From positions 1-49,209 of the forward strand of contig JABHZL010000025.1 of the NCBI GenBank assembly GCA_018656645.1: DNA of 49,209 bases. The letters are read 5' to 3'. The DNA comes from Phycisphaerae bacterium. Lineage in GTDB: Bacteria; Planctomycetota; Phycisphaerae; Phycisphaerales; SM1A02. This document shows positions 1-49,209 of this stretch, in pieces. The notes below the pieces were generated by a model. That model had not been told where the DNA came from. It saw only the letters and a program-made list of their open reading frames with translations, and did no database searches. Numbering within the stretch: the stretch's first letter is position 1; the number at the start of each line of letters is the position of its first letter. The position numbers were made by a program, and so were the translations under genes.

Positions 1-120
1 CTCATGTATGCCTTTCTTAATGAAAGTTTGGAAGACCTTGCAGACGATGAATTCAGAAAAACACTAACAGATGAGCTGCTCTCTGCGATGCCAGGTGGCG
101 ATTTCATCAGGACCCTGTAA
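1..120 (+). CDS. sufD: SufD C-terminal fragment (5' end outside window)
   Basis: The first 39 codons read in frame to a TAA at 118-120 with no start codon needed, so this is the 3' end of a gene entering from the left. The peptide is acidic and helical, with a segment reading YAFLNESLEDLADD, like the C-terminal tail of SufB/SufD Fe-S assembly proteins (usual pattern: a short helix after the beta-helix core). The next gene is sufS, whose ATG follows the stop codon with no spacer, the usual sufD-sufS order. SufD is a partner of SufB and SufC in the scaffold that assembles iron-sulfur clusters. Assignment rests on a short tail plus context; SufB is less likely by gene order. Confidence 0.65.
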   Translation, partial: LMYAFLNESLEDLADDEFRKTLTDELLSAMPGGDFIRTL

Positions 121-1338
121 ATGCTAAATACAGAAATCATCGCGGATTCATTTCCCGCATTGCATCAAACAATTGGCGACAATCGTTTGGTCTACCTTGA
201 TTCTGCAGCGACAACTCAAAAACCACAATGTGTGATTGATGCAATTGTTTCCTATTACGAAAACGACAATGCAAACATTCATCGCGGCGTGCACACGCTC
301 AGTCAACGGGCGACCCAAGCACATGAGAACGCGCGCGTATCGATTTCTCGTTTGTTGCATGCTTCAAGACCAGAAGAAATGGTTTTTGTACGAGGTGCAA
401 CTGAAGCAATCAACCTTGTTGCCCAAGCATTTGCAAGACCTCGTTTCGGAGAAGGCGATGTCATTCTCATCACGGAGATGGAGCATCATTCAAATATAGT
501 CCCATGGCAACTTATCTGTGAGCAAACGGGCGCATCACTTGAAGTAGTTCCCGTCTGCGACGATGGATCAATTGATATGGACGCTTACAAGTCCCTGCTT
601 ATTCCAAACGTCGTACTTGTTTCGATGGCGCACGTCTCAAATGCAATTGGCACGATCAATCCAGTTAAGGAAATGTGCAAGTTGGCGAAGGAAGTTGGAG
701 CAACGACTGTTGTCGATGGCGCCCAAGCAGTTGGTCATTTGCAAGTTGATATCCAAGATATAGGTTGCGACTTCTATGCAATTTCTGGGCACAAAATGTT
801 TGGCCCAACTGGTATTGGGTGTTTGTATGGCAAATACGAATTGCTGCAAGAAATGGAACCTTGGCAAGGCGGCGGTGACATGATTTTGTCTGTGTCGTTC
901 GAAGAAACAACGTGGAATGATGTACCCTTTAAGTTTGAGGCGGGCACGCCAAACATAGCGGGAGCGATTGGTTTTGGCGCGGCTGTCAGTTGGATCCAAG
1001 AGATTGGTTACGATGAAATTTTCAAACACGAACAGGAACTTCTCGCCTATGGCAGAGAAGTATTGCTGGCAATTGATGGCGTTGAACTTATTGGCGCTTC
1101 TAAACAAAATGCAGGCGTGATCGCATTTACACTCAAAGGTGTTCACCCCCACGATGTTGGGACGATTCTTGATCACGCTGGTGTTGCAATTCGTACGGGT
1201 AACCACTGCGCAGAACCACTTATGAAACGATTTGGACTTGCCGCAACCTGCCGCGCTTCGCTCTGCATCTATAACACTCGTAAAGATCTTGATTATCTTG
1301 GCGTGGGAATCCAAGAAGCAATGAGGATACTCGGGTAA
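121..1338 (+). CDS. sufS: Cysteine desulfurase SufS
   Basis: This is a 405-residue class V aminotransferase-fold PLP enzyme that takes sulfur from L-cysteine as a persulfide for iron-sulfur cluster assembly in the cytoplasm. The N-terminal YLDSAATTQKP motif, the PLP lysine in SGHKMFG (K225) and the catalytic cysteine in RTGNHCAEP (C363) are all present. The RxGxHCAxP loop is characteristic of the SufS group rather than IscS. Length matches the family (about 405-420). The ATG begins directly after the upstream stop. The stop overlaps the sufU start by one base (TAATG), so the genes are translationally coupled. SufU, next in line, is the usual sulfur acceptor of this SufS type. Confidence 0.95.
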   Translation: MLNTEIIADSFPALHQTIGDNRLVYLDSAATTQKPQCVIDAIVSYYENDNANIHRGVHTLSQRATQAHENARVSISRLLHASRPEEMVFVRGATEAINLVAQAFARPRFGEGDVILITEMEHHSNIVPWQLICEQTGASLEVVPVCDDGSIDMDAYKSLLIPNVVLVSMAHVSNAIGTINPVKEMCKLAKEVGATTVVDGAQAVGHLQVDIQDIGCDFYAISGHKMFGPTGIGCLYGKYELLQEMEPWQGGGDMILSVSFEETTWNDVPFKFEAGTPNIAGAIGFGAAVSWIQEIGYDEIFKHEQELLAYGREVLLAIDGVELIGASKQNAGVIAFTLKGVHPHDVGTILDHAGVAIRTGNHCAEPLMKRFGLAATCRASLCIYNTRKDLDYLGVGIQEAMRILG

Positions 1339-1778
1339 TGTCTGACTTACGCGAACTTTATTTAGAGATGGTCACCGACCATGCTAAAAACCCAAGACAT
1401 CGTGGTAAAACCGACCCGTGTGACTGCATTGGCACCGGACATAACCCACTTTGCGGAGACAAAATTGTCGTGACAATAAGTTTAGACGGGGAGACGATCA
1501 ATGATGTGAAATTTGACGGTGAGGGGTGTGCTATTTCAACAGCATCTTCAGACTTAATGTCCGAAGTGCTACGGGGCAAAACCATACAGGACGCAAAAGA
1601 TATATTTCATGGCTTCCATGAACTTGTTGCTGGTGATGGCACAGCAGAGAGTGTGCCTAAAAAGTTAGCTGTATTTTCGGGCGTGCGGGAATTTCCAATG
1701 CGTGTTAAATGTGCAACGCTTGCTTGGCACACGTTGATTGCGGCGATAGAAGGCAATAAAGAGGCGAGTACAGAATGA
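1338..1778 (+). CDS. sufU: SufU-type sulfur acceptor / Fe-S scaffold
   Basis: The 146-residue product has the SufU/IscU fold signatures: DHAKNPRHRG near the N-terminus, NPLCGDKIVV, GEGCAISTASSDLM and RVKCATLAWHTL. These give the three cysteines and the Asp (in CGD) that bind zinc in SufU and accept persulfide sulfur from SufS. The spacing between the second and third cysteine blocks is longer than in IscU, as in SufU. It overlaps sufS by one base and sufT by four (ATGA), so it belongs to one polycistron. It is expected to act in the cytoplasm as the zinc-dependent sulfur-transfer partner of SufS. An IscU function is less likely because no iscS or hscAB is seen nearby. Confidence 0.92.
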   Translation: MSDLRELYLEMVTDHAKNPRHRGKTDPCDCIGTGHNPLCGDKIVVTISLDGETINDVKFDGEGCAISTASSDLMSEVLRGKTIQDAKDIFHGFHELVAGDGTAESVPKKLAVFSGVREFPMRVKCATLAWHTLIAAIEGNKEASTE

Positions 1779-2173
1779 GTGCATTACAAGAAAATATTAT
1801 TACTGCGATTAAAACGATTACAGATCCAGAGTTACCAATCAATATTTACGACCTTGGGCTTATACGCAAGATAGAAATTGAAAATGGCACTGTACAAATC
1901 GACATGACACTCACCACGCCAAACTGCCCTGTTGCAGATTTGATGCCAACGCAAGTCTTTGACGAGGTATCGAAAGTCGATGGCGTCATGAGCGTGCGAG
2001 TTGCACTTGTTTGGGAACCGCCGTGGACAGTGGCGGATTTATCGAAGCGAGGGAAAGCGGTCCTTGAGTTGATGGACATTGACATCAATCACATGCTTGC
2101 CAAGATGCATGACAACACAACGGGTGTTACGTTATCAGGGACAAAACCCAAAGGCAGCAATCACCCGCAGTAA
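1775..2173 (+). CDS. sufT: SufT / MIP18 (DUF59) family Fe-S assembly factor
   Basis: The 132-residue protein carries a DUF59/MIP18-like domain over about residues 5-95: the TDPELPINIYDLGLI motif, a TTPNCPVADLM segment with the conserved cysteine, and VALVWEPPW. Proteins of this family (SufT, eukaryotic CIA2) help mature iron-sulfur proteins. The start overlaps sufU by four bases (ATGA), making it the last gene of the suf polycistron. After the domain there is a tail of about 35 residues with no recognised motif. The final 39 bases overlap, on the opposite strand, the end of the neighbouring secreted-protein gene. The overlap encodes the SGTKPKGSNHPQ tail here and the last residues of a dockerin-like motif there. 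Confidence 0.88.
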   Translation: MSALQENIITAIKTITDPELPINIYDLGLIRKIEIENGTVQIDMTLTTPNCPVADLMPTQVFDEVSKVDGVMSVRVALVWEPPWTVADLSKRGKAVLELMDIDINHMLAKMHDNTTGVTLSGTKPKGSNHPQ

Positions 2174-2920
2174 ATCCGTCATATTTACGACACCGTCACC
2201 AGAGACGTCTTCATCACATACGGGATCGCATGCTGCTTCACATGTTGCATTTTCACCTCGATACAAGCCACCTGCTTCCCAACATGCAACCGATGCTGTT
2301 TGAACACACACATCACGAATACAACATGCGCCAGCTGGAGAGTTAGTGTCCCTGATTGTGACCATCTCGCCACTCTCCCAACCAATTGAGTCGCCTGCAA
2401 AAATACAAGCCGTAAGCACAGGCCTTGCGTGTTTTGACCAGATACCATCACCGTTTTCTGCGTTGTTTCCTGTAAAAACACATTGATCGACAATTGGATC
2501 GCCGCCCTGCACGTACATTCCTCCTCCTTGGGTTGCCTGATTGTATTCAATCAAGCATAAGCGAAAAGTAGGAGAAGTGTTGATAGCAAGAACGCCGCCT
2601 CCTTGCAGCGAATTCTTGCCACCTGTGATCGTGAACCCTTCGATGATCGTGTCCGATGCTTCTCCGTTCACACAGGAAACAACTGATCCGATCCCACCAC
2701 CATCAATGACTGTCTCTTCAGCACCCATCAACGATTGCAAGGTAATAGACTTTCCAAGAAGATCAATACGCTCACGCCACACACCAACACCCACCAAGAC
2801 AGTGTCTCCATCCTTGGCAATTTCTATCGCCTGTGTAATTGTTTCGCAGTCTTCAGGAACTCGCCAAGAATCAGCACAAACCGATGTTGTTATTGTTATT
2901 GCACACAAAAAGTAATTCAT
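2135..2920 (-). CDS. Secreted right-handed beta-helix protein with one GACC cysteine unit and dockerin-like tail
   Basis: The 261-residue product starts with a hydrophobic export signal (about residues 1-16). It is followed by a beta-helix region (about 17-170) in which PEDCETITQAI, GDTVLVGVGVW and repeated I-E-G/T-I-T-G-G-K turns resemble pectate-lyase-like parallel coils. Around residues 197-236 lies a single six-cysteine unit (GACCIRDVC...ENATC) of the kind repeated about 20 times in the gene at 44802. The C-terminus ends in SGDGVVNMTDLL followed by a Gly-Phe-Cys-Pro end, a calcium-binding dockerin-like half repeat. It is probably exported across the inner membrane and surface-bound or secreted. 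The substrate is unknown and no catalytic residues could be recognised. Confidence 0.75.
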   Translation of the reverse strand: MNYFLCAITITTSVCADSWRVPEDCETITQAIEIAKDGDTVLVGVGVWRERIDLLGKSITLQSLMGAEETVIDGGGIGSVVSCVNGEASDTIIEGFTITGGKNSLQGGGVLAINTSPTFRLCLIEYNQATQGGGMYVQGGDPIVDQCVFTGNNAENGDGIWSKHARPVLTACIFAGDSIGWESGEMVTIRDTNSPAGACCIRDVCVQTASVACWEAGGLYRGENATCEAACDPVCDEDVSGDGVVNMTDLLRVIAAFGFCP

Positions 2921-2992
2921 GTGCGGCAGCGTAATCGTGTTTTTGGCAATCTCTCAATAATTCGCCTTTTTTCATGAAAATTATCAAAAAAG

Positions 2993-3006
2993 TTTGTGCG
3001 CACAAA
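2993..3006. promoter_or_regulatory. 14-base perfect palindrome in the moaA divergent intergenic region
   Basis: The bases TTTGTGCGCACAAA at 2993-3006 are a perfect palindrome. They lie in the 136-base region between the beta-helix gene (start 2920, minus) and moaA (start 3057, plus). A TATGAT -10-like hexamer sits at 3037-3042, only 14 bases upstream of the moaA ATG. The palindrome has the size and symmetry of a dimeric-regulator operator, but no regulator is assigned. It could also be chance in an AT-rich intergenic stretch. Confidence 0.3.
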
Positions 3007-3056
3007 AACTACCTGCGAGGCAGTTTTCACAAAGGGTATGATGCACAACTTAGCCA

Positions 3057-4106
3057 ATGAGTACATCGCTTCCAATTTTGAAACATAGACCACCCATAGC
3101 GCCGCCAAAGGCTGCTCTTAAGGATTCGCTTTTTGATTCTCATGGAAGGCAAATTAGAGACCTAAGACTATCAGTTACAGATCGATGTAACTTCCGTTGC
3201 ATTTATTGCATGGCCCCAGATGTGAAATACATCCCAAAGATGCAACTGTTACGCCTTGAAGAATATATTCGCGTTATCCGTATTGCAATGTCTCTTGGTA
3301 TCAACAAATTACGAATCACGGGCGGCGAACCTACTTTGTATCCCCATCTTGATGAACTTCTACAAGAAGTAGGCAAGATGGGTTTGAAAGATATAGCTCT
3401 TACGACAAACGGTTCTCGGATTCGTAAACAGTGGGCGGAACGTTGGAAAGAAAATGGGCTGAACCGAGTGACCGTTAGCCTTGACACTTTAAAACCACAA
3501 CGCAAAGACGCAATCACTCGATCGCAAACCTCAATTGTTTCCGTGATCGAAGCCATTGATCACCTTCGTGATGTTGGATTACAACCTGTAAAAGTAAACG
3601 CAGTCGTCATGCGGGGAGTAAACGATGATGAAATTATTGACTTTGCTGACTTTGCAATTGAACACAATGTCGACATGAGATTGATTGAATTTATGCCACT
3701 TGACGCTGGCCGTCGCTGGGAAAAAAGACACGTTGTTACTGCACACGATATGCTTGAAAAAATCCGTACCAAATATGAACTCATCGCAGAAAATGATCCA
3801 AAAACAAGTACCTCGGTCAATTATCGGTTTAAAAATGGTAATGGCAGAATTGGAATCATCGCTTCTGTTTCACAAGCATTTTGTGGTGCATGTGACCGAA
3901 TGAGAATGATGGCTGATGGCACAGTTCGACCATGTTTGTTCAGCGATAAAGAATGGTCAATCCTTCCACTTCTGAGAAACGGTGCGAGCGACGGTGAATT
4001 ACGTCAATTTTTTGTCGATGCGATGTGGACAAAATCAGCGGGGCATGAGATGGATCGTGATGATTTTGAACGACCAGAAAAAACAATGAGCACAATCGGC
4101 GGTTAA
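3057..4106 (+). CDS. moaA: GTP 3',8-cyclase MoaA
   Basis: The 349-residue radical-SAM enzyme converts GTP to 3',8-cyclo-7,8-dihydro-GTP, the first step of molybdenum cofactor synthesis. The N-terminal cluster motif is C44-x3-C48-x2-C51 in SVTDRCNFRCIYC. It is followed by RITGGEPTLYP and LTTNGSR (SAM- and substrate-binding segments) and SLDTL. The second cluster is in the C-terminal domain as CGACDR...VRPC (C-x2-C-x13-C). The C-terminal Gly-Gly needed in MoaA is present (MSTIGG). Start 3057 is an ATG; the N-terminus is slightly longer than usual. No other moa, moe or mob gene is visible here, so the pathway must be completed elsewhere. It converges with the DedA-like gene with one base between the stop codons. 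Confidence 0.95.
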   Translation: MSTSLPILKHRPPIAPPKAALKDSLFDSHGRQIRDLRLSVTDRCNFRCIYCMAPDVKYIPKMQLLRLEEYIRVIRIAMSLGINKLRITGGEPTLYPHLDELLQEVGKMGLKDIALTTNGSRIRKQWAERWKENGLNRVTVSLDTLKPQRKDAITRSQTSIVSVIEAIDHLRDVGLQPVKVNAVVMRGVNDDEIIDFADFAIEHNVDMRLIEFMPLDAGRRWEKRHVVTAHDMLEKIRTKYELIAENDPKTSTSVNYRFKNGNGRIGIIASVSQAFCGACDRMRMMADGTVRPCLFSDKEWSILPLLRNGASDGELRQFFVDAMWTKSAGHEMDRDDFERPEKTMSTIGG

Positions 4107-4107
4107 C

Positions 4108-4698
4108 TTACCGCAAAGCCCACCAACCAAGGGCAACCAACAGGCAAGCGACAATGGTCACAAGGTTAAACCATTTTTCTATGAACGTTTTTGCTTGGTC
4201 ACCAATCCACCACACAATTCCAGCCTCAAGACCGTAACGAATTGTTCGTCCAACAATGCATGCGGTAAAAAAGAGACCAAAGTTTAATTTCGCAACACCG
4301 GCAGTTGCCGTCAAGATAAAAAACGGGGCTGGTGTCAAGGCTGCGACAAATACCCAAAGTTGCCCTCTAACTTCAAACTCATCAACCATTGGTTGGATTT
4401 GATCTTCTCCGATAAACCATCCCGCCCCACTCGAAATGATTGATGCAATAATAAAAAACCCAACCATGGCGCCCGCGACGCTGCAAATAACAGAAATAGC
4501 TGCAAAAACTGCTGATTTAGCACGTTTTTCGAGGCACATAGGTATCAGCAGGACATCAGGCGGAACAAATGGCATGAATGCTTCAACAAAAGCGATCAGA
4601 GCGAGGGCAACTGGTGCCATTGGAGTTTTTGCAAAGCCTAGCACCCATTCATAAAGCCGCCTATGGATTGCCCAAGTTGGTATTGTTTCTTGTTCCAT
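4108..4698 (-). CDS. DedA/YqaA (SNARE-associated, VTT-domain) family membrane protein
   Basis: The 196-residue protein has about five hydrophobic segments. The hallmark loops of the DedA/VTT superfamily are recognisable: an early EAFMPFVPPDVLLIPM re-entrant segment and later ALTPAPFFILTATAG, equivalent to the R-x-x-P-x-x-R/G helix of classical DedA. The charged Arg of classical DedA is not evident, and the overall order is closer to YqaA. Members act in the inner membrane as lipid scramblase or flippase-like transporters (some carry undecaprenyl phosphate or other lipids). A second, more typical DedA gene lies at 9039. The gene stands alone, divergent from dut (41 bases apart) and convergent with moaA. 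Confidence 0.7.
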   Translation of the reverse strand: MEQETIPTWAIHRRLYEWVLGFAKTPMAPVALALIAFVEAFMPFVPPDVLLIPMCLEKRAKSAVFAAISVICSVAGAMVGFFIIASIISSGAGWFIGEDQIQPMVDEFEVRGQLWVFVAALTPAPFFILTATAGVAKLNFGLFFTACIVGRTIRYGLEAGIVWWIGDQAKTFIEKWFNLVTIVACLLVALGWWALR

Positions 4699-4739
4699 CT
4701 CTCTGCATCATATACGCCACGAGGAATTACAATGTTCGT

Positions 4740-5183
4740 ATGCACCTTGTCCAAGTGAAATACAAAAAACTTCGTGATCTAGCCGTCGTACCCTCATACC
4801 AAACCGAGCATGCTGCTGGAATGGATTTATTTTCTGCCAACGATGAGCCGATCACGATTGACGTGGGTGAAATTGCAATGATTCCCCTCGGTTTTGCCAT
4901 GGCACTTCCAGACCATTATGAAGCCCAAGTACGACCAAGAAGTGGGCTCGGTTCAAAATTCGGCATTTCCCTTCCCAATTCACCTGGTACGATCGATGCA
5001 GATTATCGGGGAGAGCTTTCGGTTCCTCTGATCAACCATGGCAAAGTTCCATTTGTGGTCGAAACAAATATGCGTATCGCTCAAATGATTATCGCCCCTG
5101 TTGTGCAAGCTTCGTTTGAGGTTGTGGAAGAATTAGATGAAACCGTTCGTGGTGCAGGCGGCTTTGGCTCAACTGGAAACTAA
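4740..5183 (+). CDS. dut: Deoxyuridine 5'-triphosphate nucleotidohydrolase (dUTPase)
   Basis: The ATG at 4740 gives a 147-residue trimeric dUTPase; a longer upstream reading frame exists but would run antisense through the neighbouring gene. All five family motifs occur in order: AGMDLFS, PRSGLGSKFGI, GTIDADYRGEL, RIAQMII and RGAGGFGSTGN. The aspartate in motif 3 is the water-activating residue. The enzyme hydrolyses dUTP to dUMP and pyrophosphate, keeping uracil out of DNA and supplying thymidylate synthesis. A GAGGA stretch at 4721 is rather far from the ATG (about 14 bases). An out-of-frame ATG at 4732 would make only an eight-residue peptide. The stop codon overlaps the convergent gene's stop by four bases. 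Confidence 0.94.
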   Translation: MHLVQVKYKKLRDLAVVPSYQTEHAAGMDLFSANDEPITIDVGEIAMIPLGFAMALPDHYEAQVRPRSGLGSKFGISLPNSPGTIDADYRGELSVPLINHGKVPFVVETNMRIAQMIIAPVVQASFEVVEELDETVRGAGGFGSTGN

Positions 5184-5860
5184 ACCAAACTTTTTAAATC
5201 TGTTAGTCCAATTGGTTCGCGGGTAAAGAATGGCTCCGCAGTTTCGGTTCGCAACCGTCCACCAAAATACTTATCTTGCGCTTCAACCCAACCAACGATC
5301 GAACGATTGTTTTCTGGAACAACAAATTGCGATTCATAGGCAACAATAGCATCTCGTTTTCGGTTTGCATAATTCGTTGTATCAATCAGAAAACTTGGGT
5401 TTGGAACAATTCTTAAATGTGTGCAGTAATAGTAAAACAACCACTTTGGATAGATTGGCTCCCCTGCAAGATCAATCTTTGTGAGTTTTGCATCAAAGCG
5501 AGCATCTTCTACAATTTTCGTTGTTGCAACGTGATCTGGATGCGCATCTTCAAAATACGGGGTGAACACTATTTCTGCTTGATGTTCTCGAATCACCGCA
5601 GCAACGGCGTGCCTTGCTGGAATTGAATGTTCGACGTATCGATTTGGAAGATTCACTGTCGTTCGTTTGACCCCTAGAATAGATGCCGCTGCTGCAGCTT
5701 CTTTTGCTCGAATTTCTGGTGTTCCATGGGGTGTCGGTTCGCCACTTGTCATGTCAAGAAGTAATACATTGTGCCCTTCATTTGCAAATTTTGCAATCGT
5801 GCCTCCCATGCCAAGTTCTTGGTCGTCTGGGTGTGGTCCAACTATTAGTATGTTCGTCAT
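5180..5860 (-). CDS. PIG-L/LmbE family deacetylase, BshB1-like
   Basis: The 226-residue protein is a zinc-dependent N-acetylglucosaminyl deacetylase of the PIG-L/LmbE family. The zinc motif HPDDQELGMGGT is at about residue 8 and the second motif AHPDHVATT at about 112. The segment LLDMTSGEPTPHGTPEIRAKEAAAAASILG matches the layout of BshB1, which deacetylates GlcNAc-malate in bacillithiol synthesis. The gene just upstream on the same strand is a GT4 glycosyltransferase, with seven bases between them. That is the kind of pairing seen for bshA-bshB1, but that glycosyltransferase does not clearly look like BshA. The substrate could instead be another GlcNAc conjugate. Family is certain; the bacillithiol role is inference. 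Confidence 0.82.
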   Translation of the reverse strand: MTNILIVGPHPDDQELGMGGTIAKFANEGHNVLLLDMTSGEPTPHGTPEIRAKEAAAAASILGVKRTTVNLPNRYVEHSIPARHAVAAVIREHQAEIVFTPYFEDAHPDHVATTKIVEDARFDAKLTKIDLAGEPIYPKWLFYYYCTHLRIVPNPSFLIDTTNYANRKRDAIVAYESQFVVPENNRSIVGWVEAQDKYFGGRLRTETAEPFFTREPIGLTDLKSLV

Positions 5861-5867
5861 AGTTCGA

Positions 5868-7025
5868 CTAGCGTACCAAGACTTCGCGGTAAAGTTTGTC
5901 TAATTCTTGCACCATTTTGTCTGCAGCGAATTGTTCTTTACAAAACGCTCTTCCCTCATTCCCAAGGTTCATTCGTTTATCTGGATTAGCTTGTAGTTCT
6001 AAGACTGCCACGCGAAGTGCTTCGTGATCACCAACATCAACGAGATACCCAGTTTTTCCTGAAATGCACACTTCTCTTGTTCCATCAACATCGTTGGCGA
6101 TCACTGGCTTAGCGCCGAGCATTGCTTGCACAACCGTGCGGGGCAAACCCTCACGATAACTTGGATGAACCAATACGTCCATTGCAGCAATATAATTTGC
6201 GATCGTTTCAGGTTGCACAAGGCCAGTGAAAATGACTTGCTTTTCAATACCCATCTCCCTGATTCGTTGTTCCAACCTTTCTCTCCACCATCCGTCTCCA
6301 ACCCAAAGAAGTTTCAACTTTGGGCTGTTTCGTAAAACCTCTCCGAGTGCATCTAAAACATCGTCGTGCCCCTTGTGCTCTGCAAGTCTTGAGACAGTGC
6401 CAACAACAAAATCATCTTTGTCTATTCCAAGTTCTTGTCGCATTGCATCTCCATCTCTCTGTGGAGATAAATACCGATCGACTTCCATTCCACTATAAAT
6501 TGTGGAGAACTGCTTTTGTTTTCCAATCCCCTTGGCAAGCGATTGATCTCGCATTGCATCTGCAACACACGCAATTTTGTGACACCGCTTCGCGGCCCAT
6601 CTTTCTGATGCAACGTAGAGGGTATTTCGCCAAGCTTTCTCATACGGGTGAAATGGAAGCCCATGTATCGTGTGTACTACGCAAGGAACGGAAAGATTCC
6701 ACGCAGCTGCCCTTCCGATGATGCCAGCCTTAGATGAATGAGTGTGCACAACATCCGGCTTCCAAAAACGTATGAGCCGTTTTAAATCCCTGTAACATCG
6801 ATAATCTTGCAACGGCGCTAGTTGCCTGACGAGATTCGGTGTTTCTATAAGATCAATTCCGCCGTGGGACGCCACCCTATCTCTCAACGACCCTTCTGGT
6901 CCGTAAATCGGCCCGTATACGAGTGATACTTCATTTCCTGCATCTGCTTGACCCTCACAAGAAAGAATCGTGTTTTCCTGCGATCCGCCTAGAATGAGCC
7001 GAGTTGAAATGTGCATGATCCGCAT
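5868..7025 (-). CDS. GT4 family glycosyltransferase
   Basis: The start at 7025 (MRIMHISTRL) gives 385 residues; an in-frame ATG at 7016 is also possible. A longer reading from a TTG at 7085 would translate the intergenic palindrome and is unlikely. The GT-B fold is shown by the glycine-rich GGSQENTIL loop near residue 13, HTHSSKAGIIGR and HTIHGLPFHPYEK. The C-terminal domain has GTVSRLAEHKGHDDVL, LWVGDG and the nucleotide-sugar site HPSYREGLPRTVVQAM. The usual EX7E pair is EX7Q here. It transfers a sugar from a nucleotide donor, probably at the cytoplasmic membrane face, for a surface glycan or a small glycoside. It is co-directional with the LmbE-type deacetylase, suggesting they modify the same product. 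Confidence 0.85.
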   Translation of the reverse strand: MRIMHISTRLILGGSQENTILSCEGQADAGNEVSLVYGPIYGPEGSLRDRVASHGGIDLIETPNLVRQLAPLQDYRCYRDLKRLIRFWKPDVVHTHSSKAGIIGRAAAWNLSVPCVVHTIHGLPFHPYEKAWRNTLYVASERWAAKRCHKIACVADAMRDQSLAKGIGKQKQFSTIYSGMEVDRYLSPQRDGDAMRQELGIDKDDFVVGTVSRLAEHKGHDDVLDALGEVLRNSPKLKLLWVGDGWWRERLEQRIREMGIEKQVIFTGLVQPETIANYIAAMDVLVHPSYREGLPRTVVQAMLGAKPVIANDVDGTREVCISGKTGYLVDVGDHEALRVAVLELQANPDKRMNLGNEGRAFCKEQFAADKMVQELDKLYREVLVR

Positions 7026-7029
7026 ACAC

Positions 7030-7094
7030 GCATCATAATTGACCCGCGACCAACTTGACCACGGGTCAAGTTGGTCGCTGGTCAATTATGATGC
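7030..7094. repeat. 31-bp-arm inverted repeat filling a divergent promoter region
   Basis: Left arm 7030-7060 and right arm 7064-7094 are reverse complements at 30 of 31 positions, around a 3-base centre (ACG at 7061-7063). The single mismatch is C7045 against T7079. The repeat occupies nearly all of the 73-base gap between the GT4 start (7025) and the truA start (7099), with exactly four bases on either side. Within each arm the motifs TTGACC, GCGACC and GGTCAA recur. Because the flanking genes diverge, this is not a transcription terminator. It is either a regulatory/promoter palindrome or a remnant of a small mobile palindrome. Confidence 0.9.
7032..7092. promoter_or_regulatory. Symmetric pair of TATGAT -10-like boxes (candidate bidirectional promoter)
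   Basis: TATGAT occurs at 7087-7092 on the plus strand. Through the inverted repeat it also occurs at 7037-7032 on the minus strand. Each hexamer ends six bases before the A of the facing start codon (7099 for truA, 7025 for the glycosyltransferase). If they are -10 elements, transcription would begin at or next to each ATG, giving leaderless messages. No convincing -35 hexamer lies at the usual 16-18 base spacing. This is inference from position and sequence only. Confidence 0.4.
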
Positions 7095-7098
7095 AGGA

Positions 7099-7875
7099 AT
7101 GGCAAGATATCGGTTTATAGTTGCATATGACGGAACAGCGTTTCATGGATGGCAAAAGCAAGCTCCACCCATTGGGGAAAGCCTACGGACGGTACAGGAA
7201 GACCTAGAATTGGCGATACGTGAAGCCACCAGGCAGCCTATTAGGCTTCACGGCGCATCGAGGACCGACGCAGGAGTCCACGCTCGTGGGCAAGTGGCAG
7301 TCTTTGATGCAGATACAGATATTGACCCTTTTAGAATGCTATGTGCTGTCAATTCAAAATTACCAAGCGATATCAGAATCGTTAACGCTGACCTCGTGCC
7401 CTTCGAATTCAACCCAATTGGAGATTGTATTTCCAAGGGATATCGCTACATGCTTGCCCATGGCTGCAAGGACCCAAGAAGGAAACCTCTCTTTGATCGT
7501 CACTTCGTTGCAACAACAGCGTATGAACTGGACCTTGAGCGTATGCAAGAAGCATGCGAACTTCTTATTGGAGAACATGATTTCGCAGCGTTCACCAAAA
7601 TAAACCATGGTCGCGAAACAACCATTCGCAGAATTGATGCTTGCTCTGTTGAAACTGTTGCACCATGGCGAATTGCTATTGATGTTTCAGGAAATGGTTT
7701 TCTCTGGAACATGGTTCGTATTATTGCTGGCACCCTTGTCGATGTGGGCAGAGGAAAAACAAACATTTCAGACATCTCAGAAATTATCGCATCGAAAGAT
7801 AGGCAACGTACAGGAATTACCATGCCGCCAGAAGGCTTGTCACTTGAATGGGTTAAGTATGACGCTGATCAATGA
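7099..7875 (+). CDS. truA: tRNA pseudouridine(38-40) synthase TruA
   Basis: The ATG at 7099 gives 258 residues beginning MARYRFIVAYDGTAFHGWQ, the standard TruA N-terminus. A TTG at 7039 would add 20 residues encoded by the palindrome and is rejected. The catalytic aspartate is D57 in ASRTDAGVHARGQV. Other conserved blocks are SKGYRYML, GEHDFAAFTK and GNGFLWNMVRIIAGTLVDVG. The enzyme isomerises uridines 38-40 of the tRNA anticodon arm to pseudouridine. There is no spaced Shine-Dalgarno sequence (AGGA directly abuts the ATG), compatible with a leaderless message from the -10-like box at 7087. The 3' end overlaps the convergent gene by seven bases. Confidence 0.95.
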   Translation: MARYRFIVAYDGTAFHGWQKQAPPIGESLRTVQEDLELAIREATRQPIRLHGASRTDAGVHARGQVAVFDADTDIDPFRMLCAVNSKLPSDIRIVNADLVPFEFNPIGDCISKGYRYMLAHGCKDPRRKPLFDRHFVATTAYELDLERMQEACELLIGEHDFAAFTKINHGRETTIRRIDACSVETVAPWRIAIDVSGNGFLWNMVRIIAGTLVDVGRGKTNISDISEIIASKDRQRTGITMPPEGLSLEWVKYDADQ

Positions 7876-9002
7876 CCAAACAAGTTTGTCATCGCGAAGT
7901 ACCCTTGCTCTTGAAAGAACGCAAGTGCTTCTTCAACAGTCTTAAAGATCTTCGTGGCAGTCTCAGTAATAAATGGTGATGGTGGCTTCTCTGGTTTCCA
8001 CACAACATACACTTCCTTCGTGTGTTCCCAAGCATGCTGAAGCTCGCGTTCAACACCACTTGATAATCCAGGAATACCACCGGGCAACTCTGGCACCAAC
8101 GAGACAATCATGTCAGATTGATCAATCAATCTAAAATCACGCATGTATATTTGTCCATCGATATCACCTGCAATATCAAGGATTTCCCGAACAGAAACAC
8201 GCATCGGCTCCCCATCTATTTTTCCACCAAAAGCGTGCGGTTCTACTTCAATCCAATCTTTACCATTCTTTGCAGCTTCAATACCACGATCAAGCAAGAG
8301 TTTTTCATCAACATCAGCAGGATCAAAAGTAATAAAGTGCTCGGCTAGGGCTGCTCTGAATTGATCTATTTCTGCAAGGACGTCGGGCAAATCCACAACA
8401 TGGCTCATTGGAAAGCTTGGATACACTTTCTTCATGTCATTTCTAGCCACAAGTCGGTAACACGTCTCGGAAGTAGATTGATGTCGACCACGACTTAGAA
8501 CATAAAAACTGTTACGGCAACCGACTGCTTGTGCCATCAGCTCAGTTGCGAGAATTTCTTCTTCCCGCCAAACCATACAATCTTTTAACGTTGCGTCTAT
8601 GTCATGTTCAGCATGAAGACGATCGTGGACAACTTCTATGTTATCTACAAGGCAAATAAACAAATCTGGTTGAAATTCAATGAGTTGGTCAAAGTCGAAT
8701 GCAGGAAATAATCCATGACGCCATCGAAATGTAGCGTGAGTATTCATGATCACGTTGGGATGTTCGCAAAACGGTGACGTTTCAGAAACAATATCTTTTA
8801 TTGCTGCACGTCGCAGTGAGTGCAACCGACTGAGTGGCAAGTCAAGAATTCGACCTTCTCGGATATCTGGTCCTTCTGAATACATCATCTGACCAACATT
8901 GAACACGTCAATGTTTCCACCTCGTTCACCAGCAAGCCGTTCCACCTCTTCAAGGTAAGGCTTTTTGTCCATTCCTATTTGACCTGTAATTACTGTTCTC
9001 AT
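7869..9002 (-). CDS. Two-domain protein: adenylate-kinase-like P-loop domain plus nucleoside deoxyribosyltransferase-like domain
   Basis: The 377-residue product is not a standard named enzyme. The N-terminal half (about 1-190) resembles archaeal-type adenylate kinase. It has a degenerate Walker A (VITGQIGMDKKPYL) and an NTHATFRWRHGLFPAF segment like the dTHa-x-G-x-x-P block, followed by FQPDLFICLVDN. The C-terminal part (about 270-377) has the look of a nucleoside 2-deoxyribosyltransferase-like (Rossmann) domain. It reads MRDFRLIDQSDMIVSLVPE, then SSGVERELQHAWEH, then KEVYVVWKPEKPPSPF. A role in nucleotide or nucleoside metabolism is plausible. Substrates are unknown, and the odd Walker A (Lys-Lys-Pro instead of Lys-Ser/Thr) makes ordinary kinase activity doubtful. 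It is the last gene of the phoU-led minus-strand group. Confidence 0.6.
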   Translation of the reverse strand: MRTVITGQIGMDKKPYLEEVERLAGERGGNIDVFNVGQMMYSEGPDIREGRILDLPLSRLHSLRRAAIKDIVSETSPFCEHPNVIMNTHATFRWRHGLFPAFDFDQLIEFQPDLFICLVDNIEVVHDRLHAEHDIDATLKDCMVWREEEILATELMAQAVGCRNSFYVLSRGRHQSTSETCYRLVARNDMKKVYPSFPMSHVVDLPDVLAEIDQFRAALAEHFITFDPADVDEKLLLDRGIEAAKNGKDWIEVEPHAFGGKIDGEPMRVSVREILDIAGDIDGQIYMRDFRLIDQSDMIVSLVPELPGGIPGLSSGVERELQHAWEHTKEVYVVWKPEKPPSPFITETATKIFKTVEEALAFFQEQGYFAMTNLFGH

Positions 9003-9038
9003 AAGGACGTATTATAGCGGAAGGTGCAAGAAACACGC

Positions 9039-9695
9039 TTATTTTTTGAATCTGCGTAACCAAGAGGCCCTTGCGCGTGGAACACTTTTTCCAGATGCCC
9101 TATGGCTTGACCACAATCTGTATGCCCAAACCACTGCTACAACCACCATCACTAGACCCAATAGCCGAACTATCAATTCCACCGAACTTTTGGCCTGCAA
9201 ACTTTCCGCAATCCACCAACCAGCAAACAACTGGGCTGGTGCTGTGATCAAACAACAAACCAGTGTTGGGAGTGCAAACTTAAAGAACGGCATGTGCATC
9301 AACCCGGCAACTGTAATTGTTGTTGTTCTACTCGCAGGAATGAATCTCGCAAGGACGATGACCCATGCACCCCTCTTATCAAATTGATATTTCGCTTGCA
9401 ACATCCTCTTAGGGTGTATGAATCGCTTAAACCATTTTTTGTGCAAAATCTTGGTGCCAAATTTAGAACAAACAATAAACCACAGTAAGTCGCCACATAC
9501 AACACCAAAATATGCTGCCAATAGTGTGGGAACTAGGGGCATTTGACCATGCGCAACAATCATCCCGGCTGGAATAATAATGATGTCTTCCCCAAGCGGA
9601 ATCCCTATTCCTGACAATAACAGCAATCCGAATACAACCCACGGACCCCAAGTCGGGTCGATCATTGAAAACAGTTGATTGATCCACTCTTCCAT
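9039..9695 (-). CDS. dedA: DedA family membrane protein
   Basis: The 218-residue integral membrane protein has the classical DedA/VTT signatures. An N-terminal GIPLGEDIIIIPAGMIVAHG re-entrant loop is followed by YFGVVCGDLLWFIVCSKFG and the diagnostic RFIPASRTTTITVAGLMHMPFFKF (R-F-x-P-x-x-R...G). About five hydrophobic segments are followed by a basic C-terminal tail (RARASWLRRFKK). DedA proteins act in the inner membrane in lipid-carrier recycling and proton-motive-force homeostasis. The start is five bases after the UAP1-like gene's stop, so the two are cotranscribed. It is distinct from the YqaA-like relative at 4108. Confidence 0.88.
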   Translation of the reverse strand: MEEWINQLFSMIDPTWGPWVVFGLLLLSGIGIPLGEDIIIIPAGMIVAHGQMPLVPTLLAAYFGVVCGDLLWFIVCSKFGTKILHKKWFKRFIHPKRMLQAKYQFDKRGAWVIVLARFIPASRTTTITVAGLMHMPFFKFALPTLVCCLITAPAQLFAGWWIAESLQAKSSVELIVRLLGLVMVVVAVVWAYRLWSSHRASGKSVPRARASWLRRFKK

Positions 9696-9700
9696 AGGTA

Positions 9701-11080
9701 TTACAACGAGACGATTTCGCCTGCAGTTATCTGCGTAGGAAGTGTCGTTCTTTTCAAATCCCCAATCGATGCAGCTGTCGTTGGACTAATTTCCACTGTT
9801 GCTCCCAAGGCAACTTCAACACCACAAGCTTGTAACCAAGCGGTGGCACGTTCGCACTGCAATTTCATGCTCGTTTCAGCAGAATCATGACCGCTTGCAT
9901 TTTTAATCGGGGCGAATTCTTCATTACGTTCTGTTTCTAGAACAATAGAATTTGAAGCAAGTGGCAGTACATCAAAGACAAATCGTTCAAATTTATACGC
10001 ATTTGCTTTCTGTGGTGTTACTTTTTCACCAGTGGAAGAATCAATAAATGGAACTACTTTATGTGCCACATGCCACGGCAAATCACTTGCAGCACTTTCA
10101 ATAAAACTTGTTGCAAAAAGATGTGCTGCGATTGAACCGCAACAATACGCAAGGTTGTCGCCATGCTTCTCGTGTGTTTGTTCAGTAGTCATGTCACTGT
10201 ACTCAACAATACTTGTAGACGCACCTCGTTTACAAAAAACACCAACCCGTTCATCTGGATCACTTTTCATCACACATTTACTTGATACTTCTCTAGAGGA
10301 TCGATCACTGCAATGCAGACCCAAAAATATTGGATCAATAACTTTTACTAAGGGATTGTCAACTTGGACATAAGCCAAATGTTCAATTCCTCGCGACGCC
10401 ATTTCTTCTAATGCCCCACTGCGGTGTAATGCAGTGATTACACCACCGTGTCCATCGGGGTTCATAAATATTTGATCTTTTTCAACAAGTAACATCTTTC
10501 CGTTCATATCAACTGCCGGAATAACACCCTGTGGAAAAACGAAAATGTCAGTTCTATCTAAGCCAAAGCAATTATTGTCGAGCAAAAAAGAACGTGTGAT
10601 TTCATCGTTTTCAACGCTCGTCATGATGTACCAAGGGATCGCCACTTCGTATTTTTCTGAGGCAAAAAGTATTTGTTCAGCAATCAATTGAAAAAGTGAT
10701 TTGCCTGTAATCGGCGTTGCTGGAAACGTGCCTTTTGGGCCATTCCAACCAAGTCTCGTCCCTTGCCCGCCAGCTACCGTAAGTACGCCCAACTTGCCCT
10801 GCCGAACAAGAGCCTCGCCCGCCTTTTCTACATCATCCCAACCAATGCCTTCATCTGCTACTGAAATAAATGGGCTTGGCAAAATAGCATTTTCACTAGA
10901 TTTATTTGCGTTGCACTGGGATACCGCTACAAGTTGATCAAAAATCTCAAAATCTATTGATTCGATTTGTTTTAGTAATTTTGATTTCGAAGTGGTGCTC
11001 AGTTCATCCCAATGTTGCAATACATGTTCTTGACCAAAACGAGCAAGTAGTTGCAGAATAGATGATGGGACAGTACTCAA
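9701..11080 (-). CDS. UAP1-like UDP-sugar pyrophosphorylase (UDPGP family)
   Basis: The 459-residue protein belongs to the eukaryotic-type UDPGP/UAP nucleotidyltransferases. It has the uridine-binding loop AGGQGTRLGWNGPKGTFP, then PWYIMTSVENDE, FPQGVIPAVD, NPDGHGGVITAL and the metal/sugar region YVQVDNPLVKV, in the order of human UAP1. It would make UDP-GlcNAc (or another UDP-sugar) from UTP and sugar-1-phosphate in the cytoplasm. It is distinct from bacterial GlmU, having no left-handed beta-helix acetyltransferase domain. Ten bases separate it from phoU and five from dedA. With the GlmM-like mutase at 13483 and the lpx genes at 22 kb it fits a UDP-GlcNAc route. Exact sugar specificity cannot be read from the sequence. 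Confidence 0.87.
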   Translation of the reverse strand: MSTVPSSILQLLARFGQEHVLQHWDELSTTSKSKLLKQIESIDFEIFDQLVAVSQCNANKSSENAILPSPFISVADEGIGWDDVEKAGEALVRQGKLGVLTVAGGQGTRLGWNGPKGTFPATPITGKSLFQLIAEQILFASEKYEVAIPWYIMTSVENDEITRSFLLDNNCFGLDRTDIFVFPQGVIPAVDMNGKMLLVEKDQIFMNPDGHGGVITALHRSGALEEMASRGIEHLAYVQVDNPLVKVIDPIFLGLHCSDRSSREVSSKCVMKSDPDERVGVFCKRGASTSIVEYSDMTTEQTHEKHGDNLAYCCGSIAAHLFATSFIESAASDLPWHVAHKVVPFIDSSTGEKVTPQKANAYKFERFVFDVLPLASNSIVLETERNEEFAPIKNASGHDSAETSMKLQCERATAWLQACGVEVALGATVEISPTTAASIGDLKRTTLPTQITAGEIVSL

Positions 11081-11090
11081 AACAAAATAC

Positions 11091-11771
11091 TCAAAACTCA
11101 GGTGTTTCCGGCGTTGTCCAACCGTCCGGAAGGTGTCGTACTATTTTCCCCGTGCCAAGATAAATTACTTGTTCACAAATATTAGTACAGTGATCTGCTA
11201 TTCGCTCTAATGATCTTGTTACTGAAAGCAACTCAAATGCAACAAGTGGGTCAAGAGATCCATCCCCTGTTCGGTGTTGTACATCAAGGACAATTTCTTT
11301 TCGGAAACGATCAACAGTGTCATCAAAAGAAAGGACGCGAACTGCAAATTCTGTGTCGGTATCAGACAACGCTTTGTTTGTGTCTCTCGCCATGCCCACA
11401 ACACTATTCGCCATCACTCTAAACGTAGGCGGGGCTTGCGAAACCGGAGAACCATCTTGCAGTGTTTTCTCTGCGATGAGAGATGCGCAATCTGCAATGC
11501 GCTCAAGTTCATTGTTCACTTTCACAACAGTCAGAACGCTTCTGATTCCCTTTTCATCAGTTGACCCAAGGCGAAGCAAGTCGATGCATGCTCGCTCAAT
11601 TTCAACATCTACTTGATCGATGAATGCTTCACCACGTAGAACTGATTCTGCGACTTCATTATCTGACCCAAAACAAGCTTCAACCGATTTAAAAAGTTGC
11701 TCGACAACGCGGTCGCCCTGTGTATTCAGGTCGGCTTGTAGTTGTGCTAGTTTTTTGTCAAATTCTGACAT
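11091..11771 (-). CDS. phoU: Phosphate signalling accessory protein PhoU
   Basis: The 226-residue, all-helical protein has two PhoU repeats. Each carries the metal-binding E/DxxxD-type helix: NNELERIADCASLIAEKTL in the first and VTRSLERIADHCTNICEQVIYL in the second. PhoU links the Pst phosphate transporter to the PhoR/PhoB two-component system and restrains phosphate uptake. No pst, phoR or phoB gene is next to it. Instead it heads a minus-strand group with the UAP1-like enzyme, DedA and the kinase-like fusion. A divergent 95-base region separates it from pdxJ. A hydrophilic C-terminal tail extends slightly beyond the domain. Confidence 0.92.
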   Translation of the reverse strand: MSEFDKKLAQLQADLNTQGDRVVEQLFKSVEACFGSDNEVAESVLRGEAFIDQVDVEIERACIDLLRLGSTDEKGIRSVLTVVKVNNELERIADCASLIAEKTLQDGSPVSQAPPTFRVMANSVVGMARDTNKALSDTDTEFAVRVLSFDDTVDRFRKEIVLDVQHRTGDGSLDPLVAFELLSVTRSLERIADHCTNICEQVIYLGTGKIVRHLPDGWTTPETPEF

Positions 11772-11866
11772 GTAGAAATTCGGTCACTAGGTTCAAGTTG
11801 TGGGACAAGAGAGTACAATTGCTATGTGGCGAAGTATACTCGCCGTTCCCCTTGTGGGAGTAACCA

Positions 11867-12613
11867 ATGGTAAAACTTTGTGTCAACATTGATCATGTCG
11901 CGACTATTCGTGAGGCTCGTAAGACCTACGAACCGGACCCTATAGCGGCAGCCCACGAGGCCGAACTTGGTGGCGCTGATGGAATCACACTCCACATCAG
12001 GGAAGATCGCCGCCACATGCAAGATGACGATCTTGCCCTACTTCGGAAAAATGTAAAAGTTCCTCTTAATTTAGAAATGGCAGCTACGGACGAGATGGTA
12101 GCAATCGCCATCGCTACCAAACCCGAAATGGTCATGCTTGTGCCAGAAGGCAGAGATGAAATCACAACCGAAGGCGGGCTCGATATTTGTGGCGACCTAC
12201 ATCGGCTAAAAGAGGTAATCCACACTTTACACCGCGCGTCCCTTCGAGTCAGTGCATTCATCGATGCTGAAACACACCAAATAAATGCCGCCAAAGAAGC
12301 CGGCTGCGATGTTTGTGAAATTCACACTGGTCCCTACGCCGAATCCATCGAGAATAACGAGTTCTCACTTTCTCATGAGGAAGTAGAGAAGAGCATTGAC
12401 CGCATCAAAAAATCGATTGAACAAGTTCGCACGCTTGGCATGCAATGCAACGCTGGGCACGGATTAAATTATCATAATGTAAGTCGTATTGTTGCACTTG
12501 ATGGCTTGACTGAACTTCACATAGGACATTCGATTGTCAGTCGTTGTGTTTTTGTTGGAATGCGGAAGGCGGTAATAGAGATGAAGGAACATTTCAAAGA
12601 GGTTGTCAAATGA
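11867..12613 (+). CDS. pdxJ: Pyridoxine 5'-phosphate synthase PdxJ
   Basis: The 248-residue TIM-barrel protein opens with KLCVNIDHVATIREAR and contains AAHEAELGGADGITLHIREDRRHMQD, LNLEMAATDEMV and MLVPEGRDEITTEGGLD, then GHGLNYHN and ELHIGHSIVSR. These are the phosphate- and substrate-binding signatures of PdxJ. It condenses 1-deoxyxylulose-5-phosphate with 3-amino-2-oxopropyl phosphate to form pyridoxine phosphate (the DXP-dependent vitamin B6 route). A strong Shine-Dalgarno GGGAG lies six bases before the ATG. An imperfect palindrome (GGCG-A-AGTATACT-CGCC, 11828-11844) sits upstream. It starts a plus-strand run of genes that continues to 14850. Confidence 0.96.
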   Translation: MVKLCVNIDHVATIREARKTYEPDPIAAAHEAELGGADGITLHIREDRRHMQDDDLALLRKNVKVPLNLEMAATDEMVAIAIATKPEMVMLVPEGRDEITTEGGLDICGDLHRLKEVIHTLHRASLRVSAFIDAETHQINAAKEAGCDVCEIHTGPYAESIENNEFSLSHEEVEKSIDRIKKSIEQVRTLGMQCNAGHGLNYHNVSRIVALDGLTELHIGHSIVSRCVFVGMRKAVIEMKEHFKEVVK

Positions 12614-13137
12614 CACAAGATATTACTGGATTACCATATAAAATTGCCGTACTCTGCTATCTCTACGATCAAGATGACCGCCTTCTTCTTTTAAAAAGAT
12701 GCAAGGCTCCAAATGCTAATCAGTATTCGCCAATTGGAGGAAAACTCGAGGCGGTGATTGGTGAAAGTCCCCACGCGTGTGCAATTAGAGAAATTCAAGA
12801 AGAAGCCGGCGTGCAACTTGCAACGAATGAGGTTCGGCTTTCTGGAATGCTTGCGGAAACCGCCTACGAAGGCGAAACACATTGGCTGATATTCTTATAT
12901 GAAGTAACACGTGCAATTGATCATAACGAAATTGCATCAATGGAAATGGACGAGGGGACACTCGAATGGGTTCCTGTTGAGGATGTCGCATCATTTGATA
13001 TACCAGATACTGACAAATCAATCATTTGGCCACTTGTACTTAAACATCGCGGTGGTTTTTTCGCCGTGCACATCGATTGCTCAGTAAAGCCATTTGAGTG
13101 GACCGTGCAAGAAGAGTGGAATGCAACCGATGTTTGA
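12610..13137 (+). CDS. NUDIX hydrolase
   Basis: The ATG at 12610 overlaps the pdxJ stop by four bases (ATGA) and gives 175 residues. The NUDIX box is visible as an E-x7-REIQEEAGV core, preceded by SPIGGKLEAVIGES. The stretch between the first glycine and the first glutamate is two residues longer than the canonical GX5E. NUDIX enzymes hydrolyse a nucleoside diphosphate linked to X, for example oxidised dNTPs or dihydroneopterin triphosphate. Because the next gene is a 6-pyruvoyl-tetrahydropterin synthase homologue, a pterin- or deazapurine-pathway substrate is possible but unproven. A longer frame reading back into pdxJ is rejected in favour of the coupled start. Confidence 0.85.
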   Translation: MTQDITGLPYKIAVLCYLYDQDDRLLLLKRCKAPNANQYSPIGGKLEAVIGESPHACAIREIQEEAGVQLATNEVRLSGMLAETAYEGETHWLIFLYEVTRAIDHNEIASMEMDEGTLEWVPVEDVASFDIPDTDKSIIWPLVLKHRGGFFAVHIDCSVKPFEWTVQEEWNATDV

Positions 13138-13486
13138 AGTTTCTGTTGAGAAATCATTTACTGCAGAGCACGCTGTCACTATTTGTGGTGTTGAAGAAAT
13201 GTCACACAGCCATGATTGGAAAGTTGTGCTTACAGTGCAGGGTGATAAACTTGATAAAGATGGTCTACTCATTGACTTTCTAGATGTGGAGGGGCAACTT
13301 TCTCGTGCGATCGAACCGCTACATCATGCAAACCTGAATACATGTCCTGAAATGAATAATCAAAACCCTTCAACAGAACACGTAGCCATGTACATTGCAC
13401 AGTGTGTGCACATTTCCCCTCCAAATAAAATTGTATCTGTCACCGTAACCGAAGCCTCTCACTGCAAGGCAACTTATACACCATGA
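13121..13486 (+). CDS. queD: 6-pyruvoyl-tetrahydropterin synthase / QueD family protein
   Basis: A start at 13121 (121 residues) has GAAGAG just upstream; a start at 13130 (118 residues, MFEVSVEKSFTAEH) is equally typical of the family. The PTPS fold is shown by the zinc ligands in FTAEH and SHSHDW, the cysteine in TICGVEEM just before them, the LHHANLN segment, the pterin-anchoring NPSTEH, and TVTEASHCKATY near the end. QueD makes 6-carboxy-tetrahydropterin from dihydroneopterin triphosphate for queuosine; PTPS makes the biopterin precursor. It overlaps the NUDIX gene upstream and the GlmM-like gene downstream (ATGA). Family assignment is firm; the choice between QueD and PTPS-like is less so. 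Confidence 0.85.
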   Translation: MQPMFEVSVEKSFTAEHAVTICGVEEMSHSHDWKVVLTVQGDKLDKDGLLIDFLDVEGQLSRAIEPLHHANLNTCPEMNNQNPSTEHVAMYIAQCVHISPPNKIVSVTVTEASHCKATYTP

Positions 13487-14850
13487 ACGAAGCCCCATTA
13501 ATGCTCTCTGTTTCAGGCGCTCGAGGTATCGTCGGAAAGACGATGACACCCGAAGTCGCAAACAATTACGCTGCTGCTTTTGTATCTTTTCTACACGATA
13601 GGCTTGGCAGAATTCCAAAACTTTGCGTTGCTCGAGACAGCAGACCCAGTGGGCCCGAACTTGCAAAAGCTGTTGCAGATGCTTTTGTCTCATGCGGGTG
13701 CGAAGTTGTAGACCTTGGTGTTGTTGCAACACCCACTGCCGGAGTAATGATTGGCGCGTTGCACGCAGATGGTGGCATCATCGTCACGGCATCACACAAT
13801 CCAACTCCATGGAATGGCATGAAGTGCCTAGATGGGGACGGTCTCGCCCCGCCTGTGCAAGACGCGAAAGAAATTATTCGTCGCTTCCACGACAAGGTCC
13901 GGCTCCCTGTTTGCGACTCAGGGAAACTCGAAGAAAACACCTACGGTCACGACACGCACATTTCAAAAGTGCTCGGTATTATTGACCCTCAACCGATTCA
14001 AAAAAAACAGTTTCGTGTTGTGCTAGATTCAATCAACGGCGCAGGGTGCGTTGGTGGTTTACGATTACTTGAACATTTAGGATGTGAAATTTTGCATCTC
14101 AATGGCGAACCAACAGGCGAGTTCGCACACGAACCCGAACCAAAAGAAGTCAATTTGACTGATTTGTGTGATGCCGTTGTTAAATTCGATGCTGATGTTG
14201 GGTTTGCGCAAGACCCAGATGCAGATCGTCTTGCCGTTGTTGATGAAAATGGCAGATACATTGGAGAGGAGTACACGCTTGCTCTCGCTGTTGACCACTG
14301 GCTTCGTGAAAACCCCGGAGCATCAACAGCAGCAAACCTTTCTACAAGTCGAATGGTTGATGACATCGCTGCAACACATGGTGGCACTGCACACCGTTCT
14401 GCCGTTGGCGAGGCGAACGTCGCTGGCGTAATGAAAGAACACGGTTGTATTATTGGCGGCGAAGGAAATGGCGGCGTGATATTTCCAAAAGTCTGTTGGG
14501 TTCGCGACAGCCTCAGTGGTATGGCTCTCATTCTTGATTTGATGCAAACGAGAGAAGAGCGACTTTCAGCAATTGTCAACGCACTTCCTAAATATGAAAT
14601 TATTAAGAAAACAATTGACCTCGCTGATCTCGGCGGCATTCCTGTACTTGATAAAGAAATTGCACGGCTTCAAGAACATTACTCTTCGGACAAACAAAAC
14701 AATAGCGATGGTTTACGCGTTGATTTTGAAGAAGGGTGGGTACACGTTAGACCAAGTAATACTGAACCTATTGCGCGTATCATCGCTGAAGCGAAAGATT
14801 CGCTCACTGCATACACAATCGCTTCAAGAGTTAAATTAACTACTTCGTAA
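13483..14850 (+). CDS. glmM: Phosphoglucosamine/phosphomannomutase family enzyme, archaeal GlmM-like
   Basis: The 455-residue four-domain alpha-D-phosphohexomutase has the N-terminal SVSGARGIVG loop and the phosphoserine loop VTASHNPTPWNGMK. The metal loop is DPDADRLAVVD, the sugar-specificity loop GEGNGGVIFP, and the C-terminal phosphate-binding loop RPSNTEP. The GEGNGG loop resembles archaeal phosphoglucosamine mutases rather than the bacterial GlmM type. It interconverts hexose(amine)-6- and -1-phosphates; the likely role is GlcN-1-P or GlcNAc-1-P formation for UDP-GlcNAc. It overlaps the QueD-like gene by four bases and ends the plus-strand run. The gene symbol is provisional, since a mannose or glucose substrate cannot be excluded. 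Confidence 0.85.
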   Translation: MNEAPLMLSVSGARGIVGKTMTPEVANNYAAAFVSFLHDRLGRIPKLCVARDSRPSGPELAKAVADAFVSCGCEVVDLGVVATPTAGVMIGALHADGGIIVTASHNPTPWNGMKCLDGDGLAPPVQDAKEIIRRFHDKVRLPVCDSGKLEENTYGHDTHISKVLGIIDPQPIQKKQFRVVLDSINGAGCVGGLRLLEHLGCEILHLNGEPTGEFAHEPEPKEVNLTDLCDAVVKFDADVGFAQDPDADRLAVVDENGRYIGEEYTLALAVDHWLRENPGASTAANLSTSRMVDDIAATHGGTAHRSAVGEANVAGVMKEHGCIIGGEGNGGVIFPKVCWVRDSLSGMALILDLMQTREERLSAIVNALPKYEIIKKTIDLADLGGIPVLDKEIARLQEHYSSDKQNNSDGLRVDFEEGWVHVRPSNTEPIARIIAEAKDSLTAYTIASRVKLTTS

Positions 14851-14900
14851 TATTGCAATAAAATTGCAAACTAATTCAGAACATAACCACTGCGAAATTT

Positions 14901-15440
14901 TTAATACAACCCACCTCGCGGCATTACCGAAGTTGTCAATCGAATCGTTTCTTCCCCCCCATCCATCGCTGTTGCGTGTTCTGGATCTGGGTCAACTGCA
15001 AGGTTGATTGTCACTCGTTGCAATGTCGTGCCGTTTTCATATTGCAACAAAAACGGAGTAATTGTTGCGCCACCTGTTGTTTGAACAACTCCTCCAAGTA
15101 CAGTGGCGCCTGTGCCATCAACCGTCATCGTTAACAGTTCATTCACACTATCCCACTCGATTTCTACTTGTTGCCCACTTGGAGTCGTTATTTCTAGAAT
15201 GTTGCTTTCGACTTCATTTTCAGTTGCAACACTAGGAAGTGGTCCAAACGAAACACCAGTTCTAACCAAAAGCGCTATGCGTTCAACTAGAAGCCGAGCT
15301 GTGAGGCGATTTACTCCCTCAGCAGCGCTCCGCCTATACGCACCAACTGTTCCCTGCAAAGAAGCGAACAAGCCTGCGAGCAAGACCGCAGAGATAGCAA
15401 GGGCTACAAGAACTTCTGGAAGCGTAAAACCTTTTCTCAT
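14901..15440 (-). CDS. GspJ-like minor pseudopilin
   Basis: The 179-residue protein has a class III (prepilin) signal, RKGFTLPEVLVALAISAVLLAG: a basic leader of three residues, the Gly/Phe cleavage site, Glu at +5 and a hydrophobic helix. The soluble part is beta-rich with no recognised enzyme motif. GspJ/PulJ-type pseudopilins form the tip of the type II secretion pseudopilus with GspI and GspK. This fits its position directly after a GspK-like gene (ATGA overlap at 15437-15440). It is the last gene of the pilT-gspF-pseudopilin cluster. The call as GspJ rests on gene order and size more than on residues outside the N-terminus. Confidence 0.75.
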   Translation of the reverse strand: MRKGFTLPEVLVALAISAVLLAGLFASLQGTVGAYRRSAAEGVNRLTARLLVERIALLVRTGVSFGPLPSVATENEVESNILEITTPSGQQVEIEWDSVNELLTMTVDGTGATVLGGVVQTTGGATITPFLLQYENGTTLQRVTINLAVDPDPEHATAMDGGEETIRLTTSVMPRGGLY

Positions 15441-17842
15441 TCGTACCCCTCCTGATAACTTGATGAATCTGCAACGATTGTAATTGGCCAGGGCACACCG
15501 TCGGGAAGCGACGCATCTGGATTCGCTCGCAACGAAATACGGCCATACCCTGTAAACGGTTTAGTTGCCTCATCAACACCTTCCCCGTCACCATCTTCTG
15601 GCCCAAAGTAACCAATGGTTGTGTTAAATGCATCTGGTTCGCCACCATAAAAAAGCGGACCTTCATCAGAAACTGGGCGGTATGTTGAGAGAATCGCGCC
15701 GTGAACATCAACGACTCCTCGAAGATCCAACAACCCCGTCACTATTGTTCCCTGCAAGTTAACACCTACTGATTCATCGTTAGTAAACGCTCCTATTTCT
15801 ACTGACCAGCCCGGCATTAAAATTGAACTGCGTGCCATTTGTTCAAGATCAATTGGATCAATCCCCTCTAACACTGACTGCAACACAGCACCATCTGGCT
15901 GATCGACTAAGTTAGGATCATCGGGATCAATAAAAAAACGAGATTCTCCCGTTACCTGTACTTTATTTCTCCAATGCGTGAATTCACTTGGAACATCGCC
16001 GGCAATAGAACCAAGAAATGTGCAATCGTGGAATCGTACATTGTTTGAAACCGAACGCGTGTCAGCATACGTTATTGAACCCGAAGTTGCTTCAAGGTCT
16101 TCATAACGTATCTCATAACCGCCAGATCCATTGGGCTCAACAGCACCGGCGTAATTCCAATTTGGATCATCAACTTGCTCCGTTGTTTCTACCCAAGTTA
16201 CACCAACAAATGTGCAATCTTCAAAAACTGCATTTGTTCCAATCGGGATTCGCACATCAGTAAATGTCATGTTTTGATATATGGGGCGTTGATACCAATC
16301 GTAGGCACCAGATGATTCAAACGGAACACCTTCCCAACTACTTCCTGATGCAGGTGTATACGTGCCTCCATTGGCTATATTTGATTGAACTTGCCCAGTG
16401 CTCGTGTCACCAAAAGCTGTGCCTGTCAATGATTGTGTTTCAAACCAACTAGAAGATCCTGCAAACATATCAGTTGTAAGTTCTGTTAATTGTTCTTCAG
16501 AAACTTCGAATGCTGCTGGTGATTCTCCATAGTCTGGAGTAATGGCTCCTTGCACATCTGATTGCCAATCTTTTGCAGTTTGTGTTTCCCAATCAGACAT
16601 CGAAACTGCAAAACTAATATTGCCATCTACTTTGCCATACCGATCTTTACTATCAATAATCCCGTCATCCCAACCAAGTTCGCGATCTGTGTTGTTAACA
16701 ACACCATCGTTGTTTCGGTCTGCTCTTGCGTGGTCAATGAGCATTGCAAGTTGCATGTCATCACTAAATTCTTGGGAGAGCCCCGGAAAACCCGCTGTCG
16801 CTGCTTGTGCAGGATCGTACACAACGGCAATGTCGCCGTCTGCGTCAAAATGAGATAAAAATAAATCAAAATCTGTTACAAATTCATCACCATCGTAATC
16901 TGATAACACCCCGCCCAATCCATTTGATTCAGAAGCGTGGTTCACACGCAAACGGTGATCACCATCGACATCATCAATTTGTACTAATTGTGAAAATGAT
17001 TCAAGGATAATATCAAGAACACCGCTATCAATTCCATGAAAATCGCTTTTCATTACAAGCGGTGAACCAAATACAGCATTCAATTCATCTGCATCAATTC
17101 CATAGCGTGTTCCCACTGGTCCTTCAACTAGAACGTTTCTGCCAAGCATCAATCTTGACATGGCGATGATTGCATAATCAATACGTTTATCAAGATCAAA
17201 CTCCATAGAAATTGAACGCGAGATACCATTACTTTCCCCAATACTTGTAATTTGTATTTTTGTCTGCCCACTTAGCAATTCATAACTCAATCTAAAGATT
17301 GAGCCATCCGGATCCGAATCTAATGCGACTGGTTTAAGTTCAAGATGGTACTCACCATTTGTGAGCATTGGCAGGAGTGCATCTTCAACAACACGTTCCA
17401 CAGAATGCAAATCTATTTCATCAGAAACATCGTAAAGTTCGTGGACAATCCCAATACCCGTTGGAGAGGTTATGACATAGTCATCTGAGGGTAGTACTGT
17501 GATAAGCCCGTCACCGCTCGTCCAAGTTCCAAGCCACAATTTGTCAGATAAGTCTGCGTCAATAACTCCTTGATCAATGATAAATCGATTTACAACACTT
17601 TGTAAACGCCTAGCTCCAAAGGAAAGTCCCGACTCTGCTGCCGATTGAGCTCGTGAAATTGCGATCATCGCATTTGCACTCTGAAGGTTTGTCCAAGAAA
17701 CGCTTGCCATCCCAGCAGTAATTGAAGCAATGACACCAAGCATTAAAAGCGCTGGTATAGTTGCCCAACCTCGCCGTTGCCGAGAACGTAAACCCCCACA
17801 AATGCAGGGAAGCGTATAAGTAGTATGTATTTGATATTTCAT
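15437..17842 (-). CDS. Oversized GspK/PilX-like pseudopilin (801 aa)
   Basis: The start at 17842 overlaps the previous gene by ATGA, as elsewhere in this operon; an ATG at 17857 would add five residues. After a long basic leader comes RRGWATIPALLMLGVIASITAG, a prepilin-like helix without Glu at +5, as in GspK. It continues with NAMIAISRAQSAAESGLSFGARRLQ, typical of GspK/PilX. The periplasmic part has calcium-site-like acidic stretches (DYDGDEFVTDFD, DRNNDGVVNNTDR). A beta-helix-like region follows (about 540-640), with phrases such as FEDCTFVGVTW and RFHDCTFLGSI. GspK proteins are usually about 300-330 residues, so this one is more than twice as long. It may cap the pseudopilus tip and carry an adhesive or cargo-binding domain; that is inference. 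Confidence 0.7.
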   Translation of the reverse strand: MKYQIHTTYTLPCICGGLRSRQRRGWATIPALLMLGVIASITAGMASVSWTNLQSANAMIAISRAQSAAESGLSFGARRLQSVVNRFIIDQGVIDADLSDKLWLGTWTSGDGLITVLPSDDYVITSPTGIGIVHELYDVSDEIDLHSVERVVEDALLPMLTNGEYHLELKPVALDSDPDGSIFRLSYELLSGQTKIQITSIGESNGISRSISMEFDLDKRIDYAIIAMSRLMLGRNVLVEGPVGTRYGIDADELNAVFGSPLVMKSDFHGIDSGVLDIILESFSQLVQIDDVDGDHRLRVNHASESNGLGGVLSDYDGDEFVTDFDLFLSHFDADGDIAVVYDPAQAATAGFPGLSQEFSDDMQLAMLIDHARADRNNDGVVNNTDRELGWDDGIIDSKDRYGKVDGNISFAVSMSDWETQTAKDWQSDVQGAITPDYGESPAAFEVSEEQLTELTTDMFAGSSSWFETQSLTGTAFGDTSTGQVQSNIANGGTYTPASGSSWEGVPFESSGAYDWYQRPIYQNMTFTDVRIPIGTNAVFEDCTFVGVTWVETTEQVDDPNWNYAGAVEPNGSGGYEIRYEDLEATSGSITYADTRSVSNNVRFHDCTFLGSIAGDVPSEFTHWRNKVQVTGESRFFIDPDDPNLVDQPDGAVLQSVLEGIDPIDLEQMARSSILMPGWSVEIGAFTNDESVGVNLQGTIVTGLLDLRGVVDVHGAILSTYRPVSDEGPLFYGGEPDAFNTTIGYFGPEDGDGEGVDEATKPFTGYGRISLRANPDASLPDGVPWPITIVADSSSYQEGYE

Positions 17843-18354
17843 CGCGGTGAAATCCATGACAACCTCGTGATTTCTTCCCCATCACATTCGACAACAACTT
17901 CCATCTGAACAACCTCCGAAGCCCCATCTGAAACAATTTGCAAAACATTAAACGGATTCACGCACTGCACACTAACTTCTTGTGTCCACCCGCTCATCCC
18001 TACAATTTGTGATCGAGTTGCATCAATAGGTGTTGCAAATGTAACACCATCTAAATCATCAAGATCATCAAGATCATCGGGTAAAATCTCGCCCGGTTCA
18101 CTCCCCCACGTCGCAACTCCAGTAACCGGATCATTTGCTGGAAGCAACAGTGACAACTCTCGTATTTCAATGGCCAGTCGCATACCAGTTGCAAGTCGAT
18201 CTGACACAACGGCTTGAATATGCCACGCTTGTTGAGAACCAACAACTGCAACAACGCCAATTCCAATAACCGCAATAGCAATCGTCGATTCCATAATCCA
18301 GAACCCTCTTCTCTGAATCGATCTGTATTTTTTATTGCAAAGTTTTTTCATCAT
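17839..18354 (-). CDS. GspI/PilV-like minor pseudopilin
   Basis: The 171-residue product has a long basic leader and a class III cleavage motif RRGFWIMESTIAIAVIGIGVVAV: Gly, then Phe at +1, Glu at +5, and a hydrophobic helix. This fits GspI/PilV-type minor pilins. The soluble domain contains an acidic Asp-Asp-Leu repeat encoded by a 9-base tandem repeat at 18055-18078. It overlaps gspF (ATGA, 18351-18354) and the GspK-like gene (ATGA, 17839-17842). With the K- and J-like genes it would form the I-J-K tip complex of a pseudopilus. The leader has about 17 residues before the cleavage site, longer than classical. Confidence 0.72.
   Translation of the reverse strand: MMKKLCNKKYRSIQRRGFWIMESTIAIAVIGIGVVAVVGSQQAWHIQAVVSDRLATGMRLAIEIRELSLLLPANDPVTGVATWGSEPGEILPDDLDDLDDLDGVTFATPIDATRSQIVGMSGWTQEVSVQCVNPFNVLQIVSDGASEVVQMEVVVECDGEEITRLSWISPR
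18055..18081. repeat. 9-base tandem repeat inside the GspI-like gene
   Basis: The 9-base unit ATCATCAAG repeats about 2.7 times at 18055-18078. It encodes a run of Asp-Asp-Leu triplets on the minus strand. Since the unit is a multiple of three, copy-number change would alter the acidic stretch without breaking the frame. Confidence 0.6.
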
Positions 18355-19580
18355 CCTGAAACCACCGCGCTCATTTTGAAGATTGGAAGAATAATTGCCA
18401 TCGCAATAAAGCCGACAATTCCACCCATAAAAACAATCATTGCTGGTTCAAGCAAACTGGTAAATGTTTTTACTGCATCGCGAAGAACTCGGTCATAATA
18501 TTCCGCGACTTCCTGCAAAACATCTCCAAGCCGACCCGATTCTTCACCGGCCCCGACCATCTGAATCACTGGCTTGGGCAACAATTTTGTACTTTCAACG
18601 GTCTTAGCAATCCTATCGCCTTCTCGAGCCCCTTTGCGAACTTCATACCATAGTTTTTTGTAATGTTGATTACCTGAAATATCACCAGTAACTTCAAGTG
18701 CGCTAAGCATGGGGACACCTGCGTTGATCAGTTCTCCAAGTGTTTGCAGAGATCGGTTGATATACAACGCACGCAACATTTTCCGAACTACAGGAAAATG
18801 AAGTTTTAAAGTATCAATAAGTTGTAATCCCCGTTTCGTTCTTCCACCAAATATAACACCTATGACAGCCATCGTAAGAGTGATAGGAATCGTCCACCAA
18901 TACAAAACCATCCACGCACTTAATCCCATCAAAAATAACGTTGGCCAAGGAAGAACACTTTCTTTTCCTGCAAAAACGCCTGCAAATCTAGGGAGTACAA
19001 AAGTTAATAGAAAAATAGTAACAACTGTTGCGAGCCCGCCGATGACTGCGGGGTAAATGCTTGCTCCAATCATCATTTTTCTGGTTTCAATTTGTCGCGT
19101 GATAATTTTTGCAATTCGGTCAAGCATGTGTCCAAAAGATCCTGAGAGTTCTGAAGCACGAACCATATTGATGTACAAAGGAGAAAACAATTTTGGATAC
19201 TGAGCAATAGCATCTGAAAACGTACAGCCCGCTTCAATGTCTTCTTTCATGGAACGTAAGATTTCTTTAAATGCTTTGTTTTCAATGTTTGATGCAATAC
19301 CATCAATTGCTACGCGTAGACTTATTCCTGCACGTATCATCACAGCCAACTGCGTAGTGAAATCTAATATCTCTCGTTTAGTTGGACCGCTTCCCGCATT
19401 AAGTATTTTCCAAACTCGGTGCATCAATCCTATTTCATTCGATTGAAATGGGACCAGACGAACAATTCTCCCACCTCTTTCACGCAACGCTTCTGCAGCA
19501 GCAGCAGCCGACTCTGCTGCGAGTTGACCAGCCATCAGATCTCCCGCTTCTTGTTGTAGTTCATAGCGGTAGGTGGGCAT
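18351..19580 (-). CDS. gspF: Type II secretion / type IV pilus inner-membrane platform protein GspF/PilC
   Basis: The start at 19580 (MPTYRYELQQEAGD) has GGAG six bases upstream and gives 409 residues. A longer frame from 19649 would run into pilT and is rejected. An N-terminal cytoplasmic domain is followed by two T2SF repeats, beginning near FTTQLAVMIRAGISLRVAIDGI and LQTLGELINAGVPMLSALEV, each followed by hydrophobic segments. A closing helix reads MIVFMGGIVGFIAMAIILPIF. GspF/PilC is the integral membrane platform that couples the assembly ATPase to pilin addition. It lies ten bases after pilT and overlaps the first pseudopilin gene. GspF versus PilC cannot be decided, as the neighbours mix both systems. 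Confidence 0.92.
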   Translation of the reverse strand: MPTYRYELQQEAGDLMAGQLAAESAAAAAEALRERGGRIVRLVPFQSNEIGLMHRVWKILNAGSGPTKREILDFTTQLAVMIRAGISLRVAIDGIASNIENKAFKEILRSMKEDIEAGCTFSDAIAQYPKLFSPLYINMVRASELSGSFGHMLDRIAKIITRQIETRKMMIGASIYPAVIGGLATVVTIFLLTFVLPRFAGVFAGKESVLPWPTLFLMGLSAWMVLYWWTIPITLTMAVIGVIFGGRTKRGLQLIDTLKLHFPVVRKMLRALYINRSLQTLGELINAGVPMLSALEVTGDISGNQHYKKLWYEVRKGAREGDRIAKTVESTKLLPKPVIQMVGAGEESGRLGDVLQEVAEYYDRVLRDAVKTFTSLLEPAMIVFMGGIVGFIAMAIILPIFKMSAVVSG

Positions 19581-19590
19581 GGTGATCTCC

Positions 19591-20646
19591 TTATGCTGCC
19601 AGTGATATTTCCATTCGTTGTGGATCCGTTGCGTTTGCGAGCACATCACTTTTTTCTACAAGACCGTTGTAAAGCAATGATGCCATTGATGCGTCTCTTG
19701 CGATCATCCCGGCTCGACCGCTAGTTTCTATTACATTAGGTATTTCGAATGTTCTCGATTCACGAATGATGTTTCTAACTGCAGCGTTACACAACAACAC
19801 TTCAACCGCAGGAACCATTCCTCCTCCAATTTTTGGGAGAAGTGTCTGTGAGATCACCGCCTTCAATGTGTTGGCGAGCATTGACCTCACTTGACATTGT
19901 TGATTTGCGGGGTACATATCAACGATTCGTTCTACTGTTTGAGCTGCATTTACTGTATGTAATGTAGATAGCACAAGGTGCCCAGTTTCTGCTGCAGAAA
20001 TTGCAAGCGACGTTGTTTCTAGATCACGCATTTCTCCTACAAGAATAATGTCTGGATCTTGACGCAGCGCATGCTTCAAACCAGAAGCAAAACTTGGCAT
20101 ATCCCTGCCTAGTTCTCGCTGCTCCACAAGACACTGATTTGAATCAAATGTATATTCGACAGGATCTTCAAGCGTAATGATGTGGCTAGGTTTTGTTTTG
20201 TTTATTCGATCTAGAAGTGAAGCAAGCGTTGTTGATTTACCAGAACCAGTATCACCTGTTACAAGAACCAGCCCACGCGGCAAATCGACTAATGATTCTA
20301 TCGCAGAAGGCAAATTCAATGTTTCTAGAGGAGGAATATTTGACTTTACAGTTCGCATTGCAATCGCAGGCAAACCACGTTGGTAATGGACATTGACCCT
20401 ATACCGACAGGTATCTGTTGCCCAAGATAAATCTACATCTTGGGTTTTTTGCAATGTTTCCTTATGTGTTTCACCGAGCATTGTTTCAATGATGTATTCC
20501 ATCGCTTCAGCATCGAGCACGGGAAGATCGACGCGACATAAATTTGTATCTACACGAATGATTGGAGATTCACCTGTTACCAAGTGAATGTCAGAAGCGT
20601 TGTGGCGAGTTGCCGTGTCAAGGATGGATTTAAAATCAAACGACAT
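19591..20646 (-). CDS. pilT: PilT-type secretion ATPase
   Basis: The 351-residue protein is a hexameric ATPase of the GspE/PilB/PilT superfamily. Walker A is VTGDTGSGKST, the Asp box is IITLEDPVEY, Walker B is DPDIILVGEMRD and the His box is GHLVLSTLHT. The C-terminal AVRNIIRESRTFEIPNVIET resembles the AIRNLIRE motif that marks PilT, the retraction ATPase. There is no tetracysteine zinc motif, as expected for PilT rather than GspE/PilB. It opens a five-gene unit with gspF and three pseudopilins. No extension ATPase (pilB/gspE), secretin or prepilin peptidase is in the window. Cytoplasmic, docked on GspF. Confidence 0.93.
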   Translation of the reverse strand: MSFDFKSILDTATRHNASDIHLVTGESPIIRVDTNLCRVDLPVLDAEAMEYIIETMLGETHKETLQKTQDVDLSWATDTCRYRVNVHYQRGLPAIAMRTVKSNIPPLETLNLPSAIESLVDLPRGLVLVTGDTGSGKSTTLASLLDRINKTKPSHIITLEDPVEYTFDSNQCLVEQRELGRDMPSFASGLKHALRQDPDIILVGEMRDLETTSLAISAAETGHLVLSTLHTVNAAQTVERIVDMYPANQQCQVRSMLANTLKAVISQTLLPKIGGGMVPAVEVLLCNAAVRNIIRESRTFEIPNVIETSGRAGMIARDASMASLLYNGLVEKSDVLANATDPQRMEISLAA

Positions 20647-20755
20647 TACGATGCTGATGCATCGGCAAACTATATGTTTAGATAAAGCACTGCCTATTGA
20701 AAGAAAATAGATATGTGTCTTGTATGGGTTATACCACGTGTTAAGGTTCGGTTGT

Positions 20756-20781
20756 GCGTACTACGCGGGATTGAAGTACGC
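20756..20781. other. 7-bp stem hairpin after the lipoprotein gene
   Basis: GCGTACT at 20756-20762 and AGTACGC at 20775-20781 form a perfect 7-bp inverted repeat with a 12-base loop. It lies immediately after the stop codon of the minus-strand lipoprotein gene. There is no T-tract, so it is a weak terminator candidate at best. The remainder of 20647-20755 shows nothing recognisable apart from AT-rich sequence that could hold the pilT promoter. Confidence 0.3.
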
Positions 20782-21237
20782 TTATTCGATAGGTGGAACT
20801 ACAAAATAATCTGATGCAGCCACCGTTGTTGATGGTTGCCATAATTTAGAATCAACAAGCGTTTCGGCAAGCGCCCCATGTGAAAGGTACTCAAGTGTCC
20901 CCCTCATATGCCACACCACTGTATCTTGCCCCACGAGATATGCTCGGGGTACAACTATTGGAATTGTTGCGTTTGTCGTGGAACCTCGAGGAAGAGTTTG
21001 CTGGGCATCTACCATACCCCGATACACAATATCTCCATTGACTGAGACGAAATATCTATATGTAACAAGTTTGAGTGGCTCATCATTGTTATTTGACAGG
21101 TCAAATTCAAGATCAAGGGAAATAGCCGAGGGAAGGGATTCCGTGATCAATGATGATTTATATTGGGCGACTGGTGCACGCGAAGTGCTACAACCTACGG
21201 TTGATAGAAACGCAATGAACAAAACTCTTGTAAGCAT
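20782..21237 (-). CDS. Lipoprotein with LEA/WHy-like beta domain
   Basis: The 151-residue product has a short hydrophobic leader ending in FLSTVGCS, a plausible lipobox with cysteine at about residue 16, so it is probably a membrane-anchored lipoprotein. The mature part alternates beta strands in the style of LEA14/WHy (water stress and hypersensitivity) domains. These are SLDLEFDLSNNNDEPLKLVTYRYFVSVNGDIVYRG, with the conserved N-x-N/D turn, then LPRGSTTNATIPIVV. Such domains occur in bacterial envelope lipoproteins of unclear function. It follows the small membrane protein gene by four bases, so the two are cotranscribed. The domain assignment is by pattern only. Confidence 0.6.
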   Translation of the reverse strand: MLTRVLFIAFLSTVGCSTSRAPVAQYKSSLITESLPSAISLDLEFDLSNNNDEPLKLVTYRYFVSVNGDIVYRGMVDAQQTLPRGSTTNATIPIVVPRAYLVGQDTVVWHMRGTLEYLSHGALAETLVDSKLWQPSTTVAASDYFVVPPIE

Positions 21238-21241
21238 TCGC

Positions 21242-21700
21242 TCACTGTATCAAAGTAGGAGCGTGTCGTTGCCTTTGAGGAGACACAAATACCACAGGTT
21301 CATCTTGAACCATCACTATTTGATCTTCTGAAGGAGGTAGGTCTGGTTGATACATCGCGTATTGGTTCCACCAAATCGAGAGTGCAGTCATAATCAACAT
21401 CGAACACCATGCTGCCAACTCTCCTTGCCGGTTATTACGCATGTAAAAAAGAAGGGTTACACAAGTTGCAACAGTAACCCCTTTGTAAAGTGCAAGAACC
21501 CACAAGGAATTTGTTTGAGTCAAGAGCCACGCTGCGATGGGGTTTCCCTCAGTCATACCAACACTAGTGAGATACATTGTTGTGAGCGTGAGGTCCGCAA
21601 GACTGAGTGAAACTATGCCAAAGAGTAACCACATTACTCGTTGTGGTCGCTTAGCATCTGAGAAAATGCTAAAAATTGTATTGTTATGGCTGATATTCAT
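21242..21700 (-). CDS. Small membrane protein, DUF5658-like
   Basis: The start at 21700 (MNISHNNTIFS) gives 152 residues; an ATG at 21778 would add 26 cysteine-containing residues and overlap an opposed small ORF. There are about three hydrophobic segments: MWLLFGIVSLSLADLTLTTMYL, SLWVLALYKGVTVATCVTLLFYM and AAWCSMLIMTALSIWW. A conserved-looking SLADLTLTT...GMTEGNPIAAWLL stretch (Asp-x-x-x-T and Glu-x-Asn-Pro) recalls DUF5658 proteins. The soluble C-terminus is acidic then basic. Function is unknown. It sits between the lpx operon and the lipoprotein gene and probably heads a two-gene unit. Confidence 0.55.
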   Translation of the reverse strand: MNISHNNTIFSIFSDAKRPQRVMWLLFGIVSLSLADLTLTTMYLTSVGMTEGNPIAAWLLTQTNSLWVLALYKGVTVATCVTLLFYMRNNRQGELAAWCSMLIMTALSIWWNQYAMYQPDLPPSEDQIVMVQDEPVVFVSPQRQRHAPTLIQ

Positions 21701-21753
21701 ATCTTGACAAAGGAACTGCTTATACGGGCACTTTTTCCCACAAGTTCCTTTCA

Positions 21754-21861
21754 ATGCTTCGACCCGATAACACTCCAAATGAAGAAGTTGTTCAAATTCA
21801 CACAGATTTATTAAAAAAACTGAATGTTATCGGACGTTTTGAGGGTAATGCTCAAAGCTAA
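21754..21861 (+). CDS. Possible 35-residue small protein
   Basis: An ATG at 21754 opens a 35-codon frame closed by TAA at 21859-21861. The translation is hydrophilic with one amphipathic helix-like segment (EEVVQIHTDLLKKLNVIG). It is the only plus-strand frame in a region where all neighbours are minus-strand. No Shine-Dalgarno sequence is evident and no family is recognised. It overlaps the alternative, longer start of the DUF5658-like gene on the other strand, so both cannot be comfortably used. It could be a real small protein or chance. Confidence 0.3.
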   Translation: MLRPDNTPNEEVVQIHTDLLKKLNVIGRFEGNAQS

Positions 21862-21863
21862 AA

Positions 21864-21916
21864 ACGGGGATGCGTCTATAAGGCATAGACGTTGTACACC
21901 AAGCAAGAAGACCCGT
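21864..21916. other. Potential structured RNA segment in the lpxA downstream gap
   Basis: A 7-bp perfect stem (CGTCTAT 21873-21879 with ATAGACG 21885-21891, 5-base loop) is enclosed by ACGGG (21864-21868) pairing with CCCGT (21912-21916). On the minus strand it would lie in the region between lpxA and the DUF5658-like gene; on the plus strand it follows the small ORF. No known riboswitch family was recognised and no T-tract follows directly. The rest of the gap (21917-21951) shows a GTAGCTAC palindrome followed by a T-run, and nothing else. Confidence 0.3.
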
Positions 21917-21951
21917 GCCAATCAGTGGCCCCCTAACAATTTCTTATGTAG

Positions 21952-22770
21952 CTACTTTTTTTCGTTTGACCGGCCGTGTTTGCCATCATTTGACGCAGAC
22001 ACCGCACGACAAAGGTGCTGCACTGACTCATGCTCACCTAAATCTCGCAGGACGTCTGCTAGCCTCTGTGCAATGGAACCGCCATTTTCGCGGAACAAAC
22101 GTCTGAAAGCTTCTTTTGTCGCTTCGATGTGGGGCTCTGAATATCCACGCCTTGACATCGCCACAACATTGACCGCTCGAACCTCTGCAGGTGTCCCCTC
22201 GACGATCATGTACGGTGGCACATCTTTGGTAATTCTCGCCAACCCGCCAACATATGAGCAGCGGCCAATAGCCGAAAATTGATTCACACCCGTACCTCCG
22301 CCGATTGCTGCACCATCATCAATCTCTACATGCCCAGCCAACATCACTTGATTGGCCAAAATAATCTCATTCCCAAGCACGCAATCATGTGCAACATGGC
22401 ACCCAACCATGAGAAGATTCCTATCACCAACGATAGTTCTTCCGCCACCATTTCCAGTACCACGGTGAATCGTGACATGCTCGCGTATTTCATTGTCATC
22501 GCCAATCTCAAGCGTAGTCATTTCCCCGTCAAACTTTTTATCTTGTGGATCACCACCAATCACTGAGAATGGATACATGGTATTGCCACGTCCGATCGTG
22601 GTATTGCATTGCACGGTCACGTGATTCATCAACACAGTTTCTGCACCAATGCAAACATCCGGGCCAATAACGCAACCCGGCCCAATCACAGCTGATTGGT
22701 CTATCGCTGCCGATGGATCAATCACTGCAGAAACATGTATATCACAATTTGTCGTCATTTGATCACACAT
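21952..22770 (-). CDS. lpxA: UDP-GlcNAc O-acyltransferase LpxA
   Basis: The start at 22770 follows the lpxC-fabZ stop by one base and gives 272 residues; 22758 (MTTNCDIHVS) is an alternative. The left-handed beta-helix is visible as hexapeptide repeats (AVIDPSAAIDQSAVIGPGCVIGP and onward). The catalytic histidine is in VGCHVAHDCVLGN. The LpxA-type segments IGGDPQDKKFDGE and HRGTGNGGGRTIVGD are present, as is the C-terminal helical domain with MSRRGYS. It transfers a 3-hydroxyacyl group from acyl-ACP to UDP-GlcNAc, the first step of lipid A synthesis, in the cytoplasm. It is the last gene of the bamA-skp-lpx operon. Confidence 0.94.
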   Translation of the reverse strand: MCDQMTTNCDIHVSAVIDPSAAIDQSAVIGPGCVIGPDVCIGAETVLMNHVTVQCNTTIGRGNTMYPFSVIGGDPQDKKFDGEMTTLEIGDDNEIREHVTIHRGTGNGGGRTIVGDRNLLMVGCHVAHDCVLGNEIILANQVMLAGHVEIDDGAAIGGGTGVNQFSAIGRCSYVGGLARITKDVPPYMIVEGTPAEVRAVNVVAMSRRGYSEPHIEATKEAFRRLFRENGGSIAQRLADVLRDLGEHESVQHLCRAVSASNDGKHGRSNEKK

Positions 22771-22771
22771 T

Positions 22772-24130
22772 CTACTCTTGCTCCGCATCAACCATCATGA
22801 ATTTCACTGCCGCTTCAGCAGCAATTTTAGAACCTACAAAAGCTTTACATTTCAACGCTGCTGTTCTAGTCCCAGCCCGTACTGCTACCGCTTCTAGAAG
22901 TAACTGGTCACCTGGTGTAACAGGATGACGGAGTTTCACTTGATCCAAACTTAGAAGAATGGCAATTTTACCAGTATGCTCTAGTTTTCTACTCATCAAC
23001 AAGCCACCAAGTTGCGCCATTGCCTCGACAACGAGTACGCCTGGCATAATCGGCGTGCCCGGATAATGCCCTTCGAAAAAAGGCTCGTTGATGGTTACAT
23101 TTTTAATTCCAAGTGCGCGTTGATCACCCTCCATTTCAACGACTCTATCTACAAGCAACATCGGATAACGGTGAGGCATAATGCGTTGAATATCACGCAC
23201 GTCCATGACGCAGCCGTCTTGAATAACTTTTGTTCTATCGCTTTCACGATTCTGTTCTAGAATTGCCTTGCACAGTTGTCTGTTCAACGCATGACCAGAA
23301 CGACTTGCAACGATGCGTCCTTGGATATGCGCGCCAGCAAGATATAAATCTCCAATGATGTCTAGGATCTTGTGACGAGCAGGTTCATTTTCAAACCGAT
23401 ACGCGTTGTCAATCGGTCCATTCTCTCCAATGACAAGAACGTCTTTTGGTGACAAGTGTGTGCACATTCCTTTTGCCTGCAAAGCGGAGGCTTCCTCTTG
23501 CAAACTAAAAGTGCGAGCGGGTGCAACATCATCGAGATATGACCCACGCATACTATTCCACGATTGCATTTGCCTTGCAATTCGATCAGAAGAAGTGCCA
23601 TAATCTAAATCATAAACAACCTGCAACCCTTGGGAATCACTTGGAAATGCAGCGATCATTGCATCACCATCTTGTACATATATTGGCTCTTCTATTTTTA
23701 ATATCATCCTAGGTTCCCCCTGCTCGATCGTTCCCGCTCGAACCAAACTCTCCACAAATAGAAGTGCTGAGCCGTCACCACCGGGAATTTCTGGTCCATC
23801 CACACGAATGAGTGCATTGTCGATAGACAAGCCCGAAAGTGCAGACATGAGATGTTCGACTGTCTCAATCGATGCATCACCAACCCCAAGTGCCGTCCGC
23901 CTTGCTCGATCATGTATCGCATGATCGACGGTAGCTTCAATTTTTACGGGCGAATCAAGATCCACGCGTTCAAATACGATGCCTTCGTTTGTACCAGCAG
24001 GCTCAATTACAATGTCAACATCAGAGCCAGTGAGCAAACCCTTGCCGCTGATGGTCACAGGCTTTGCAACCGTTCTCTGCATGAACGTCGTGCATGTTTT
24101 GTCGAATTGTTGTTTTGCTTCTTCTGCCAT
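22772..24130 (-). CDS. lpxC-fabZ: Bifunctional LpxC-FabZ: UDP-3-O-acyl-GlcNAc deacetylase / 3-hydroxyacyl-ACP dehydratase
   Basis: The 452-residue product is a fusion. Residues about 15-300 are LpxC: RTVAKPVTISGKGLLTG, IETVEHLMSALSGLSIDNALIRVDGPEIPGGDGSA (zinc His), FENEPARHKILDIIGDL (zinc His and Asp) and RSGHALNRQL (catalytic His). Residues about 310-452 are FabZ: IQRIMPHRYPMLLVDRV with the active-site His, and GHYPGTPIMPGVLVVEAMAQ with the catalytic Glu. LpxC commits UDP-GlcNAc to lipid A; FabZ dehydrates 3-hydroxyacyl-ACP in fatty acid synthesis and competes for the LpxA/LpxD acyl donor. The same fusion is known in Bacteroidetes and some Planctomycetes. Both halves look intact. Confidence 0.95.
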   Translation of the reverse strand: MAEEAKQQFDKTCTTFMQRTVAKPVTISGKGLLTGSDVDIVIEPAGTNEGIVFERVDLDSPVKIEATVDHAIHDRARRTALGVGDASIETVEHLMSALSGLSIDNALIRVDGPEIPGGDGSALLFVESLVRAGTIEQGEPRMILKIEEPIYVQDGDAMIAAFPSDSQGLQVVYDLDYGTSSDRIARQMQSWNSMRGSYLDDVAPARTFSLQEEASALQAKGMCTHLSPKDVLVIGENGPIDNAYRFENEPARHKILDIIGDLYLAGAHIQGRIVASRSGHALNRQLCKAILEQNRESDRTKVIQDGCVMDVRDIQRIMPHRYPMLLVDRVVEMEGDQRALGIKNVTINEPFFEGHYPGTPIMPGVLVVEAMAQLGGLLMSRKLEHTGKIAILLSLDQVKLRHPVTPGDQLLLEAVAVRAGTRTAALKCKAFVGSKIAAEAAVKFMMVDAEQE

Positions 24131-24166
24131 GGTTGCTGAGATCTTCTGCCCACCAACAGGATTCCA

Positions 24167-25189
24167 TTAGGAATCTCGCTGGGCAAGTTTATGAATGATT
24201 CCGGGTAGTTTACGTACAGCGGACCACTGCCGCAACGTATTTTTAGTAGGTCCCGCAGGCACACCCAGCCATGATTCCCCAGCAGGAATATCATTCATCA
24301 CGCCACTTTTCGCCCCAATCATAGCCCCAGAGCCTATTTTGATGTGTGGAACAATCCCAGTCCCAGCCCCAATTTGGCACCAATCTCCAATTTGAACTGA
24401 CCCGGCAAGCCCCGTATAGGCTGCAATCACACAATTTTGCCCAATTTGGACATTATGGCCAACTTGCACGTGATTATCAATTTTTGTGCCTTTTCCCACG
24501 ATCGTTGATGCAAATTTGCCGCGATCGACACTACTCACAGCTCCGATTTCTACATAATCGTGGATCTCTACATTTCCAACATGGATCATTTTTACAAGGT
24601 GGCTGCCATCTTCTGCAGGTCTGTACCCAAATCCATCAGCACCAATAACAACATTTGCATACAAAATGCAGTGAGATCCTACATGGCAAAACGAGCCGAT
24701 TGAAACACCCGAATGGAGGACTGTTTGCGATCCCACAGTTGCATCCATCCCAATATGAACATTTGATTGAATCACACACCCATCGCCTATGGTCACATTC
24801 TTACCAATCCGAACGAAGGGGCCAATTCGTACATCCGCTCCGATTATTGCTGTTGGGTCAACGGCACAAGATTCGTGGACACCAACAACTGGTTTGTCTT
24901 CTGGCAAAGCGAACAACTTTAATACTTTGGCCATCGCGAGGTCGGGATTATCTACAAGCAAGATTGTCTTATTACCAAAATTAATGTTTGTACAGTCAAC
25001 TTTGTTGCCCATAATTGCAACAGCACCCGCTGATTCCAACCACTGCTTCGCATACGCAATATTTGTTATGAACGTCAATTGGCTCTGTCGTGCAACATCA
25101 GCAGCGGAGACTCCGTCAATCACAGCCTCAGACGATCCTTCAATAGTTGCGCCGATGAGTTCGGCTATAGATGCAGATGTATGACCCAT
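24167..25189 (-). CDS. lpxD: UDP-3-O-acylglucosamine N-acyltransferase LpxD
   Basis: The 340-residue protein has an N-terminal uridine-binding domain (about 1-100, SIAELIGATIEG...DGVSAAD). A long left-handed beta-helix of hexapeptides follows: ADVRIGPFVRIGKNVTIGDGCVIQSN, GADGFGY, AVSSVDRGKFASTIVGKGTKIDNHVQVGHNVQIG. The catalytic His lies in IDNHVQVGHN, and the C-terminus is helical. It N-acylates UDP-3-O-acyl-GlcN, the third lipid A step. AAGGA lies seven bases before the ATG. It lies between the second skp gene and lpxC-fabZ, an order that matches the acyl-donor logic of the operon. Confidence 0.95.
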   Translation of the reverse strand: MGHTSASIAELIGATIEGSSEAVIDGVSAADVARQSQLTFITNIAYAKQWLESAGAVAIMGNKVDCTNINFGNKTILLVDNPDLAMAKVLKLFALPEDKPVVGVHESCAVDPTAIIGADVRIGPFVRIGKNVTIGDGCVIQSNVHIGMDATVGSQTVLHSGVSIGSFCHVGSHCILYANVVIGADGFGYRPAEDGSHLVKMIHVGNVEIHDYVEIGAVSSVDRGKFASTIVGKGTKIDNHVQVGHNVQIGQNCVIAAYTGLAGSVQIGDWCQIGAGTGIVPHIKIGSGAMIGAKSGVMNDIPAGESWLGVPAGPTKNTLRQWSAVRKLPGIIHKLAQRDS

Positions 25190-25207
25190 TGAGGTTCCTT
25201 TATAGGA

Positions 25208-25828
25208 CTACCGAACCGCCATCTCATCAAACTCGCCGTTCATATATTCGATCAATTGATCTGTAACATCGAAGTTGGTGTTTGCGTAGAGCACTCGCCT
25301 GCTCGCAATTTCACCCATGATGTTTGGGTTATCGCCGTCGGGTAATTTCACGGCTGCGTCATTTACAAAAACAACATCCCATCCATTTTCTTTGGAAAGT
25401 TTTTCAGCTGCGGCGCGAATATTGTCATACATGCTTCGAATGCCACGGGCTTCAAATCGTTTCAATTTATCCTCGCAGCAATCTACAAAAACGTTGTAAG
25501 CAAGTGAATCAAGTTTTTGTTTTTGTTCTAATTCCTTGCGTTTATCGCTGCCCTTTTTGTAAAGCTCTATTTCACTATCAATATCTGTAATTTTATGGCG
25601 ACGAGCTACAATTTCTTCTTGTAGTTCTTCTGCGTATGCTTCTGCATCAGAGAACATCTGTGCACGCTGTTCGAGTGAATTAAATACATTTTGAATATCA
25701 ACGAATGCCATCACCGTTGGCGATAATGGTTCAAATCTTCGATTTGCAGAAGACTGCCATGCGAGGGAGCCTAGAGAAACCACAACTGCCGTGGCTAAAA
25801 TGTAAAATTGTCTAGTTGTGTTCACCAT
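25208..25828 (-). CDS. Skp/OmpH-like periplasmic chaperone (paralogue 1)
   Basis: The 206-residue protein has an N-terminal hydrophobic signal/anchor (LATAVVVSLGSLAW). An OmpH/Skp layout follows: a beta strand VMAFVDIQNVFNS, a long coiled coil (about 60-130, charged heptads such as EELQEEIVARRHKITDIDSEIELYKK) and a returning strand WDVVFVNDAAV. Skp holds unfolded outer-membrane proteins in the periplasm and delivers them to BamA. A mid-coil Cys-Cys pair (VDCCEDK) is unusual for Skp. It is adjacent to a second copy of the same fold, and both lie between bamA and lpxD, as skp does in proteobacteria. Confidence 0.8.
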   Translation of the reverse strand: MVNTTRQFYILATAVVVSLGSLAWQSSANRRFEPLSPTVMAFVDIQNVFNSLEQRAQMFSDAEAYAEELQEEIVARRHKITDIDSEIELYKKGSDKRKELEQKQKLDSLAYNVFVDCCEDKLKRFEARGIRSMYDNIRAAAEKLSKENGWDVVFVNDAAVKLPDGDNPNIMGEIASRRVLYANTNFDVTDQLIEYMNGEFDEMAVR

Positions 25829-25850
25829 GAGTTTGTACCTTTATGAAATA

Positions 25851-26471
25851 TCAGTTGGTTTTAGTATCCAACTCTAGATTCATTTGTGTAATTATTTGTT
25901 CAGTGATATCTATTTGATCATTTGCAAAATAGATTCTGTGCATTGAGATTTGTTCGTTCGTCGCACGAAATGGTAGGTTAGGATTTAATTCCACAGACTC
26001 GTCGCTTGCAATTACAAGATCGTAATTATTCGATTCGGCAATAGTGGAAATCGCTGCTTTGATATCTTTAAAGAGAGATTGCAGAACGAGTGATTGTTCA
26101 ACATCTTTTTCTCTTTCGGTAAATTCGGTATATTTTTCTGCTTCGCCCATTGCTTGTTGAATTTGGTCAAAGAGTAAATTTTTGCCTTCATCGCCAGCTT
26201 CGTCGTAGGCAGCAATAAGCGCTTCAACATTCGTTTTTCGAACGAGGCGTTCTGCATCTATTTCTGCTTCTAATTCTTTGTAGCCCGCTCTAAGGACTGC
26301 TCGTTCAACAAAACTATCGAAGACTTGTTGTAAATTAAATACAACAACAACCGTTGGAGGTCTCGACTCAATAGCAACTGCTACTGCGCGGTAACCAATT
26401 CCAGCTGATACAACTACAAGTACTGGGATCAGCATCCAATATATGCGTTTTATTTTTGACTGCTTGAACAT
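25851..26471 (-). CDS. Skp/OmpH-like periplasmic chaperone (paralogue 2)
   Basis: The 206-residue product has a basic N-terminus and transmembrane signal (IYWMLIPVLVVVSAGIGYRAVAV). The strand VVVVFNLQQVFDSFVERAV is followed by a coiled coil over about 65-130 and a C-terminal strand NNYDLVIASDESVELNP. It shares length, layout and the VF-x-L/I-Q-x-VF-x-S motif with the neighbouring paralogue, though sequence identity is modest by eye. A clear AAGGGA sequence precedes the ATG. The role is expected to be periplasmic chaperoning for BamA substrates. Two diverged copies could form a heteromer or serve different clients. Confidence 0.8.
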   Translation of the reverse strand: MFKQSKIKRIYWMLIPVLVVVSAGIGYRAVAVAIESRPPTVVVVFNLQQVFDSFVERAVLRAGYKELEAEIDAERLVRKTNVEALIAAYDEAGDEGKNLLFDQIQQAMGEAEKYTEFTEREKDVEQSLVLQSLFKDIKAAISTIAESNNYDLVIASDESVELNPNLPFRATNEQISMHRIYFANDQIDITEQIITQMNLELDTKTN

Positions 26472-26572
26472 AGATATTCCCTTATGGAGAGTAAAGTAGG
26501 CTTTGAATAGTTAGGTCTGAGAGGGTGGAATTGTATCTGAGAAAGCAGGAGAGCAACACCTATCAGAATGGG

Positions 26573-28921
26573 TCAAAACGGCATTTGAATGCTAAAACTG
26601 AATGTTTTTTTCTCATCCTCTTCTTGCTTCACGACTGGAAAACCAAAATCGAAGGCAAGTGGTGCCTGACCAAGTTGAGGAATGCGTAATCGAATGCCCG
26701 CTCCAACGCTTACTCGGTAATCGTCAAAGCCTACCGTGTCTGTCACTGTTCCCGAATCGCAGAAAACGACTGTTGAGAGAAATGTACCTACAACTGGGAT
26801 TTCATATTGAGCACCAAGAAAAATTTTCCAATCTCCACCGATCGGAACATCGGTGGATCCACCAGCCACTCGTGGCGTGCCCTTTGGAGAAACTGTACGG
26901 AAATCAAATCCCCTAAACGATCGACCACCTAGATAAAAACTGTCATAGGTTGGAGCATCACCACCGAAAATATACCCAATTTTTCCGTCAAGCCGGAGCG
27001 TTGTTGCTCGGCCAATAAAATCTCGATCAACCGTAAAATACGTTGTGTAATTTGCGGACATTTTTGAGAATGTATAGTCACTTGAAAATAAACCAGATTG
27101 GCTGAAACCTAATTCAAGACGTGAACCTTTTTGGGGACCGATATATGGCGACAAGGTAGTACGAATCGCTGTAACACCAACGGTGTCAAGAGTGGATGGT
27201 CCTCGATCATTAAAAATTTCAAGTGGGACGTTGTTATCAATGTCTGTCAATTCAGCTCTATTCGCTGCAAGATATACCTTGCCTGACCAGATATCACCAA
27301 ACCGGCGACCTACACTAAACTTGCTGTACACTTTTTCTTCGTTGTAATCTTTATACACTCTACGTCTATACCCAAGGTTTCCGCCGACAGAATAATCCGT
27401 TTGTAAAAAACGAGGCTCATTCAAGCTCACTTGATAATTAAATACTTCATCACCTGGCTGAAATGCCATTGAGAAACCTTGCCCCGCACCACGAAACGCT
27501 TTTCCTTGCCAAAATTCATCCCAACTTTCTGGCATATCTGCAATATCAAAGTTACGTTGGTTCAGCGAAATCTCACCTATGATGCCATCATCGCTTCCGG
27601 CCACGATGCCGAAATTCATAGATCCAGTTTGCATTTCTTTGACTTCAACGAGAAGGTCACGATATCCCGGATTACTTGGATCTTCTGGTTGTGGTGTCAC
27701 TTTTACTTCATTAAACAACCTTGTCTTCAATAATCGAGTTCTTGCGCGGTCTGGCTCTGCGCCATCAAAACGTCTCCCCGGCTTAAGTCTAATTCGTCCA
27801 CGAATAACCTCATCTTTTGTGAGTAGGTTTCCCTTAATTGAAACCAATCCAACCTTTGCGGGTACGCCTTCGTTAATTCTAAACAGTAAATTTTTAATGG
27901 ATCCTTCCCCTGCTTGTATCGGTATCGACACAACATTCATTTCGATGTGACCCAAAACGCCGTAAGCATCGATAATTGCTTTTTCAGATTTTTTTATTTC
28001 ATTTGATTTATAGATATCACCACGTTTTATTAGAATCAATGAAGCAATTTGTTCAGAAGAAAAAACTGTCAGTGGCTCACCGTTTCTATTAACAGCGGAA
28101 ACATCTCCAAGCGTATATTGAGAGCCCTCATCAATTTGAAATAATACGTTTGCTGAACGGTTGTCTGTACTTTGTGTAATCACACTGCCGATACGTGCTT
28201 CAAGAAATCCTCGGTTTCTGTAAAACGTTACGAGCTTTGCAACATCATCATCCAAAACATATTCGTCGAGTTCACCTCTGCGAAGAAATGGGACAGCAAC
28301 ACTTGTTTCAATTTGAGCGGAAAGTAGTTTCGAAGCAAACGAATTATTGCCTTCAAATCGCACACTTTTTACTCGTACGCGTGGACCTTCCATAATTTCA
28401 TAAATTAAAACACCCGCATTGTCCAGTTCAGCCTTATCCACTTCCACTTCAACAAGGTAGTTACCAAGTTTTCGGTATTTTTCTGCAATGGCTCTGCGAC
28501 CTTTGTCAATTAGGAAAGTGTCACGAGCGACGCCAGGCAACATAGGAATCACCGAGAGCAATTCTTGATCGCTGATCAATTTATTGCCCACAACGTTCAC
28601 TGATGCAATGATCTGTTGCTCCTCTAGGACAAAAACAATATGAACGGTTCCATCGTCTTGCAAAATGACTTTGGAATCAATTGGCTTGAATCGGCCAAGG
28701 CGAGTAAGACGACGAACATCCTCTTCTACAACAGTGGGATCATAAGGGTCACCCACTGCTGATCGAATGTTGTTTGCCACAAATTGATCATCAACTCGCT
28801 TAAGACCCTCTATTTCAACTGCAGAAATAAGACGATCTTTGAGCTCGGACGATACCTCGGCGTTTGAAAGTGTGCTAAAAAGCGTAATCAGAATTACAAT
28901 ACTGAACGTAATGAATTTCAT
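26573..28921 (-). CDS. bamA: Outer-membrane protein assembly factor BamA
   Basis: The 782-residue protein has a signal peptide (KFITFSIVILITLFSTLSNA). Five POTRA-like repeats follow (about 30-430), each with the beta-alpha-alpha-beta-beta pattern, for example ISAVEIEGLKRVDDQFVANNIR, VRVKSVRFEGNNSFASKLL and KVGLVSIKGNLLTKDEVIRGRI. A C-terminal 16-strand Omp85 barrel contains the conserved loop-6 motif SFYLGG...RSFRGF, and the protein ends in an aromatic beta-signal (SIQMPF). BamA folds and inserts outer-membrane proteins. It heads an operon with two skp genes and lpxD, lpxC-fabZ and lpxA. Its presence with lipid A genes shows a true asymmetric outer membrane in this lineage. It is divergent from gcvT. 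Confidence 0.95.
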   Translation of the reverse strand: MKFITFSIVILITLFSTLSNAEVSSELKDRLISAVEIEGLKRVDDQFVANNIRSAVGDPYDPTVVEEDVRRLTRLGRFKPIDSKVILQDDGTVHIVFVLEEQQIIASVNVVGNKLISDQELLSVIPMLPGVARDTFLIDKGRRAIAEKYRKLGNYLVEVEVDKAELDNAGVLIYEIMEGPRVRVKSVRFEGNNSFASKLLSAQIETSVAVPFLRRGELDEYVLDDDVAKLVTFYRNRGFLEARIGSVITQSTDNRSANVLFQIDEGSQYTLGDVSAVNRNGEPLTVFSSEQIASLILIKRGDIYKSNEIKKSEKAIIDAYGVLGHIEMNVVSIPIQAGEGSIKNLLFRINEGVPAKVGLVSIKGNLLTKDEVIRGRIRLKPGRRFDGAEPDRARTRLLKTRLFNEVKVTPQPEDPSNPGYRDLLVEVKEMQTGSMNFGIVAGSDDGIIGEISLNQRNFDIADMPESWDEFWQGKAFRGAGQGFSMAFQPGDEVFNYQVSLNEPRFLQTDYSVGGNLGYRRRVYKDYNEEKVYSKFSVGRRFGDIWSGKVYLAANRAELTDIDNNVPLEIFNDRGPSTLDTVGVTAIRTTLSPYIGPQKGSRLELGFSQSGLFSSDYTFSKMSANYTTYFTVDRDFIGRATTLRLDGKIGYIFGGDAPTYDSFYLGGRSFRGFDFRTVSPKGTPRVAGGSTDVPIGGDWKIFLGAQYEIPVVGTFLSTVVFCDSGTVTDTVGFDDYRVSVGAGIRLRIPQLGQAPLAFDFGFPVVKQEEDEKKTFSFSIQMPF

Positions 28922-28990
28922 CTAGCAGGGCAGGATACCGCCCCAAGGTGACCCTCACAAGCAGCGGACCCAAGAGAGTAGGAAGAATCC

Positions 28991-30106
28991 ATGACAGCCA
29001 CAGCCCCACTTCAGAAAACACCCTTTCACGCTTTCCATCTTGACCACAATGCGATGATGGTTGACTTCATTGGCTGGGACATGCCAATGCACTATGGCTC
29101 GATTATTGAGGAACATCAGCAGGTTCGTCACAGTGGTGGACTTTTTGACGTTTCACACATGGGAAGGCTTCGATTCAAGGGGAGGGATGCGTGTAAATTT
29201 CTCGATCGAGTTTGTACAAGACAAATTCACGGGATGAAAGATGGACAGATTCGATATTCGTTGATTTGCAACGAATGTGGTGGATGCAAAGATGATGTCC
29301 TTGTGTATGGGGTTGGAAATGCAGAATATCTCATGGTCTGTAATGGAGCCAATAGGGCCAAACTCCTTGAGCATTTTTCCAAAGTCAAAGGAGATCTCGT
29401 ATTTAAACTCAAGGATGAGACCGAGTCGACAGCGATGGTTGCTCTCCAAGGTCCAAAAGTGATGGAATTGTTTCGTTCCTTTTCCACAGAAATACCAGAA
29501 CTCAAGCGTTATCGATTCACTACAAAAAATTTACTTATCGCAAAAATTCTTGTCTCAAGAACTGGATATACCGGCGAAGATGGAGTTGAAGTGATCATTC
29601 CCGCATCATTTGCCAAGAAGGCGATCGATCTGATGGTACGCCACGCCGAAGAAACTGCTGTGGTTCTACCCACTGGGCTTGGAGCAAGAGATTCCCTTCG
29701 ACTTGAAGCGGGCATGCCACTGTATGGACATGAGATTACCGAAGAAATCGATCCGATTTCTGCTGGACTTTCCTTCGCTGTAAAACTTGAAAAGGGGTAC
29801 GGAGACAACGAGGCACAACAATTTATTGGGCAAGAAGCACTAATTAAGATCGCAAACGAGGGTGCTCCAAAGAAACTGATTGGCTTGAAGTTAGATGGCA
29901 AACGAACCCCAAGGCAACAGATGGCAGTACTCGGCGGAGACAAAGAGGTCGGCACCATCACCAGCGGCTGCCTGAGCCCAACTTTTGGCTATCCCATTGC
30001 CATGGCACTGGTCAGTGCTGATTGTGACAACGATGTTGTTCAGATCAACTTTGGGAAAAAAACAATCGACGCCGAAGTGGTTTCCCTACCATTTTACAAA
30101 CGATAA
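28991..30106 (+). CDS. gcvT: Aminomethyltransferase GcvT (glycine cleavage T protein)
   Basis: The 371-residue protein matches the T protein of the glycine cleavage system. It has the N-terminal HLDHNAMMVDFIGWDMPMHYG, FDVSHMGRLRFKG, and the folate-binding catalytic Asp in CGGCKDDVLVYGV. SRTGYTGEDGVEVI and LGARDSLRLEAGMPLYGHE (folate and aminomethyl-lipoyl site) follow, with the beta-barrel C-terminal domain TSGCLSPTFGYPIAMA. It releases ammonia from H-protein-bound aminomethyl and gives methylene-tetrahydrofolate. AGGA lies upstream of the ATG. No gcvH or gcvP is in the window. It is followed by a strong terminator. Confidence 0.94.
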   Translation: MTATAPLQKTPFHAFHLDHNAMMVDFIGWDMPMHYGSIIEEHQQVRHSGGLFDVSHMGRLRFKGRDACKFLDRVCTRQIHGMKDGQIRYSLICNECGGCKDDVLVYGVGNAEYLMVCNGANRAKLLEHFSKVKGDLVFKLKDETESTAMVALQGPKVMELFRSFSTEIPELKRYRFTTKNLLIAKILVSRTGYTGEDGVEVIIPASFAKKAIDLMVRHAEETAVVLPTGLGARDSLRLEAGMPLYGHEITEEIDPISAGLSFAVKLEKGYGDNEAQQFIGQEALIKIANEGAPKKLIGLKLDGKRTPRQQMAVLGGDKEVGTITSGCLSPTFGYPIAMALVSADCDNDVVQINFGKKTIDAEVVSLPFYKR

Positions 30107-30121
30107 TACTTGATTCGAGAA

Positions 30122-30155
30122 AAAGCCCTCGGCAAGTACACTTGCCGAGGGCTTT
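30122..30155. terminator. Bidirectional intrinsic terminator between gcvT and the metzincin gene
   Basis: AAAGCCCTCGGCAAG (30122-30136) and CTTGCCGAGGGCTTT (30141-30155) form a perfect 15-bp stem with a TACA loop. T-tracts follow on both strands (TTTAT on plus, TTTTTC on minus). It lies between the convergent gcvT stop (30106) and the protease stop (30186), so it can terminate both. It is the clearest intrinsic terminator in the window. Confidence 0.92.
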
Positions 30156-30185
30156 ATAGTTCAAACGTTACTTCTTTGCAATCAA

Positions 30186-32060
30186 TTATCGACTGCTGCG
30201 ATCTGGTTTAAATTTGCCTTGTAAAGCGGCGAGAAGATCGTCAATATCTGTAGTGCCATCACCATTCCAGTCGGCACGCGCTGTACCCCAAACTGAAATG
30301 ATAAAGACAACATCGTCGGTATCTACTGGGTCAGTGCCACCACCCCCATCAGGTCTAGTGATATTAATTACTACATTTCCTGTGATTGCTTGTTCGAAGC
30401 GTTCACTCATAACTGTGTATGTAAACGAATCTGTTCCGTACACGCCTGAGTGAGGTGTATAAATAAATGTCGATGGTGAACTTTGTGAAACAGTGCCCCT
30501 GCGAATTGAACGCCTATCAAAACGGATTATCGTAAGTTCAGACGTACAGTCGTTTGAAGAATCGTTTGCAAGGACTTCAATTTCGACAGGTATTGACATT
30601 TCAGTTTCAGCAACATCATCGATGACTGTCGGTGGCCCCGGATCTTCATGCCAGAGGTCGCATGAGAGGTTGTCAAGATGGTTAAACGCCCGAGCAATAT
30701 TTTCGAATGCAAACTCAAAGGTAATGTTAGCGTTCCATAAATATGGGTCGCAAGCAAAACATGAACCGTTGTCCCAGCACGCGGCGTCGGCTCCTGGACA
30801 CAAGTGGCAATAACTCATGATAGTGGAGATGTAATCAGCGCAATCAAATTCTGGGTCACCTATGGGGTCATAATCACTACACTCTTCGCCGCACTCGTCG
30901 GGCGGTTCATCCATATCAAACGTATGAATCATGCCAAAATTGTGGCCTGTCTCGTGCGCTACAACAATGAAATCCCAGTTGCCCATTGAGTTTGTTTGAA
31001 GTGGCATTGGGAACCATCCATTTACTGCCATGATTGCGTTCCCAGAGCCAGAACAAATGTTATTAAGACCCGCAAGGCCTCCACCCAGACCTCTTCCTGA
31101 GAAGAATTGGGCGAGTCCCCTTTCAACATCCCCCATATACACGTCCCAATAAAGCCTAAACTCTGCTAGACCAGCATCAGTTGTTGCACCAATCCAAGGA
31201 TCGGCGACACGAAAACCATGTTCATCTACCCAAAAATGAAGGTAGTTTATGACTAGTTCAATATCAAGAATTGGCTCATAGAGAATGCTCGAAACAGCCC
31301 CAATAAGCATTTGGACATACGCGTTGGCTGCGGGGACCGCGCCTTCTGGAGCCTCGGCAAACAAATCTAGGAACTCATTGTCTGTCTCATACGCCATCCA
31401 TAGTTGATTGCATGGCGCATAGCCATCCACTCCATCTCGATTACTGCCTGCTGGAACAGGAATGGCCTTCGATGAGTCTGTATCACAGGAACTGATCCCC
31501 GATAAATCAATAAAATTCCCCGGAATATTTTGCATATCGTAGATAAGTGTGAGGTCTTCACTTGGCGAGGTTCCAATCATGAACCTTGTGCCATCAACAA
31601 AAACCCAACCATTAACCAATCCACCACCAAAACCAAGAAATACTTGGGAATCTGAATCGCCGAGCACTGTTCCCTTAAACATCACGACTTTTGTCCAAGG
31701 AAGGTCATGATGTACAATCCCACCAAATCGGTCATACGACGATCCAACGAGCTGGGCTCCGTTCGTGCGCGAGTTGAGTGTTTCTAGTTCAAGCGTAACA
31801 ACGCGCTCATTGTCAAGAGGAAACTCCTCTATGAGGACCATAACACCCTCTCTGCTAAGATCTACCGAGGCGTCTTCACTGCATAATGCTTCGCCAATGT
31901 CATTAAGCATAAGGCGAGTTGCACTAGGATGCACATCACGTGGAGCGGGTTCAGGATGAACCGATATTGGGGAAGAAATTCTAATCGGTGCAGATGCGAA
32001 GGCAATACTGCTAGTTAGAGCCGGAATCAAAAATATACAAATAATAATTTTTCTTAACAT
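30186..32060 (-). CDS. Secreted metzincin-type zinc metalloprotease with cadherin-like domain and dockerin-like tail (paralogue A)
   Basis: The 624-residue protein has a signal peptide (IIICIFLIPALTSSIAFA) and an N-terminal region (about 30-210). A catalytic domain carries the metzincin zinc motif HETGHNFGMIH (H369, H373, H379) and a Met-turn TIMSYCHLC. Cysteines between and after these suggest disulfides. A bacterial cadherin-like/Ig-type domain follows (about 495-585, EIEVLANDSS...GVYGTDSFTYTV). A short Gly-rich linker leads to a dockerin-like half repeat WNGDGTTDIDDLL and a basic end. It is related to reprolysin-like peptidases. It is probably exported and acts on extracellular protein. 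The neighbour at 32118 has the same architecture, so the pair arose by duplication. Confidence 0.85.
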   Translation of the reverse strand: MLRKIIICIFLIPALTSSIAFASAPIRISSPISVHPEPAPRDVHPSATRLMLNDIGEALCSEDASVDLSREGVMVLIEEFPLDNERVVTLELETLNSRTNGAQLVGSSYDRFGGIVHHDLPWTKVVMFKGTVLGDSDSQVFLGFGGGLVNGWVFVDGTRFMIGTSPSEDLTLIYDMQNIPGNFIDLSGISSCDTDSSKAIPVPAGSNRDGVDGYAPCNQLWMAYETDNEFLDLFAEAPEGAVPAANAYVQMLIGAVSSILYEPILDIELVINYLHFWVDEHGFRVADPWIGATTDAGLAEFRLYWDVYMGDVERGLAQFFSGRGLGGGLAGLNNICSGSGNAIMAVNGWFPMPLQTNSMGNWDFIVVAHETGHNFGMIHTFDMDEPPDECGEECSDYDPIGDPEFDCADYISTIMSYCHLCPGADAACWDNGSCFACDPYLWNANITFEFAFENIARAFNHLDNLSCDLWHEDPGPPTVIDDVAETEMSIPVEIEVLANDSSNDCTSELTIIRFDRRSIRRGTVSQSSPSTFIYTPHSGVYGTDSFTYTVMSERFEQAITGNVVINITRPDGGGGTDPVDTDDVVFIISVWGTARADWNGDGTTDIDDLLAALQGKFKPDRSSR

Positions 32061-32096
32061 TTCTAACTTACTTCCTACATCAGTAATTGATTATTG

Positions 32097-32119
32097 AAGT
32101 TTTTTTGTTCAAAAAACTT
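32097..32119. other. A/T-only hairpin between the two protease genes
   Basis: AAGTTTTTT (32097-32105) and AAAAAACTT (32111-32119) form a 9-bp stem with a 5-base loop, overlapping the stop codon of the upstream protease gene. It is composed almost entirely of A/T pairs, so it is weak. AGGA upstream of the next ATG (32060) suggests the two proteases can be cotranscribed through it. Confidence 0.3.
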
Positions 32120-33872
32120 ACTTTCTACCTCGTGATCGATCTGGCTTTGCTTTTCCCTCTAGAACTGCAAGAAGATCATCAATATTCGTTGTTCCGTCAC
32201 CAGTACAATCTGCTGTTCTTGAACCCCATAAAGTAATGACAAAAATCACGTCATTTGGATCAATGGGATCAGTTCCACCACCACCTGATGGCGGTCTAGT
32301 AATTTCAACTACAACGTTTGCTTGCTCAGTAAAACTGCCATTCGACGCTCGGTACGTGAATGAATCTGTTCCGGCAAAAGTACCCGTTGGTGTGTATGTC
32401 AATTCGTCATTAGCGGTTTGTGTAACGATACCCCCACGTTGTGCTCGAGCATCAAAATCAGATAACGATAGATTGTTACAATTATTTGATACATCATTTG
32501 CAAGTATATGTATTGCAACAGGAGTATTCATGTCCGTAAAAGCACGATCATCTTCCAATTGCGGAGGGTCGTTAGGCCACATGTTACATCCTTCAGAACC
32601 AGCAATTACTGAAAGAAAAGCTTCAGCACTATCAACGTTGTCTTCATGAAACTCAAAGGCAATATTCGCCACCCCACCATCACACAGGTGGCAGTAACTC
32701 ATAATCGTAGCGCCGCCTGCATTTGCACAATCCCCATTGCCACACTCATCTGGAGGATCTTCCATTTCATGTGTGTGAATCATGCCAAAATTGTGACCAG
32801 TTTCGTGTGCAAACACGATTGGATCCCAGTTACCAGCCTGCTCCCCTTCAAGGGGCATTGGGAATGTACCAGCAAGTCCGCCAGATACAGCATAACCATC
32901 ATTACAAAGACCAAAGAGGTTAGCAATTCCACCACCAAGACTACGTGCGGACAAAAGATGTGCAAGGTGACGATCAACACCACCCATGTGTGTTCGCCAG
33001 TAATTTGAAAATTCACCTATTTGACAATCTGTATCGCCACATGTCCACGGATCATCAGAGACTGACCAAAGGCGTAGGTATGAGATTTTCAATCGAACAC
33101 CAAGCCCGCCCACAGTAATTTCACCCTTATAAATATCTGAAACTGAGGAAACAAGCGTTTCAACATAATTTGCCGCTGCAGTTTCGCTGCCATCGAATAA
33201 ATCCGTGAATTCGGAATCAGAGTCAAAGGCAATTCGTACCTGAGGACACTCGTCAGGGATAGCTGCTGCTCTCTCTGAATCGCCTTTGTACACGCCTTCT
33301 TTTGGCGTCTCGACGTTACATTCGTATTGTGACCAGTTTATCATTCCTTCTGGGACATTGTTCTCGTCATACAACAACGTCATTCTGTCTGCATAGCGAG
33401 TACCAATGATGAATCGAGTGCCGTCAATCGAAATCCAACCATTTGCTATTTCTGAGCCAATCCCCAAAAACACATCTGAAGTTGGTTCACCAACAACTGT
33501 GCCTCGGAACATATAAGCCGTGGGCCATGGAAGTTCAACTTCGACCAAACGACCACGCTCATCATGCCGCATTACGACCAAAGTCGCATCACTTGAAAGT
33601 GCAGAAGCTTCTTCGAGTTGCAACGTGACTCGACGGTCTTTATCAAGTGGAAAATCTTCAATAAAAATAAACTCACTATCTGCTGCAAGAGTTAATTTTG
33701 AAACATCAAGTTGCAAACGAGTTGCAAAGTCTCTGCTCGCTCTAGGTGCTTCTTCACTGTGCACCGTAAGGGGTGACTCTACGTACACCGGTTCAAATGT
33801 GGTTGCATCCGCCCTGTATGAAACAGCGCAGCACGTGAGCCCCACAGCGATAGTAATAACTTGCTTTATCAT
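32118..33872 (-). CDS. Secreted metzincin-type zinc metalloprotease with cadherin-like domain and dockerin-like tail (paralogue B)
   Basis: The start at 33872 (MIKQVITIAVGLTCC) gives a clean signal peptide and 584 residues; the frame extends to 33944 but that would overlap the next gene. The order of parts matches paralogue A. The N-terminal region has VFLGIGSEIANGWISIDGTRFIIGT, close to its counterpart. The zinc site is HETGHNFGMIH (H356, H360, H366) and the Met-turn TIMSYCHLC. A cadherin-like module (NDVSNNC...GTDSFTYRAS), a Gly-rich linker and the tail TGDGTTNIDDLL follow, then a KPDRS-type basic end. The two differ mainly in an extra cysteine-rich loop in copy A after the zinc motif. Probably exported; substrate unknown. 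Confidence 0.85.
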   Translation of the reverse strand: MIKQVITIAVGLTCCAVSYRADATTFEPVYVESPLTVHSEEAPRASRDFATRLQLDVSKLTLAADSEFIFIEDFPLDKDRRVTLQLEEASALSSDATLVVMRHDERGRLVEVELPWPTAYMFRGTVVGEPTSDVFLGIGSEIANGWISIDGTRFIIGTRYADRMTLLYDENNVPEGMINWSQYECNVETPKEGVYKGDSERAAAIPDECPQVRIAFDSDSEFTDLFDGSETAAANYVETLVSSVSDIYKGEITVGGLGVRLKISYLRLWSVSDDPWTCGDTDCQIGEFSNYWRTHMGGVDRHLAHLLSARSLGGGIANLFGLCNDGYAVSGGLAGTFPMPLEGEQAGNWDPIVFAHETGHNFGMIHTHEMEDPPDECGNGDCANAGGATIMSYCHLCDGGVANIAFEFHEDNVDSAEAFLSVIAGSEGCNMWPNDPPQLEDDRAFTDMNTPVAIHILANDVSNNCNNLSLSDFDARAQRGGIVTQTANDELTYTPTGTFAGTDSFTYRASNGSFTEQANVVVEITRPPSGGGGTDPIDPNDVIFVITLWGSRTADCTGDGTTNIDDLLAVLEGKAKPDRSRGRK

Positions 33873-33940
33873 CCTAAATAATCTCCATAGGCAGAATTGC
33901 CTAGTAGTAAGAGTATGTTGGCAAGCCAAAAAGTTCAAGG

Positions 33941-34651
33941 TCAATCTCGGAGTAATCTCAATTCATCTCGTAAAATTGCGGCTAATTCGTAGTTTTCTGC
34001 TGAGATTGCAGCCAAAAGTCGTTCCTTGAGATCGGCTCGTTCCGAGGGAGGAAGTTGTGGAACCAACGCTTCTTTCATCCCAAGGAGCAACTGCACTTCG
34101 TTTGATGATTCCCATCCTTCACCTAACGTCTCTTTGAGCTCATTTAACCCACGATTTACTGCCTCAACACCCTTTGATGGCTCCCCCTCTTCAACTGCCC
34201 ACTCAGCGCCAGCCCTTGCTCGCATTGCGATCACCGATGCCCGAAATTGCTCCAAAGCTTCCCTGTCAATTTCTTCCTGCGCGTTGTCTCGGCAAAGGTT
34301 AAACAGTGCAAGATTCTGGTCACAGTCTTGAATGACTGCTCCCCATTTACCTAGCGCGAATAACGCGGCACTCCGATGAGATCTTTGCACGCCCTCTTCT
34401 CGCAATCTACGGCACATTTCTGGGTCAATTCCACCCCAAGCGCCGCGATCTTCAAACAATGCAAGAAGTGTCGAATATCCATCTTGAAGTACACCGTCAG
34501 GGCGTCCTGCCATTTCCATCTGAATCACACCCAATTCAATGCGAATTTGAATCAGCTGACGACCATCAGGTGCCTCGATAAGCCGAGCATTCAACTTGCC
34601 TTGCTCATAAGGCCACGTGTTCAAAATCTGTGAAATATCATTTTCATGCAT
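33941..34651 (-). CDS. UvrB/UvrC (UVR) motif protein
   Basis: The start at 34651 (MHENDISQIL) gives 236 residues; a frame to 34753 adds a Cys-rich stretch lacking support. The last 40 residues contain a UVR motif, RADLKERLLAAISAENYELAAILRDELRLL, the helical hairpin that in UvrB and UvrC mediates their interaction and that also occurs in McsA and ClpC. The rest is helical with no cysteine zinc pairs, so it is not McsA. The N-terminal part (PYEQGKLNARLIEAPDGRQLIQIRIELGVIQMEMAGRPDG) may be a separate small domain. It is divergent from a sigma-factor gene. Function is unknown; the motif suggests protein-protein interaction. Confidence 0.65.
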   Translation of the reverse strand: MHENDISQILNTWPYEQGKLNARLIEAPDGRQLIQIRIELGVIQMEMAGRPDGVLQDGYSTLLALFEDRGAWGGIDPEMCRRLREEGVQRSHRSAALFALGKWGAVIQDCDQNLALFNLCRDNAQEEIDREALEQFRASVIAMRARAGAEWAVEEGEPSKGVEAVNRGLNELKETLGEGWESSNEVQLLLGMKEALVPQLPPSERADLKERLLAAISAENYELAAILRDELRLLRD

Positions 34652-34827
34652 AATCGGAACCTTTTTCCCAATGTGACATTCTACTCTCCCAAAACAGTAA
34701 AAGCAGGTGGTCATTCCGATTATGCGGGCTACCATTACAGAAGGGTGGGACAACTGTATTCATTTGCAATAAAAAGTCGCCGATCTAGAAGAACAGGACT
34801 CTAAGTATTGCGAATAGGAGAAAACAA

Positions 34828-35661
34828 GTGGACCTCGACCTCTATCTAAGCCAGATCAACGAAGTACCTCTGCTCACTGCAGAGGAAGAGAAAATTCTAG
34901 GGTGGCAGATCGTCAATGACAACGATCCCGCAGCGAAAGATCATATGATCAGGGCAAACCTACGGCTCGTAGTGGCTATTGGCAAACGATACCTTGGAAG
35001 AGGGTTAACCCTTGGCGATTTGATTGAAGAAGGAAATGTTGGTCTTATTCGTGCAGTTGAGGGATTTGACCCCGCACATGGTGCGAGATTTTCAACGTAC
35101 GCTTCATGGTGGATCAAACAATCAATTCGACGAATGTTGATTAATGCAACACAACCAGTTCATGTCCCTGCATACATGGTTGATCTCATCAATCGTTTCA
35201 GGCAAGTTCAAAAACAATTACATAACAAATTGGGCCACGACCCATCAGGCGAAGAACTTGCAGAAGCAATGTCCATTCCTCCCAAAAAATTACTGACCAT
35301 TCGACGCGCGATGCGTGCGTACGCCACTGCCTCGCGTGGACCTGTGAATGCAGATGGGGAACCTATGGCTCTTGCAGATTTGTTTGAAGATCACAAACTA
35401 CCAAGACCTGATGAAGATGTAGAAAAACGTGAAACAATTAAAGATGCACTTTCGTACATCGACAAACTCGACGAAAGAGATGCCCGCGTGCTCCGTTTGC
35501 GATTCGGTCTTGAAGGTCAAGATCCTCTCACCCTAAAACAGATCGGTCTTGTTGTTGGACTTACGCGAGAACGCGTTCGCCAAATAGAAATCGATTCGCT
35601 TCGACGCTTGCGTGAACACATGCACCGCGTTCCAGCAAAATCTCACCGCGCAGCAGGATAA
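34828..35661 (+). CDS. RNA polymerase sigma-70 family factor (RpoD/RpoS-like, short)
   Basis: Translation starts at GTG 34828, with AGGAGA about seven bases upstream, and gives 277 residues. It has sigma region 1.2 ([20 protein letters not shown]) and region 2 ([60 protein letters not shown], covering core binding and -10 recognition). Region 3 ([20 protein letters not shown]) and region 4 ([32 protein letters not shown], -35 recognition) follow. Region 1.1 is missing and the spacer is short, so it is probably a group 2 or planctomycete-type primary-like sigma factor. The targeted promoters are not known. Confidence 0.9.
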
Positions 35662-35691
35662 ATAAAATACACAGAAGTAATACGTAGTTTC

Positions 35692-37326
35692 TTACTGCAA
35701 TGCTTCGCGAAAAACGCTTGCAAATTGCTCCCCGCCAAGAGTTGGGTCGAGTTGTTTCAAGCGATTCACTTTTGCATGGGCTTTCATCTTATTACCGCCA
35801 TCTTCGCAATACCATCGGATCATTCGTGAATGTGCTAGCCAATACCAATAATTGTTTTTCGTACCAAGCACAAGTCCACGCGCTACTCTTTGCATTGCAG
35901 CGGGATCCCTGTTGCAATCTGCAAGTCCGATCGCAACGTGAAGCGTAACACCTTGCTCTGTGCTGCTTCGTTCAAAGAATTTCTTTGCGATGTTAAGTCG
36001 ACCTAGCAACCTATTTGCTTCACCAAGCAAGTAAGGTGAATCTAACGAGGTTTTCTCCAACAATGCCACAACTACTTTTGGCAACCAAGGATTCTCTTCT
36101 ATCCCGACAGTGTGCCACAAATCAACATATTCTTGCAACAATGTTTGTACAGCTATTGGCTGTATTTCTGCAACAATTCCAGCCACACTTTTTCCGCTTA
36201 TTGCTGCTTGCCTAATTCGATTTTGAAGGGTTCCTACATCACTGCCTCGCAGAAGTTTTCGAAGTTCTTGCGCATCATCGTAGTAACCAGAATTGACCGA
36301 AACCAAGTGTAAATGTTCGCCCGCTTTTTGTATATTTCCTTCACTCGCAAAGTGTGAACCTGCAAATAATTGCCAGTAAGAATAATCATAGGATGTTTCA
36401 GTTGGCTGCTGCAAAACAAGTTCAATGGCATCATGCACTTCACTGAGCTGCAATTTTATTTCTGGTGTAGTTAAAAGTTGCTGCGCTGAAAACGCGCATC
36501 CACTCTGCATGAGTTCTAGCAATTTTTCTTTAGCCAAAACAAACTTATTTTGTTCGAGGTAATCATGTGCAACTGCACGTTGTGCGACCAACGCAATCCC
36601 TTTTTGTTCAGAAGACGAAACAATTGCAATGGGCGGATCGAGCCGCTCTAATAATCCAACGAGCTTTAGGTCAATCACTCTTCTCTCAACACCACGTGCA
36701 ACGAGGTCATTTGCTACGCCAAAGAGCAATTCTAGATTGCTTGGTTGCTGTTCTACTACACCACAAGCAAAAAACCAACGCAAATCATTTCTATTGCGAG
36801 ATGCGAGCAGACTGTCCCATGTATAACCATCGACTTGTTCACTACGCAATGCTGCAACGAGTTGATCTTCGATGTCAGCGGATTTCATTTCATTAATACT
36901 CTCTGCACATTCAAGAGCTTCTTCATGCCTTCCTAAACAATCAAGGGCATGCAAGCGCATTCGTAACAACCTTGAAGCTGACAATCCAGAGACGGCGCCA
37001 TCTAATTCAGAAAGGTGCCCCAAACATAATTCTGCAGCGTTTTTGTTGCCTTGCGCTGCGCGGATTCCCTCAATCATGCCCATTGCAAATGGCACATCCA
37101 ACTCTCTTTGAGCAACCGTAAGCTCCCCTTGCGTTGCTTTAATACACTGATCGTAAATCTGATCTGTTAATTCTGTTGACTCTTCCAACGAATCTTTTGT
37201 TGGTACTCCGATAGTAATTTCCGGAACGTGCAACGTTGTTCCCCAATTTTCAAACAACTTCTTGCTTGCTTCTTCGAACGAAGTTGGCACGCAAGCCACT
37301 ATCAACGCAACGTAAAAAGATAGCAT
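35692..37326 (-). CDS. Helical-repeat (TPR-like) envelope protein of the Exb cassette
   Basis: The 544-residue product begins with a short hydrophobic leader (LSFYVALIVACVPTS), possibly a lipobox or uncleaved anchor. Long runs of paired helices follow, with TPR-like phrases such as LHALDCLGRHEEALECAESI, LYVALGL-type spacing and LNIAKKFFERSSTEQGVTLHVAIGL. No enzyme motif was seen. It is the last gene of the DoxX-VWA-ExbB-ExbD-ExbD unit, its ATG overlapping the second exbD stop by one base (TAATG). A periplasmic, possibly outer-membrane-facing scaffold role is inferred from this position. It converges with the sigma-factor gene. Confidence 0.6.
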   Translation of the reverse strand: MLSFYVALIVACVPTSFEEASKKLFENWGTTLHVPEITIGVPTKDSLEESTELTDQIYDQCIKATQGELTVAQRELDVPFAMGMIEGIRAAQGNKNAAELCLGHLSELDGAVSGLSASRLLRMRLHALDCLGRHEEALECAESINEMKSADIEDQLVAALRSEQVDGYTWDSLLASRNRNDLRWFFACGVVEQQPSNLELLFGVANDLVARGVERRVIDLKLVGLLERLDPPIAIVSSSEQKGIALVAQRAVAHDYLEQNKFVLAKEKLLELMQSGCAFSAQQLLTTPEIKLQLSEVHDAIELVLQQPTETSYDYSYWQLFAGSHFASEGNIQKAGEHLHLVSVNSGYYDDAQELRKLLRGSDVGTLQNRIRQAAISGKSVAGIVAEIQPIAVQTLLQEYVDLWHTVGIEENPWLPKVVVALLEKTSLDSPYLLGEANRLLGRLNIAKKFFERSSTEQGVTLHVAIGLADCNRDPAAMQRVARGLVLGTKNNYWYWLAHSRMIRWYCEDGGNKMKAHAKVNRLKQLDPTLGGEQFASVFREALQ

Positions 37327-37778
37327 TATGGTTTCCCCAGAGTAATATTTGTATATCTTGATTGCACTGTTGTGTTATACACTGCAACGGCGTGTTCCCA
37401 ACGGGTCTCACTACTTGGGCGAATCAAAATTGGATGATCCGGCGTAAAAAGTCCACCCGTTCCAAAACCGTCGGCGCGATTTGCCCTGAGAAACTTTTTC
37501 AATTCTCCAAGACTTTGAATGGGTTCCCAAGGACCTTCAATCTGAAGGCGTATGTCACTTGTAAACTTCCCTGCTGATTCAACCAACACAACGAGGGGTT
37601 CCTCGTCGAGCAGTGCTTCGACATTTCTCCCCTCCGCAGGTAAGTCCATTGGGAAAGATGCTTCCGCACGCCGAAACTCTGTTGCAACCATAAAATAAAT
37701 CAACAACAAAAAAACAACATCAATCATAGATGTAAGATTCAAACCAATGGTGAAAGATCGTCGCTTTCGTAGAATCAC
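37326..37778 (-). CDS. ExbD/TolR family protein (second copy)
   Basis: The 150-residue protein has one N-terminal transmembrane helix with the functional Asp, NLTSMIDVVFLLLIYFMVATEFRR, then a periplasmic alpha/beta domain. The N-terminal RKRRSFTIGLNLTSMIDVVFLLL pattern is standard for ExbD/TolR. With ExbB these proteins form a proton-driven motor. The start overlaps the first exbD gene by four bases (ATGA) and the end overlaps the TPR-like gene by one. The periplasmic domain is dissimilar from its neighbour's, so the two are more likely to form a heteromeric pair than to be redundant. Confidence 0.9.
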   Translation of the reverse strand: MILRKRRSFTIGLNLTSMIDVVFLLLIYFMVATEFRRAEASFPMDLPAEGRNVEALLDEEPLVVLVESAGKFTSDIRLQIEGPWEPIQSLGELKKFLRANRADGFGTGGLFTPDHPILIRPSSETRWEHAVAVYNTTVQSRYTNITLGKP

Positions 37779-38209
37779 AACCTTTCCTCCATATCTACTA
37801 CAAGGTGTAGCCTCGGATTTCCTCCGGCACCGCGAACGGCTTCTATGACTTGATGAACGTGCTCATATTTTGTTGATCTATCAGCCCGAAGGTGCACTTC
37901 ACTCGTCCCACTTGCGAGACCTTGGCTAATCATTGAAGACAATTTTTTCATTTCGTTGGTGCCCACACTGTGCTTGCCAACAATTATTTTTTCTATCGAT
38001 CCGTCAGAAAGTGGAACAAGATTAATAACCATTTTATGTTCTGAACTTGTAACCATCGCAGCAGGGTTTTCTGGAGCTGGCAAATCAAGTGATATTACAT
38101 CTCGGTCAACAATTTGTGACACAACAACAAAAAAAACAATGAGCAAAAAAGTGACATCGATCATCGGTGTCATGTTTGCATTCAGTGTGATTGCTGCTGT
38201 ACGTTTCAT
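37775..38209 (-). CDS. ExbD/TolR family protein (first copy)
   Basis: The 144-residue product has the ExbD signature in its single helix, LNANMTPMIDVTFLLIVFFVVVSQ, with the proton-handling Asp after MI. A periplasmic domain with strands HKMVINLVPLSDG and VHLRADRSTKYEHVHQVIEAVR follows; the latter is the family's conserved final block. It overlaps ExbB and the second ExbD by four bases each, so the three make one translational unit. It is a proton-conducting stator component with ExbB. TolR versus ExbD cannot be separated by sequence alone. Confidence 0.92.
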   Translation of the reverse strand: MKRTAAITLNANMTPMIDVTFLLIVFFVVVSQIVDRDVISLDLPAPENPAAMVTSSEHKMVINLVPLSDGSIEKIIVGKHSVGTNEMKKLSSMISQGLASGTSEVHLRADRSTKYEHVHQVIEAVRGAGGNPRLHLVVDMEERL

Positions 38210-38982
38210 ACAGTAGTGGTTTCAATAATTTGCTTTGGTAACTCGCTGTGTATATCACTGCTGGCTTTGGTGGTTGGTGTTTTTCGAGGTCTAAAATGAT
38301 TTAAGATATCTTCTGCAACGATAGTTGCTTCAACTGTAAGTTCGTCAATTTTGTTTCTCAATACCGCGTACCCAGCAAGGGCTGGGATTGCAACAACCAG
38401 ACCCCAAAATGTAGTTGTTAGTGCAGTGCCAATTCCACCCGCAAGCGCAACTGGGTCTGCACTTCCTCCTGATGCAACGATTGCACCGAACGCCAAAATC
38501 ATACCGTACACCGTGCCAAACAAACCGATCATTGGACTGACTTGCCCAATGACGTTTAGCATTTCAATTCTTCTCAACCGCGCCGTCGCCAACTCGTCTG
38601 CTGTTTGTTCAAGTGACCGCATCATTGCGGGAAACCCAAACTTTGCTTCGCGAAATGCTGCGTGTAAAATTCTTCCAAGGTATGTTTGATCCTCGCTTGT
38701 GAGTTCCACAATGGATCTAAAATCTTTTTTCGAAATTCGTTTTTCTATTTTTGCAATAAGATCATCTGGAACTACGCCTGGTTTTCTATTGGCAAGAAAC
38801 ATGTAAATCATCATGCCAATCGCTCCCACTGACATTGCAAGGAGTAACCATGTCACTCCACTCCCGAGATATTCAATTGAACCATCAGATCTTCTTGAAA
38901 CAAAAAAAGCTTCGGCAAACGAGTGTGACCCGCCATTGGCTTGAGCAAGAAGTGAAAAAACTGTGTGTATATTGAAACTCAA
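38206..38982 (-). CDS. ExbB/TolQ/MotA family proton channel protein
   Basis: The 258-residue protein has an N-terminal segment with a Gly/Ser-rich loop and transmembrane helix 1 (VTWLLLAMSVGAIGMMIYMFLA). A cytoplasmic domain follows, then the conserved GQVSPMIGLFGTVYGMILAFGAI helix-loop and IGTALTTTFWGLVVAIPALAGYAVL, the helices facing ExbD. It forms the pentameric ring of a motor coupling the proton gradient to periplasmic work. The tail is basic and flexible. It follows the VWA gene by ten bases and overlaps ExbD. Confidence 0.92.
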   Translation of the reverse strand: MSFNIHTVFSLLAQANGGSHSFAEAFFVSRRSDGSIEYLGSGVTWLLLAMSVGAIGMMIYMFLANRKPGVVPDDLIAKIEKRISKKDFRSIVELTSEDQTYLGRILHAAFREAKFGFPAMMRSLEQTADELATARLRRIEMLNVIGQVSPMIGLFGTVYGMILAFGAIVASGGSADPVALAGGIGTALTTTFWGLVVAIPALAGYAVLRNKIDELTVEATIVAEDILNHFRPRKTPTTKASSDIHSELPKQIIETTTV

Positions 38983-38992
38983 AATCTTTCTC

Positions 38993-39913
38993 CTATCTCG
39001 ATACTTTACTTCGATCTATAAAGGTGTACCCGTCAATTCCACCATGATCTTCTGCAATTCTTCGCATCGTATTTGCAGGATCAGGCGTTAAAAATTCAAT
39101 GCAGTTAATACGCACTCTCCTTCGCCCATTCCGAGAATCCACGGGATTCATAGCGTCTAGGGACGAGAGCAACTGTTCTGGTGAAACTTCGTATTGCCCT
39201 GCTCCGCGAATGTTCTCACTGAGTAAGTACACAAGGTCTGGCTTCATTCGAATCGCAAGGGCAATCGCATTGGTTGGATTGCTTCTACCTGTTGGAACAA
39301 CGTTGTCACTACTTTGAATCCACTCCATTGCCTTTGTAATATTCTTCCGGTTTGCAGCAACCAATCTATTTACGGGCGGAACTGCAATGACATGGTCCTT
39401 TTGAAAAAACAGAATCGCAAACGATTGTTTCGTGTTCAAATCCAATAGCGATTGTTCAAGACCTTTGACAACAGTTGATAGATGCAGCAACATTGAGCCA
39501 GAAGCGTCAACAACATACACAATGTTTTTTGCAGAAACTGCTTCAAGACCCATAAACGCCGCTTCTTCTGCTTTGTCTCTTCTTGCGAGTTGGGGGATTG
39601 TAGGTGTAGGAGACGTGAGCAATGCGAGACCATCTTGGACTGCTCGCTCCCTGGGGTCTGGCAAGGGCGGCAATGTAAAACCAGATTCTGCAATTTCAAA
39701 AGGCTCTGAAGGCAGGGCCATTGGCTGCTCCAATTGATCGTGCCACGTTGCAGTAATGATTGGCGGCGGATCATCAACAGTTTGTATCACTGTCCAAGTA
39801 ATGAGAAAAGCAAGTGCGCCAAGCCCAACATGGACGCCAATAGAAATCACCCAAGCAACAATCGAGGTAGTGCTCAGCGTTCTTTTAGGTTCGTTTGTAT
39901 TCTGGCTATTCAT
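38993..39913 (-). CDS. VWA-domain protein with TonB/TolA-like N-terminal helix
   Basis: The start at 39913 gives 306 residues; 39925 adds four and a TTG at 39967 is rejected. An N-terminal helix (about 17-45) reads SIVAWVISIGVHVGLGALAFLI and contains a Ser-x3-His pair (S24, H28), which is the coupling motif of TonB and TolA helices. A Pro-rich stretch (about 70-130) follows, then a von Willebrand A domain (about 140-290) with the MIDAS motif VDASGSM. The VWA domain replaces the usual TonB C-terminal domain. It sits just upstream of ExbB/ExbD. The interpretation is an ExbB/D-energised protein that grips a periplasmic partner through the VWA domain. This is inferred and untested. Confidence 0.78.
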   Translation of the reverse strand: MNSQNTNEPKRTLSTTSIVAWVISIGVHVGLGALAFLITWTVIQTVDDPPPIITATWHDQLEQPMALPSEPFEIAESGFTLPPLPDPRERAVQDGLALLTSPTPTIPQLARRDKAEEAAFMGLEAVSAKNIVYVVDASGSMLLHLSTVVKGLEQSLLDLNTKQSFAILFFQKDHVIAVPPVNRLVAANRKNITKAMEWIQSSDNVVPTGRSNPTNAIALAIRMKPDLVYLLSENIRGAGQYEVSPEQLLSSLDAMNPVDSRNGRRRVRINCIEFLTPDPANTMRRIAEDHGGIDGYTFIDRSKVSR

Positions 39914-39963
39914 CGCAGTGTGCATGACATTGAGAAGCCTACCGCAGAAAAAGTGTATACCCG

Positions 39964-40554
39964 TCAATCATCGCCTTTTTTCGTGGACTTATCTGCAGAA
40001 AGTTTTGGATCAACGTATTTCCCTGTTTGATATCTGTCTATAGATAATGCCCCTGCCCCTCCAACAACTACTCCAAGCGAGAGCACAAATAGGCACAACT
40101 CAGTAAATAATTGTGAAAATGCACCGTGTTGCAGAGGCCAATCAAATGGGTTCATCGAAAACATCCCATTGATTTTGTATGAGACAAGATAAAGCGCAGT
40201 GCCCATGATGATGCAAATGACAAAAGCAGAAAGTCGAGTAAAGAGCCCTACGAGGACCAATATACCTGCGAGCAACTCTAATGCTCCAGCTGACCACGCA
40301 AGTAGTGTTCCCCAACCGCCAAGCTGCGGACATTCGTTGTGCAGTAATAAAGCAATTCGGTTGAGTCCACGTGTGGTTTGATTACCAGTTTCGGCATCCG
40401 TAATAACTTGCAGTTCAATCGCTTCAAGCGAGATTGCTTGTTCAGAAGAGACTTCCACAAAAACGAAGCAATTGACCCAGCCGGAAGTGATCATCGCAGC
40501 AGCGATAACAAAACGAGAGAGTAGTGGCATGATTGAATTCATTGGAACATTCAT
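39964..40554 (-). CDS. DoxX family membrane protein
   Basis: The 196-residue protein has four hydrophobic segments in the DoxX layout. The N-terminal SRFVIAAAMITSGW is followed by the conserved GTLLAWSAGALELLAGILVLVGLFTRLSAFVICIIMGTAL block. Then come a histidine-containing loop (DWPLQHGAFSQ) and a final helix with a basic tail. Between helices 1 and 2 is an unusually long, acidic loop (about 30-75) with one Cys. DoxX proteins are inner-membrane proteins of unclear function, some linked to redox. It is 50 bases upstream of the VWA gene and may head the same unit. Confidence 0.78.
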   Translation of the reverse strand: MNVPMNSIMPLLSRFVIAAAMITSGWVNCFVFVEVSSEQAISLEAIELQVITDAETGNQTTRGLNRIALLLHNECPQLGGWGTLLAWSAGALELLAGILVLVGLFTRLSAFVICIIMGTALYLVSYKINGMFSMNPFDWPLQHGAFSQLFTELCLFVLSLGVVVGGAGALSIDRYQTGKYVDPKLSADKSTKKGDD

Positions 40555-40565
40555 CCTTTCACGAC

Positions 40566-40594
40566 TTGGGAAATTGTCGCTGTGCGCGTATCAT
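40566..40594 (+). promoter_or_regulatory. Candidate promoter of tRNA-Leu
   Basis: TTGGGA (40566-40571, 4 of 6 matches to TTGACA) and TATCAT (40589-40594, 5 of 6 to TATAAT) are separated by 17 bases. Initiation would fall near 40601, about 13 bases before the tRNA. It resembles a sigma-70 promoter. Assignment is by consensus only. Confidence 0.5.
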
Positions 40595-40613
40595 ACGCCC
40601 TGCACACATCGCC

Positions 40614-40697
40614 GCGGGCGTGGCGAAATTGGCAGACGCGCCAGATTTAGGTTCTGGTGGGGTAACACCCGTGGAGGTTCGAGTCCTCTCGCCCGCA
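40614..40697 (+). tRNA. tRNA-Leu (anticodon UAG)
   Basis: The acceptor stem GCGGGCG (40614-40620) pairs with CGCCCGC (40690-40696), with discriminator A at 40697. The anticodon stem CCAGA/TCTGG encloses loop TTTAGGT, giving anticodon TAG (UAG, reading CUA and related Leu codons). The long variable arm (GGGGTAACACCCGT region) is typical of class II tRNA-Leu, and the T arm contains GGTTCGAGTCC. The 3' CCA is not encoded. It is 84 bases long, immediately upstream of the DAHP synthase gene. Confidence 0.95.
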
Positions 40698-40726
40698 TTC
40701 CTCCCGAAGTAGAGGTGAATAACCAC

Positions 40727-42052
40727 ATGGCAACATGGACACCAACAACTTGGCAAGAAAAGATCACTTCTCAACAACCGATTTATGTTGATGTTGATGC
40801 CCTCGGTGCATCTGTTGAGCAACTCTCAACTCTTCCACCACTCGTTTCGTCTTGGGAAATTGAAACACTAAAAAAACAACTCGCAGATGCTGCAAATGGA
40901 AAGCGATTTTTATTGCAAGCAGGTGATTGCGCCGAGCGTTTTGCAGATTGCACACCTGAAAGAATTACAGGACAACTCAAAGTGCTTTTGCAAATGTCGC
41001 TTGTTCTTGTGCATTCGACGAAGCGTCGAGTGATTCGAGTTGGTCGCCTTGCTGGGCAATACGCAAAGCCAAGGTCAAGCAATGACGAAACAATTGATGG
41101 TGTAACGCTTCCAAGTTATCGAGGCGATCTAGTTAACGACATTGAGTTCTCTGAAATCGCGCGGAAACCAAATCCAAATCGACTGCTCCGCGGATTTGAA
41201 CGGTCTGCCATGACAATCAATTTTGTTCGCGCACTTATTGATGGTGGTTTTGCAGATTTGCACCATCCTGAATATTGGGATCTAGGATTTGTAAAACACT
41301 CACCTCGTGCAAGTGAATACCAAAACATTGTCGCTTCAATCGCAGAAAGCCTGCGTTTTATGGAAACACTCGCGGGTGAGTCTGTTGGGGCAATCAACCG
41401 GGTTGAATTTTTTACAAGTCATGAAGGGTTGCATCTTCACTATGAACAAGCGCAAACTCGGCAAGTTCCACGGCGTGATGGCTGGTACAACTTATCCTGC
41501 CATTTCCCGTGGATTGGTGCAAGAACAACCGATCTTGATGGGGGACATGTTGAATTTTTCCGTGGCATCACAAATCCGATAGGGATCAAAATTGGAACGC
41601 ATGAAGTTGATATTGAAAAATTACTTGACGCGTTGCATCCAACGAACGAACCAGGTCGGCTCACTTTGATTCACCGATATGGTGCGGATAAAGTTGGGGA
41701 TGCATTACCTAAACTGATTGAAGCGGTACAAAGTACAGGTAAACAAGTCTTGTTTGTTTGCGACCCGATGCATGGGAATACTTCTAAGACTGATTCTGGC
41801 ATCAAAACCAGAAGTTTTGATGCCATTCTTTCTGAACTTGAACAGTCGATTGATATTCATCAAAATAACAATTCTACTCTTGGTGGGGTTCACGTTGAAG
41901 TGTGTGGGCAAAACGTAACGGAGTGTACAGGTGGGGCGAGAGGTCTTGACGAAGCTGGTCTCGGCGATTCCTACGAAACACTCGTCGACCCACGTCTTAA
42001 TTACGAGCAATCCATCGAATTGGCCATGCTCGTTGGGCAAAAATTAGGGTAA
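40727..42052 (+). CDS. Class II 3-deoxy-7-phosphoheptulonate (DAHP) synthase
   Basis: The ATG at 40727 (MATWTPTTWQ) gives 441 residues; an upstream open frame through the tRNA is not coding. It is a class II (plant/AroH-type) DAHP synthase. Features are TTWQEKITSQQPIYVD, the metal/substrate segment LLQAGDCAERFADC, GQYAKPRSS, PSYRGDLVNDIEF, RLLRGFERSAMTINFVRALIDGGFADLHHPEYWDL and HYEQAQTRQVP, with a DPMHGNTSKT site and a closing GQNVTEC. The enzyme condenses PEP and erythrose-4-phosphate, the entry to aromatic amino acid synthesis. GAGGTG lies about ten bases before the ATG. A hairpin at 42102 follows it. Confidence 0.93.
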   Translation: MATWTPTTWQEKITSQQPIYVDVDALGASVEQLSTLPPLVSSWEIETLKKQLADAANGKRFLLQAGDCAERFADCTPERITGQLKVLLQMSLVLVHSTKRRVIRVGRLAGQYAKPRSSNDETIDGVTLPSYRGDLVNDIEFSEIARKPNPNRLLRGFERSAMTINFVRALIDGGFADLHHPEYWDLGFVKHSPRASEYQNIVASIAESLRFMETLAGESVGAINRVEFFTSHEGLHLHYEQAQTRQVPRRDGWYNLSCHFPWIGARTTDLDGGHVEFFRGITNPIGIKIGTHEVDIEKLLDALHPTNEPGRLTLIHRYGADKVGDALPKLIEAVQSTGKQVLFVCDPMHGNTSKTDSGIKTRSFDAILSELEQSIDIHQNNNSTLGGVHVEVCGQNVTECTGGARGLDEAGLGDSYETLVDPRLNYEQSIELAMLVGQKLG

Positions 42053-42101
42053 TCCTTTATTCACAACTAGTTACCAACTATCAATGCTGTGTACGCCACG
42101 T

Positions 42102-42126
42102 AGTAATCCACTGCGTAGTGATTACT
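42102..42126. terminator. Possible terminator hairpin downstream of the DAHP synthase gene
   Basis: AGTAAT (42102-42107) pairs with ATTACT (42121-42126) and CACT (42109-42112) with AGTG (42117-42120), with C42108 bulged and loop GCGT. A short T-rich stretch (TTAT) follows. It lies in the 108-base gap before the ketosynthase genes. The stem is AT-rich and imperfect, so termination is uncertain. The rest of the gap is AT-rich, with no other recognisable element. Confidence 0.35.
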
Positions 42127-42160
42127 TTATTAATACGTAGTTCAAGTACAATCCCCGCAC

Positions 42161-43486
42161 ATGTCGCAATCTGACACAAACAAAGTCGTGATCTCCGGTG
42201 TTGGAGTCATTTCTGCACTCGGTGTAGGGATCGATCCACTATGGGAGGCAATGTTGGAAGGCCGCACTGGCCTAAAGCGGATCGAACGCTTCGATCCAAG
42301 CGGTTTCTCATCACAAGTAGCAGGTGAACTCGCAGAAGAAGAATTTAAGGTTCGTAAAATCGTTCCAAAAAGCCACCGCAAAGCAACAAAAGTCATGTGT
42401 CGAGACACTGAACTTGCAGTAGGTGCCGCCGCTCAGGCGGTGGAAAACGCCGGTATTACTACTGCAGGCACAAGCGATGATCCTCCTACAATTGACCCAA
42501 GCCGTATTGGTTGTCACATTGGGGCAGGCTTAATATCCGCCGAGGTAAACGAACTTGGTGCAGCACTCGTAACAAGTAAAAATGCTGATGGCTCATTTGA
42601 TCTTGCCCATTGGGGAAGTGAAGGCATGCAAAACCTCTCACCGCTTTGGTTGTTGAAATATTTACCGAATATGCTCGCGTGTCACGTCACGATTGTGCAC
42701 GACTGCCGAGGCCCTTCCAACACAATCACGTGCTGCGAAGCATCGAGCGGATTATCGATCGCAGAATCCCGCCGTGTCATCCAACGTGGTGATGCCGACG
42801 CGTGTCTCTCAGGTGGCGCGGAAGATCGAGTAAATCCACTTGCGCTGTATAGACAACATTGTACAGATCGCCTCGCTGAAACTGATGGTTCTGGTGACAT
42901 CACTAAAATCATTCAACCATTTTCAAAAGACTCAAACGGCACACTCATTGGAGAAGGTGGTGGCATTCTTCTAATAGAAAGCGAAAACTCTTGTAATAGT
43001 CGGAGTGGTTCGCCCTGGTGCACAATTGACGGAATTGGTTGTAGACAATCATTTACAGAAACACCTCTGGATGCTGACCCTGTAGCACTTACATCTGCAA
43101 TCAATAAGGCAATGTGTGAAGCAAACTGTAAACCAAGTGATATCGATCTCATCGTTCCACTCGGATCAGGCATTCCAAAAATCGATGCTGTCGAAGTTGT
43201 TGGGCTTACCTCTGTCTTTGGCGAGACACTACACAACATTCCTACAATTACTACTATTCCATACACTGGTAATTGCATGGCTGGAAACGGTGCAATTTGC
43301 ATTGGTGTTGCTGCCAAAGCAATGAAGGAACAAACCATTCCCGCAAGACTTGGTAGCGATATAACAGCTGGTATTCATGCAGAAAAATGTGATTCAAAGG
43401 AAACTCAAATCAACAACGTGCTCGTTGTAACTCCAAGTGAAGGTGGACAGTGCGTTGCAATCATTCTTGGAAGGATTACATCATGA
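42161..43486 (+). CDS. Degenerate ketosynthase (chain-length-factor-like, KS-beta type)
   Basis: The 441-residue protein has the thiolase fold of FabF-type ketosynthases: VVISGVGVISALGVGIDPLWEAM at the N-terminus, and CHIGAGL. All three catalytic positions are changed. Where the nucleophile Cys is expected (GPSNTITCCEASSGLS) the aligned residue is Glu193. The first His (normally HGTGT) is Leu334 in VPLGSGIPK. The Lys-x4-His block is IPYTGNC (Pro and Asn). This is the state of KS-beta/chain-length factors in heterodimeric type II synthases. It overlaps an intact KS gene by four bases (ATGA), its likely partner. It may shape the chain-length cavity; the product is unknown. Confidence 0.75.
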   Translation: MSQSDTNKVVISGVGVISALGVGIDPLWEAMLEGRTGLKRIERFDPSGFSSQVAGELAEEEFKVRKIVPKSHRKATKVMCRDTELAVGAAAQAVENAGITTAGTSDDPPTIDPSRIGCHIGAGLISAEVNELGAALVTSKNADGSFDLAHWGSEGMQNLSPLWLLKYLPNMLACHVTIVHDCRGPSNTITCCEASSGLSIAESRRVIQRGDADACLSGGAEDRVNPLALYRQHCTDRLAETDGSGDITKIIQPFSKDSNGTLIGEGGGILLIESENSCNSRSGSPWCTIDGIGCRQSFTETPLDADPVALTSAINKAMCEANCKPSDIDLIVPLGSGIPKIDAVEVVGLTSVFGETLHNIPTITTIPYTGNCMAGNGAICIGVAAKAMKEQTIPARLGSDITAGIHAEKCDSKETQINNVLVVTPSEGGQCVAIILGRITS

Positions 43487-44790
43487 CTCGAGTTGTAGTC
43501 ACAGGTATGGGTTGGATCACACCTCTTGGAAATGACCTCGATACCGTGTGGAAAAGAATGTGCAACAGCGAATCGGCAATTGCAACAATCGACCGATTCG
43601 ATGCTTCAAGTTTTCCTACAAAGTTTGCTGGGCAAGTTCGTGATTTTGATTGGAAGCAATACGTTCAAGACGCTTCGATTCACCACAAACCAGCAATGAA
43701 CTCACAGTTTGCACTTGGCGCTGCAAAACAAGCGTGGGAACAATCGGGACTTGGTTCATATCAAGAACTTGACCATGAACGCACGGGTATTTATCTCGGT
43801 GCTGGCGAAGGGGTTCTTGATTTTTCTGCGCACTCCATGATTGACACCCACTCTTGGGATGTAGAAGATGGAAAAGTTGACGCTGTTGCATGGGCAAAGT
43901 TCGCAACTGAACAACTCGATGAATGGGGAGAAGTGGAACAAGAACCAAATATGCCCCTCTGGCATCTAGCAAGAGAATACAACTTGCGAGGACCAGCATT
44001 CAATTGTTTAACTGCATGCGCAGCAAGCACGCAAGCCATTGGTGAAGCAACGAGCGTGCTACTTCGCGGTGATGCAGATGTCATGCTTGCAGGCGGCACG
44101 CACACCATGCTACACGCGCTGGGTATTACTGGTTTCAATCGCTTAACTGCACTTTCTACGTTTGATGGTGATCCAAAAAAAGCATCTAAACCGTTCTCTC
44201 GCGATCGTGGTGGATTCGTTATGGGCGAAGGTTCGGGAATGCTTGTCCTTGAAACGCTTGAACACGCACTTAAGCGTGGAGCAACACCGCTTGCTGAAAT
44301 TGTTGGTTTTGGTTCTAGCGCTGATGCATATCGCATCACTGATTTGCATCCTGAGGGGCGTGGTCCTTCCGCTGCAATGAACAACGCGCTTTCTCAAGCT
44401 GGCATCGATGCAAAAACAAAAACTAACGATCCACCTGTGCAATACATTTCTGCGCATGGCACATCAACACAAGAAAACGACTCAATTGAAACGATGGCGA
44501 TCAAGTTGGCTTTTGGCGAAAACGCACCAAACGTTCCAATCAGTTCCATTAAATCGATGATGGGTCATTTGATAGCAGCAGCTGGCTCGGTTGAACTGAT
44601 CACCTGCATTATGTCAATCCAAACAAACATGCTTGTGCCTACAATCAACTTAGATAACCCAGATCCTGCACTGGACCTTGATTACATTCCAAACACTGCA
44701 CGAGAAGCGGATGTTGCATGTTGCTTAAGTAATTCGTTTGGTTTTGGCGGTCAGAATAACACGCTAGTCGTCAAGCGGTTTTACCCATAA
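43483..44790 (+). CDS. Beta-ketoacyl-ACP synthase (intact, FabF-like)
   Basis: The start at 43483 (MTRVVVTGMGWITPLGND) overlaps the upstream gene by ATGA and gives 435 residues. The catalytic triad is intact: the nucleophile Cys in FNCLTACAASTQAIGEA, His in YISAHGTSTQENDS and the SSIKSMMGHLIAAAGS block. The rest follows the FabF layout (RDRGGFVMGEGSGMLVLE, CLSNSFGFGGQNNTLV). A Cys-Trp-type gate was not examined. It condenses acyl groups with malonyl-ACP. With its degenerate neighbour it likely forms a KS/KS-beta pair, as in polyketide or aryl-polyene-type systems. No acyl carrier protein, ketoreductase or dehydratase is in this stretch; FabZ is at 22772. Confidence 0.88.
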   Translation: MTRVVVTGMGWITPLGNDLDTVWKRMCNSESAIATIDRFDASSFPTKFAGQVRDFDWKQYVQDASIHHKPAMNSQFALGAAKQAWEQSGLGSYQELDHERTGIYLGAGEGVLDFSAHSMIDTHSWDVEDGKVDAVAWAKFATEQLDEWGEVEQEPNMPLWHLAREYNLRGPAFNCLTACAASTQAIGEATSVLLRGDADVMLAGGTHTMLHALGITGFNRLTALSTFDGDPKKASKPFSRDRGGFVMGEGSGMLVLETLEHALKRGATPLAEIVGFGSSADAYRITDLHPEGRGPSAAMNNALSQAGIDAKTKTNDPPVQYISAHGTSTQENDSIETMAIKLAFGENAPNVPISSIKSMMGHLIAAAGSVELITCIMSIQTNMLVPTINLDNPDPALDLDYIPNTAREADVACCLSNSFGFGGQNNTLVVKRFYP

Positions 44791-44801
44791 TCCATGTCAC
44801 T

Positions 44802-47800
44802 TTAGTAACGATACGGGCATTCAATCGTACATGGTCGATCAAGGCGTGATGTCAAAAGTTCAATCAATATCACAATATCGTCTGGATCAACAACGCCGTT
44901 ATTATCAAGATCTGCCAAACATTCATTGCATTCGCCCCACACCGAAATCATCGCGATCGCAATAAGGTCCGTCAAATCAATTTCTCCATCGCCATTAATG
45001 TCACCTTGACACGTTGAACAAAGCGCATGAAATTCGTTGCCGCCGACAAACTCGTAATCCGAGTCCGCGACTGTTGGATAAATGTGCCCCTCAAGCGTAC
45101 TGTCTTCACCTCCACGACCAATGTTTCCACAGAAGAGAGATGATTCGATCGAAGGGACACTTGTGCCGTCATTATGAAGACCACCACCATTTTCTTCGTA
45201 CGAAATGTTTGATGCCAACGTACATTGATACAAGATTGGATTGCTGTCGTTGTTGTAGATTGCGCCACCTTCGTACACAGCAGTATTATTTAAAAACAAA
45301 CAATCTGTCAATATCGTGTTTGCGCCTTGCGAGTTATCCATCGCGCCGCCAACACCAAGAGCATTGTTGTTTTGGAAACAACACGAGATAAACGACGATC
45401 CATCTCCAGTAACACTCACTGCACCACCATCGCCAGAGATGTTTTCACTGAATTCAATTAAATCACCGGCACATGTCGCTCCAGACGAAACATACATTGC
45501 CCCGCCAACAGCTGATTCGTTATTGGCAAACAAACAATCTGTTACGGTTGCTGCTGTCCCAGTGTCAACGAGATACACTGCGCCACCAAATTGAATGGCC
45601 ACGTTTTCTGAAAACTCACATCCTTCAATAATCAGTGTAGTACCACCGCTCGCTTGAACAGCACCGCCGCTTTGACCTGCCTCAGTTGCTTGGTTTTCGG
45701 AAACAATACAATTAAGCATTCGAAGCGTTCCGCCAGAAACCAATACTGCAGCGCCTTCGCGATCGACGCAATGCCTAATGGCTACTCCTTCTAACAAGGC
45801 GTTGCTAGATGCACCGTGCGAAAAACGCAAGCCTGAAACTGCGTATAGTCCATCGAGAATAGTACGATCAGATCCTGCACCAATAATTGAAATGTCTTTT
45901 GATTGAAGATCTACAAGGAACTCGCCATCGACAGATGTGTAAGTACCTTCATCAACGTAAATTGTTTCCACATCAGCAGCATCATTCACTGCTGCTTGAA
46001 TTGTGGTGTATTCACAAGTTTCGCAAACATTAAACCATTGCCCAAATTCAATCGCATACGAAGTTGCACCGCAAGCAACAACGTCATCCCAATAACCCGT
46101 TGTAAACATCTGTGCAACATTTTCTCCTCCAGTTGCATTGTCTGGCGTTCCAGAAGCCCAGTTATCAAATGTATTGCCTTCGCCATTTGCCCATTCCCAG
46201 CCTTCGTTTGGTTCCTCAGATCCTTGGAGTTGACGCAACCCAATGTAAGGTTCTTGGCCAGTTCCGCCAAACGTAGCGAGCCACCACGCATATTCCTCAC
46301 TCGTTGTGAGCGTTAGCATGTAAGCCCCGTTCGCATGTGCGGCTGCATTCGCATCAGACCAACAAAGCTCGTCTGTGACAACAATGGCATACCAGTGATC
46401 ATTACCACCATTTTCTTTCTTCCATTGGAACGGCCCAATAATTATGTCGTCATTTTGACAGACATCATCTTCGCACTCTGTTCCATCGCCGAGCCATTCA
46501 CCCATGCAATCATCTTCTGATGACTCATAACAATCAGAGCCAAGACAACATGCGCCAACAACTATTTCTTCGCAAGGATTTTCCCAACAGAGCGTGTGAT
46601 CTCCTCGGTATATTCCGGACTCATTCAAACATGCATCGATTGTAATTCTCACACAACCGTCGCCGATACAACAAGATCCAAGCACTTCAGTGCACGTCGA
46701 ACTACTACACGTCGTGCCTTCGCCCAAATAAGTTCCTATACACTCGGTGAACAATTCAATTGAACAAACATTACCTGTACAGCATGCTCCTGTTTCGCCT
46801 TCACTCGCATTGCATGATTCAGCCTCGCAAGTTGTCCAGTCTCCCAAGTACGCACCTTCGCAATCAGCAGCTGTTGATTGCGAACATTCACCGGCAACGC
46901 AGCATCCACCGGTTGGAGCGCAATCGTTGACCATCGTTTGCCCAACTAGTTCGGACCATATTGACCACGCGCTGCCTTCTGCACGCTGGCGATATTGGAA
47001 GACCCACAGACCTTCTTCATGCACTGTAAGTTGTACTGTAGATAAACCACCGGGTAATGTGTCCCATGTAAAATCTTCGGGGTCTCTCATTTGCCAGTCA
47101 TATTCGAAAAAAGTACCTACTGCTGCTTCAAGTGTAATCGTTTCGCCAATGCACGCTTCATCTGGAACATGTGGAGTGCTTGGCTCTGCCGTTTCGGTTG
47201 TGCACGCATTGTCTGAACAACTACTGCCATCTCCTAGATACAACCCGCCGGATTGGACGCACGCTAGTTGGGTCGAATTTGAAACACAAGATCCCTGCAT
47301 GATACAACACGCACCTGTGAGTTCATTGTTTGGAGTACATGCAATATCTACGCAGTATGATCCACCACCAGAAAAATCTCCATCTACTGCTTGGCAATCT
47401 GCTTGTGAAAGTGAAATGCAAGTTTCACCAATACAACACGCACCGCTGATGCAGACAACATCCGAACAAGCTGTTTCCACACCATGAAACAACCCACCCA
47501 AAACACTGCAATCGACAAGTTCTGTCACCGTGCAAAGTCCATCGATACAGCACGCACCTGCATCTGGAGCGCAAGAACTAAATTGACACGTTGTACCATC
47601 TCCTAAATAAATCGCATCGTGGGCCAAACAATCGGATTCTAGCTCGACAGAACACAACTCATCACCACAACACGCACCCATAATTACCTCAGCGATTGCA
47701 CATGGGTCGCCAAAGCACCCAATATCGTTGCCCAAATAAGAACCCAAGATGTTAGAGCACTCTGCTTCAGTCAGTAGTGAACAATTTTCTGAAACACAAC

Positions 47801-49209
47801 AGCCGCCTGTTGAAACTAGCACACAAGGCGAATCCGAACAGAGCGTGCCATTCCCGTTGAATGTGCCGCCAAAAGAGATACAGTGCGTTTCGGGAACTTC
47901 GTCGCAAAGAAGACCATCTCCAAGGCAACAAGATCCAATTGCAATTGGAGTACATGGCTCATCATCGCAACTTGAACCGTTTCCTTCGTACTCTCCTCCA
48001 ATAGACAAACAGTGCTCTCTTGTTAAATTTTCAAAACAACTATCGTTCGCACAACACGAACCAGCTAAACATGGATCATTAAAACAAGTTGTGTTTTCAC
48101 CTCTGAACAAACCATCTACTGCAATGCAATCGTCTTCGGTTTGAATAGTACATGCTTGCTCTGTGCAACATGCGCCTGAGGTTGGAGGAGGGTCGCAAGT
48201 ATTTGAAGCACAAAATATGTTGTTCCCCTGATACGTGCCACCTGCGTCAGAGCATGCCGAGGAAGTGACGTAGGAACATGTTCCATCTACACAGCAGGCG
48301 CCAAGCGTGACAGTAACGTCGCATGAAATATCATCGCAAATACTGTTGTCTCCGTAATAACTACCACCAAGAGCGAGGCATGCTTCAAGTGCTGTGTTGT
48401 CAATGCAACCTACGTCACCAAAGCTTGTACAACATGCACCTTTTGCTGCAACGACAACACATGGGTCTGGGTCGCATGCAGTATCGTCGCCCTTATATGT
48501 GCCATCAGTATCAATACAATCACCGCGAGAGAGAATTAAGCATGTATCTTCTGCTGTACAGCACGCACCAGTCGCTGTTGCTGTACATGGGTCGTCGGAA
48601 CACGTGGTCCCGTCTTCGAGATACGTAGCATTTTCAAATTCTGCGCACTCTATTGAAGAAGCTATAAAACAAATGTCGTTCACACAGCAAGCACCTGGCA
48701 ATCGGCACGGCTCAAGTTCACAAGAAGTATCTTCTCCTTGGAAAACACCGCCGAATTGATCGCATGTTTCATCGTCAACAACCGAACATGTTGTTCCAAG
48801 ACAGCAAGCACCCGAGACTGGGCACTGCGCATCCTCGCAAGTACTTCCTTCTCCGTGAAATGTACCATTGAGCACAGCGCATGCTTCCTCTGGTGTTTCT
48901 GGAATACAAGTACCTAGTGCACAGCATGCACCGCGAATAATTGCACAAGGATCGTCATCACAGGTTGTATCGTTGCCTTGATATGTACCATTTCCATTAG
49001 TACAGTTTGCCTCTGTGTTAATCGAACATGTTTCACCAACACAACACGCACCAGTTGGAACACACAAATCAGTAATACATGTTGTGTCATCACCGCCAAA
49101 AGTGCCACCCGCCAAAATACAATTTTCTTCTGTCACTTCTGAACAAACTTCTTCGATGCAGCACGCACCGGTTGGAACACACAAATCAGTAATACATGTT
49201 GTGTCATCA
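44802..49209 (-). CDS. Giant secreted cysteine-repeat / C-type-lectin / beta-helix protein with dockerin-like tail (5' end outside window)
   Basis: The frame runs open from the window end to a stop at 44802 (at least 1468 codons), so the N-terminus and signal are missing. N-terminally come at least 20 six-cysteine GACC units of about 38-46 residues. Units 16 and 17 are separated by a 90-residue Ig/PKD-like insert (about 46932-47205). A C-type-lectin-like domain (about 46035-46435, WKKENGGNDHWYAI...GWEWANGEGNTFDNW...GYWDDVVA) follows. Then a right-handed beta-helix (about 45020-46020, NNESAVGGAMYV-type coils) and two dockerin-like halves (DINGDGEIDLTDL and DLDNNGVVDPDDI). It is presumably a disulfide-rich extracellular adhesin or surface protein. 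Carbohydrate binding is inferred from the lectin fold only. Confidence 0.8.
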   Translation of the reverse strand, partial: DDTTCITDLCVPTGACCIEEVCSEVTEENCILAGGTFGGDDTTCITDLCVPTGACCVGETCSINTEANCTNGNGTYQGNDTTCDDDPCAIIRGACCALGTCIPETPEEACAVLNGTFHGEGSTCEDAQCPVSGACCLGTTCSVVDDETCDQFGGVFQGEDTSCELEPCRLPGACCVNDICFIASSIECAEFENATYLEDGTTCSDDPCTATATGACCTAEDTCLILSRGDCIDTDGTYKGDDTACDPDPCVVVAAKGACCTSFGDVGCIDNTALEACLALGGSYYGDNSICDDISCDVTVTLGACCVDGTCSYVTSSACSDAGGTYQGNNIFCASNTCDPPPTSGACCTEQACTIQTEDDCIAVDGLFRGENTTCFNDPCLAGSCCANDSCFENLTREHCLSIGGEYEGNGSSCDDEPCTPIAIGSCCLGDGLLCDEVPETHCISFGGTFNGNGTLCSDSPCVLVSTGGCCVSENCSLLTEAECSNILGSYLGNDIGCFGDPCAIAEVIMGACCGDELCSVELESDCLAHDAIYLGDGTTCQFSSCAPDAGACCIDGLCTVTELVDCSVLGGLFHGVETACSDVVCISGACCIGETCISLSQADCQAVDGDFSGGGSYCVDIACTPNNELTGACCIMQGSCVSNSTQLACVQSGGLYLGDGSSCSDNACTTETAEPSTPHVPDEACIGETITLEAAVGTFFEYDWQMRDPEDFTWDTLPGGLSTVQLTVHEEGLWVFQYRQRAEGSAWSIWSELVGQTMVNDCAPTGGCCVAGECSQSTAADCEGAYLGDWTTCEAESCNASEGETGACCTGNVCSIELFTECIGTYLGEGTTCSSSTCTEVLGSCCIGDGCVRITIDACLNESGIYRGDHTLCWENPCEEIVVGACCLGSDCYESSEDDCMGEWLGDGTECEDDVCQNDDIIIGPFQWKKENGGNDHWYAIVVTDELCWSDANAAAHANGAYMLTLTTSEEYAWWLATFGGTGQEPYIGLRQLQGSEEPNEGWEWANGEGNTFDNWASGTPDNATGGENVAQMFTTGYWDDVVACGATSYAIEFGQWFNVCETCEYTTIQAAVNDAADVETIYVDEGTYTSVDGEFLVDLQSKDISIIGAGSDRTILDGLYAVSGLRFSHGASSNALLEGVAIRHCVDREGAAVLVSGGTLRMLNCIVSENQATEAGQSGGAVQASGGTTLIIEGCEFSENVAIQFGGAVYLVDTGTAATVTDCLFANNESAVGGAMYVSSGATCAGDLIEFSENISGDGGAVSVTGDGSSFISCCFQNNNALGVGGAMDNSQGANTILTDCLFLNNTAVYEGGAIYNNDSNPILYQCTLASNISYEENGGGLHNDGTSVPSIESSLFCGNIGRGGEDSTLEGHIYPTVADSDYEFVGGNEFHALCSTCQGDINGDGEIDLTDLIAIAMISVWGECNECLADLDNNGVVDPDDIVILIELLTSRLDRPCTIECPYRY
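46460..49209 (-). repeat. Array of at least 20 six-cysteine GACC units
   Basis: The coding array consists of units that begin G-A/S/G-C-C, with a third Cys 3-6 residues on, a fourth about 6-9 further, a Gly-x-Tyr/Phe-x-Gly motif, and two final Cys separated by 4 residues. Twenty units are readable in the window, and the array continues beyond 49209. The spacer after the last Cys is 2-7 residues. DNA identity between units is low except for the two nearest the window edge (49054-49092 and 49171-49209 are identical over 39 bases, offset 117). This indicates mostly old divergence with recent local duplication or conversion. Confidence 0.85.

Follow-up and report, generated by a model that had tools for sequence, protein, structure and literature searches.

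A dispersed REP-like palindromic array probably framed by two leaderless promoters at the truA gene of a Phycisphaerales lineage

RESULTS

The palindrome upstream of truA belongs to a dispersed repeat family

The palindrome that separates truA from a divergent glycosyltransferase gene in the window, the 49,209-nucleotide stretch of DNA analyzed here, is a member of an extragenic repeat family with scattered copies and not a truA-specific operator. It probably represents a lineage-specific, REP-like array that sits between two face-to-face leaderless promoters, with the two −10 boxes bracketing it. The genome that contains the window (2.0 Mb, 137 contigs) is referred to as G000, and its congeners in the same Phycisphaerales genus (Planctomycetota) as G001–G012.

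The geometry of the palindrome (Table 1) was confirmed exactly as the initial annotation had given it: arms of 31 nt paired at 30 positions around a 3-base centre, TATGAT six bases from both ATGs on opposite strands, and four bases between each end of the palindrome and the start codon. The sole mismatch is 7045/7079, and the N-terminal extensions read through the palindrome on both strands do look alike, as described. The palindrome is real and far above chance expectation. With matches scored +1 and mismatches −3, it reached an inverted-repeat score of 27, against best scores of 9–13 per sequence in 25 first-order Markov sequences of window length. As single-stranded DNA it was computed to fold into one hairpin of −35.3 kcal/mol (z = −12.4). 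The window has one other long inverted repeat, a perfect 16-bp one with a 2-nt loop (AAAGCCCTCGGCAAGT..ACTTGCCGAGGGCTTT, 30122–30155), which has convergent genes on either side and looks like a bidirectional terminator.

Table 1. Features of the truA boundary in the window and repeats in the truA gap of congeners
Feature	Position	Strand	Details
truA (tRNA pseudouridine 38-40 synthase)	7099..7875	+	TIGR00071, 172.8 bits, over cut-off
Family 4 glycosyltransferase gene	5868..7025	-	start MRIMHISTRL kept in G004 and a more distant family member
TATGAT, predicted -10 of truA	7087..7092	+	-12 from ATG 7099
TATGAT, predicted -10 of glycosyltransferase gene	7032..7037	-	-12 from ATG 7025; G004 orthologue TATGCT-N6-ATG
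Whole palindrome	7030..7094	none	arms 7030-7060 / 7064-7094, 3-base centre
Repeat core	7039..7085	none	three tandem 15-bp dyads, 1-bp spacers, period 16
Dyad 1 of core	7039-7053		TTGACC.CGC.GACCAA
Dyad 2 of core	7055-7069		TTGACC.ACG.GGTCAA
Dyad 3 of core	7071-7085		TTGGTC.GCT.GGTCAA
truA gap, G011			TTAATTGACTCGGAGTCAATTAA
truA gap, G008			GGAGTCTGACCCC tandem
truA gap, G001, G002, G009			GGGTCTGGTAC...GTACCAGACCC type
truA gap, G005			GGGGTCTGACC...GGTCAGACCCC
truA gap, G006			GGGGACTGTCCCC
truA gap, G007			GGGGTCAGACCCC

A BLAST search with the surrounding 131 bases returned further copies on other G000 contigs and in G004, including the orthologous truA boundary. The family is built from 15-bp dyads, TTGACC-N3-GGTCAA, that follow one another at a 16-bp period. 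Pattern and BLAST searches, on which the copy counts of this family rest, put the number of arrays at roughly 20 in G000 and roughly 22 in G004. The arrays lie within intergenic gaps or at their margins. The initial annotation had proposed looking for the arm elsewhere in the genome and at the truA boundary of relatives; about 20 scattered loci in G000 share the unit and the 16-bp period, and the orthologous site in G004 carries an array. A one-and-a-half-unit pattern matched 46 times in G000, 63 times in G004 and 18 times in G011, compared with 0–7 times in the other ten congeners, and the reversed pattern gave 0–1 matches in the first three (one in G000, one in G004).

We decoded 42 arrays comprising 117 units, a few of which are marginal extensions, and most arrays hold two or three units. 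Usually CGC is the first spacer of an array and GCG the last, so that the whole array is palindromic. The commonest form is 31 bp long and has two units (TTGACCCGCGGTCAA-N-TTGACCGCGGGTCAA), while the window copy has three units in 47 bp. At either end of the window palindrome, the outermost 9 bp correspond to one of the two −10 regions and are absent from most other copies; TATGAT was ruled out as part of the repeat, since it occurs at 5 of 83 outward flanks, at promoters. These 9 bp are mirrored in G000 only, the −10 regions of G004 being different from each other (TATGAT, TATGCT), and the perfect outer mirror in the window may reflect arm correction or a chance likeness of two −10 boxes.

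Arrays occur in convergent, codirectional and divergent gene gaps. Some lie past the stop codons of convergent genes (secA, leucyl aminopeptidase, and a site beside a probable tRNA gene), others between divergent genes (truA, miaA and one more), and the flanking genes, among them truA, miaA, kdsB, moaB, nuoG, recJ and secA, have no common pathway. This mixture of gap types and unrelated neighbors is what a dispersed extragenic repeat, and not a regulon, is expected to show. G000 and G004 have at least 12 array sites in common, and at these orthologous sites the length often changes by a single 16-bp unit between the two species. In some copies, that of the window among them, a departure from the consensus in one half is mirrored in the other (GACCAA/TTGGTC in the window, GATCAA/TTGATC at another locus, L100), which fits either selection for a hairpin or correction of the palindrome by template switching.

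The family is restricted to a three-species clade of the genus. In a scan of 181 genomes of the taxonomic family, more than two pattern matches were found in G000, G004 and G011 only, and these three form one clade in a secA tree with support of 100/100. A 257-Gb genome collection yielded 13 exact matches, 6 of them from G004 or G011, where our own arithmetic for 18 fixed bases predicts about 7–7.5 by chance. Occurrence beyond the genus was rejected, as the other exact matches and the single matches in family members look like chance.

truA and its divergent neighbor are likely transcribed without leaders

The proposal that both messages begin at the start codon gained support from comparison. 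A TANNNT box stands at −12/−13 of truA in all 12 species with upstream sequence (TAAAAT, TAAGAT, TACAAT or TATGAT), and it ends about 6–7 nt before the start codon, as at leaderless promoters. In a set of 170 genes whose upstream regions are free, TANNNT at −12 to −15 was found 54 times against about 10 expected (25 against 5 in G000 alone), while Shine–Dalgarno-like 4-mers were in mild excess (35 against 21). On the basis of conservation and this general enrichment, truA and its divergent neighbor are likely transcribed as leaderless messages. The TTGACC-like half-sites were rejected as a −35 box, their spacing to the truA TATGAT being 10 or 26 and not 17.

The truA gap holds different palindromes in sister species

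The divergent neighbor of truA is a glycosyltransferase gene in G000, G004 and G011 and a PIG-L deacetylase gene in most other congeners. In ten of the 12 species, G000 and G004 included, the truA gap contains a palindrome or a palindrome-derived repeat, of at least five different sequences (Table 1). The initial annotation held that absence from close relatives, with no sign of mobility, would speak against its reading; in fact G004 carries the array and other species carry different palindromes. The GGGTCTGGTAC type is likewise dispersed, with 22 sites in G002, and a literature search on GGGGTCAGACCCC found nothing. In G011, TTAATTGACTCGGAGTCAATTAA adjoins the remaining GGGTCAA half-site of an older TTGACC array, beside the truA −10. 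The gap of G003 contains a decayed remnant only. In G012 both −10 boxes are kept 13 bp apart with no palindrome between them, and the palindrome is therefore dispensable for the promoters. From these sequences, the truA gap looks like a favored landing or holding site for repeats.

TruA of G000 is 61% identical to that of G004, compared with 84% for the glycosyltransferase, 93% for PIG-L and 96% for the gene at 7869–9002; DNA identity to G004 falls near position 7100 and is regained near 7850, and a tree places TruA outside its clade. truA looks to have been replaced in place, with the left edge at the repeat array.

Palindromes of sister species flank RAYT genes

Proteins matching Pfam Y1_Tnp (PF01797) occur in G006, G007, G008 and G011. 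Their best model is the NCBIfam REP-associated tyrosine transposase, below its curated cut-off, and they exceed the Pfam Y1_Tnp cut-off. Palindromes flank the RAYT gene in several of these genomes. In G011, copies of TTGACTCSGAGTCAA at 50451 and 51316 stand on either side of the RAYT ORF (C87:50508–51311); this sequence has 106 sites there and 0–3 in other genomes. The palindrome TTAATTGACTCGGAGTCAATTAA (loci L144 and L164, about 106 sites) is often paired about 35 bp apart and brackets the RAYT gene. In G008 the RAYT ORF on contig C7 adjoins copies of GGAGTCTGACCCC, which number 95 there, mostly at a 16-bp period, and 0–2 elsewhere. Tandem GGAGTCTGACCCCAAA in the same genome (locus L150 and contigs C7, C17, C72, C105 and C141) likewise amounts to 95 copies in runs of up to about a dozen units, mostly with the 16-bp period of the TTGACC family. 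In G007 (loci L161 and L154) a RAYT gene is directly divergent from truA, across the gap that bears repeats in other species.

The units of G000 and G011 are alike at 12 of 15 positions, and this similarity suggests common descent. No Pfam Y1_Tnp protein was found in G000 or G004, the genomes richest in the TTGACC repeat (98% and 96% complete), and a profile of ten RAYTs of the genus matched nothing in either up to E = 10. The link to a transposase is thus drawn by analogy. One G000 contig terminates within a TTGACC array (C58:8461–8506); such repeats perhaps break the assembly, and the absent RAYT could sit in a gap of this kind.

REPs are described as extragenic palindromes of small size that sometimes form tandem clusters, every family having a RAYT of its own (PMC3733652, PMC3116915, PMC6006769). 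The commonest TTGACC form falls within the 20–40 bp typical of them, the window copy being an extended version, and its copies are many, dispersed and extragenic, though modest in number. Neither a GTAG nor a CGTC foot was seen at the 83 outward flanks, where the first 2–3 bases have an A/T bias alone, and no cognate RAYT flanked by the repeat was found in G000 or G004. Because no RAYT was found in G000 and the repeat has no such foot, we call the TTGACC family REP-like and not a canonical REP.

DISCUSSION

Judging from the sister-species analogues, we propose that a RAYT-type HUH tyrosine transposase, with the single-stranded hairpin as its substrate, once spread the TTGACC family. The transposase would now be absent from, or unassembled in, G000, and present copies would mostly be inherited in place and altered by gain or loss of units. 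At truA, the two TATGAT boxes that bracket the array would set the 5′ ends of both mRNAs at the ATG or close to it, and an array would persist at places where it disrupts no −10 and no coding region. If the array influences truA at all, as a spacer, cruciform or insulator, that role would be secondary. The earlier suggestion that the palindrome is the footprint of a mobile element is borne out to the extent that it belongs to a dispersed family with RAYT-linked analogues in sister species, which points to mobilization by analogy, no transposition event having been seen. About 20 arrays is a low number for a REP family, and the TTGACC family yielded no clean insertion that could be paired with an empty site, the empty G012 site being that of a species without it.

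A strict dyad that abuts a −10 directly in roughly a dozen arrays, and whose sites are kept between G000 and G004, could also be a cooperative operator, with one dimer per 15-bp dyad and three stacked between the divergent promoters to regulate both genes. The GGGTCAA half-site that G011 retains by the truA −10, though a different repeat fills the remainder of its gap, would agree with this. We nevertheless regard an operator as quite unlikely. An operator should mark the promoters of a coherent gene set, but many arrays lie between convergent 3′ ends, for example after secA and leucyl aminopeptidase, the flanking genes share no theme, the number of units differs at orthologous sites, and the truA promoter is kept in species without the family. 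The initial suggestion that one dyad would control both genes is likewise unsupported, given the copies between convergent 3′ ends and the sister species that has the −10 boxes with no palindrome. Slightly less probable still is that the truA divergent promoter requires some palindrome as a structural part, a cruciform or insulator whose sequence has been replaced repeatedly. The recurrence of different palindromes in this gap speaks for such a part, as does the secA 3′ gap, where few species outside the array clade have one (a clear palindrome in G003 and G012 only); yet G012 has none at truA and G003 a decayed remnant, and a safe harbor, in which insertion between face-to-face promoters is tolerated, needs no function. 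A related idea, which we hold to be unlikely though less so, is that the gap keeps acquiring palindromes because a palindrome of any sequence is useful there as a bidirectional insulator or cruciform, that is, domesticated REP-like DNA in which form and not sequence is conserved.

The least probable of these explanations, in our judgment, is an element acting at the RNA level: once transcribed, its hairpin would end transcription or shield 3′ ends, and would do so on both strands. The fold is very stable, copies stand right after stop codons and between convergent genes, and one copy (L005) pairs fully with several G–U pairs included. Against this, sense-strand changes in codirectional copies that keep pairing through G–U number 39, compared with 47 of the opposite kind; since the former are not in excess, there is no sign of RNA-level selection. 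Most copies have no T-run after them, two orthologous copies (L095 and L117) adjoin a separate terminator-like hairpin, and the truA copy lies upstream of both −10 boxes and hence in neither message. Rfam covariance models gave no match at 6500–7600 of the window. A REP-like array between leaderless promoters thus remains our favored explanation, and it is likely a known kind of element in a new form.

The TTGACC family adds to the REP-like repeats a modular 16-bp palindromic family, apparently orphaned from its transposase, in small Phycisphaerales genomes. The truA gap also offers a natural comparison, in which one divergent promoter with conserved −10 boxes holds varied palindromes or none among sister species, and which allows neutral carriage of such repeats to be weighed against usefulness as spacers. 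Furthermore, many messages of this Phycisphaerales lineage are predicted from the −10 pattern to be leaderless.

Leaderless starts with a TANNNT −10 beside the start codon are known in Deinococcus and Mycobacterium (PMC12340547, PMC3898074), and the genes studied here resemble them in having TANNNT at about −12 from the ATG and a weak Shine–Dalgarno signal; unlike those cases, the Phycisphaerales starts are deduced from sequence and conservation, and a search for leaderless start-site maps in Planctomycetes found nothing directly relevant in the literature. With respect to RAYT-mobilized REPs and REPINs, among which RAYT subclasses with atypical flanking structures have been described (PMC3733652, PMC3116915, PMC6006769), the TTGACC family differs in its symmetric modular 16-bp unit, its lack of a GTAG/CGTC foot, its count of about 20 sites and the failure to find a RAYT in the two genomes richest in it. 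It resembles them in being short, dispersed, extragenic, clustered or tandem and species-specific, and in that analogous palindromes of sister species in the genus flank RAYT genes. CGTC-type REPs have been reported without a dedicated transposase (PMC3733652); although its sequence is another one and has no CGTC tag, the TTGACC family shares with them a dispersed, extragenic and palindromic character in genomes with no resident RAYT.
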